Shown here in pieces: positions 1 through 34,312 of a stretch of DNA of 34,312 nucleotides. Within the stretch, counting starts at the first letter, position 1. Every line of letters starts with the position of its first letter. This stretch comes from a virus, in the IMG/VR virus record IMGVR_UViG_3300042898_002360, positions 1-34,312 of that record; one strand, given 5' to 3'. The notes under the pieces were generated by a model. The model was not told the DNA's origin and did not search any database. It saw nothing but the letters and a program-made list of their open reading frames with translations. Both the position numbers and the translations under genes were made by a program.

Positions 1-60
1 GCAACTTTAATTAAACTTGATACCAATACTTGGGTTCTGATTGGAGACACACAAATATAA
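1..60 (+). CDS. C-terminal end of a tail-fibre-type beta protein (5' part outside window)
   Basis: Reading from base 1 gives a 19-residue tail (ATLIKLDTNTWVLIGDTQI) and a TAA at 58-60. It closely matches the end of the protein at 389-742 (ASLIKRSTDGWVLVGDVSV), so the two are paralogues of the same structural module, a beta-rich domain common in phage tail and fibre proteins. Its stop overlaps the next ATG (TAATG), the coupling style of the whole block. Only the end is visible; the rest lies upstream of the window. Confidence 0.7.
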   Translation, partial: ATLIKLDTNTWVLIGDTQI

Positions 61-389
61 TGCCTACCTTATATAAGGTCCTTGGACAATCTGCTCCAAG
101 TGCTACAACTGCAACAACACTTTACACCGTACCATCGGTAACTGACACAATTGTTTCAACAATTAACGTTGCTAACACTGGTGCTAACCAGGACACGATT
201 CGTATAGCGATTCGTCCTGCTGGTGCTTCTTTGGCTACACAACATTATATTGCTTACGGTGTTCCGTTGGCTTCTGGTGCTGTGTTAACTTTCACTATTG
301 GTGCAACATTGGATACTACTGATGTTGTTACTGTTTATTCAACTACTGGAACTTCTTCCTTTAGTGCGTTCGGAAGCGAGATAAGTTAA
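60..389 (+). CDS. Small tail-region structural protein
   Basis: This is a 109-residue protein starting at the ATG at 60, which overlaps the upstream TAA. An in-frame TTG at 30 is rejected because it lies inside the upstream gene. The protein is rich in Thr, Ala, Ser and Val with alternating hydrophobic residues and almost no charge, the look of an all-beta virion protein. Near the N-terminus it reads TLYTVPSVTDTIVSTINVAN, a pattern common in small phage proteins beside tail fibres. Its stop overlaps the next start (TAATG at 387-391). The precise role is unknown; fibre, head-fibre or decoration protein are the reasonable options. Confidence 0.7.
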   Translation: MPTLYKVLGQSAPSATTATTLYTVPSVTDTIVSTINVANTGANQDTIRIAIRPAGASLATQHYIAYGVPLASGAVLTFTIGATLDTTDVVTVYSTTGTSSFSAFGSEIS

Positions 390-742
390 TGGCTGTAACG
401 ATTATTGGTGGGGCAGCGTCTGCTTCTTCCCTTTTAACAACTAATGCACAGACTGGCACAACTTACACGTTGGCTTTGACTGATGCTAATAATACTATGG
501 TTGAGTTAAGTAATGCTTCTGCTATTACTTTAACTGTGCCTCTTAATTCTTCTGTTGCTTTTCCTGTTGGTTCACAGGTTAATTTGTTGCAGACTGGTGC
601 TGGTCAGGTTACTGTTGCTGGTGCAAGTGGTGTGACTGTTAATGGGACTCCTGGTTTGAAGTTTCGTGCTCAGTGGTCTGGTGCTTCTTTGATTAAGCGT
701 AGTACTGATGGTTGGGTTCTTGTTGGGGATGTGAGTGTCTGA
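389..742 (+). CDS. Beta-rich tail-fibre module protein
   Basis: This 117-residue protein has a pattern I recognise from many environmental phage tail proteins: an N-terminal stretch ending in NNTMVELSNASAITLTVP, then a Gly/Val repeat core (GSQVNLLQTGAGQVTVAG), then a C-terminal GWVLVGD. It is predicted to be all beta and is probably a trimerising fibre or tail-tip module. It is paralogous to the gene fragment at 1-60, so the module is tandemly repeated in this genome. It starts at an ATG overlapping the previous TAA, and its TGA overlaps the next ATG (TGATG). Codons are strongly T-ending, unlike the block at 3178-3736. Confidence 0.75.
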   Translation: MAVTIIGGAASASSLLTTNAQTGTTYTLALTDANNTMVELSNASAITLTVPLNSSVAFPVGSQVNLLQTGAGQVTVAGASGVTVNGTPGLKFRAQWSGASLIKRSTDGWVLVGDVSV

Positions 743-1320
743 TGCCTATTTTTGGTATAACTGCTTCGTCTAATATGACGACTAAGTTGACTGACTTTTA
801 TCAGATTGCTACAACGACTTTAGGTAGTGCAACTTCTTCTGTGACGTTTAGTTCTATTCCTGCTGATTATACTCATTTGCAGATTCGTGCTTCTTACCAA
901 ACTTCAAGAGGAACTTATCCTTTGGATAAAATTTTTATTCGTTTCAACTCTGATTCTGGTTCTAATTATTCTTCACATAATCTTAAAGGTGATGGTGCTT
1001 CGGCTTCTTCTGGTGCTGAAAACACAACTCAAATTGTTGATGCTGATAGTAGTTCAACAACAGCAGCATCAGGTGGGTTAGTTTTTGGTGCACTTATTAT
1101 GGACATTTTAGATTACGCAAATACTAATAAATATAAGACTACTCGTGCTTTGAGTGGTTTTGATACTAATGGTACTGTTTCTGGTTATGGTGGTCGTGCT
1201 GCTTTAATTTCAGGTAACTGGCGTTCAACAAGTGCTATAACTTCTGTGACTTTTACTGTTGATAATGCTGCAAACTATTCTGCAAATTCAAAGTTTTCTT
1301 TATACGGAATTAAGGGGTAA
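742..1320 (+). CDS. Tail-tip/fibre paralogue 1
   Basis: The 192-residue protein starts at the ATG at 742 inside the TGATG overlap; an upstream TTG at 712 lies within the previous gene. It carries the module shared by the next two genes: SSVTFSSIP near the N-terminus, an xFNSDSxSNYS segment, an ILDYANTNKYKTTR segment, WRSTSAITSVTF, and a C-terminal SLYGIKG. The repetition of this module in three consecutive genes suggests duplication and divergence of a receptor-facing structural protein. Function is inferred from context among tail genes. Confidence 0.75.
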   Translation: MPIFGITASSNMTTKLTDFYQIATTTLGSATSSVTFSSIPADYTHLQIRASYQTSRGTYPLDKIFIRFNSDSGSNYSSHNLKGDGASASSGAENTTQIVDADSSSTTAASGGLVFGALIMDILDYANTNKYKTTRALSGFDTNGTVSGYGGRAALISGNWRSTSAITSVTFTVDNAANYSANSKFSLYGIKG

Positions 1321-1325
1321 CAAAT

Positions 1326-1847
1326 ATGGCTGCAACGTACACACCGATAGCATCAATAACACTAGGAGCAACTGCTTCTTCTGTTACTTTTAGTTCAATA
1401 CCAAGCACCTACACAGATTTGGTTTTGATTTCTTCAGTATATTCTGACACAAATGATGTGGGTTTATATATAAGATACAATTCTGATACTGCATCAAATT
1501 ATTCTTATACCTATCTAGAAGGAAATAATTCTAATGCTGCTGTTTCTGGTAGAGCAAGTAGCCAAGACAAAATTTATTTTCAATTTTCAACAGGTATTCC
1601 ATCAACAACTGGAGTGTACATTCCAACAATTATAAATGTAATGAATTATTCAAATACTACAACTAATAAAACTTTAGTTGCCCGTTCTCAAGGAAGAAGA
1701 AATGATGCCGCAGCATCTGTTTCTTTAGTGACTGGTTTGTGGCGTTCAACGGCTGCTATAACAAGTATAAATTTGGCTTTATCAAGCGGTAATTTTGCTT
1801 CTGGTTCAACTTTTAACCTCTACGGTATATTAGGAGCGAATGCGTAA
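1326..1847 (+). CDS. Tail-tip/fibre paralogue 2
   Basis: This 173-residue protein aligns over its length with the gene before it: SSVTFSSIPSTYTDL, YNSDTASNYSYTYLEGN, INVMNYSNTTTNKTL, GLWRSTAAITSINL, and a C-terminal FNLYGI. It begins six bases after the previous stop and its TAA overlaps the next ATG (TAATG at 1845-1849). The Ser/Thr/Asn-rich, low-charge composition fits a beta-structured fibre or tip protein. Host-range function is inference from the family's position next to the glycine-rich adhesin. Confidence 0.75.
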   Translation: MAATYTPIASITLGATASSVTFSSIPSTYTDLVLISSVYSDTNDVGLYIRYNSDTASNYSYTYLEGNNSNAAVSGRASSQDKIYFQFSTGIPSTTGVYIPTIINVMNYSNTTTNKTLVARSQGRRNDAAASVSLVTGLWRSTAAITSINLALSSGNFASGSTFNLYGILGANA

Positions 1848-3178
1848 TGGCTAATACTTTAAAGAAGATTCAAACTGTTACTGTTGGTAGTGGTGGTGCA
1901 GCAAGTATGGATTTTACTTCTATTCCACAAACGTATACTGATTTAAAAATTGTTGTATCGGCTAGATGGGACCAAAGTGGTTCAACAACTTTTGGGTTAA
2001 AATTTAATTCATCAACAACAGGTTATTCAAGACGATGGCTATATGGTAATGGTGCAAGCGCAGCATCAAGTAATGATACTTCTGGACCATTACCAGTAGC
2101 AGATAATACTATGCCTGGAACAAATTACACAGCATCAGTTTTTGGTAGCGTAGATATTTATATTCCTAATTATACTTCTGCTAACTATAAATCTGTCAGT
2201 TCTGATGGTGTTTCTGAAAATAATGGAACTACTGCTTTTCAAACTTTAACTGCTGGTTTGTGGTCTAATACTGCTGCTATTACAGATATTTCTTTAACTA
2301 ACTTTTCTGGAGGTTTTGTTCAATACACTACTGCTACTTTGTACGGTGTATCAAACGTAACAGCAGCAGGAAACGCAAAAGCAACAGGTGGAATTATTAC
2401 TTATGATGATACTTATGTGTATCATACTTTCCCTTGGTCTGGTACTTTTACTCCTTTGACTTCTTTAACTGCTGACTATCTTGTAGTCGCAGGCGGTGCA
2501 GGAGCAGGAGGTGCATACACTGATGCCAACATATTCGGTTCAGGTGGAGGCGGTGCAGGCGGAGTACGATGCACAGTCGGAGCCACAGGTGGCGGAGGTT
2601 CACTTGAATCTGCTTTAAGTTTAACTGCTACAGCGTACACAGTAACTGTGGGTGCTGGCGGTGCAGGTGGCGGAGATAACTCAAATGGTACATCTGGTTC
2701 TAATTCAGTATTTTCAACCATAACTTCTACTGGTGGTGGACGTTCAGAAAACGCTGGTGGTGGTAACGGAGCAGCAGGTGGTGGTGGCGGTTCAGGTGCT
2801 GGTGGAACAGGTGGTGCTGCAACTGCTAACCAAGGTTTTGCTGGCGGTAATGGTGGTGGTGGTACTCGTTCTGGTGGCGGTGGAGGTGGTGCTGGCGTTG
2901 CAGGAACTGCTGCTAGCGGTAGCGGTGCTGGTGCTGGTGGTAATGGTATAACAACATCTATTTCTGGAACATCAACAACATACGGTGGCGGTGGTGGTGG
3001 AGCACACGGCACAGGTGGCTCTAGTGCTAACGGTGGTACAGGTGGTGGAGGTAATGGTGGAGCACCTGCTACTTCTGGTACTGCTAACACTGGCGGTGGC
3101 GGTGGAGGAAGAAGAACTTACGGTGCTTCTGGCGGTACTGGCGGTTCAGGTATAGTTATAGTGAGGTACGCAAAATAA
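1847..3178 (+). CDS. Fibre paralogue 3 fused to a glycine-rich adhesin-like domain
   Basis: Residues 1 to about 170 repeat the module of the two preceding genes (SMDFTSIPQTYTDLKI, GLWSNTAAITDISL, TATLYGVS). From about residue 205 the protein becomes a long glycine-rich domain that starts with DYLVVAGGAGAGG and ends with GGSGIVIVRYAK. This is the arrangement of the phage glycine-rich tail domain, whose polyglycine helices form a receptor-binding tip in T-even adhesins. At 443 residues it is the largest member of the trio and is the best candidate for the host-contacting protein. The repetitive DNA is prone to slippage, so length variation between isolates is expected. The long proline-rich reading frame on the opposite strand is an artefact of the glycine codons. 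Confidence 0.8.
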   Translation: MANTLKKIQTVTVGSGGAASMDFTSIPQTYTDLKIVVSARWDQSGSTTFGLKFNSSTTGYSRRWLYGNGASAASSNDTSGPLPVADNTMPGTNYTASVFGSVDIYIPNYTSANYKSVSSDGVSENNGTTAFQTLTAGLWSNTAAITDISLTNFSGGFVQYTTATLYGVSNVTAAGNAKATGGIITYDDTYVYHTFPWSGTFTPLTSLTADYLVVAGGAGAGGAYTDANIFGSGGGGAGGVRCTVGATGGGGSLESALSLTATAYTVTVGAGGAGGGDNSNGTSGSNSVFSTITSTGGGRSENAGGGNGAAGGGGGSGAGGTGGAATANQGFAGGNGGGGTRSGGGGGGAGVAGTAASGSGAGAGGNGITTSISGTSTTYGGGGGGAHGTGGSSANGGTGGGGNGGAPATSGTANTGGGGGGRRTYGASGGTGGSGIVIVRYAK

Positions 3179-3522
3179 TGGCACACTTTGCCCAAATAGA
3201 AAACAACATTGTTACACAAGTACTTGTGGTAGACAATGCACAAGAACACAGAGGACAAGAGTTCCTAGCCAACGACCTTAATCTTGGCGGAACTTGGATA
3301 CAAACCTCATACAACGGTAACATTCGCAAAAACTATGCAGGCATAGGTTACACCTATGACCCTGTACGTGATGCGTTTATACCACAAAAACCATTTGACT
3401 CTTGGCTTCTTAACGAAGACATTTGTCAATGGTATCCCCCAACCCCATACCCAACAGATGGCAAACCTTATGTGTGGGATGAAGAACAACTAGAATGGAA
3501 AGAGATAGAAGATGGCAACTAA
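3178..3522 (+). CDS. Conserved phage fibre-associated protein
   Basis: This 114-residue protein begins MAHFAQIENNIVTQVLVVDN and ends with a PYPTDGKPYVWDEEQLEW segment. I recognise this N- and C-terminal pattern from a small protein common next to tail-fibre genes in cyanophages and other environmental phages. It is rich in aromatic residues and probably folds as a small beta protein. It starts within the TAATG overlap with the adhesin gene and overlaps the next start by 11 bases, so it is translated with them. A role in fibre assembly or as an accessory virion protein is inferred. Codons here are A- or C-ending, unlike the neighbours to the left. Confidence 0.7.
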   Translation: MAHFAQIENNIVTQVLVVDNAQEHRGQEFLANDLNLGGTWIQTSYNGNIRKNYAGIGYTYDPVRDAFIPQKPFDSWLLNEDICQWYPPTPYPTDGKPYVWDEEQLEWKEIEDGN

Positions 3523-3736
3523 ACTTGTAGTCAACTGTGCCACAGGTGCAGTAGAAGAAATAGAACTAACAGCACAAGAACTCGCACAACGCGACCAAGA
3601 CGCTGCAGCATACGCTGAACAAAAAGAAATTGAAGATGCAGCCAAAGCACAAGCAGAGGCTGATAAAGAAGCAGGAAAGGCTAAATTAGCAGCACTCGGA
3701 TTATCTGAGGCTGAAATCGCAGCATTGGTAGGTTAA
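3512..3736 (+). CDS. Small helical fibre-assembly-type protein
   Basis: This is a 74-residue protein. The first 20 residues form a short beta segment (KLVVNCATGAVEEIELT). Residues about 22-65 are a charged Ala/Glu/Lys/Gln helix that should form a coiled coil, followed by a short tail LSEAEIAALVG. This layout resembles small proteins encoded after fibre genes, some of which are assembly chaperones. It overlaps the upstream gene by 11 bases. No catalytic motif is visible; the chaperone role is only a suggestion. Confidence 0.65.
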   Translation: MATKLVVNCATGAVEEIELTAQELAQRDQDAAAYAEQKEIEDAAKAQAEADKEAGKAKLAALGLSEAEIAALVG

Positions 3737-3740
3737 TTAA

Positions 3741-5630
3741 GTGACTGTTATTAAAGACATAACAGAAGACTTTGCTTACGATTTAGCCATCTCACCTGAT
3801 GTATCAACTAACTACCAGTTATCTGATATATCTTTTGATATTGCAATAAACAATATGCCATTCTTTATTGCTGCAACAGATGAGCAACCTTATCGTAGAG
3901 AATCAGCACCTTCTAAACGTGAACAGATTGACCAAACAACTGAACCAGGTGAACAATCATTTACTGGTTGGTGGTTTAGAAGCCAATCATCATTTCATTT
4001 AGGTGCTGGTGCAAAGTTCTTTGAACCTGCACAAGATGAAACTTTACGTTACAGATTTAACGAATCACAAGGTGTAGATGTTTGGACCAAAGGTCAAGCA
4101 AGCCTTCTTAAAGGCACAGTTAAAATTTTAACAACAAGTAGTAATAGTTTATCTGTTGGTGCTAATGATGGTACTAATGATTGTCTTGTTGTAGCAGATG
4201 GTTCTGCTTTAAAGAAAATAACTTTATCAGCAGACACACCAACTGTTACCACATACACTCAAACAGGTACTGCTTCAGCGATACAGTCTTTGGCAACTAA
4301 CGGTTCTAAATACTTTTTTGCCAACGGTACACATATTCATTACGGTAACATTGGTAGCACAACTTCTGACATTGAAACATATAACTGTTCAGTACCAACA
4401 ACAATTGCTTATGTTAAACAAAGACTTTTTGCTGGTGTGGCAAACGCTTTACACGAACTTGATGCAACTAAAACAACTGGTGGTCATACTTTACCAACAG
4501 CAATTTTCACACATTCAAACACTTCTTGGGTTTGGTCAGCAATATCTGAAGCAGGTCCAGCAGTTTACGCTGCAGGATATGCTCGCAATACTTCTGCAAT
4601 ATTTAAAATAACTGTTAAAGATGATGCAACACTTAACACCCCAACTGTGACAGCAGAACTACCTGTTGGTGAAAAAGTTTTATCAATGTTTTCTTACCTT
4701 GGTTACATAATTATTGGAACAAGTAAAGGTGCCAGAGTTGCACAAGTTGAACCAACTACAGGTGACTTGGCTTACGGTCCTCTAATTTTTGAAACCACTG
4801 ATGGTGTTAAATCTATTTTTGCTAAAGACCGTTTTGTTTGGTGTGCAGGTAAACCCAATTCAGTTAGTGGTCTTATCCGTATTGATTTAAGTGAGCAGGT
4901 AAGTCCTTTAAGGTTTGCTTACGCAGCAGATTTAGAGGCTGTCGCTTCAACATCTTTAGTTAACTCTGTTACTCAAATAGGTGACAGGCTTGCTTTTGCC
5001 ACAGCAGATAACGGTGTGTGGGTTGAAAGAGCCACACAACTTGTAGCATCAGGTTTTATTCGCACAGGTTTTATTAGGTATGCAACTATTGAATCAAAGT
5101 TTTTTAAGTTCTTAAAAGTTCGTGGCAATCTTGATGATGGAACTATAGATGTTAATACTATAACAAATAAAGAAGTTGATACGTTTCTTTATAACGTTAC
5201 TACTGAAACAACTAACCTTGATTTAGGTATTGCTAGACCTGTTGGTGCTCAAGAGTATCTTGCTTTTAAATTTGACCTTAACAGGGATGATACTGATACT
5301 GCTGCTGGTGCTGTGATGAGTGGCTACCAAATTAAAGCGTTACCTGCTATAGAGAAACAAAGACTTATCCAGTTCCCATTGTACTGTTATGACGTGGAGA
5401 TGGATAAGTATAACAACATTGTTGGTTCCGAAGATGATAGAGCATTTGACCGTATCTCTGAACTTGAAGGTATAGAGAAGACTGGCAACATTGTTACTGT
5501 TCAAGACTTTAGAACTAATGAAACATATTCAGCGTTGATTGAAGAGATTAGATTCTTTTCTGCAACACCACCAAGTGAAAGATTCAATGGTTTTGGTGGC
5601 AAACTTCTACTAACTGTAAGGAAACTATAA
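3741..5630 (+). CDS. Minor tail protein, large
   Basis: The 629-residue protein starts with a GTG four bases after the previous stop. The N-terminal third carries a signature I associate with actinophage minor tail proteins: FFIAATDEQPYRRESAP, then TEPGEQSFTGWW, then SQSSFHLGAGAKFF. The middle has repeated blade-like segments such as SANSLSVGAND-type and LVVADGSALKKITL stretches, suggesting a beta-propeller. The C-terminus contains a domain ending in FGGKLLLTVRKL. Its TAA overlaps the next ATG. It is probably part of the tail tip, upstream of the lysis genes as in many siphophages. Confidence 0.75.
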   Translation: MTVIKDITEDFAYDLAISPDVSTNYQLSDISFDIAINNMPFFIAATDEQPYRRESAPSKREQIDQTTEPGEQSFTGWWFRSQSSFHLGAGAKFFEPAQDETLRYRFNESQGVDVWTKGQASLLKGTVKILTTSSNSLSVGANDGTNDCLVVADGSALKKITLSADTPTVTTYTQTGTASAIQSLATNGSKYFFANGTHIHYGNIGSTTSDIETYNCSVPTTIAYVKQRLFAGVANALHELDATKTTGGHTLPTAIFTHSNTSWVWSAISEAGPAVYAAGYARNTSAIFKITVKDDATLNTPTVTAELPVGEKVLSMFSYLGYIIIGTSKGARVAQVEPTTGDLAYGPLIFETTDGVKSIFAKDRFVWCAGKPNSVSGLIRIDLSEQVSPLRFAYAADLEAVASTSLVNSVTQIGDRLAFATADNGVWVERATQLVASGFIRTGFIRYATIESKFFKFLKVRGNLDDGTIDVNTITNKEVDTFLYNVTTETTNLDLGIARPVGAQEYLAFKFDLNRDDTDTAAGAVMSGYQIKALPAIEKQRLIQFPLYCYDVEMDKYNNIVGSEDDRAFDRISELEGIEKTGNIVTVQDFRTNETYSALIEEIRFFSATPPSERFNGFGGKLLLTVRKL

Positions 5631-5881
5631 TGTCATTACACGTATTAAAGAACGTTGTTACACGTTCACTAGCCCTATTCATTTCTTTTGCACTACCCTC
5701 AGTTGGAGTGGGTGCTTTTGCAGGTGTTGAACCTGTTAAAGCAGCAGCCATTGCTGGAGGTTTAGCAGTTGCAGGAATTGTAACCGACCTTGCCAGAGAG
5801 TTCCTGAAAGATGGAGACCTTACATTGGCTGAAGTTGATGATGTATTTAAAAAAGTTTCCAAAGGTAAGGGTGGCAAGTAA
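5630..5881 (+). CDS. Holin candidate
   Basis: This 83-residue protein has two hydrophobic segments, at about residues 13-32 (LALFISFALPSVGVGAFAGV) and 35-52 (KAAAIAGGLAVAGIVTDL), followed by a charged C-terminal tail ending in KKVSKGKGGK. Size, topology and position directly before a peptidoglycan endopeptidase gene (2-base gap) fit a class II-type holin that opens the membrane at lysis. The start overlaps the stop of the minor tail gene (TAATG). A second two-helix protein at 9436-9633 is an alternative or partner holin. Confidence 0.6.
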   Translation: MSLHVLKNVVTRSLALFISFALPSVGVGAFAGVEPVKAAAIAGGLAVAGIVTDLAREFLKDGDLTLAEVDDVFKKVSKGKGGK

Positions 5882-5883
5882 GA

Positions 5884-6285
5884 ATGGGTTTACCTATCAA
5901 GGATGGAAAGATTACTACACCTTACAATAAAGCAGGTAAGATGTGGAAATCTGGTTTTCATACTGGTGTAGACTTCGCTGTTCCTACTGGCACAGATATT
6001 CTTGCAGCCTGTGATGGCACCGTTGTTGCAAACAACTGGGGTACTGCATATGGCAAACAAGTTATTGTTAAAGCAAATATTAACGGTAAAGATGTGTGGA
6101 TGATTTATGCTCACTGTTCACAGACTATGGTTAAGGCTGGCGCTAAAGTTAAGACTGGTCAGCACATAGCAGAGTCAGGTAACACTGGTAATTCATCTGG
6201 TCCACATTTACATTTTGAAGTAAGAGATAACGCTCGTTGGTCTGCTGGTAAACCAGTTGACCCTAAAGATATTCTTGCTATATAA
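5884..6285 (+). CDS. M23-family peptidoglycan endopeptidase (endolysin)
   Basis: This 133-residue protein is a stand-alone LytM/M23 domain. Zinc ligands are seen in HTGVD (H26, D30) and HLHFEV (H110), with the expected catalytic histidines H77 in YAHC and H108. The core motif GNTGNSSGPHLHFEV is intact, so the enzyme should be active in cleaving peptide cross-links of the wall. There is no signal peptide or separate wall-binding domain, so release probably depends on the holin encoded just upstream. The last nine codons are nearly duplicated as noncoding DNA at 7243-7269. Confidence 0.92.
   Translation: MGLPIKDGKITTPYNKAGKMWKSGFHTGVDFAVPTGTDILAACDGTVVANNWGTAYGKQVIVKANINGKDVWMIYAHCSQTMVKAGAKVKTGQHIAESGNTGNSSGPHLHFEVRDNARWSAGKPVDPKDILAI
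6259..6285 (+). repeat. Direct repeat, copy 1 (3' end of endolysin gene)
   Basis: These 27 bases encode the endolysin end DPKDILAI plus stop. A copy matching at 23 of 27 positions occurs at 7243-7269, where it reads DPKDIFAI plus stop but is not attached to an endolysin frame. The two copies bracket the cytidylyltransferase and glycosyltransferase genes. Confidence 0.7.
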
Positions 6286-6293
6286 AATTATTA

Positions 6294-6749
6294 ATGAACC
6301 ATTATTTAGATTTTAATGGTCTTGTTGTTTACACAGGTGGAACATTTGATTTGTTTCACTCAGGACACGTTGCTTTCCTTAAAAGATGCAAAGAAATTGC
6401 TGGCACAGCAGGACAAGTAATTGTTTCATTAAACACTGACAGTTTTATACAAGAATACAAAACTAAACCACCAGTATGCAATGACCAAGAACGTTACAAT
6501 GTTATATCATCTTGTAGGTATGTTGACCAAGTTATATGGAACAGTGGTGGTGTTGATTCTAAACCAGCAATCCTGTCGGTGAACCCTGATATTATTGCTA
6601 TAGGTTCAGACTGGGCACGCAAAGATTATCACAAACAAATGGATTTCACACAAGACTGGTTAGATAAACTAAACATAAGCCTAATTTACATACCATACAC
6701 AACAGGTATATCAAGCACAAACATAAAGGAACGACTATCAACATACTGA
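6294..6749 (+). CDS. Cytidylyltransferase-like nucleotidyltransferase
   Basis: The 151-residue protein has the hallmarks of the TagD/glycerol-3-phosphate cytidylyltransferase family: YTGGTFDLFHSGH at residues 13-25, with the catalytic HxGH at 22-25, and ISSTNIKERL at 139-148, matching the family's C-terminal ISSTxIxxRI motif. Such enzymes make CDP- or related nucleotide-activated polyols or sugars. Length is about the family norm. It precedes a glycosyltransferase-like gene, so the two may decorate wall polymer, virion or DNA. Whether the substrate is glycerol phosphate cannot be told. The ribosome-binding site is weak. Confidence 0.85.
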   Translation: MNHYLDFNGLVVYTGGTFDLFHSGHVAFLKRCKEIAGTAGQVIVSLNTDSFIQEYKTKPPVCNDQERYNVISSCRYVDQVIWNSGGVDSKPAILSVNPDIIAIGSDWARKDYHKQMDFTQDWLDKLNISLIYIPYTTGISSTNIKERLSTY

Positions 6750-7243
6750 TAGCAACCACACCTGAACGTGAACACTGGTTAACTGATTGTTTAAAATCTT
6801 TTAGCACAACACCAGTAACAGTACGCTCAGACTATGGCTTTGAACTAGGCAAAATTAGGTGGGCTTACGAGAATACTAATTGGGATAGGTTTTGGTTTTT
6901 TCAAGACTCAGTAATAATTAAAGACCAAAGTTTTTTGCAAGCAGGTTGGGATAAAGGCACATCATTACCATTATCTAATTGTCCAACACCTTTTGGAATG
7001 TATCTTGGTATATATTCGCGTGCCACATTGGACAAAGTTGGTATACCTATTGCACAAAGTAAAGAAGATGCAATCAGATATGAAGTTGAATGGCACCGTG
7101 AATACTGCAACCAAGAACCTGTTGAAGTAATGTTTCCTGAACTAACAGATGGTAACGCTAAAGGAACAGAAGAACATCACGGAAGAATCAATCTTGTGTT
7201 AGAGAATAATTACCTTATCAAATACAAAGGCACTTGGGCTTAG
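6737..7243 (+). CDS. Glycosyltransferase-like protein, probable non-AUG (ATC) start
   Basis: An open frame runs from 6668 to the TAG at 7241-7243, but contains no ATG, GTG or TTG until 6935, which is well inside conserved-looking sequence. Upstream residues read INILIATTPEREHWL, a normal glycosyltransferase beginning, and continue to FWFFQDSVIIKD and PFGMYLGIYSRATLDKVG. A good ribosome-binding site, AAAGGA at 6725-6730, is followed after six bases by ATC at 6737, so I place the start there (168 residues). It overlaps the cytidylyltransferase gene by 13 bases. A CTG at 6746 or a sequencing or assembly error in the start codon are alternatives. The sugar specificity is unknown. Confidence 0.6.
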   Translation: MNILIATTPEREHWLTDCLKSFSTTPVTVRSDYGFELGKIRWAYENTNWDRFWFFQDSVIIKDQSFLQAGWDKGTSLPLSNCPTPFGMYLGIYSRATLDKVGIPIAQSKEDAIRYEVEWHREYCNQEPVEVMFPELTDGNAKGTEEHHGRINLVLENNYLIKYKGTWA

Positions 7244-7260
7244 ACCCAAAAGATATTTTT
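7234..7260. terminator. Weak bidirectional terminator candidate
   Basis: A short stem TTGGG (7234-7238) pairs with CCCAA (7245-7249) around a 6-base loop that contains the TAG of the glycosyltransferase gene. It is followed by an AT-rich stretch with five Ts. It lies between convergent genes. The stem is only 5 bp, so confidence is low. Confidence 0.3.
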
Positions 7261-7269
7261 GCTATTTAG
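7243..7269 (+). repeat. Direct repeat, copy 2 (endolysin 3'-end remnant)
   Basis: This 27-base stretch matches the last codons of the endolysin gene (6259-6285) at 23 of 27 positions and still reads DPKDIFAI plus stop. Here it is noncoding on the plus strand and overlaps the 3' end of the minus-strand protease gene. It looks like a scar of duplication or recombination. Confidence 0.65.
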
Positions 7270-7795
7270 TTTGCTTGTGCGTTATGAACGGTGGTGCAGT
7301 AAAGACATTGTTCTTTGCTGCAATACTCATAGCCTGTTTCCAAGAAGCACCTGCGTGTAAAGCACCTATGGCATAAGATGCCCCACTACCTATGCCATAG
7401 ATACCATCATCTCTCATCAGCACAGATAACGTGTCATCTATTTCGTAGATGATTCCGTTTAATGCTATGAGAAATATAAAGTCTTGGTCTTCTGATTCTT
7501 TATCTGGTTGATAACCGTTGACTGATAAAGTAAATCTTAATGATGGTGCAATTGTTTCAACCATATAATGATATGGGTCTTTGTTAGCCACTGGTGTTAG
7601 TGATGGTGGTTTCCAAATGTGTTGTAAAATATCGCAAGGTAATGTTAGCCCTGCACCTGCTATAAGAAATTTCCCACGCTTAGTTATCTTTGTAACTGTT
7701 GGGTGTGAGTAGGTTCTCCCTGAATCATCTGTGATTCGTGAGTCTGCTACAAGTAAACAATGGTCTGGTTTTTGTATACCAATTATTGTTGTCAT
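7262..7795 (-). CDS. Proteasome beta/HslV-like N-terminal threonine peptidase
   Basis: The 177-residue protein starts at the ATG at 7795 (ATGA overlap with the gene before it). Met is followed by TTIIGI, so Met removal would expose the Thr nucleophile. Counting from that Thr, VADSR places an Asp at position 17, as in 20S beta subunits and HslV, and TKI places a Lys at position 35, near the usual Lys33. GIGSGASYAIGAL matches the family's conserved SGxxYA segment, and LIAGAG matches the core strand. The Ntn-hydrolase assignment is therefore strong by motif. Whether it forms a ring, processes virion proteins or degrades host proteins is unknown. It sits with a glycosyltransferase-like gene on the strand opposite to the surrounding late genes. 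Confidence 0.82.
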   Translation of the reverse strand: MTTIIGIQKPDHCLLVADSRITDDSGRTYSHPTVTKITKRGKFLIAGAGLTLPCDILQHIWKPPSLTPVANKDPYHYMVETIAPSLRFTLSVNGYQPDKESEDQDFIFLIALNGIIYEIDDTLSVLMRDDGIYGIGSGASYAIGALHAGASWKQAMSIAAKNNVFTAPPFITHKQTK

Positions 7796-8376
7796 TGGTT
7801 CCACTTCTTTTCAAAGTATTCTTTATCTGCAATAGTAAGTTTCATTAGGTCTTCGTTAATAGATGTTAAATGGTTTCCGTGTAAGTGTTCTACTTCTGCT
7901 GGAATGTAAACAACTTCACCTATCTCTTTTGCTTTCAATCTAATATCATCATCACCGTACCACCATCTAAAGTTTTCATCTGCTCTGATGTTTGATTTAA
8001 TATCAAGCACCCAACAGTATCCTGGTATGTGTCCTGAGTATGGTAATGGATAACCAAGTGTGGCTTTAAGTTCTTTCATACCATAAGCAATTTTATTTAT
8101 AGGATTATTTTTCAGTCTTAAGTCATCATTTAATACAGCAATATAATCAGCACCAAAGGTTCTGGCAATATCTATGCCACGATTCCACCATCTGTGGATG
8201 TTAACTGGGTCTAAATCCCAAACGTTATTTACACCTTCTATTGGTTCTGATTCAACTGTATGTACTATCACAATTTTTTCAGGAGAGATTTGACTTTCTT
8301 TAATTATATCTGCAAGGTATTGGCGGCGTGTTCCAGTAGGAATGGTCAACCAAATGTCTAGGTTATTATCTGTCAT
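7792..8376 (-). CDS. Glycosyltransferase family 2-like protein
   Basis: The 194-residue protein starts at the ATG at 8376; longer in-frame versions extend into the divergent gene. The N-terminus DIWLTIPTGTRRQYL is a GT-A beginning. VLNDDL at the end of a beta strand is a DXD-like metal and nucleotide-sugar site. RWWYGDDDIRLKAKEIG matches the acceptor-side ED/DD motif, and PAEVEHLHG provides the late histidine. A ribosome-binding site AAGGA lies about 10 bases before the start. Its end overlaps the protease start (ATGA). Its start overlaps head to head with the plus-strand gene at 8342. Target (wall, virion or DNA) unknown. Confidence 0.75.
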   Translation of the reverse strand: MTDNNLDIWLTIPTGTRRQYLADIIKESQISPEKIVIVHTVESEPIEGVNNVWDLDPVNIHRWWNRGIDIARTFGADYIAVLNDDLRLKNNPINKIAYGMKELKATLGYPLPYSGHIPGYCWVLDIKSNIRADENFRWWYGDDDIRLKAKEIGEVVYIPAEVEHLHGNHLTSINEDLMKLTIADKEYFEKKWNQ

Positions 8377-9439
8377 AACTATCTTTATCCTTACTACACT
8401 TATTGCCCAGCCATCATACTCAGATGATGTGACTATCAATCTTAACCCTAGCACACCTTATGTGGATGTGCCATTTACTGTAACCGAACCAGTAGATGCC
8501 ACTATCTCAACTGTTACTGGTACCCCACAGACCAATCCTGGGTTCATTGATTCCTGGATTGAACTATGGCAAGGCTTAAATAAACTTCGTGCAGACGATG
8601 ACAGTGCTCATTCCAACACAAACGTTTTGGCATCTATTATTAATATGCCTTTAACTGTTGGCGATTACTTTATTCGTGCAACATCTTTTGCTCATATGTG
8701 CTGTAATGCGTATCCAACTGGGACTTACTTGTTATCTACGAATTTAACAGTAACCATACCTGAGCCAACCCCATCACCAACAGTGATAGAGCCGACACTA
8801 GAGCCAAGCCCTTCGCCAACTGAAACTGTGACACCTAGTCCAACCCCAACTCAGACTTCATCTTCGCCAACTCCTGAGCCAACGCCTGAGCCTTCTTTTC
8901 CTTCTCCGTCACCGTCTGATATTCCTCAGCCATCAGAATCTCCAGAGGTTCCAGTTGTTCCAGGTCCAGAGCCAGACGAGCCAGACCCTGTACCTTTTGA
9001 AGAGTTTTTAACGCCCTCTCCACTTCCACTTCCAGATGTTCAAGATACTTTAGAAGAAGTTGCTGATTCGTCATTTAACGATTTCCCTTCTTCTTTGGAG
9101 AACGAGTTACCTTCGATTGAAGACGAACCTCAAGAGAGCGTTTCCATAGATGAAACTCTAGACTTGCTTTCATTTCTTCCAGAACTTTCATTAGAGAACC
9201 TGCAAGAAACGTTCCAACAAATATCTGAAACCATAACTGCTGCATTTGAATCCATTCCTGGTGGAGAAGCCGTTCTTGCTGCCACCGAATTTGTAGGTGA
9301 ACAAATCACTGCTGCCGCAGAGTTTGCTACCAATCTTGGTACCGAGTTTACACCTGAAGAGCGTGAAGAGGCTCAGCAGGTAGTTCTTGGTGCTGTAATT
9401 GTAACACAACTTTCCACTGCTACAAGGAGAATAAAGTGA
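8342..9439 (+). CDS. Secreted proline-rich surface protein with PPC-like domain
   Basis: This 365-residue protein has a signal peptide (MSRLLSVITIFILTTLIAQP, cut near SYSDD). A beta domain with WIELWQGLNKLRADDDS, LASIINMPLTVGDYFIRATS and GTYLLSTNL follows, resembling bacterial pre-peptidase C-terminal (PPC) domains. From about residue 140 to 220 there is a Pro/Ser/Thr/Glu linker with repeated P-x-P, as in wall-spanning regions. Then comes an acidic stretch and a helical C-terminus ending in a short hydrophobic segment (QQVVLGAVIVTQL) with a basic tail. The start may be ATG 8342 or 8354. It is followed by a holin-like gene (GTGA overlap), so a role in lysis or surface modification is inferred. 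Confidence 0.7.
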   Translation: MVNQMSRLLSVITIFILTTLIAQPSYSDDVTINLNPSTPYVDVPFTVTEPVDATISTVTGTPQTNPGFIDSWIELWQGLNKLRADDDSAHSNTNVLASIINMPLTVGDYFIRATSFAHMCCNAYPTGTYLLSTNLTVTIPEPTPSPTVIEPTLEPSPSPTETVTPSPTPTQTSSSPTPEPTPEPSFPSPSPSDIPQPSESPEVPVVPGPEPDEPDPVPFEEFLTPSPLPLPDVQDTLEEVADSSFNDFPSSLENELPSIEDEPQESVSIDETLDLLSFLPELSLENLQETFQQISETITAAFESIPGGEAVLAATEFVGEQITAAAEFATNLGTEFTPEEREEAQQVVLGAVIVTQLSTATRRIK

Positions 9440-9633
9440 AAAATCTATCAAGATTTATCTGGAAGCATCTTGATGCTTGGGCTGGGGAAGCCTTTACCCT
9501 TGTTGGTTTAACCATAGCCTGGATTGTTCTTCCTCCTGGCGACACACGCAATGTTGTGGGTATTATATGTCTAGGAGCGTTTACTATTTGGACGCTTTTC
9601 AAAGTTACTCTTAACTCAGAGGATGATAAGTGA
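9436..9633 (+). CDS. Two-helix membrane protein, holin candidate
   Basis: The 65-residue protein starts with GTG inside a GTGA overlap and has a strong site AAGGAG at 9424-9429. It has a short amphipathic N-terminus (RFIWKHLDAW) and two transmembrane segments at about residues 20-34 (AFTLVGLTIAWIVLP) and 40-59 (NVVGIICLGAFTIWTLFKVT), ending with the charged tail NSEDDK. This fits a small holin or a membrane partner of the secreted protein encoded before it. It ends with a GTGA overlap into the HNH gene. Confidence 0.65.
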   Translation: MKNLSRFIWKHLDAWAGEAFTLVGLTIAWIVLPPGDTRNVVGIICLGAFTIWTLFKVTLNSEDDK

Positions 9634-9914
9634 AAAGAAAAGTTTACGGACCATACAAGGGTTCTAAGCAAAACAAAGGTCGTGCCATTTATGTTATCAA
9701 AAAAGGTGGTAAAACCACTTCAACTAATCGTGCACGTTTAGACCACGAAAAAGCAACAGGAAGAAAACTACCTCGCTCTGTTCACGTTGACCATAAAGAT
9801 AACAACAAAGACAATCACTCAAAGAGCAACCTTCAGGCTATGAGAAGTAGTAAAAATATTGGTAAAGGAAACACTGCTCGCAAAGGGACGAAGTATAAAA
9901 AGAAAAAGAAGTAA
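9630..9914 (+). CDS. HNH endonuclease
   Basis: The 94-residue, very basic protein contains VHVDHKDNNKDNHSKSNLQ at residues 51-69, a typical HNH core with DH, N and NL positions of the homing-type subfamily. The C-terminus is Lys-rich (KYKKKKK). GTG start overlaps the previous TGA. Such nucleases are often free-standing homing enzymes or packaging-associated nucleases; here it is the last gene of the plus-strand block before a terminator, away from the terminase, so a homing role is slightly favoured. Confidence 0.8.
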   Translation: MKRKVYGPYKGSKQNKGRAIYVIKKGGKTTSTNRARLDHEKATGRKLPRSVHVDHKDNNKDNHSKSNLQAMRSSKNIGKGNTARKGTKYKKKKK

Positions 9915-9920
9915 CGCTTA

Positions 9921-9954
9921 GGCGGATAGGGCTAAAAACCTTATCCGCCTCTTT
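9921..9954. terminator. Bidirectional terminator between convergent operons
   Basis: The stem GGCGGATAGG (9921-9930) pairs with CCTTATCCGCC (9939-9949) with one bulge. The loop is A-rich and CTTTC follows on the plus strand. It separates the HNH gene from the minus-strand sigma-like gene, whose last codons and TAA lie inside the stem. It can end transcripts from both sides. Confidence 0.75.
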
Positions 9955-10591
9955 CGTCATTTCTGGAACTTTTATAATCACTTTCATACCTTGGCATATG
10001 CCCACCAAGTTTATTAATAATTGCATCAATAGCACGAGTAACACGCATACGTGCAGTTTTCTCATTTATAGATAACTTGATTGCTAAATCTTTAGAGTTA
10101 CGATTATGAAAATGCCACTGATACAACACGTTCTGTTGTGCTTCAGGTAACATTTCAAATGCCCTAGATATATCTGCTTGCATAGCCATAAGATTGCCAC
10201 CCTCATTAGGTGCCTGGGTATGCCTATCACTTGTGACATCAAAATAAACTGGTTGATTCCAATCACCAGATATAACTGATGGAAGTAACTGCTCAACAAC
10301 GCTGCGTTGGTAAAAAGTTAAATCAACCATTTCATATCCAACACTTCTTGCTTTCTCATACTGACAATAACGATTAGCGTGATTGTTTAAAGAACGAACA
10401 AATAATCTTGTTCCTTCCTTTTTGTCCATCTCGCCCCACTCTTTAGTTTTAACTGGGTGAGTAACAAACCACATCCATAGTTCTTGTTCTATATCTTCTT
10501 TCGGAACCATCGGAAAATCACGATGCTTGCTATACGCAACTGTTCTAACAAGGCTTTCATATTCCTTCACTATCTCTTCTGTTATCTTCAT
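9941..10591 (-). CDS. Sigma-factor-like transcription protein
   Basis: The 216-residue protein has an N-terminal helical region with KEDIEQELWMWFVTH, resembling sigma region 2. The C-terminal third (about residues 145-195) reads LPEAQQNVLYQWHFHNRNSKDLAIKLS then INEKTARMRVTRAIDAI, a region 4-type helix-turn-helix. It resembles sigma-like proteins of actinophages. It is the last gene of the replication operon and overlaps the gene before it by 35 bases; its own end sits in the terminator stem. It may direct host polymerase to late promoters, but no matching promoter motif was found. Confidence 0.7.
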   Translation of the reverse strand: MKITEEIVKEYESLVRTVAYSKHRDFPMVPKEDIEQELWMWFVTHPVKTKEWGEMDKKEGTRLFVRSLNNHANRYCQYEKARSVGYEMVDLTFYQRSVVEQLLPSVISGDWNQPVYFDVTSDRHTQAPNEGGNLMAMQADISRAFEMLPEAQQNVLYQWHFHNRNSKDLAIKLSINEKTARMRVTRAIDAIINKLGGHMPRYESDYKSSRNDERGG

Positions 10592-10892
10592 ATTTAGTTG
10601 TATCCCAATTGTTATCTAAGACCATCATTGCTATGACGGCATAGTTAGCCAAGTCGATGAACGAATCACGGATGGATTCATTTTCTGGGGTTGCACCGCT
10701 CTCTAACAGGTTGTTTACTCTTGCTAACTTGTCAAACATACGAACTCTTAGCCCATTCAATGGACCTCCTGGTGCTAAAGAAATATTCTTTGGACCATAG
10801 TCTTTTTGTTTTTTAATTAGCAGTTCAGCCATTGCATCTGTGTACACATATGTCATTTCAGCAAAGGCTGCTTCGTTATACGTTGACTTCAC
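10557..10892 (-). CDS. Nmad1/DUF1599-type protein
   Basis: The 111-residue protein contains KKQKDYGPKNI, then GLRVRMFDKLARVNNLL, then SIRDSFIDLANYAVIAMMVL. This all-helical pattern is the nucleotide modification-associated domain 1 family (DUF1599), related in look to MazG/dUTPase-like NTP-binding folds. In phages it accompanies DNA metabolism and sometimes base modification. The C-terminal 15 residues after MMVL are charged. It overlaps both neighbours by a few bases, as expected inside one operon. Exact reaction unknown. Confidence 0.75.
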   Translation of the reverse strand: MKSTYNEAAFAEMTYVYTDAMAELLIKKQKDYGPKNISLAPGGPLNGLRVRMFDKLARVNNLLESGATPENESIRDSFIDLANYAVIAMMVLDNNWDTTKYEDNRRDSEGI

Positions 10893-11502
10893 TTTCTATC
10901 CTCTCCTCGAACCACTGTGACCCATTCTTTACAAAAAGACTGTTCACATCCTCGTTTTCTGGCATTTGTATTTGTATTACTCCTGCCAACTTTCTTGCTA
11001 AGTCTTTGGCAAATTCACGTCCAGCAGAATCACCATCTGCAAAAACATAAACTCTTTCAAAGTCTGCAAGAATCCTATAATGGTGTGATTTAATATTTTT
11101 CACGCCAGGTATACCAACTGCTGGGAATCCAAGTTTAGATAAAGTAATTGTATCAAGTTCACCTTCGCATACACATATCCAACTTGTTGCTTCAAAGAAT
11201 GCTTTAACGTTATATAAACGTGTAACAGAGTTAGGTAAACTTAAATACTTTGGTTCTTCGTGATTGATTGCACGGAAACGTAAATCAACTATACCTGATG
11301 GTGTTAAGTACGGAATGGATAAGCGTCCTTCATACATTTCGTGACCGACGACTGGTTGGTGCACTACCCCCAGTTGGTGTCTCCTTGCGTCGGCTAGAGA
11401 TAGTCCCCGACTGTTCAGGTAGTTTTCTGCTAATTCTATGCTCTTTTGGTAATGGAGTGAGGCTTTCTCCAATGATTTCCTCTGCTCTTGACTTTGCTTC
11501 AC
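10876..11502 (-). CDS. DNA primase, TOPRIM half
   Basis: The 208-residue protein starts at a GTG (11502). Residues 10-65 match the pre-TOPRIM region of phage primases (NYLNSRGLSLADARRHQLG, then GRLSIPYLTPSGIVDLRFRA). The TOPRIM core has CEGELD with E113 and FADGDSAG with D156 and D158, so metal-binding residues are present. The CHC2 zinc domain is on a separate gene (11330-11710) in another frame. A TAG lies just upstream in this frame, and GAAGGG precedes the GTG by about 10 bases, so independent initiation is likely. The two products probably work together as the primase. Confidence 0.85.
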   Translation of the reverse strand: MKQSQEQRKSLEKASLHYQKSIELAENYLNSRGLSLADARRHQLGVVHQPVVGHEMYEGRLSIPYLTPSGIVDLRFRAINHEEPKYLSLPNSVTRLYNVKAFFEATSWICVCEGELDTITLSKLGFPAVGIPGVKNIKSHHYRILADFERVYVFADGDSAGREFAKDLARKLAGVIQIQMPENEDVNSLFVKNGSQWFEERIESEVNV

Positions 11503-11710
11503 GGAAACCTATCCCTTCAACTTTTTCAATAATAGTATACACATTACCAGTAACGTCACAACCTAAGCAATTGAATGCTTCTTTTTCGTGATTAACACCA
11601 GCAGATGCGTGCGAGTCTGAATGAAACGGACATTGCATTTTCCGCCATCCTCTTCCTTCTGGGACACGTTTAGCCCCATAGTGGTAAAGAAGAACAGAAA
11701 TGTTTGACAC
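11330..11710 (-). CDS. DNA primase, CHC2 zinc-binding half
   Basis: The 126-residue protein starts with a GTG in a TAGTG overlap. It carries a CHC2 zinc finger with C27, H30, C48 and C51 (CPFHSDSHAS and FNCLGCDVTGN). After residue 85 it becomes a Ser/Arg/Thr-rich tail that has no family look, because this DNA also encodes the N-terminus of the TOPRIM half in another frame. The overlap is 173 bases. The protein should bind template DNA and select the start site for primer synthesis. It could also be joined to the TOPRIM half by a +1 ribosomal frameshift, but no classic slippery site was seen. Confidence 0.85.
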   Translation of the reverse strand: MSNISVLLYHYGAKRVPEGRGWRKMQCPFHSDSHASAGVNHEKEAFNCLGCDVTGNVYTIIEKVEGIGFREAKSRAEEIIGESLTPLPKEHRISRKLPEQSGTISSRRKETPTGGSAPTSRRSRNV

Positions 11711-12045
11711 TAATAACCAGCCTCTATTAATAAATTAACGTAAACTTCTACAGGCATTGTGGCATACCATTCACCAACGTTCAACGTGCCACGTTTTTTG
11801 TGAATGACTGCGCCAGTTAATGCTTCAGCGTTTTTCATTTCTTCATCTAGTTCTTTTATCCAACCAGATAAAACCATTTTTTTATGGTCTTTAACTTCTA
11901 TACAGACATTGGGGATACCAGAGATATCCCCTTTGTCTGCACTACCAGCCAAAGCACGTCTTTCAACGCTGTCCCAAGTATTTTTTAGATACTTAACAAC
12001 AGCAGTTTCTGCTGCTGTTCCTTTGGCTTTTTTAGGATTACTCAC
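11710..12045 (-). CDS. PD-(D/E)XK nuclease, Holliday-junction-resolvase-like
   Basis: This 111-residue protein has the RecB-like core AGSADKGDISGIPNVCIEVKD, with candidate catalytic residues E13, D40, E50 and K52. Size and layout match the short resolvase-like nucleases seen between primase and SSB genes in actinophages. It starts with GTG in a GTGA overlap with the SSB gene and ends with a TAGTG overlap into the primase gene. It probably resolves or trims branched replication intermediates. The resolvase name is by analogy; substrate is not shown by sequence. Confidence 0.75.
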   Translation of the reverse strand: MSNPKKAKGTAAETAVVKYLKNTWDSVERRALAGSADKGDISGIPNVCIEVKDHKKMVLSGWIKELDEEMKNAEALTGAVIHKKRGTLNVGEWYATMPVEVYVNLLIEAGY

Positions 12046-12395
12046 TTAGAGGCGTACTTCTTAAGTGCTAGTCCGATATCATCTGTAAGAAGTTCAACAA
12101 CTGTTTTGTTGATTCCTTCTTTGTTTTCGTAACTACGGGTTCTCATTTGCCCAGTTACAATAATTGATGTTCCTTTAGTTAATAACTTACCATTACTGGC
12201 AGCCTGTGCACCATCTTTAGTCCAAATGCTTCCATTTAGATATGTTGGTTCACCATTATTAACCCAGTTGCCTTTTTCATCTTGTTTGCGATTATTAGTT
12301 GCAACTGTGTAATTGATTACATAATCATCATTGACTTGCTTTACTTGAGCATCGTCAACTAGATTACCTTTTAATGTTACTGATGGCAGTGACAT
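12042..12395 (-). CDS. ssb: Single-stranded DNA-binding protein
   Basis: The 117-residue protein has the SSB OB-fold pattern: VTLKGNLVDDAQVKQV at the N-terminus, NYTVATNNRK, TYLNGSIWTKDGAQAA, and LLTKGTSIIVTGQMRTRSY. It lacks the acidic C-terminal tail (DDDIPF type) used by bacterial SSBs to recruit partners, and ends in KKYASK. This suggests a minimal phage SSB with different partner contacts. A strong site AAGGAG lies about 6-8 bases before the ATG. It starts after a 45-base gap and leads the nuclease and primase genes. Confidence 0.88.
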   Translation of the reverse strand: MSLPSVTLKGNLVDDAQVKQVNDDYVINYTVATNNRKQDEKGNWVNNGEPTYLNGSIWTKDGAQAASNGKLLTKGTSIIVTGQMRTRSYENKEGINKTVVELLTDDIGLALKKYASK

Positions 12396-12417
12396 TATTA
12401 TCTCCTTCTTTTTTTTC

Positions 12418-12436
12418 CTTGCCTGATTTTAGCAAG
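12418..12436. other. Small hairpin before the SSB gene
   Basis: CTTGC (12418-12422) pairs with GCAAG (12432-12436) around a 9-base loop, in the short gap between the helicase-like gene and SSB. It is not followed by a T-run on the minus strand, so it is more likely an mRNA stability or processing hairpin than a terminator. Confidence 0.3.
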
Positions 12437-12440
12437 AATC

Positions 12441-13244
12441 CTATGCTGTTTCTTTAATATCAGCCAAATACATAAACGCTGGATTAAAATCTAAAAATAC
12501 TGCTTCTGTTCCATTAGCAACTGCTTTGCCATAACGATTCTTTACAGGTGCAACTGCTAAATCACCACTAGGTGTCATACCAAGAGTACATATCATTGCA
12601 GGTAGTTGTGAAACTTTACCTTGAATCATATAACGTGGTGGACATATTGGTTGCACACCATCTTGGCTTGGAATATATGCTTCTGAGGTGTGATGTAATA
12701 AAAGAATTGCAGCGTTAGTATCTCGTGCTAAATATTTTATTTCTTTCATTGTTGCACGCATACCTGACCACTCTTCGTTACCACCTTCAGTAATATCTGA
12801 AAGGTTATCTATAACAATTAGGTGTGGATTTTCTCCGTGTACTTCTTCGAATGCAAGGACTTCTTCATCAATATCAGATAGATTAGGTGCAGCCTCAAAC
12901 GACCACTTGATATGTCCTGCTTTATTTAATTCAGTGCGTGCTCTGTCTTCGTCACTAGCAAGTATGCGTTCGGCTTCAACTTGACTTACCCCAGTTATCA
13001 TTGAATACAAACGCATACCCATAGTGTGTGCGCCAGTGTCAGCGCAAATATAAAGGGTTGGAACATTAGTTCTTAAAGCAACTGCTAATGCAAGTGTTGA
13101 TTTACCAACACCTGGTGCTCCAGCAAACATTGAAACTTCACTTCTTCTAAGAAGTATTTTCTCTGCGCTGAAAGCCCTGAATACAGGTGGCAATGGTTCG
13201 CCACCTGCTTCAGTTTTACCAACAGTTCTACTAATTGTTCTCAT
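12441..13244 (-). CDS. RecA-fold ATPase, DnaB-like helicase domain
   Basis: The 267-residue protein has Walker A GAPGVGKST at 42-50, Walker B LIVIDN at 142-147, and AAILLLHH about 40 residues later, the typical DnaB/RadA sensor strand with a catalytic Gln replaced by His-His. It consists almost only of the ATPase core, without the DnaB N-terminal domain. Homologues in actinophages are called DnaB-like helicases and lie beside primase and SSB, as here. It should act at the replication fork or in recombination. Start is the ATG at 13244; the binding site is weak. Confidence 0.8.
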   Translation of the reverse strand: MRTISRTVGKTEAGGEPLPPVFRAFSAEKILLRRSEVSMFAGAPGVGKSTLALAVALRTNVPTLYICADTGAHTMGMRLYSMITGVSQVEAERILASDEDRARTELNKAGHIKWSFEAAPNLSDIDEEVLAFEEVHGENPHLIVIDNLSDITEGGNEEWSGMRATMKEIKYLARDTNAAILLLHHTSEAYIPSQDGVQPICPPRYMIQGKVSQLPAMICTLGMTPSGDLAVAPVKNRYGKAVANGTEAVFLDFNPAFMYLADIKETA

Positions 13245-13250
13245 TGAACT

Positions 13251-13670
13251 TTAGTTTACCCATCCTGGTTGACCCTTACGAATCCATTGTGGTTGGCATT
13301 GTTCTGCTTTACGTTCTTTAGGCAGTGGACACATCCACGCTTGCCAAGGACCTTTAGCACCTGTTCCTGCTTTATGAACAAGTGTTCCGTGTTGGCAAGA
13401 AGGCGCAGGACCACTAACACTTGGTGGTGTTACAGGTGCAAAAGAATTAGATGTTGCAACAACTGTTCCACCTAATGCTTGTGCAGCGTAGGCTGCGTTT
13501 GCCCCGTCACCAAGAATTGCTTCTTCTAAAGCGCCAACAAGATTATCAATACTACCAGTCACTGCATCATTGATATTCTTTTTTAAGTCATTAAAATCAT
13601 TACCACGAACAGTAACAATTGTTCCAATGCGAGTTTTCACATTGACTACATATGCTGACTCATTTGACAT
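13251..13670 (-). CDS. Hypothetical protein with C-terminal zinc-binding motif
   Basis: The 139-residue protein has an N-terminal domain (residues 1-65) with TRIGTIVTVRGNDFNDL followed by a helical segment, and an Ala/Pro/Ser-rich linker. A C-terminal domain contains CQHGTLVHKAGTGAKGPW, then WMCP, then EQCQPQW. The Cys/His spacing suggests a zinc knuckle. Similar tails occur in uncharacterised actinophage replication-module proteins, some predicted to bind DNA. It lies between the helicase-like gene and the exonuclease, overlapping the latter by 11 bases. A recombination or ssDNA-binding accessory role is only inferred. Confidence 0.65.
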   Translation of the reverse strand: MSNESAYVVNVKTRIGTIVTVRGNDFNDLKKNINDAVTGSIDNLVGALEEAILGDGANAAYAAQALGGTVVATSNSFAPVTPPSVSGPAPSCQHGTLVHKAGTGAKGPWQAWMCPLPKERKAEQCQPQWIRKGQPGWVN

Positions 13671-14340
13671 TGATTATCTCCAACTCTCCTAATGGTAAGT
13701 GCTTCTCACCATTGACCCAGTAACAGTATTCTGTTAATGAGCACATTTTACAACCATCGAAGTTAGGAAGATACAGTTGCTCTTTTCTTGCTTTCTGAAA
13801 CAGGGCAACCATTTCATCTAACTTTCTTAGCGTAAATCCATCAAGGTTGACAGGGTTACTGGTAGCACCAGTCCTTGCCATCCAATAGCATCCCCAACTT
13901 GGTCGGACACCGTAGAAACGTTCCATCATACAAGCATAAACTTGTAACTGTAAATCTGTTTGAGGTGTTCTCATACCTGTTTTCAAATCAAGAATAACAA
14001 GTTCACCATCAGGTGTTACAAAGATTCTATCAACAGCACCTTTGAAAGCAATGCCACCCATTTCAACTTCCATAACAAGTTCAATACCTGGTTCACCTGT
14101 TGGTGTTGTCCAAATTTTCCAATTAGAATTTTTGCGCCACTCAATCCAATTGTTTACAAACTTACGACCATTGATGTACCACCAGTCAGCGTTCTCACCT
14201 TCAGGATTTGCTTTAGTTGAACGTGATGATTGACGAAGACTTGTTAAATTATATTCGTCGCCTTTAAGTTGTTTAATTTCATCAACTTCAATACCCCAAG
14301 ACTTGTCCCATATTTCTTCAACATTTATTGTGCTGTCCAT
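13660..14340 (-). CDS. Cas4/RecB-like exonuclease, C-terminal part of a split gene
   Basis: The 226-residue protein holds the nuclease core: GAVDRIFVTPDGELVILDLKTG with D104, D118 and K120, then QLQVYA for the QxxxY motif. The C-terminal iron-sulfur cysteines are C197, C200 and C206 (CKMC and EYC). In intact relatives this region follows directly on a CxxxY-type N-terminal segment with the fourth cysteine and a GGxAVHxATE motif. Here that part is a separate gene at 14707-14907, and another gene lies between. The start ATG at 14340 has GGAG seven bases upstream inside the preceding gene. The product probably pairs with the N-terminal part in trans to process DNA ends in replication or recombination. 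Confidence 0.82.
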   Translation of the reverse strand: MDSTINVEEIWDKSWGIEVDEIKQLKGDEYNLTSLRQSSRSTKANPEGENADWWYINGRKFVNNWIEWRKNSNWKIWTTPTGEPGIELVMEVEMGGIAFKGAVDRIFVTPDGELVILDLKTGMRTPQTDLQLQVYACMMERFYGVRPSWGCYWMARTGATSNPVNLDGFTLRKLDEMVALFQKARKEQLYLPNFDGCKMCSLTEYCYWVNGEKHLPLGELEIINVK

Positions 14341-14714
14341 AATTGCTCTCCATTGTTTATATTAAGATAACCAACAGTTTTGGTTACACGCATCTTGTTA
14401 GCAAAATCTGTTGTTGCAGGAAGACCAGTTTTATCTTCCCATTTAATATTAAAATCTTTAAGATTGAATGACCAAATACCTTTAGGTGTGTAATTAACAT
14501 ACTTAGGTGTCATTCCTTTTTCTGCAGCAATTTTAACAATTCTATCATACTTAATCTTTTCAATTAATAAATCATCATAATGTGTTTTACGACATTTAAG
14601 TTCAACGTATTCACGCATTTCATCAGAGTAACAATCCCAGTTAGAAAACTGTTCAGTTGATAAAACATATTTGTTATCTTTGTTAATAAAATTAAACAGT
14701 TCTTGCTCAGTCAT
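14325..14714 (-). CDS. Putative PD-(D/E)XK endonuclease inserted in the split exonuclease gene
   Basis: The 129-residue protein contains REYVELKCRKTHYDDLLIEK, with an ExK pair at E38 and K40, then YDRIV, then YVNYTPKGIWSFNLK, then VGYLNIN. This resembles small restriction-fold nucleases of the PD-(D/E)XK superfamily. It overlaps the N-terminal exonuclease gene by 8 bases and the C-terminal gene by 16, so the three are translated as a unit. Its position, splitting a conserved gene while both halves stay open, is that of a mobile endonuclease as in split nrdA genes of T4-like phages. Homing activity is inference; the family is recognised only by motif. Confidence 0.65.
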   Translation of the reverse strand: MTEQELFNFINKDNKYVLSTEQFSNWDCYSDEMREYVELKCRKTHYDDLLIEKIKYDRIVKIAAEKGMTPKYVNYTPKGIWSFNLKDFNIKWEDKTGLPATTDFANKMRVTKTVGYLNINNGEQLWTAQ

Positions 14715-14907
14715 TAAGTTTCCAAGTCATTAAATCGTAAGTCTCAGTTGCACGATGCACTGCACTGCCACCTAAAGTCCAAGTGGCTGGCTCTTCGTCA
14801 ACTTTTGCAATACGAGATAAATAGTAACGATAACCACAAGACAACCAAGTGGTTAAACTAGAATACGAAGTGTGTTCAGGGACTTCGTAACCATTAATTT
14901 TTAACAC
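14707..14907 (-). CDS. Cas4/RecB-like exonuclease, N-terminal part of a split gene
   Basis: The 66-residue protein starts with GTG at 14907, with GAGG six bases before it. It carries SYSSLTTWLSCGYRYYLSR, the N-terminal Cas4/AddB-type motif with the first iron-sulfur cysteine (C24), then WTLGGSAVHRATE. These motifs match the beginning of actinophage Cas4-like exonucleases of about 290 residues, whose remainder is encoded at 13660-14340. The protein ends at TGA right after the GGxAVHxATE segment, where the endonuclease gene starts. Since the four cluster cysteines lie on two polypeptides, the two must associate if the enzyme works. Confidence 0.78.
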   Translation of the reverse strand: MLKINGYEVPEHTSYSSLTTWLSCGYRYYLSRIAKVDEEPATWTLGGSAVHRATETYDLMTWKLND

Positions 14908-14940
14908 TTAATCCTCTTCCAGTTACCCTCAATATATGTA

Positions 14941-14973
14941 GGTGGGACACGAATGGAGAAGACGCGTCCCACC
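14941..14973. other. Hairpin in the leader of the replication operon
   Basis: GGTGGGAC (14941-14948) pairs perfectly with GTCCCACC (14966-14973) around a 17-base loop. It lies between the predicted leftward promoter and the GTG at 14907, so it would be near the 5' end of the operon mRNA. No T-run follows on the minus strand. An mRNA-protecting or regulatory hairpin is likely. Confidence 0.5.
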
Positions 14974-15021
14974 ATTGTAAGTTGGATTAAGAATGAGGAA
15001 GAAACTTAACCCACTAAATAG

Positions 15022-15050
15022 AATTTAGCACGATTAAATGAACTATGCAA
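15022..15050 (-). promoter_or_regulatory. Predicted leftward promoter for the replication operon
   Basis: On the minus strand TTGCAT (15050-15045) and TAAATT (15027-15022) are 17 bases apart. Each box is only a partial match to the sigma-70 consensus, but position, about 115 bases before the first gene, and the mirrored plus-strand promoter support it. Confidence 0.4.
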
Positions 15051-15059
15051 GTTGGTAAA

Positions 15060-15074
15060 AGTTTGTGTTGAAAA
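15060..15074 (+). repeat. Iteron-type repeat between divergent promoters
   Basis: AGTTTGTGTTGAAAA is identical to the copy at 22499-22513 and belongs to the AGTTTGTKGCGAAAA family found on both flanks of the HTH gene. It sits exactly between the two -35 boxes of the divergent promoters, an operator position. Confidence 0.7.
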
Positions 15075-15075
15075 T

Positions 15076-15105
15076 TTGCGTCACTTAAAATCGTGTGCGT
15101 ATAAT
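15076..15105 (+). promoter_or_regulatory. Predicted rightward promoter
   Basis: TTGCGT (15076-15081) and a perfect TATAAT (15100-15105) are 18 bases apart, placing a start near 15112. It would produce the short RNA ending at 15258 and, by read-through, the transglycosylase mRNA. Confidence 0.6.
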
Positions 15106-15179
15106 GGACGAGGGGCGAGGGGCTCAGGGTATAGGGTGTGGGTGTGAGCGTGAGCGAAGCGAACGCGAACATCAACAGA

Positions 15180-15195
15180 GTACCCGTAAGGGTAC
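15180..15195 (+). repeat. GTACCC palindrome, copy a
   Basis: GTACCC-GTAA-GGGTAC, a perfect 6-bp inverted repeat. It is preceded by A on the plus strand, the same local orientation relative to transcription as the minus-strand copies have. It lies inside the predicted short RNA. Confidence 0.85.
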
Positions 15196-15235
15196 ACAGC
15201 GAGAAACTTGGATAAGTTTCGAGCGTAGAAAAAGT

Positions 15236-15258
15236 CCTTATTTTATAAGGGTTTTTTT
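15236..15258 (+). terminator. Intrinsic terminator or attenuator
   Basis: CCTTAT (15236-15241) pairs with ATAAGG (15245-15250) and is followed by G and seven Ts. It lies only 23 bases before the transglycosylase start, so it can work as an attenuator. Confidence 0.75.
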
Positions 15259-15280
15259 AACTACTAGGTGAGGAGAACCT

Positions 15281-15604
15281 ATTTTATTACCAGATATACC
15301 ACCTCCTATTGATAGAGAAATTCCAGCCGAAGTTTCACGGGCTTATGTTCGTGAGCAGGTTATGATAAAAGGTTGGGACGGACAACAATGGGTATGTATA
15401 AATGAGTTAATAGATAGAGAATCTAAATGGAGTAATGTTGCAGATAACCCAACGTCAAGTGCGTATGGGTTGTTTCAAATGTTGAAGATGCCTAAAGGTT
15501 CTACTGTGAAAATGCAAACAGAGCGTGGCATAAGATACATTGAGCATCGTTACGACACGCCTTGTGAGGCGTTGCGACATCACAATCGCAAGAATTGGTA
15601 TTAA
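15281..15604 (+). CDS. Lytic transglycosylase-type peptidoglycan enzyme, probable ATT start
   Basis: The conserved part reads CINELIDRESKWSNVADN then SSAYGLFQML then RYIEHRYDTPCEALRHH and ends in NWY, which matches actinobacterial phage SLT/lysozyme-like domains; the Glu in DRES is the catalytic acid. The first ATG is at 15362, but coding character continues upstream (LPDIPPPIDREIPAEVSRAY) to a strong AGGAG at 15271-15275. Five bases after it is ATT at 15281, the only start with correct spacing, giving 107 residues. No signal peptide is visible. It is the only plus-strand gene within the early region and sits behind an attenuator-like terminator. Confidence 0.72.
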   Translation: MLLPDIPPPIDREIPAEVSRAYVREQVMIKGWDGQQWVCINELIDRESKWSNVADNPTSSAYGLFQMLKMPKGSTVKMQTERGIRYIEHRYDTPCEALRHHNRKNWY

Positions 15605-15705
15605 CGCAAACTACGGAAGAATCTTTTCTTTTCGTTTTGCCTGTATTTAATAATCACATAACCTGTGAATATAAATAATATACCAATGGTTAGTTCAATC
15701 ATCAT
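15601..15705 (-). CDS. Small single-helix membrane peptide (34 aa)
   Basis: From ATG 15705 the frame reads MMIELTIGILFIFTGYVIIK followed by a very basic tail (YRQNEKKRFFRSLR). One transmembrane helix with a cationic cytoplasmic end is clear. It overlaps the end of the zinc-ribbon gene by 11 bases and converges with the transglycosylase gene by 4 bases. Ribosome-binding site is weak (GGAT). Membrane-acting accessory protein or small antiholin-like peptide are possibilities; no family recognised. Confidence 0.5.
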   Translation of the reverse strand: MMIELTIGILFIFTGYVIIKYRQNEKKRFFRSLR

Positions 15706-15898
15706 TATCCAATCGTGAATCAATAGGTATTGGTGGAACTACATCACTATCACAAGCCCAACACTTAGCACCTTGCAAACCATATGCATCAATTTCATAG
15801 GTTTCGGTATCAAAATGTGTTGGCACAAGTAGCCAAGCGCAACCACACTTAGTGCAGGTTGCACTTGGTATGCTTGTAAAATCTTCACTCATCTTCAT
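15695..15898 (-). CDS. Zinc-ribbon protein
   Basis: The 67-residue protein has two CxxC pairs, CTKCGCAW and CWACDS, about 30 residues apart, a zinc-ribbon layout. The rest is short and acidic, ending in RLDNDD. Start is ATG 15898 (MKMSEDF), overlapping the previous gene by 14 bases; a second Met two codons on is also possible. Function unknown; such ribbons in phages often bind nucleic acid or host polymerase. Confidence 0.65.
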   Translation of the reverse strand: MKMSEDFTSIPSATCTKCGCAWLLVPTHFDTETYEIDAYGLQGAKCWACDSDVVPPIPIDSRLDNDD

Positions 15899-16148
15899 TG
15901 TTAATGAAGTCTATCATTCCTTCTGTTACATCTGCAAACTTCAATGCAATAACACCAACGGCTGCACAGATAACCCTGCGTGACGTTTCATCATCTATTG
16001 CATTTTCCCACATATAGTCAGCAGTGATTAGTTCTTCCATTTGTATAACAAGTTCTTCAATGACACTAAGTGATTTCTCAACATCTTCACCAATGCCTAG
16101 TTCTTTGAATACTTTGTTAATCATTTCTGGCATTTCTTCTTCTTGCAT
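15885..16148 (-). CDS. Small acidic helical protein
   Basis: The 87-residue protein starts at ATG 16148 (MQEEEMPEMINKVFKELGIG). It is almost entirely helical and acidic, with a middle segment EELVIQMEELITADYMW and a final ADVTEGMIDFINNEDE. A TTG-started version seven residues longer is less likely. It overlaps the WhiB gene by 32 bases and the zinc-ribbon gene by 14. No known family recognised. Confidence 0.6.
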   Translation of the reverse strand: MQEEEMPEMINKVFKELGIGEDVEKSLSVIEELVIQMEELITADYMWENAIDDETSRRVICAAVGVIALKFADVTEGMIDFINNEDE

Positions 16149-16497
16149 TAGGGTGAAACCTTTCCCCAAATGTATCTGGTTGTCCGAACTCCAGCATAGC
16201 AGGAGTTATGTTGTATTTTATTCTTAACTGACGTCTTTCTTCTGGTGTTGTGCCTCCCCATACTCCTAACACTTTCACGTTAAGAGCATAGTTGAGGCAC
16301 TCGTTAATCACAGGGCAACCAACGCAGTATTTCTTTTGTTCTATTCCGTGTCCTGCTTCAATGTCAAAGAACCAATCAGGGTCTGGGTGGTTATTGCATT
16401 TAGCAGTTTCAAAATAAGGAGTTTTAACATCAAGGCGTTTAGACTTGTGTGTTAATCGTGCTACTGAACTCCCTCTAGTACTGATAGTGTCTGCCAT
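16117..16497 (-). CDS. WhiB-like iron-sulfur transcription regulator
   Basis: The 126-residue protein has four cysteines in the WhiB pattern: C34, C58, C61 and C67 (KKYCVGCPVINEC), followed by the GVWGG turn at residues 78-82 and a basic C-terminal arm ending NARRRNARND. The family binds a 4Fe-4S cluster and the principal sigma factor in Actinobacteria. Phage copies, such as that of mycobacteriophage TM4, can repress host whiB genes and block superinfection. This gene is the best host marker in the window. It overlaps neighbours on both sides by 30-40 bases. Confidence 0.92.
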   Translation of the reverse strand: MADTISTRGSSVARLTHKSKRLDVKTPYFETAKCNNHPDPDWFFDIEAGHGIEQKKYCVGCPVINECLNYALNVKVLGVWGGTTPEERRQLRIKYNITPAMLEFGQPDTFGERFHPNARRRNARND

Positions 16498-16988
16498 CTT
16501 CTTTCAACCTCATCTTGAATAGTAGTTTCACCTGATTGCACTCTTGCAATGGCAGGACCGAAATCAATCACATCAGCCTTACGCCAAACACCTGAAGTAT
16601 TTTGATGTTTGATGCTGGTTTTGATAGAGTCCACATAATCATATTCAAGAATAGTTACAGACTTGTTAGTCGGCTCAATGATGTATGCATATTCTGCACC
16701 CCAATGGTCGCTTTCCCAAGTAATCCAATCGCCACTCTTACCATCTTTCATTGGATAACCATAACCTTTGATGTAACCTTCGTCATCATCTTTATTAGGA
16801 AATGGATACAGACCAGACCAACCATAGTTCTCAAACACTAAGGTGCTTACGGCTTTATCGAAACCATCACGCAAAACAATTTCGAGTAACACCATAACCA
16901 TATTGGCTGGGTATCCGTCCCAATGCACATAACGACCTATCCAAGCGTCGTCACCAACATATCTACCAACTACTGAACGTGTTGCCAT
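16461..16988 (-). CDS. Conserved phage hypothetical protein (HWDGYP type)
   Basis: The 175-residue protein begins MATRSVVGRYVGDDAWIGRY and contains VHWDGYPANMVMVLLEIV, a pattern seen in many uncharacterised phage proteins. The middle is aromatic and acidic (YPFPNKDDDEGYI, DWITWESDHWGAEYAY). The C-terminus is charged and helical. It is adjacent to the gene before it (TAA directly followed by ATG) and overlaps WhiB by 37 bases. No enzymatic motif is visible. Confidence 0.7.
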   Translation of the reverse strand: MATRSVVGRYVGDDAWIGRYVHWDGYPANMVMVLLEIVLRDGFDKAVSTLVFENYGWSGLYPFPNKDDDEGYIKGYGYPMKDGKSGDWITWESDHWGAEYAYIIEPTNKSVTILEYDYVDSIKTSIKHQNTSGVWRKADVIDFGPAIARVQSGETTIQDEVERRWQTLSVLEGVQ

Positions 16989-17159
16989 TTACGCTTCCTC
17001 CATTATTACTATGCGTTTGAATACAGTTTCTAATTCCTTTAGAAGTTTAGTTTCAACTTCTGTGTATTCGCCTGTCCAATCACCAATGTAATAAGACAAC
17101 GCTCTATGAATAACTTGTATTTCTGATGGTGTAAGTTGCACACCTATTTTGTCTAACAT
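16989..17159 (-). CDS. Small helical protein downstream of a GTACCC palindrome
   Basis: The start is set at ATG 17159, giving MLDKIGVQLTPSEIQVIHRA and 56 residues. An upstream ATG at 17171 reads ATGGAGAAA and is better explained as the ribosome-binding site, since the same bases recur before other genes in this region. The protein is helical and charged. The palindrome at 17174-17189 ends 14 bases before the start. Function unknown. Confidence 0.6.
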   Translation of the reverse strand: MLDKIGVQLTPSEIQVIHRALSYYIGDWTGEYTEVETKLLKELETVFKRIVIMEEA

Positions 17160-17173
17160 TTGTTTCTCCATTT

Positions 17174-17189
17174 CTACCCGTACGGGTAC
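17174..17189 (-). repeat. GTACCC palindrome, copy b
   Basis: TACCCGTACGGGTA is a perfect 14-bp palindrome; one outer base of the 16-mer is changed. It begins two bases after the stop of the gene at 17191 and lies 14 bases before the start at 17159. Confidence 0.85.
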
Positions 17190-17190
17190 T

Positions 17191-17580
17191 TTATATATCT
17201 TCAATTACCTTGTTCTCTACAAGATAATCCTTACACTCTTGGCACAGTTTTGTTTGCTTAGATTGCACGCCAACATCTTCCTGCCAAGTAACCTGATATA
17301 TACCAACACTAGGTGCAGGCATATTATCTTTTTCTATTGCTGGGCAATCACCCATACCACATATGTTGAGAGTTTCCTCGCCGTTATATTCCAACATATC
17401 GTGAATAAAAGCAAATGCTTCTTTCTTAGTCTTAAAACTTTGACCAAGCACCTTGTTCAAATCTTTAAGAGGTGGACTAAACGCAGTTTTATTTTTGATA
17501 TCAGAAGCAAGCCCTCTGTATGCAACAAGAATAGCCAAGTGTTGCACCACAGTAAGACTTACCTTTGGTTCTTCAGTCAT
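17191..17580 (-). CDS. Hypothetical protein with paired cysteines
   Basis: The 129-residue protein starts at ATG 17580, seven bases after a strong AAGGAG; an upstream ATG would extend it into the preceding gene. It has a helical N-terminal part (SLTVVQHLAILVAYRGLA), then CGMGDCP, then LCQECKDYLVE. The two cysteine pairs may hold a zinc. It overlaps the small gene before it by 8 bases, and its TAA leads directly into the palindrome. Family unknown. Confidence 0.65.
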   Translation of the reverse strand: MTEEPKVSLTVVQHLAILVAYRGLASDIKNKTAFSPPLKDLNKVLGQSFKTKKEAFAFIHDMLEYNGEETLNICGMGDCPAIEKDNMPAPSVGIYQVTWQEDVGVQSKQTKLCQECKDYLVENKVIEDI

Positions 17581-17728
17581 TCTCGTACTCCTTAACCCAA
17601 CCCTGGTCATTGCCTTCATCAAAAAACTTTAAGGCTTCTAAAGCATTTTCGATGTCGATACAGACACGGCAACCAACACCAGACCACGATTGCCCGTGGC
17701 AGGTAATAGCATTTTCTATTGTATTCAT
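17573..17728 (-). CDS. Small Cys-containing protein (51 aa)
   Basis: The frame from ATG 17728 reads MNTIENAITCHGQSWSGVGC, then RVCIDIENALEALKFF and an acidic-aromatic tail. Three Cys and one His (C10, H11, C20, C23) could bind a metal. AGGAG lies nine bases upstream. The start overlaps the stop of the preceding microprotein (ATGA), and its TGA overlaps the next start by 8 bases. The chain of overlaps is the best evidence that it is real. Confidence 0.55.
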   Translation of the reverse strand: MNTIENAITCHGQSWSGVGCRVCIDIENALEALKFFDEGNDQGWVKEYEND

Positions 17729-17814
17729 TGTGTTTTCTCCTCACATTGTGAGTCGTGACCTGTAATAAAATTACAACCACATACCCAATGGTGACAATTA
17801 CATTTATCTGACAT
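17725..17814 (-). CDS. Cys/His-rich microprotein (29 aa)
   Basis: The frame from ATG 17814 reads MSDKCNCHHWVCGCNFITGH and ends DSQCEEKTQ. Five cysteines and three histidines in 29 residues suggest a metal-binding peptide. The start overlaps the previous stop (TAATG) and the stop overlaps the next start (ATGA), so it fits precisely between two other genes. Confidence 0.5.
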   Translation of the reverse strand: MSDKCNCHHWVCGCNFITGHDSQCEEKTQ

Positions 17815-17987
17815 TATGCTGTCACCTCTTTGGCTACATAGTTAGCAACCTCAGCAAGGTCTTCACCATAAGACTCAGCGATTGCATAACGTGCTGTTGA
17901 TAATGCAACCTCTTCACTATATGCAGAGATATTGATAACCTCTGTGCCTAACTGAACTATAACTGTGTATTCTTTTCTCTCATTCAT
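17814..17987 (-). CDS. Small hypothetical protein
   Basis: The 57-residue protein starts at ATG 17987 (MNERKEYTVIVQLGTEVINI) after the site ATGGAGAAA. It shows a beta strand region followed by a helix (SEEVALSTARYAIAESY), a small alpha/beta fold. A longer version starting at 18038 would run over the palindrome and the preceding stop and is rejected. Palindrome copy c ends 13 bases before the start. Function unknown. Confidence 0.65.
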   Translation of the reverse strand: MNERKEYTVIVQLGTEVINISAYSEEVALSTARYAIAESYGEDLAEVANYVAKEVTA

Positions 17988-18000
17988 ACTTTCTCCATTT

Positions 18001-18016
18001 CTACCCGTACGGGTAC
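18001..18016 (-). repeat. GTACCC palindrome, copy c
   Basis: The core TACCCGTACGGGTA is perfect. On the minus strand the TAA of the gene at 18017 runs straight into AAGTACCC, and the next gene begins 13 bases after the palindrome. Confidence 0.85.
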
Positions 18017-18280
18017 TTATTTGAACTGCACTCGCCAATCTGGTGAATGTTCAAGCACACTACGCACATCATCAGGTGTTGCGTCGATAGTGTCCTCGAA
18101 ATCCTCGAACCAATCTTCATTCTTATACACACGATAAGAAACAAGTAGTTCGTTATTCTTTAACTCGGTGAACTCGTATTCACCTATGACAGCAACTTTT
18201 CTTTTGTCATCATATTGAATTGAGTAATCGTCACTAAGTTCAGCAAGGATTTCACCAAGTCTCCATTTAGTACTATCCAT
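18017..18280 (-). CDS. Small acidic hypothetical protein
   Basis: The 87-residue protein starts at ATG 18280, six bases after AGAGG; a GTG nine bases upstream is the alternative. It has a helical N-terminus (KWRLGEILAELSDDYSIQY), a central beta part (VAVIGEYEFTEL, LLVSYRVYKNEDW) and an acidic end with DATPDDVRSVLEHSP. It overlaps the preceding gene by 8 bases. No family recognised. Confidence 0.65.
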   Translation of the reverse strand: MDSTKWRLGEILAELSDDYSIQYDDKRKVAVIGEYEFTELKNNELLVSYRVYKNEDWFEDFEDTIDATPDDVRSVLEHSPDWRVQFK

Positions 18281-18938
18281 TTTCTTCACCTCTTTTCTTA
18301 ATAATAATATCTGCTAACAGTTTAACATTATTTCCGTGTAAAGTGAACTCAACTATCGGGCGTGTTTCAGAACTCGTAGTACACAGCCGACAACTAGCAC
18401 ACTTAACTCTGTCATCTTCCTGATTAGGGCAAGAAACAACGCGTCTACCAGCAATACGAGTACCCGAAAGGGTACTATCTTTAGGTGACTCAATAATTGC
18501 TTGCCAACCATTAGCCAATGCTTTCTCAACTTCTTCAGGTGTTTCACACGACGCATTAAGCACCCAGCCGTCAATCTCAACAGGTGAGCGATTACGCCAA
18601 TCGTGCGTGTAGCCGTAGCCACGCAAATCAGGTCGGTCTTTGTGTAACTTGTTAGCCTCAGATATGTATTCATCATCAACATCACCTGAAACGAGATGGC
18701 GCACTACAGACTTGAACGGAGTTTGTGTTGAAAGTCGTAAGAACGCTTCCTGCGTGGACTTACCAAACTTCTTAGCAAGAGCAAACGAGCCACCCCCACC
18801 ACCCGACGAGGCATAGCATTTAGGTTTGCCGTCAATGAACAACGGACAATCACTAGCACAAGTATCAGGCGTGCGATAAGTCGCAGCCATTGAGCCTAGT
18901 TTTTTATTATTACTAATCGGTGTGCCGATTGTAGGCAT
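18273..18938 (-). CDS. Cys-rich phage protein, possibly GP88/DUF7227-related
   Basis: The 221-residue protein starts at ATG 18938 after GAGGAGGG. A longer frame upstream has hydrophobic residues but no ribosome site and lies in the previous gene. It contains TCASDCPLFIDGKPKCYAS and a later CPNQEDDRVKCASCRLC, a cysteine pattern similar to the GP88-like family of phages. A Gly run (SSGGGGGSF) follows the first cluster, and GYTHDWRN lies in the centre. A GTACCC palindrome at 18460-18475 is in its coding sequence, encoding STLSGT. Biochemical role unknown. Confidence 0.6.
   Translation of the reverse strand: MPTIGTPISNNKKLGSMAATYRTPDTCASDCPLFIDGKPKCYASSGGGGGSFALAKKFGKSTQEAFLRLSTQTPFKSVVRHLVSGDVDDEYISEANKLHKDRPDLRGYGYTHDWRNRSPVEIDGWVLNASCETPEEVEKALANGWQAIIESPKDSTLSGTRIAGRRVVSCPNQEDDRVKCASCRLCTTSSETRPIVEFTLHGNNVKLLADIIIKKRGEENG
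18460..18475 (-). repeat. GTACCC palindrome, copy d (inside a gene)
   Basis: GTACCC-GAAA-GGGTAC lies within the coding region at 18273-18938 and is read in frame on the minus strand as S-T-L-S-G-T. It keeps the full 6-bp arms despite the coding constraint. Confidence 0.85.
18720..18734 (+). repeat. Iteron-like repeat inside a gene
   Basis: AGTTTGTGTTGAAAG differs by one base from the iteron copies at 15060 and 22499. It lies within the coding sequence of the Cys-rich protein, so it may be coincidence. Confidence 0.35.
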
Positions 18939-19152
18939 TTCCACCCTCCTCAAAGTGTCGTGTGTGCCAAAATCTTTCGTGCTCAGTTGTATCAAAATCA
19001 ACAGGAATAACTTGAATATGCTCTTGAACAAAAGGTTCTTGCATAAGAGCACCAAGATAATCAGTTGTCATCATCTTCTCGGCAATGATTTCTTCCATAC
19101 ATATATCGCAATAGCCTTCTTTAACACTATCCCTGCAATTACATATCTCCAT
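18913..19152 (-). CDS. Small Cys-rich hypothetical protein
   Basis: The 79-residue protein starts at ATG 19152 after ATGGAGAAA; the ATG in that site (19164) is not taken as the start. It begins MEICNCRDSVKEGYCDICME, with two close cysteine pairs that could form a zinc knuckle. The rest is acidic with HERFWHTRHFEEGG near the end. It overlaps the next gene by 26 bases. Function unknown. Confidence 0.65.
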   Translation of the reverse strand: MEICNCRDSVKEGYCDICMEEIIAEKMMTTDYLGALMQEPFVQEHIQVIPVDFDTTEHERFWHTRHFEEGGNAYNRHTD

Positions 19153-19170
19153 TAGTTTCTCCATTTAGGC

Positions 19171-19206
19171 GACAACCCACGCCGAGAAAGGGAAGCGTGG
19201 GCTGTC
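19171..19206 (-). other. Large intercistronic hairpin
   Basis: GACA plus CCCACGC (19171-19182) pairs with GCGTGGG plus TGTC (19195-19206), 11 bp with one A-C mismatch and a 12-base loop. It lies between palindrome e and the ribosome site of the gene at 19152. No T-run follows on the minus strand, so it is not a typical terminator. Confidence 0.7.
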
Positions 19207-19215
19207 TATGAGGTA

Positions 19216-19231
19216 ATACCCGTACGGGTAC
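19216..19231 (-). repeat. GTACCC palindrome, copy e
   Basis: The core TACCCGTACGGGTA is perfect. On the minus strand the TAG of the gene at 19231-19470 runs into TACCC. It is followed by the large hairpin before the next start. Confidence 0.85.
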
Positions 19232-19470
19232 TACTTGAGTAGTGAGTTTAACTCTTTTTTAATGGCGCGTGCCTTCTCACCTTTCCAAGTTGAGGCATTA
19301 GCCAAGAAGTAACGCACAACACTATCAGCACTATCCTGATAATAGTTTTCGTCAATACTCTCCAAAGTATGAAGAGCGTCCAGATAAGGGCGAGCATAAG
19401 GACTCACGCCTTTACCCTGCACACGCCAATCGTCGTTAATTTCGCGAGCGATTTCGTGTAATGCTCTCAT
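19231..19470 (-). CDS. Conserved actinophage hypothetical protein
   Basis: The 79-residue protein begins MRALHEIAREINDDWRVQGK and contains PYLDALHTLESIDENYYQDS, then VVRYFLANASTWKGEKARAI. I recognise this pattern from small proteins widespread in actinophages and actinobacterial plasmids; no function is established to my knowledge. It is helical and moderately basic at the end. Start overlaps the preceding stop (ATGA), and the stop adjoins the palindrome. Confidence 0.72.
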   Translation of the reverse strand: MRALHEIAREINDDWRVQGKGVSPYARPYLDALHTLESIDENYYQDSADSVVRYFLANASTWKGEKARAIKKELNSLLK

Positions 19471-19916
19471 AAGAACCTCGATACTGAAGCGTAAGTCGCT
19501 GTTGAAACAACATCTTCATCAGACATCTCAAGCATACGAATAGCATTAGTTAAGTCAGCAACAATGTCATCATAATCGTTGCTCACATAGTTCCTGCCAT
19601 AACCACGACCACCCTTGTAAGGAGGCGTTGGTTCTTTAGGTTCAGTTGGCAATTTAGTGTTATCAACTTTTACTGTTATCTCAAACACAGTAAAGTAATC
19701 ATCATTTTGCCACCTAGCAGGAGTCACATTAGTAACTGAGTCAAGATTTTTGAGAGCAATCTTCTTAATTGCTTCTTCATAATTTTTCCAGTTATCTTTA
19801 TGTGTTTCAACTCCTGCCTCATAAAGTGCTTGGTTACTATGCACTTCACTTAGTTTTTCTTTCAAGGCTGTCACAAGTTTATCTCTAGACACCTTGATAT
19901 TTATTCCCTTACCCAT
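19467..19916 (-). CDS. Hypothetical protein
   Basis: The 149-residue protein starts at ATG 19916 and has a charged helical first half (KLVTALKEKLSEVHSNQALY). A central beta segment (YFTVFEITVKVD) follows, then a Pro/Gly-rich linker with PYKGGRGYGRNY, and a final helix (ADLTNAIRMLEMSDEDV). The ribosome site AGGAG is very close to the ATG. Palindrome f lies 15 bases upstream. No family recognised. Confidence 0.65.
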   Translation of the reverse strand: MGKGINIKVSRDKLVTALKEKLSEVHSNQALYEAGVETHKDNWKNYEEAIKKIALKNLDSVTNVTPARWQNDDYFTVFEITVKVDNTKLPTEPKEPTPPYKGGRGYGRNYVSNDYDDIVADLTNAIRMLEMSDEDVVSTATYASVSRFL

Positions 19917-19931
19917 TTCTCCTCATTTTCC

Positions 19932-19947
19932 GTACCCCTACGGGTAC
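19932..19947 (-). repeat. GTACCC palindrome, copy f
   Basis: GTACCC-CTAC-GGGTAC has perfect arms and lies 15 bases before the start at 19916. Its outer base is shared with the TAG of the 29-residue gene upstream. Confidence 0.85.
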
Positions 19948-20036
19948 TATTGTTTTCTTTGGTTGTAGAAAATACCTAGCACGAACGAACCGACACTAAG
20001 TACGATTGCGATAGCGACATAATCTCCCCAATACAT
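19947..20036 (-). CDS. Small single-helix membrane peptide (29 aa)
   Basis: From ATG 20036 the frame reads MYWGDYVAIAIVLSVGSFVL followed by GIFYNQRKQ. One transmembrane helix with a basic end is clear. The start overlaps the preceding TGA (TGATG) and the stop abuts the palindrome, so it fills the gap between two genes exactly. No family known. Confidence 0.5.
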   Translation of the reverse strand: MYWGDYVAIAIVLSVGSFVLGIFYNQRKQ

Positions 20037-20479
20037 CAGATATCAACCTCGATTGACTCTTCAGAATATGAGTCATCAGCACCAGCGTCAAAGTTGTATT
20101 CCATACCGCTAACGGCAGACTCAACCTTTTCTCTAGCCTCATCTTCTGACTCAGCCTTAACTGTGAAGGAGTAAGAGATAACAACGCGACCCTCATACTC
20201 TTGTTCAAGTAGAGACGCACCTATATCGCCTAGTAGTTCGTTGGCTTCGTCACGATGAACACGGATTTCTTCTTCGCCACCAGCAAACTCGCCATCAAAG
20301 TAAGACCAAACAGCGTTCTGAATACGGCGAACCTCAGTTTGGCTTACCGATAAACGCTTATCTGATTGCTCTAATTGCTCTTTTAACTTAGTTATCTCTT
20401 GCTGAACTGCTTCAAGAGGACTAGGTGTAGTCACTCCATATACTTCATATTCTTTTTCTTGATTATTTTCTTCGGTCAT
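20036..20479 (-). CDS. Acidic coiled-coil protein
   Basis: The 147-residue protein starts at ATG 20479 after ATGGAGAAA. Residues about 22-55 form a coiled coil (LEAVQQEITKLKEQLEQSDK). The second half is a small beta/alpha domain with RVVISYSFTVKAESEDEARE, followed by a very acidic tail (YSEESIEVDI). It resembles phage proteins with a DUF-type ferredoxin-like end, but I cannot name it. Palindrome g lies 16 bases upstream. Confidence 0.65.
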   Translation of the reverse strand: MTEENNQEKEYEVYGVTTPSPLEAVQQEITKLKEQLEQSDKRLSVSQTEVRRIQNAVWSYFDGEFAGGEEEIRVHRDEANELLGDIGASLLEQEYEGRVVISYSFTVKAESEDEAREKVESAVSGMEYNFDAGADDSYSEESIEVDI

Positions 20480-20495
20480 ACTTTCTCCATTTTCT

Positions 20496-20511
20496 GTACC
20501 CTTACGGGTAC
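20496..20511 (-). repeat. GTACCC palindrome, copy g
   Basis: GTACCC-TTAC-GGGTAC with perfect arms lies 16 bases before the start at 20479. Copy h lies on the other side of the structured element at 20521-20623. Confidence 0.85.
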
Positions 20512-20520
20512 TTAGGGGGT

Positions 20521-20623
20521 GTGGTTGGCAGAGCGAGTATGGTTTCCCTACTAGGTGATACCGACTACGGCACTCTTACTCTTTTATCATTGAGAACCTA
20601 GTATTGCCTTCGATACCAACCAC
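20521..20623. other. Structured noncoding element flanked by GTACCC palindromes
   Basis: GTGGTTGG (20521-20528) pairs with CCAACCAC (20616-20623). Inside it TACTAGGT (20549-20556) pairs with ACCTAGTA (20596-20603). Inside that, CCG-ACTA-CGG forms a small hairpin (20561-20570). The nested stems define a 103-base domain with no convincing gene. It lacks a T-arm and CCA context, so it is not a tRNA. Copies g and h of the palindrome lie within 10 bases on either side. It would be part of the leftward mRNA. Confidence 0.6.
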
Positions 20624-20630
20624 TAATCAA

Positions 20631-20646
20631 ATACCCTTACGGGTAC
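20631..20646 (-). repeat. GTACCC palindrome, copy h
   Basis: ATACCC-TTAC-GGGTAC, with one outer base changed. It lies 11 bases after the stop of the small membrane protein gene and just before the structured element. Confidence 0.8.
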
Positions 20647-20657
20647 TTGAAACTTAA

Positions 20658-20783
20658 TCACATTCCTAACATAGTTCTAATACTATCAGCAAACGACGCT
20701 ATGGTCAATGATATTGCAAAGATACTAAATATCATCAACTTTTCACCACGCCTAGTCAAAATAACAGGTGCTTTATTTTTCAT
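20658..20783 (-). CDS. Small membrane protein (41 aa)
   Basis: The ATG at 20783 follows a strong AAGGAG by about five bases and overlaps the previous stop (ATGA). The protein is MKNKAPVILTRRGEKLMIFS, then IFAISLTIASFADSIRTMLGM. It has a basic start and one transmembrane helix. Of the short genes in this region it has the best ribosome-binding site. Role unknown. Confidence 0.6.
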   Translation of the reverse strand: MKNKAPVILTRRGEKLMIFSIFAISLTIASFADSIRTMLGM

Positions 20784-20962
20784 TTCGTCTCCTTTTTTAT
20801 ATCAAACTTACCCAATAACTTTTCTAACTTATCAACGTCAATACCAAAGTCCCACCAAAAACCACAGAGTTGGCAAGAGAAACTATTGACATATTGGTGA
20901 AAAATAACTTCACCTGTTTTTTTACAATAAACGCAAGTGTTATCCTCTGAATATGTATTCAT
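20780..20962 (-). CDS. Small zinc-ribbon protein
   Basis: The 60-residue protein has two CxxC pairs, TCVYCKKTG and SCQLCGFWW, 20 residues apart, a compact zinc ribbon. The tail is charged (DVDKLEKLLGKFDIKKETK). It overlaps neighbours at both ends by ATGA. A nucleic-acid or protein-binding adaptor is likely, but unproven. Confidence 0.68.
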   Translation of the reverse strand: MNTYSEDNTCVYCKKTGEVIFHQYVNSFSCQLCGFWWDFGIDVDKLEKLLGKFDIKKETK

Positions 20963-21144
20963 TTCGTCTCCTCAGTAGTTTGTAACACTTTCAACCAATA
21001 AGCCTCACACGCTTTCAAATCGCGTGACACTTGAAGATTAGTGAAAGAAGGCACAGTACCCTTACGGGTACGATTACCAACCATCACCAACGAGCGTGTT
21101 TTAATCACTCGGCGCGTGGGTATGCCGTTTTTATACTTCTTCAT
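20959..21144 (-). CDS. Small basic hypothetical protein
   Basis: The 61-residue protein starts at ATG 21144 (ATGA overlap); a GTG three codons upstream is less likely. It is basic (MKKYKNGIPTRRVIKTRSLV) and ends in a helix (LQVSRDLKACEAYWLKVLQ). A GTACCC palindrome lies inside it and is translated as R-T-R-K-G-T. Function unknown. Confidence 0.6.
   Translation of the reverse strand: MKKYKNGIPTRRVIKTRSLVMVGNRTRKGTVPSFTNLQVSRDLKACEAYWLKVLQTTEETK
21056..21071 (-). repeat. GTACCC palindrome, copy i (inside a gene)
   Basis: GTACCC-TTAC-GGGTAC lies inside the gene at 20959-21144. It is the one copy not preceded by A on the transcribed strand. Confidence 0.85.
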
Positions 21145-21341
21145 AACCCACACGCCTGCCAGAACTTAATCCTGTCAAAGCGTGGATTTTCTGTTTCCAA
21201 TTTAGTTGAAAGATTATTAACTAACTCTCTAACAACTGAAATGTGTGTGTAGGCTTCAGGTTTAACTTTCGTTAAAACTTCCAACCCTTCCACTAATGGG
21301 TTAATCACACCTGCAATTAACTCATAATCTTTCTTTGTCAT
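21141..21341 (-). CDS. Conserved small phage protein
   Basis: The 66-residue protein begins MTKKDYELIAGVINPLVEG and ends ENPRFDRIKFWQACGL. This start and end pattern is common in small helical phage proteins of early regions; the function is not known. It is the first gene after the promoter at 21392-21420, and palindrome j lies 15 bases before its ATG, followed by GAGGAG. Confidence 0.7.
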   Translation of the reverse strand: MTKKDYELIAGVINPLVEGLEVLTKVKPEAYTHISVVRELVNNLSTKLETENPRFDRIKFWQACGL

Positions 21342-21356
21342 ATTCTCCTCATCTCT

Positions 21357-21372
21357 GTACCCGTTCGGGTAC
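21357..21372 (-). repeat. GTACCC palindrome, copy j
   Basis: GTACCC-GTTC-GGGTAC with perfect arms lies in the 5' leader of the early transcript, 15 bases before the start at 21341. Confidence 0.85.
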
Positions 21373-21391
21373 TCCTTAACTCTTAAATACC

Positions 21392-21420
21392 ATTTTACTA
21401 CACTTCAAGGCACAAGTCAA
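21392..21420 (-). promoter_or_regulatory. Strong leftward early promoter
   Basis: TTGACT (21420-21415) and TAAAAT (21397-21392) are 17 bases apart, each matching the sigma-70 consensus at five of six positions. Transcription would start near 21385, directly before palindrome j, and read the small early genes leftward. Confidence 0.75.
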
Positions 21421-21474
21421 TGAAAACAGGGGCGCACGCACGCACAACGACACGGCGCACGGAGGCACTAAAAA

Positions 21475-21556
21475 AGTTTGTTGCGAAAAGTTTGTGGCGA
21501 AAAAAAATGTCCGAAAAGTCCGAATAGTTTGTTGCGAAAATTCGGACAATTCGGAC
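21475..21556. repeat. Iteron cluster A with GTCCGAA/TTCGGAC inverted repeats
   Basis: Three copies of AGTTTGTKGCGAAAA lie at 21475-21489, 21489-21503 and 21526-21540, the first two in 14-base register. Around the third are two GTCCGAA (21509, 21518) and two TTCGGAC (21541, 21550), forming a symmetrical array. It lies between the HTH gene and the early promoter. Confidence 0.75.
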
Positions 21557-21557
21557 A

Positions 21558-21575
21558 GCCCCCCTTTCGGGGGGC
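21558..21575 (-). terminator. GC-rich hairpin after the HTH gene
   Basis: GCCCCCC (21558-21564) pairs with GGGGGGC (21569-21575). On the minus strand the loop is GAAA, a stable tetraloop. It starts 12 bases after the stop of the HTH gene. The following T-run is poor, so it may be a pause or 3' protecting hairpin. Confidence 0.6.
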
Positions 21576-21587
21576 GTGTCTTATCGG

Positions 21588-22268
21588 TTAGGCGTTGGCT
21601 TTTACCTTCTTGCCTTCGATTAGTTGGCGGTACGCTTCCAACTTCTTCGCTTGGTACTGTTTCATTTCTTCTTTCAGTTGATTACCCGCTTGGGTTTCAA
21701 TTCGACGATAGGCGTCAAATCTAACTTCTGCGGATAGGCTTGAGTCGGCTAGTAGTTCTATTACTGTCTCGACTGCCTTCTCGAACTTCTTAGAAGGTGC
21801 TTTTGTTTTTGCTTCTTCTTTTGCTTCTTTTGCTTCTGCCACTTCTGCCCCGTCTGCCAAAAGGTTAGTGATGACTTTTGGGTCGTCGTGACTTAGTGCC
21901 TTGATGTCCAACTCGTTCAACCCTTGAACTTCTAGTTCTTCGGTTGTGAACTTTTGGAACACCTTGCCACACTTCACAATGCGACTCATCTTGTTTTTGT
22001 CGTATCCAAGAATAGTTGCGACTTCTTGTTGAGATGTGAACACCTTGTCCTTCAAGGCTTCCACAACTGAAACGCTTGCAACCCTGAACGCCTTGCAAGA
22101 CTCAAGAACTGTTGCGGACTTCTTGAAGCCCATTAACATTTCTTGGACTTTTACTTCCGAAGCGTCGAAGGCTTGAAATAATCCTTTGACCTCTTCTTGT
22201 CTTGCTTGTATTGCTTTTACTTCTTGAACTGCTTGAACTGCCTTTTCTTTCTTTGCTTCTAGTTTCAT
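21588..22268 (-). CDS. Helix-turn-helix DNA-binding protein, candidate master regulator or initiator
   Basis: The 226-residue protein is mostly helical and rich in Lys, Glu and Ala. Residues about 77-102 (TSQQEVATILGYDKNKMSRI) form a ParB/KorB-like helix-turn-helix. The N-terminal 50 residues and the region 140-220 are predicted coiled or helical (EMKQYQAKKLEAYRQLIEGK). It starts at ATG 22268, with AGAAGG upstream and palindrome k 20 bases before. Iteron clusters flank it on both sides, and one iteron lies between the divergent promoters at 15 kb. A role in binding these repeats for replication, partition or regulation is inferred; it has no catalytic motif. Confidence 0.68.
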   Translation of the reverse strand: MKLEAKKEKAVQAVQEVKAIQARQEEVKGLFQAFDASEVKVQEMLMGFKKSATVLESCKAFRVASVSVVEALKDKVFTSQQEVATILGYDKNKMSRIVKCGKVFQKFTTEELEVQGLNELDIKALSHDDPKVITNLLADGAEVAEAKEAKEEAKTKAPSKKFEKAVETVIELLADSSLSAEVRFDAYRRIETQAGNQLKEEMKQYQAKKLEAYRQLIEGKKVKANA

Positions 22269-22288
22269 AGTGCCTTCTCTTTTCTTTT

Positions 22289-22304
22289 GTACCCCTTCGG
22301 GTAC
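22289..22304 (-). repeat. GTACCC palindrome, copy k
   Basis: GTACCC-CTTC-GGGTAC with perfect arms lies in the leader of the HTH gene, 20 bases before its start. Confidence 0.85.
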
Positions 22305-22367
22305 TTCCTCATCTTTTGAGGTACTTCTAGTATCTCATATATGACCCCAAAAGGGAACGATATTTAG

Positions 22368-22440
22368 GGTGAACAACAGGTTAATTTTAGGTGAACAACA
22401 ATCCACAAGTTATCCACAGACAAAAGGGATAAAAGGGATA
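22368..22440. other. Candidate replication origin core: direct repeats and DnaA box
   Basis: GGTGAACAACA occurs at 22368-22378 and 22390-22400. A perfect DnaA box TTATCCACA lies at 22410-22418. Two AAAAGGGAT units in 10-base register follow at 22422-22440. These adjoin five iterons. The combination is that of an iteron origin, although host DnaA use by this phage is inference. Confidence 0.55.
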
Positions 22441-22451
22441 AATCGGGCAAA

Positions 22452-22565
22452 AGTTTGTTGCGAAAAGTTTGTGCCGAAAATCGGACAAAACGGACATTAG
22501 TTTGTGTTGAAAAAAAAGTTTGTGGCGAAGCCTCGTTTGTTGCGAAAAATCGGACAAAACGGACA
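22452..22565. repeat. Iteron cluster B
   Basis: Five copies of AGTTTGTKGCGAAAA or close variants lie at 22452, 22466, 22499, 22517 and 22534. The first pair is in 14-base register. Two TCGGAC-AAAA-CGGACA units lie at 22481-22496 and 22550-22565. The array lies upstream of the HTH gene and mirrors cluster A. Confidence 0.75.
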
Positions 22566-22570
22566 CCCTA

Positions 22571-22586
22571 GTACCCCCTCGGATAC
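22571..22586 (-). repeat. GTACCC palindrome, degenerate copy l
   Basis: GTACCC-CCTC-GGATAC has one mismatch in the right arm. It marks the right edge of the palindrome family. Confidence 0.5.
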
Positions 22587-22811
22587 CCCTCAGAAGATAG
22601 TCACAAGTCGCACCTATTCGCGCATTACAAACACCAAACAAGTTCAATTTTCCTACAATCTGGCAAAAAAAAGACCCCCCATTGTTAAAAAACGACGACC
22701 CCTACATATGTTCACTCCCGTTTTATATTTTTCTGGGTTATTTGGTGGTGGGTTGTTGTAGGTTTCTGACCTGCGGAAACGTGCTTTTTTAAAAATAGTT
22801 TGGTTTTTTCT
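22587..22811. other. Gene-free stretch, no feature recognised
   Basis: No convincing gene is seen on either strand; the open frames here lack ribosome sites and family features. The stretch has homopolymer runs (A8 and C6 near 22665-22680) and is AT-rich toward the right. Promoters for the leftward HTH gene and rightward terminase gene could lie here, but I cannot place them. Confidence 0.4.
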
Positions 22812-22961
22812 GTTACCATTGTCTTTGGTAACGCCTTAGTCATAGTGTAAGGCTTTTCCTACGTTGGCTGGTATTAAAGCCAACCAGCCAACACTATATC
22901 CTAATATAATATTATAGGGTAGTATTATACTACACTGGTTGGGTTCCAGTACCACCCAACC
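22812..22961. other. Dense cluster of six inverted repeats before the terminase gene
   Basis: Stems lie at 22812-22817/22827-22832, 22833-22838/22848-22853 (then TTTT), 22863-22871/22884-22892, 22905-22916 (TATAATATTATA), 22919-22933, and 22937-22944/22954-22961. Three of them have 9-base loops. The cluster ends about 40 bases before the terminase start. It could be a packaging (cos or pac) site, a control region or a structured leader. Confidence 0.65.
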
Positions 22962-23002
22962 TAGTCGCAATCACATTATATGATTTTTAAAAGGGGCGCG
23001 CA

Positions 23003-24904
23003 ATGGCTGCCAAGTCAGGTTTATCTCACCATCTTAAAGGTGAGTCAGCCAAGAAGAAAAAAAATTTTTTAACGGCTATTGCTAATGGTATGACTGTTAA
23101 CGCCGCCTCTGAGGTTGCTGGGGTTAAGGCTGATACGGTTAAGTATTGGGTTAAGTCTGATGACCAGTTTAGGCTGGAGTTGGATGATGCTAAGGTTAAA
23201 AGGGATAATGTTAGGGCTGGTTCTGATACCGCCGATAGGTTTAATATTTCGTTTGAGGATTTTTCTCAAGACTATCTTGAGATGAAGGTTTTCCCTCATC
23301 AACAGAATTTCATTTCCCTTCTTGAGAAGGGTGAGCCTGCTTGGGTGCACGATAGTATGGTTTATGAACCTGCTACCCGTAACCGTGTATTAATTAATAT
23401 TCCTCCTGAGCACGCCAAGTCAACCACTATCACGGTTAACTATTCAACGTACCGTATAGCCCTTGACCCGAATGTTCGTATCATCATTGTGTCTAAGACT
23501 TTGTATAAGGCACGCGAGTTCGTTTATGCTATTAAGCAAAGACTGTCCCACCCTAGGTGGTCTAAGTTGCAAAAGACTTATGGTCCTGATGGTGGTTGGA
23601 AAGATGATGCTGATACTTGGAAAACTGACACCGTGTATTTGGGTGCTGAGACTAGGGATTCTTCTGAGAAGGACCCTACTCTTCAAGCCCTTGGTATGGG
23701 TGGTCAGATTTATGGTGCTCGCGCCGATTTGATTATTCTTGATGACTGCATCACTGGTGCTAACGCCCACGAGTGGGAAAAGCAAATCAAATGGTTGCAG
23801 CAAGAAGTTATTACCCGTTTGGGTAAGAACGGTAAACTTCTAATTGTTGGTACCCGTATTGCTTCTAATGACTTGTACCGCGAACTTCGTAATCCTGAGC
23901 ATTGGTCTGGTGGTAAATCACCTTTCACATATTTGGCTATGCCAGCAGTTTTAGAAGTTCACGAAGACCCCAAAGACTGGGTGACTTTATGGGCGCGTTC
24001 CGATAGACCTTGGGATGGCGACGAAGACACCACACCTGATTCTGATGGATTATACCAAAAGTGGGATGGTCCAACGCTCTTTAATAGACGTTCAGAAGTC
24101 ACCCCCTCAACTTGGGCAATGGTTTATCAGCAACAAGATGTTGAAGAAGATTCCATTTTCCCACCACTTGCAATAACTGGTTGTGTTAACGGTATGAGAA
24201 AAATTGGTCCGTTAAGTTTTAAAGCACCAGGGCATCCTAATGGTGGAACGTTTAGAATTGTTATGGGCATTGACCCTGCTATGGCAGGTGCAACTGCAGC
24301 CGTCATTGTGGCAGCAGATGTTGAAACCAATGAACGTTACATTCTTGATGCTGTAAATATGACTGAACCCACTCCAGCCAAAATCAGGGAACTGATTGAG
24401 GAATGGACTTTAAAATATCAACCCAATGTTGTTGTAGCGGAGAAAAATGCCTTCCAACTCTTCCTCACGAAAGACGAAGCGATACGAGACTTTCTATCTT
24501 CAAGGGGAATCCAATTTCGTGAGCATTTCACTGGAAATAACAAATGGGACGTTGACTTCGGTGTTGCATCTATGGCTCCACTCTTTGGGATTGTACGAGA
24601 AGGAAAGTTCGAAAAAAACTCAAATTTGATTCACCTTCCCTCCACTGAACGCAGTGAAGGTATGAAGGCTCTTATTAACCAGTTAATTATTTGGAAACCT
24701 GATATGAAAAAGAAACAGGCTTCAGATATGGTTATGGCTTTATGGTTCACAGAGTTAGTTATCCGTGAATGGTTAGAAAGAAAAAATTATACCCAACGCT
24801 ACACAACAAGTCGTTGGCATTCGATGAAACAATTAAACACAAGGCAAGTTGTTGATTTAGATGAAGCATACGCTGAACAACAATCCGAGATGTTCTACAA
24901 CTAA
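23003..24904 (+). CDS. terL: Terminase large subunit
   Basis: The 633-residue protein has an ATPase with Walker A-like PPEHAKSTT near residues 133-142, Walker B LIILDD near 243-248, and a C-terminal RNase H-type nuclease starting GIDPAMAG (D424). Before the ATPase, residues 15-55 form a helix-turn-helix (GMTVNAASEVAGVKADTVKYW), a DNA-binding segment of the kind normally on the small subunit. No separate small terminase gene is seen beside it. It packages DNA into the capsid. Start is ATG 23003 after AAGGGG. Confidence 0.93.
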   Translation: MAAKSGLSHHLKGESAKKKKNFLTAIANGMTVNAASEVAGVKADTVKYWVKSDDQFRLELDDAKVKRDNVRAGSDTADRFNISFEDFSQDYLEMKVFPHQQNFISLLEKGEPAWVHDSMVYEPATRNRVLINIPPEHAKSTTITVNYSTYRIALDPNVRIIIVSKTLYKAREFVYAIKQRLSHPRWSKLQKTYGPDGGWKDDADTWKTDTVYLGAETRDSSEKDPTLQALGMGGQIYGARADLIILDDCITGANAHEWEKQIKWLQQEVITRLGKNGKLLIVGTRIASNDLYRELRNPEHWSGGKSPFTYLAMPAVLEVHEDPKDWVTLWARSDRPWDGDEDTTPDSDGLYQKWDGPTLFNRRSEVTPSTWAMVYQQQDVEEDSIFPPLAITGCVNGMRKIGPLSFKAPGHPNGGTFRIVMGIDPAMAGATAAVIVAADVETNERYILDAVNMTEPTPAKIRELIEEWTLKYQPNVVVAEKNAFQLFLTKDEAIRDFLSSRGIQFREHFTGNNKWDVDFGVASMAPLFGIVREGKFEKNSNLIHLPSTERSEGMKALINQLIIWKPDMKKKQASDMVMALWFTELVIREWLERKNYTQRYTTSRWHSMKQLNTRQVVDLDEAYAEQQSEMFYN

Positions 24905-24912
24905 GGAATTTA

Positions 24913-26658
24913 GTGGCTCTTAATATTACACAAATAGCGGTCAAAGTTGAAGCATTAAAACGCCGAAACCAAAGCCGTGACGCCAGAATGGCAGACATTT
25001 TAGAAGTACGCAGGGGCAACCTTGTAAACGTGTTTCCAGAAATGTTCCCCGAAGGTGCAACCAAGGCTATGATTGCAAACTTCGTTGACGTAGCAGCAAG
25101 AGACGTTTCCGAAGTACTAGCACCACTACCTTCTTTTAACTGCACAACAACAGATACTTCATCTGACCGTGCAAAAAAATCTGCTGACATCAGAGGTCTT
25201 GTTGTTAACAACTATGTTCAACATTCACGTCTACAAACCCAAATGTATCAAGGTGCTGACTGGTACGGTACCTATGGTTTCCTACCTATTATTATTGAAG
25301 CCGATTGGGAAAACAATCTTCCACGTATCCGTGTAGAAAACCCACTTGGTGCATACCCAGAGTTTGACCGTTATGGTCGTGTGGTTTCTTACACTAAACG
25401 TTATATTAAAACAATTGCTGAACTAATAACAGAGTTCCCAGAATTTGAAAGACAAATCCTTAACGGATACCCAATGGATGAAGTTGACCTTTATTCAGAA
25501 TTAGAAATGATTCGTTATGAAGACAAAAATGTTATTGTTTTATATTTACCTCACAGAGGTAATCTAGTTCTTACCAGCGCTGAAAACCCAATGGGTGAAG
25601 TGATGGTACGTGTTGCTCAAAGACCTGGAGTTGATGAAGAACCACGCGGTCAATTTGATGACGTGCTATGGGTTCAAATCGCTCGTGCAAGATTTGCACA
25701 GTTAGCAATGGACGCTGCCGAAAAATCAATCAACGCTCCACTTGCTGTACCAAATGATGTACAAGAATTTGCTTTTGGTCCTGATGCAATATTAAGAACT
25801 GCTCAACCGCAGAACATTCGCCGTGTAGGCTTAGAGGTTCCACCTGCTGCGTTTCAAGAAGCAGAAATCTTACAACGTGAAATGCGTATCGGTGCACGTT
25901 ACCCTGAAGGACGTTCTGGTGTTATTAATGCCAGCGTTGTAACAGGGCAAGGTGTGCAAGCCTTACTGGGCGCATTTGACACCCAGGTTAAAACTGGTCA
26001 ACAGATTTTGTCAGACGTTTTTGAAGACGTTATTAAATTATGTCTCAAAATGGATGAAAAAATGTTTCCTAAAGAAAAAAGCGTTGTTGCCACATCTGGT
26101 GGTGCACGCTACGAAATAACATATTCACCACGTAAAGATATTCGCGGTGACTATTCTGTTCAAGTACGTTACGGTTTAATGTCAGGACTTGACCCAAGCC
26201 GTGCACTAATCTTCTCATTACAAGCACTAGGTGCTGATTTAATATCACGCGATTTCGTTATGCGTGAACTACCTTGGTCAATGAATGTTGGTGGGGAACA
26301 ACAATCAATTGATATACAAAAAATGCGTGACAACTTAAATGCTTCTATGGCTGCGCTTGCTCAAGCAATTCCACAGTTATCTGCACAGGGACAAGACCCA
26401 AGTTCATTAGTTATGAACATTGCTGAAGTAATCAAAGAGCGACAAAAAGGTGTACAAATCGAAGACGCTGTTAAAAAGGTTTTCGCACCAGCACCTGCTC
26501 CTGCAGCACCACAAGTTCCCCCTGCTGAGATGACTGCTCCTGGCGAGCAACCTGTCCCTGTTGCACCAGTTGAAGCGCCTCCAGGGGGTCCTTCTGCACC
26601 AACACCACAGGGCACACCTGATATTGGAACGTTACTTTCACAACTAGCAGGTCAATAA
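24913..26658 (+). CDS. Portal protein
   Basis: The 581-residue protein begins eight bases after terL with a GTG and site AAGGA. Position right after the terminase, length, and motifs of the portal core (ADWYGTYGFLPIIIEADWEN, PLGAYPEFDRYGRVV, SGVINASVVTGQGVQALLGA) support it as the dodecameric head portal. The C-terminal 90 residues form a Pro/Ala-rich flexible tail ending GTLLSQLAGQ. Its TAA overlaps the next ATG. Confidence 0.87.
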   Translation: MALNITQIAVKVEALKRRNQSRDARMADILEVRRGNLVNVFPEMFPEGATKAMIANFVDVAARDVSEVLAPLPSFNCTTTDTSSDRAKKSADIRGLVVNNYVQHSRLQTQMYQGADWYGTYGFLPIIIEADWENNLPRIRVENPLGAYPEFDRYGRVVSYTKRYIKTIAELITEFPEFERQILNGYPMDEVDLYSELEMIRYEDKNVIVLYLPHRGNLVLTSAENPMGEVMVRVAQRPGVDEEPRGQFDDVLWVQIARARFAQLAMDAAEKSINAPLAVPNDVQEFAFGPDAILRTAQPQNIRRVGLEVPPAAFQEAEILQREMRIGARYPEGRSGVINASVVTGQGVQALLGAFDTQVKTGQQILSDVFEDVIKLCLKMDEKMFPKEKSVVATSGGARYEITYSPRKDIRGDYSVQVRYGLMSGLDPSRALIFSLQALGADLISRDFVMRELPWSMNVGGEQQSIDIQKMRDNLNASMAALAQAIPQLSAQGQDPSSLVMNIAEVIKERQKGVQIEDAVKKVFAPAPAPAAPQVPPAEMTAPGEQPVPVAPVEAPPGGPSAPTPQGTPDIGTLLSQLAGQ

Positions 26659-27164
26659 TGGCTGTAGAAAAAGTTTCTGGTACAGGCAAGTTTGCTAAAC
26701 GTGTTGATAAAAACATTTCTAAAAGAACAACTCAACCTATTCGTGAGATGAACTCATTAAAATATGGTGAAGGTAAACAATTAATGGACCAACAAAGGGG
26801 AGCAAGTTTGCAAGGACAACCAACTCCTATCCCTAAAGTAAATGTTAATGCACAATCTGTTGGTGCAGGTAATCTTCCTCTTACTGCTGAAACTCAAAGA
26901 CCTAACGAAATATCTGAAACAGGTATGCCTTTCGGTGAAGGTCCTGGTCCTGCAGATATTGGTTTAAACCTTGGAACAGGTGATGTTGATTCGCCACAAA
27001 AACAAGATTTGCAAAAACTATCTAACTACTTACCAATGATTGAACGTGCAGCAAATTCGGAAGATGCACCAGAATCGTTAAGAACGTTTGTTAAATATCT
27101 TAAAGGACAACCTGGACAGATAGCACCCACACAGGAACCAATATCACCTTCACAGGAGATGTAA
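26658..27164 (+). CDS. Disordered virion-region protein
   Basis: The 168-residue protein is rich in Gln, Gly, Pro and Asn and looks mostly disordered. Only about residues 115-150 (KQDLQKLSNYLPMIERAANS) seem folded. It starts within the TAATG overlap with the portal gene. Such proteins between portal and large virion genes may be scaffold, head-assembly or internal proteins. No family recognised. Confidence 0.6.
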   Translation: MAVEKVSGTGKFAKRVDKNISKRTTQPIREMNSLKYGEGKQLMDQQRGASLQGQPTPIPKVNVNAQSVGAGNLPLTAETQRPNEISETGMPFGEGPGPADIGLNLGTGDVDSPQKQDLQKLSNYLPMIERAANSEDAPESLRTFVKYLKGQPGQIAPTQEPISPSQEM

Positions 27165-27323
27165 ATGGAAACTCCACGCTGGGCTAATAATTTTGGAAAA
27201 TATTTAAAAGCACTAGGCAACGACAATGCAGGACTTGGTTGGGGACTTGTGCATATACCTTCATTAAGTGATGAAGACCACGACGAAATCATAAGAATTA
27301 TAACAACGGAATATAATCAATGA
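27165..27323 (+). CDS. Small virion-region protein (52 aa)
   Basis: The frame starts at ATG 27165 directly after the previous TAA and has AGGAG at 27154-27158. It reads METPRWANNFGKYLKALGND, then NAGLGWGLVHIPSLSDEDHD, and ends in a short helix. Its TGA overlaps the next ATG (ATGA). Tight packing, the ribosome site and normal codon use argue for a real gene, although it is short. Confidence 0.65.
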   Translation: METPRWANNFGKYLKALGNDNAGLGWGLVHIPSLSDEDHDEIIRIITTEYNQ

Positions 27324-30300
27324 GTTTAATTTCAGATTGGGCAGTCAACACTGCGCGTGGAGTAGGTAATGCTTTTACCACCTATTACAATAAGGTTTCA
27401 AAACCTATTGGTCGTGGCATTAGCACAGGTTTACTGTTAACAGATAAAGATAATCCTCTTTATAAAGATGGTTTTCAACTATCTGATGTTGGTGACACTT
27501 ACAGACAGTACGCTAAGGACATAAGCCCAGGACAGGCTTTCATTTCTGGTTCTTCTGTTGGCGATATTCTTTTTGCCCCAATTAAACTTGCATCAAAAAC
27601 TTCCCAGTTAGTAACTGGTAAAGATTCTGGTCCTACTATGTTCCAGGGTTCTTTTGATATTTATGATGCTGCACAACGTAAGAAGGCTTTCTCTGATGAA
27701 ATGTCTGGAAGAATACTTTCAGGTTTAACAGATATTGCTGTAACTTGGTACACTGACCCACTTGCTAAACTTGGTAAAGGTATATCTGTTGCACGTGGTG
27801 GCGGCAAAATACTTGGTAAACAATTTGAAGGTGTACTAGACCCTAAACTTGGTTCAAAAACTGATTTTGGTAGTGATGGTTGGGACACATTTTTAAGATA
27901 CGCTGTACAAGATACCACAGATTTTTCTAGACTTATAACACATCGTATTTCTCAAAAGTCTTCTAACCCAGAACTTCTTGCTTCTGTGTTAAGTGATATC
28001 AATGTGTCACAATTTAATAATCCTGCACTTATTGCAAAGTATGGTTCTGCTGAAGAAGCAGCCGTTGAGGTTGCTAGAACAGTTATGAAAGCAGCAACTG
28101 GTGATAAGGCAGCAAAAGAGTTAATATGGAAAAGCCCTAACTTTGCTAAGTATGGTGCTCAGTTAGATAGAGCAACAGGTGAGTTAGACCTTTTAAATAT
28201 TCAAATGAAATCAGTTGTTGAGGCTGGTGGCGATGTTAATGCTTGGCTTGCTAAAAATCAAAACATTAAACTTAAACTTGAAAAAGAAATTGAATCACTT
28301 GCACTAGAAGACCCAAAGATTCGTAACGCAATTAATTTAACTTATAACGAAATACTTGGAACTGGTGCATCAAAGTTCTCTTCAATAGAGAAACGTCGTG
28401 CTATCCGTGCTGAGAATCGTAGCAATATACTTGTTCAAGACTTTCCAGCAAAAGGACCTAATGGTCTTGGTATGAAAGTTGTTAGTTTTGCTCGAAGTGA
28501 AGTTCCTTCAGGTTGGATAAAAACTAAAGGTGTTGATTCAACTGGTTCTTCTGCTGAAATAGTTGCTTGGATGGGAACTATTTCTGCCTGGAAAGGCGTT
28601 GAGGGAGCAACCAAGAAACGTCTTTTATTAAAAAAATATGGTGACGCTGCTGATGATTTAACACGCCAAGAAGCCGTTGATGCTATCGAAAAAGAAGCAT
28701 TAAGAGACATTGGTGAAAAGTACGGTTTAAATGTTAAGTTAACAGAAGCAGAAAAATCACAATTTTTACGTGACCTTCCAGGTGTTTCTGCAGATAATGT
28801 TAAAACACACGCTGATGTTGTTTATTACACAACTGCAAAAAAACGTCGTGAACTTATAGATATCATTAAACAGGGTGGTAAAACAGGTTTCGTTGTTGAA
28901 GACCAATTAATTATTCCTACCAGGCAGTTATCTTCACAACTTGCTACTGGTATCCCAATGATTGATGCTAAAGCATTTGAAAGAATCGCTAAACAACATT
29001 TCAAAAACGGTGGAACAAATTTAGGTATTCTTTCAAGGGTTTCAACAGGTTACGATATGTTTAACTATATTTGGAAACCATCTGTTCTTTTACGTTTAGG
29101 TTACACTGTTCGTAACGTAACCGAAGGTTCTTTACGTGCTATGGCTTACCTTGGTTCAGCAAGTGAATATTTAAAATATGTTGGATTAAGTTTTAGAGAT
29201 ACCATTAAAGACGTTAGATATAGACATATTACTGAAAAAGCATTAATTCGCCAAGGAAGTAAAGAACAAGGCTTGGCTAAAAACTATGCTAGTTTTGCCG
29301 AACTAAAAGATATGCAATCAAGAAGTTTAATTGTTGCACGCGCAGAAGTTAATAATGTTACAAACACTTTAAATGCTGCAAAAGAAAATCTTACTAAGGC
29401 TACTTTAAAATCTCAAAAAACTGCTATCAAAAATGATATCAAAAGATTAGAAGTGGATTTAAAAAACAAATCTGCTATTGTTGATAGAATGTTTAAAGAA
29501 GCACAAGACTTTGATGCAAAATATGCAAGAAATGTGCGTGTTAATAAATTTAGTGGCGCATACAATCACGATGGTTTAATGATTAATGATGCTTTCACTG
29601 GCGACCTTGGTTTGTATGCTAGAAACTCTTCATCTGCAGCCAAACGTACTGCTGTTGAATTGCAATCACAGAACGCTATATCTAAAATTCAACTTGATGG
29701 TACTTTAATAAGTAAGGGTTTTGGTAAAATTGACCCACCTACTTATGATGCTACTGGTAAGTTAATTGCTACACCTGGTAGAAAAAAAGCATCACCAGAG
29801 TATTGGAATGCTGCATTCGTTGTTCACCGTCAATACCGAAACGATGAAGTAACACGTATGCTTCTTGCAGGTAACAGTGTTGATGAAATTGTTGCTGCAG
29901 TTAAAACTAACAATAAACTTCGTACAGATTTATTAAACAGTGGACAAGACGCTAGTTCTGCAAGGGAATGGATTGCAAGACAAGAAATAAACGTTCAAAG
30001 TGCTTTCCCTGATGAAGCGTTGCGTAAAGAAATGTCTAAACGCGAACTTACTATGAATGAGATTCGTAATACTTTACAAGGTAGAGCCGATTTGTCACCT
30101 ATTCACGGTGAAATGTTTGGTTTAGATGATGCTAAAACTGTTTGGCAAAAGTATCAAGAAATAACAGCACGTTTATTTAAACGCCTTGGTGCTTTACCTG
30201 AAGATGTTATGGTTCGCCATCCTTTATATGCTGCTGTTTACCGCAAGTCAATGAATGAATTAGTTGACCGTAAAGTTGCAGGATATGGTAAAGATGCTGT

Positions 30301-31969
30301 GCGAAAAGGTTTATCTAATAACGAATTTCGTAACTTAGAACAAACTGCTCACCGTATGGCTAGAAAAGAAATGGAAGCAACTGCTTACACCATTAATAGA
30401 TATGGTGGACCTACAGCGTTAATGTCTTACGTTTCCCCATTCTTTGCAGCATATTCAAATACTATGCGTACTTGGGGCAGACTAACTTACGAGAATCCAA
30501 ATGTTCTTGGTCGTGCAAATCTAATATGGAGTGCACCAGACCGTGCAGGTTTTACTGAAAAAGACCCACGCAGTGGTGATACTTGGATTTCTTTACAATT
30601 AGGTGAAGTTATGCCTGATTGGTTAAAAAAATATACTAGCAATAATACCACTATGCAGTTCCCTAAAAATTCTTTAAACTTAATGTTCCAGGGTGAGCCT
30701 TGGTGGAGTCCAGGTTTTGGTCCTATTGCTCAAGTTCCTGCTTCTGCAATTGTTAAAAACAGTCCAGATATTAATGAACAATTAAGTGAACAATTTGGTT
30801 TCTATGTACCAGCACGTGGTGTGTTAGATGCTATTCTTCCACTTGGTCCAACTGAAAATACAACAGATATTATTCTTTCTTCTCAATTAAGAAGAATGAA
30901 ATCTTTAATGTTTGGAACTAAAGATAAAGATTATTTAAATCAACTTCAAGGTATTTATGCAACTGAACGTCAAAGATGGCGTGAAGGTAAAAGAGCAGAT
31001 GAACCACAGTTTGATGAAATAAGACGTAAGAATGATGCAATGATGACATTGCGTTTCGTTGCTTCTTTAACTCTTCCTTTTCAACCTAGGTTTACTTCAG
31101 AATACGAACCATATATTAGAATGTGGAATAAATATAAAGCAGAAGGTGAACTTAACGGTAAAACTCCTGCTCAAAGATTTTATGAAGATTACCCAGATTA
31201 TTTCACTCTTGCCTATTCAGGCAGCAGTGCAACAACTGGTATGGATTTTACAACTAAAGCAGTTTATAACGCTAAAACTAATCGTAATTTAGTTTCAGAT
31301 GTTTATCAAGATAATCCATATTTAATTCAACTTATTACCAATAATGGTCAAGTTGAAAGCGAATTTGACCAAGCAGTATATGTTTGGCAATTAGAAAACT
31401 CTCCAGTTCCTGGAAGTAAAGAATCATTTCGTGGTCAATTAGACCCATTGTCTGAAGTTAAAAGACAAGATGTTCGTGCTGGCTGGATTGAATACAATAA
31501 ATTGTCTAACGCTATTAATGCTCAAATGGAAGCAACTGGTATTACTTCTTTGAACTCTGCTGAAGGTAAACCTCTTGCTGAAATGAAACAAAATGCCACT
31601 AAGTTAATTGGGGATAAGTATCCTGAATGGGCAGATGATAGAATGTCTTTCACTATTGGTAAGTGGAAAGAAACACTTACTGGTATTGATAAGATTTTAC
31701 AGAATGAAAAGTTTATAGGTAGTCTTCCTGAAGATAATAAACCTGCTTGGGCAGTAATGCAGGATTATATGGATTCAAGAGATACTTTGATGTTACAACT
31801 AGCGCAACGTAAAGAACAAGGTATGAGTGGCACTATCTCATCTGATGAGAATGCTGATTTGCAGGAACTTTGGGATAATTACGTTACTACTTTGAAAAGA
31901 AATAATACGCAATTTTCTTCTTGGTATGACAGATTCCTTGAAGCAGACCCATTGGAGCCAATTAGATAA
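27320..31969 (+). CDS. Giant virion-associated protein, candidate internal or ejection protein
   Basis: This 1549-residue protein is the longest in the window. It is mainly helical with long charged stretches. A coiled-coil region lies near residues 670-740 (ARAEVNNVTNTLNAAKENLT). It has hydrophobic patches such as GPTALMSYVSPFFAAYSN near 1028 and WWSPGFGPIAQVPASAIV near 1125, patterns seen in very large proteins of actinophages that follow portal genes. No lysozyme or protease motif was seen. An internal protein that is ejected with DNA or lines the capsid or tail is the best guess. A tape measure is less likely because no tail genes surround it. Confidence 0.6.
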   Translation: MSLISDWAVNTARGVGNAFTTYYNKVSKPIGRGISTGLLLTDKDNPLYKDGFQLSDVGDTYRQYAKDISPGQAFISGSSVGDILFAPIKLASKTSQLVTGKDSGPTMFQGSFDIYDAAQRKKAFSDEMSGRILSGLTDIAVTWYTDPLAKLGKGISVARGGGKILGKQFEGVLDPKLGSKTDFGSDGWDTFLRYAVQDTTDFSRLITHRISQKSSNPELLASVLSDINVSQFNNPALIAKYGSAEEAAVEVARTVMKAATGDKAAKELIWKSPNFAKYGAQLDRATGELDLLNIQMKSVVEAGGDVNAWLAKNQNIKLKLEKEIESLALEDPKIRNAINLTYNEILGTGASKFSSIEKRRAIRAENRSNILVQDFPAKGPNGLGMKVVSFARSEVPSGWIKTKGVDSTGSSAEIVAWMGTISAWKGVEGATKKRLLLKKYGDAADDLTRQEAVDAIEKEALRDIGEKYGLNVKLTEAEKSQFLRDLPGVSADNVKTHADVVYYTTAKKRRELIDIIKQGGKTGFVVEDQLIIPTRQLSSQLATGIPMIDAKAFERIAKQHFKNGGTNLGILSRVSTGYDMFNYIWKPSVLLRLGYTVRNVTEGSLRAMAYLGSASEYLKYVGLSFRDTIKDVRYRHITEKALIRQGSKEQGLAKNYASFAELKDMQSRSLIVARAEVNNVTNTLNAAKENLTKATLKSQKTAIKNDIKRLEVDLKNKSAIVDRMFKEAQDFDAKYARNVRVNKFSGAYNHDGLMINDAFTGDLGLYARNSSSAAKRTAVELQSQNAISKIQLDGTLISKGFGKIDPPTYDATGKLIATPGRKKASPEYWNAAFVVHRQYRNDEVTRMLLAGNSVDEIVAAVKTNNKLRTDLLNSGQDASSAREWIARQEINVQSAFPDEALRKEMSKRELTMNEIRNTLQGRADLSPIHGEMFGLDDAKTVWQKYQEITARLFKRLGALPEDVMVRHPLYAAVYRKSMNELVDRKVAGYGKDAVRKGLSNNEFRNLEQTAHRMARKEMEATAYTINRYGGPTALMSYVSPFFAAYSNTMRTWGRLTYENPNVLGRANLIWSAPDRAGFTEKDPRSGDTWISLQLGEVMPDWLKKYTSNNTTMQFPKNSLNLMFQGEPWWSPGFGPIAQVPASAIVKNSPDINEQLSEQFGFYVPARGVLDAILPLGPTENTTDIILSSQLRRMKSLMFGTKDKDYLNQLQGIYATERQRWREGKRADEPQFDEIRRKNDAMMTLRFVASLTLPFQPRFTSEYEPYIRMWNKYKAEGELNGKTPAQRFYEDYPDYFTLAYSGSSATTGMDFTTKAVYNAKTNRNLVSDVYQDNPYLIQLITNNGQVESEFDQAVYVWQLENSPVPGSKESFRGQLDPLSEVKRQDVRAGWIEYNKLSNAINAQMEATGITSLNSAEGKPLAEMKQNATKLIGDKYPEWADDRMSFTIGKWKETLTGIDKILQNEKFIGSLPEDNKPAWAVMQDYMDSRDTLMLQLAQRKEQGMSGTISSDENADLQELWDNYVTTLKRNNTQFSSWYDRFLEADPLEPIR

Positions 31970-33087
31970 TGACAGTTTCCCCTATGCCACCAGCACCTGT
32001 TGCTGGTGGAAGTTTTGCTACTATGCTTCCAGATTATAACCAGATGGCTGCTGATGCTGCAGGTCAATCTGGTTATGGTAATAAAAAAATTGTTAATGGT
32101 AGAGGAATTGATAAGGCTAGTTTATTAGCAGACTTTAGACGTAATCGTGGTTCTTCTGACCAAACAGAATATCAAAGCACTGTTGAACTTCTTAAAAGAC
32201 TTGGTTTAGTTTCAGGTAAAAATCCTTCTAGGTCATCTGTTGAAAAGGGTTATAATAATTTATTAACAGATTTTTATTTGGCTCCTGAAAAAGATTTTGG
32301 TACTTATGCAACAGCGAGATTAGGTACAGCAGCAGAACAAGGTGTTGGTACCCGTACTACTACCAGTCGTCAACAAAGTACTCCTTCTGAGGCTGCACAG
32401 ATTATTACAGCAGCGTTTAAGGATTATCTTGGTGTGCTTCCTGGTGTTAAGGAAGTTAATGCTTTCACTAAAGCATTGGGTGCTTTAGAGAAGAATCTTT
32501 CAGCAAGAACTGTTACTACTCGTGATGCTGCTGGTAATGCAACCACAACTACTGTTGGTGGTGTTGCTACTAAGGAAGATAGAGAAGCATTAGCGTTAGA
32601 TTTTATTGGTAAGGCTCTTGGTAAGCAAGAAGGTATTGTTAATGCTGGTCCAACTCTTAATGCTGGTTTAACTGCTATTCGTAAGTTTGCTAACGATTAT
32701 GGTGTTGTTATTCCTGATGCCGATGTTCGCGGTTATGCGATGCAGTATTTAAGGGATGGTAAACTTGATTTTATTACTGAGAAATTAAAAAACATTTCTA
32801 AAGCAAGATATCCTAGTCTAGCACCGTTTATTGACCAAGGTGTAAATCCTAGAGAAATTGCTTCACAATATATTGTTAGAAAAGCGCAACTTCTTGAAAT
32901 TCCTATTGAGTCTATAAATCTTTTTGATAATGATGTTACTCGCGCTATTAGTGGTCAAGTTTTGGAAACTATTGGAGATTTTGATAACAGAATGCGTCAA
33001 AGTCCTTTATGGCAATTTACTAAAAATGCTAAAGAAAAAGGCGCTGATTTTATTAATAATATTCTTTCTAGATTTGGGATGGTATAA
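31969..33087 (+). CDS. Virion-region structural protein
   Basis: The 372-residue protein starts within a TAATG overlap. It has a Pro-rich N-terminus (MTVSPMPPAPVAGGSF), a helical region with QTEYQSTVELLKRLGLVSG, a Thr-rich segment with RTTTSRQQSTPSEAAQ, and a helical C-terminus. It resembles proteins that follow the giant protein in related phages, but I do not know a function. Its coupling with both neighbours implies a common role, perhaps in the internal core or as an ejected protein. Confidence 0.6.
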   Translation: MTVSPMPPAPVAGGSFATMLPDYNQMAADAAGQSGYGNKKIVNGRGIDKASLLADFRRNRGSSDQTEYQSTVELLKRLGLVSGKNPSRSSVEKGYNNLLTDFYLAPEKDFGTYATARLGTAAEQGVGTRTTTSRQQSTPSEAAQIITAAFKDYLGVLPGVKEVNAFTKALGALEKNLSARTVTTRDAAGNATTTTVGGVATKEDREALALDFIGKALGKQEGIVNAGPTLNAGLTAIRKFANDYGVVIPDADVRGYAMQYLRDGKLDFITEKLKNISKARYPSLAPFIDQGVNPREIASQYIVRKAQLLEIPIESINLFDNDVTRAISGQVLETIGDFDNRMRQSPLWQFTKNAKEKGADFINNILSRFGMV

Positions 33088-34311
33088 ATGGCAGCACCAG
33101 TAGCACCAAAACCTGTTAAGCCAACAACAACTAAAACATCTACAACTACTAAGGGTACAACTAGACCTTCAGGTACTACTGCTCCAGCAGCGAAACCTAC
33201 AACTAAATCTCCTATTGGTCCTGGTAGTAACTATTTAAAATCTACAAAACCTGCACCCACTGGTAATACTGGTTCTAGAATTACACCTCCTGCAGCACCT
33301 CCAGCACCTAAGCCTTTAACTTTTGTAGATACTGATAATGGTGATGGAACAATCACTAGAAGATACAGTGATGGAACTGTAGAAATTATTGCTGGCGGTA
33401 GAGGTGGCGGACAACGTTCTGACCCTGCAACTGATGAACTTTTAAGAAGAGATGAAGCAAACCGTGTAAGTGCTTTCAAAATACTTGAAGATACTTTCAA
33501 CTCTTATGGTTTAGGTTCACTTGTTCCTGTTGTTAGAAATTTTATGCAACAAGGTTTATCTGATGATGAAGCAGTTATTCAACTTCGCCAAACCCCAGAA
33601 TACAAACAAAGATTTCTTGGCAATGAAGGTCGTAGAGCAAAAGGTTTATATGCTTATTCTGAAGCAGAATATCTTCAAGCAGAACAAACCTATCGTGACC
33701 TTCTTGCACAATCAGGTTTAGAAACATTAGCAAGTGCTGATACTTTTGCAAAACTTATCGGTGGTGCTGTTTCACCTGCCGAAACACAAGACCGTATTCA
33801 AAACGTGTTTACTAAAATTGATAACGCTGACCCACAACTTCGTGAACAAATCGGTAGTTATTTAACAGGTTACGGTATTGGGGACCCTAATATTCAACGT
33901 ACCCAGTTAGCGTCAGCATTGTTAATGGGTGGAACTTCAGCCCAAGACTTAGTGCGTAATATTGAGAAGGCACAGATTAAAACTGCTGCATTAACTTCTG
34001 GTATGACATTGGCTGAAGAAAATATTTCAAGTTTACAAAAGCAATTAGAGACAGCAAAAACTTATGATGTGTATGGTACCTCTAAAAAGGCTTTTGGTGA
34101 ACTTGCTCAAACAATGCCAACCACTGAAAAACTTGCAAACATTTACGGTGAAGATACAGGTAATCTTTCAAGTGAACTTCAGCAAGAAGCATTCTTTGGT
34201 TTACAATCACAAAGACGTAAAAGACTTCAACAGAAAGAACAAGCCACATTTGGTGGACAAGCAGGTACTACAACTGCATCATTAGCGCAGCAATCAACAG
34301 GCGCCATTTAA
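33088..34311 (+). CDS. Virion-region structural protein with Pro/Thr-rich N-terminus
   Basis: The 407-residue protein starts directly after the previous stop. Residues 1-80 are Pro/Thr/Lys-rich and flexible. TFVDTDNGDGTITRRYSDGT is a short beta segment. The centre is helical with SYGLGSLVPVVRNFMQQGLS and QTPEYKQRFLGNEGRRAKGL. The end contains EAFFGLQSQRRKRLQQKEQA and a Ser/Gln-rich tail. I have seen this end pattern in minor virion proteins of environmental phages. Its TAA is at 34309-34311, one base before the window ends, so it is complete. Confidence 0.65.
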   Translation: MAAPVAPKPVKPTTTKTSTTTKGTTRPSGTTAPAAKPTTKSPIGPGSNYLKSTKPAPTGNTGSRITPPAAPPAPKPLTFVDTDNGDGTITRRYSDGTVEIIAGGRGGGQRSDPATDELLRRDEANRVSAFKILEDTFNSYGLGSLVPVVRNFMQQGLSDDEAVIQLRQTPEYKQRFLGNEGRRAKGLYAYSEAEYLQAEQTYRDLLAQSGLETLASADTFAKLIGGAVSPAETQDRIQNVFTKIDNADPQLREQIGSYLTGYGIGDPNIQRTQLASALLMGGTSAQDLVRNIEKAQIKTAALTSGMTLAEENISSLQKQLETAKTYDVYGTSKKAFGELAQTMPTTEKLANIYGEDTGNLSSELQQEAFFGLQSQRRKRLQQKEQATFGGQAGTTTASLAQQSTGAI

Positions 34312-34312
34312 G

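Follow-up and report, generated by a model that had tools for sequence, protein, structure and literature searches.

A Cas4-like Fe–S exonuclease probably long split between two phage genes, and a likely insertion hotspot at their junction in one clade

Why should a phage encode a Cas4-like exonuclease in two pieces with a nuclease gene between them? The question is raised by a locus in IMG/VR virus record IMGVR_UViG_3300042898_002360, of which we analysed 34,312 nt (the window; G+C 39.6%), and window coordinates refer to this whole stretch. Three minus-strand ORFs lie here, named N66 (66 aa), Mid (129 aa) and C226 (226 aa), with Mid between the other two (Table 1). A preliminary description of the sequence had presented them as an exonuclease gene broken by an embedded endonuclease gene, each ORF having its own start and the overlaps being 8 and 16 nt; the ORFs, the overlaps and the starts (GTG, ATG, ATG) were all found as described. 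In the window sequence, a Shine-Dalgarno-like GGAG or GGAA is present ahead of every one of these starts. The three-gene arrangement is not a product of chance, because equivalents of all three genes are present in the relative L003 (L numbers label relative contigs or loci, L002 being ct2KA10) at 94–98% identity, and because the median dN/dS is low throughout (0.161 for the N half, 0.174 for the C half and ~0.13 for Mid).

Table 1. Positions of features at the exonuclease locus of the window, followed by the loci in which each kind of occupant lies between the N and C halves.
Feature	Position or loci	Strand	Basis
DnaB-like replicative helicase gene, after D139; control junction	12441..13244	(-)	phrog_243, E 5e-68
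D139, neighbour gene, always directly after the C half; control junction	13251..13670	(-)	Phage_gp49-like C-terminal part
C226, C half of exonuclease, 226 aa	13660..14340	(-)	ORF, ATG start; PDDEXK_1 positions 98-246, Cas_Cas4, phrog_1870 positions 81-292
16-nt overlap, C226 start inside Mid end	14325..14340	(-)	ORF positions, sequence
Mid, inserted gene, 129 aa, predicted PD-(D/E)XK, Hjc-like fold	14325..14714	(-)	ORF, ATG start; alignment; model; Foldseek; VIA-align
Shine-Dalgarno-like GGAGAG before C226	14346..14351	(-)	sequence
8-nt overlap ATGACTGA, Mid start over N66 stop	14707..14714	(-)	ORF positions, sequence
N66, N half of Cas4-like exonuclease, 66 aa	14707..14907	(-)	ORF, GTG start; PDDEXK_1 positions 2-48, phrog_1870 positions 11-65
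Motif I His H51 of N66	codon 14755-14757	(-)	invariant in N-half alignment
Fe–S ligand C24 of N66	codon 14836-14838	(-)	invariant in N-half alignment
Shine-Dalgarno-like stretch GGAAGAGGAT before N66	14911..14920	(-)	sequence
Occupant: Mid	window, L003, L028, L091-L101 group, L111-L115		
Occupant: X1, ~160 aa, weakly phrog_18407-like	L006-L013, L016, L020-L025, L104		
Occupant: X2	L015, L084-L093, L102, L105		
Occupant: X3	L019		
Occupant: DUF7004 alone	L026, 3644-4129		E 8e-49
Occupants: DUF7004 + Mid	L024, DUF7004 at 4786-5271		E 8e-49
Occupants: Mid + X1	L004, L005		
Occupant: SLT-type transglycosylase	L120, L125, L143, L147, L149, L150		
Occupant: small ORFs, 41 to 60 aa	L107, L117, L122		
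Occupant: coding-like inserts, about 200 to 970 nt	ct2KA10 clade		

The two outer ORFs are parts of one enzyme family. N66 and C226 cover consecutive stretches of both PDDEXK_1 (Pfam; both matches above the model cutoff) and phrog_1870 (PHROG), and so represent a single family in two parts and not two families; C226 also matches Cas_Cas4. When aligned to fused exonucleases, namely gp70 of Mycobacterium phage Larenn, gp72 of Mycobacterium phage Landor and gp36 of Cutibacterium phage Aquarius, the two halves together span the whole fused protein, and the split point falls just past motif I in a poorly conserved stretch, N66 ending ~15 residues after H51 and C226 starting directly with exonuclease sequence. 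The 129-aa region is missing from the fused relatives and is thus no normal domain of the exonuclease. Searched as a profile against solved structures, the C half matched only UvrD-like helicase-nucleases and weak PD-(D/E)XK entries.

The residues needed by such an enzyme are divided between the two proteins. The PD-(D/E)XK/RecB motif set (H, D, DxK, QxxxY) is complete, with the histidine in N66 and the remainder in C226, and all four Fe–S cysteines of the Cas4 family are present, C24 on N66 and C197, C200 and C206 on C226. Invariant positions are C24 and H51 in the N-half alignment, and D104, D118, K120, Q131, Y135 and the three cysteines in the C-half alignment, so the earlier claims of one Cas4-like exonuclease with its cluster ligands spread over two polypeptides both stand. 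With an active-site residue and one cluster ligand located on N66, C226 should have no activity by itself. Over 73 diverse loci the catalytic and cysteine residues are conserved, and the protein distances of the N and C halves are closely correlated (r = 0.93, 2628 pairs). Together with the low dN/dS of both halves, which shows purifying selection and agrees with the functional halves proposed before, this correlation indicates that the halves are kept by selection and evolve together, although purifying selection on N66 would equally fit a separate function of that protein.

The related loci, which represent a large group of aquatic phages, show how far the split extends. Viral-contig loci carrying both halves were sorted by script into 145 distinct relatives, including the window and two ct2KA10 records. 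Every one is split, all at the same point; 91 have no insert and 54 have one, and an uninterrupted exonuclease gene was found in none of the 145. At the insert-free loci the ATG of the C half overlaps or abuts the stop of the N half, with overlaps of 1–20 nt that are mostly 4 nt (ATGA) or 1 nt in one clade and 8 to 20 nt in the ct2KA10 clade. None of the insert-free junctions examined lacks this ATG, and this speaks for separately initiated, translationally coupled halves and against frameshifting. The frame step from N to C is constant (+1 or +2) within each insert-free clade, and the 54 filled loci have offsets of 0, 1 or 2; readthrough is therefore not required. The only fused forms seen come from distant phages of Mycobacterium and Cutibacterium and from a single Streptomyces contig, L231, which was the sole fused relative in the genome scan. 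The other scan matches were mostly weak or partial, and among the matches examined for an N half, one of five (L231) had it. Rooting the exonuclease tree with the fused phages did not order the split relative to the first insertion (root support 43%).

The protein between the halves is a predicted nuclease. Three residues of Mid (D27, E38 and K40) are invariant in its alignment, and a model built with 20 homologues (pLDDT 89, pTM 0.81) matched the archaeal Hjc 2wcw in Foldseek (E 1.3e-4) and the Hjc 2wiw in VIA-align (Z 11.5, rmsd 2.6, 104 residues), with lower Z values for RecU (7.8) and DpnI (6.8). Mid is thus predicted to have a PD-(D/E)XK fold closest to that of the Holliday-junction resolvase Hjc; in the model the likeness extends over nearly the whole chain and includes the D...ExK core, whereas identity to Hjc is ~16% and Mid has no Pfam or PHROG family match. 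Because the closest fold is that of a resolvase, the name homing endonuclease is unproven, and Mid may act in recombination as a resolvase-type enzyme, in homing as a nuclease, or in both ways. It is an optional gene, matched in 11 of 28 long related records, and lies ~4 kb away from the exonuclease in ct2KA10. The nuclease fold and the coming and going of Mid among relatives agree with what had been proposed. In the Mid tree, the copies at the exonuclease junction group together with weak support (0.24). Homologues of Mid also lie directly after genes with a LAGLIDADG-like motif (GLFDGEGS, recognized by eye) in L059 (2164-2613) and L068 (5577-6020), possibly as nuclease islands, and the homologue in L310, a relative of ct2KA10, has one reported in-frame TGA and is perhaps a decaying copy.

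Mid is one of several occupants of the junction. The 54 filled junctions hold Mid, DUF7004, a transglycosylase, two or three further kinds of protein or small ORFs, singly or in pairs (Table 1). Mapped on the tree, the occupant states require 15 Fitch parsimony steps, including that from intact to split, where shuffled labels require 46 on average, which indicates inheritance of an occupant for some time, followed by exchange; at least 14 occupant changes took place. L024 and L026 are 99.5–99.9% identical in their flanks and differ by Mid, with ~20 nt altered at the edge, and this pair and the patchy presence of Mid only suggest mobility. L106 has no insert, but the last residues of its N half, NKMEQL, are those of the X2 protein in its sister L102: the insert was deleted, leaving this remnant as a scar and a gene that is still split. 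X1 is among the commonest inserts; its model (pLDDT 84) gave weak fold matches, such as PA endonuclease (E 0.7), too weak to keep X1 as a candidate nuclease, and it has no match in the cultured-phage collection. The window itself contains, at 15362-15604 (+), an 80-aa ORF resembling SLT transglycosylases (phrog_35836, phrog_15428), the family that occupies the exonuclease junction in six of the relatives (Table 1).

The next two junctions served as controls. In the window clade, 42 of 43 loci carry an insert at the N/C junction; at the C half/D139 and D139/helicase junctions the figure is 0 of 41 each. The D139/helicase junction carries inserts in the ct2KA10 and L116-L146 clades, and the N/C junction is thus not special in the ct2KA10 clade. 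In D139 a variable N-terminal part precedes a C-terminal one that resembles gp49 of mycobacteriophage L5 and the class II ribonucleotide reductase tail (phrog_364); the gene lies beside the helicase gene in relatives and is possibly a small DNA-metabolism helper. A WhiB-like Fe–S transcription factor is encoded at 16117-16497 (-) of the window, and also upstream in many relatives; its presence in the window suggests an actinobacterial host.

How, then, did the enzyme come to be in two pieces? The preliminary description held that the exonuclease gene was intact until a mobile PD-(D/E)XK endonuclease, Mid, entered and broke it. The invariant D/ExK core and nuclease fold of Mid are consistent with such an event, as are its absence from many nearly 40-kb relatives, its location elsewhere in the ct2KA10 genome and its clean gain or loss between L024 and L026. 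However, the same split exists without any insert in most of the relatives, others have unrelated non-nuclease genes at this junction, and with no fused gene known in the clade, no intact target for cleavage was seen. The intact version lacking the middle gene, which the description had proposed to look for, did not appear among the viral-contig relatives. Since insert-free relatives are split and near fused copies are absent, Mid broke no intact gene in any lineage seen, and we consider this origin unlikely. The locus may instead be an ordinary boundary in a mosaic genome, where a frameshift or a start or stop mutation split the gene and cargo, with Mid as a Holliday-junction resolvase, arrived later by recombination without homing. 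Two overlapping genes without an insert as the commonest state, the existence of non-nuclease cargo, the Hjc fold of Mid and the inserts at the D139/helicase junction in two clades all fit an origin of this kind, to which we give slightly less than an even chance; the filling of the N/C junction in the window clade, next to empty neighbouring junctions, is more focal than random mosaicism.

Two further accounts concern the product and not the origin of the split. Ribosomal frameshifting, splicing of a group I or II intron, or ligation by a split intein could yield a single full-length protein, and the constant frame step within each insert-free clade would suit such a product. Against them stand the C-half ATG in every insert-free junction examined and the three frame steps seen with inserts. 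In addition, an Rfam search of 92 kb that took in the window gave no family; around the inserted gene, no intron RNA matched Rfam at the gathering score in the window and seven loci, and the genes overlap directly. An intein would need space for its halves at the end of N66 and the start of C226, which is lacking: the alignment shows no extra sequence at the break, and Pfam gave no intein family match. A single product is thus very improbable. Still less probable is a dead enzyme whose halves are remnants, for which nothing but the split itself speaks; this reading is refuted by the selection data, namely the low dN/dS of both halves and the conserved catalytic and cysteine residues.

To place the locus among known systems, we compared it with published cases. 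A survey of Cas4 proteins assigned enzymes of Mycobacterium and Propionibacterium phages to the PF12705 group and described four conserved cysteines in the family (PMC5704561). These RecB-type exonucleases share family, motifs, cysteines and a position upstream of a DnaB-like helicase gene with the enzyme described here, but they are single polypeptides of 270-313 aa, whereas the loci described here always have two genes. The exonucleases of C1 mycobacteriophages carry inteins (PMC5050341) and are likewise Cas4-like phage exonucleases targeted by insertions; their intein lies in a catalytic motif and is removed by protein splicing, in contrast to the intein-free break after motif I in our case. 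Two further cases come from T4-like phages. In Aeromonas phage 25, the DNA polymerase gene 43 is split (gp43A/43B) with a seg gene, and since another sequence stands at this break in the relative 44RR, the nuclease may have entered a gene that was already split; the split halves co-purify and are active (PMC2988022). Both systems are split replication enzymes with varying sequence at the same break in related phages, but gp43A/43B is a different enzyme, has no Fe–S cluster and has far fewer known occupants. A passage of the same paper, citing Friedrich et al. 2007, describes the Aeh1 ribonucleotide reductase gene nrdA as split by mobE into halves that are functional together. There, as here, a nuclease gene lies between two halves, each of them conserved as a separate gene in our case; however, mobE encodes an HNH homing endonuclease and nrdA is intact in near relatives, whereas the exonuclease is split in near relatives that lack the nuclease. 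Insert-free near relatives with an intact gene, as in genes-in-pieces, are thus absent here, fused forms occurring only in distant phages. Nuclease genes that mark exchange boundaries in phages are also known (PMC10448857). In our literature search, which was of partial coverage, we met no account of a Cas4-like exonuclease that is split. Phage genes-in-pieces are already known as a type; new here are the enzyme, the division of an Fe–S cluster and an active site between chains, the breadth of the split state and the range of occupants.

The explanation we favour, and consider probable, is a long-standing trans-split Fe–S exonuclease whose N/C gene junction is an insertion hotspot in the window clade. 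The sequences show the split, a conserved start for each half, the retention of all motifs and equal purifying selection, as well as insert-free splits across a wide clade. A Cas4-like Fe–S PD-(D/E)XK exonuclease would be made in the replication module as two separately initiated chains from adjacent overlapping genes, the N protein giving one cluster cysteine and the motif I histidine, and the C protein the acidic and lysine catalytic core and the remaining three cysteines. We infer that the two chains associate physically and assemble into one enzyme, with cluster formation and nuclease activity following from assembly. The junction would act as a gene boundary that repeatedly gains, loses and exchanges genes, at which inserts may ride because insertion there does no harm, and which in the window phage is occupied by an optional gene for a nuclease with a predicted Hjc fold. 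It is possible, though we lean against it, that the exonuclease is an obligate two-protein enzyme whose cluster and metal site form only when the chains meet, and that several mobile genes, among them rival nuclease genes able to displace one another, use the junction successively.

For annotation, these results are a warning that an 'exonuclease' label on the C half may miss a 66-aa half with an active-site residue. If the trans-split reading is true, the enzyme would be an unusual case of natural splitting, with an Fe–S cluster held by ligands from two separately made chains of a single nuclease domain, and stable across large sequence divergence. The natural states of the junction, i.e. insert-free, filled, swapped and scarred, allow the invasion, persistence and loss of split genes and nuclease genes to be tested in phages.
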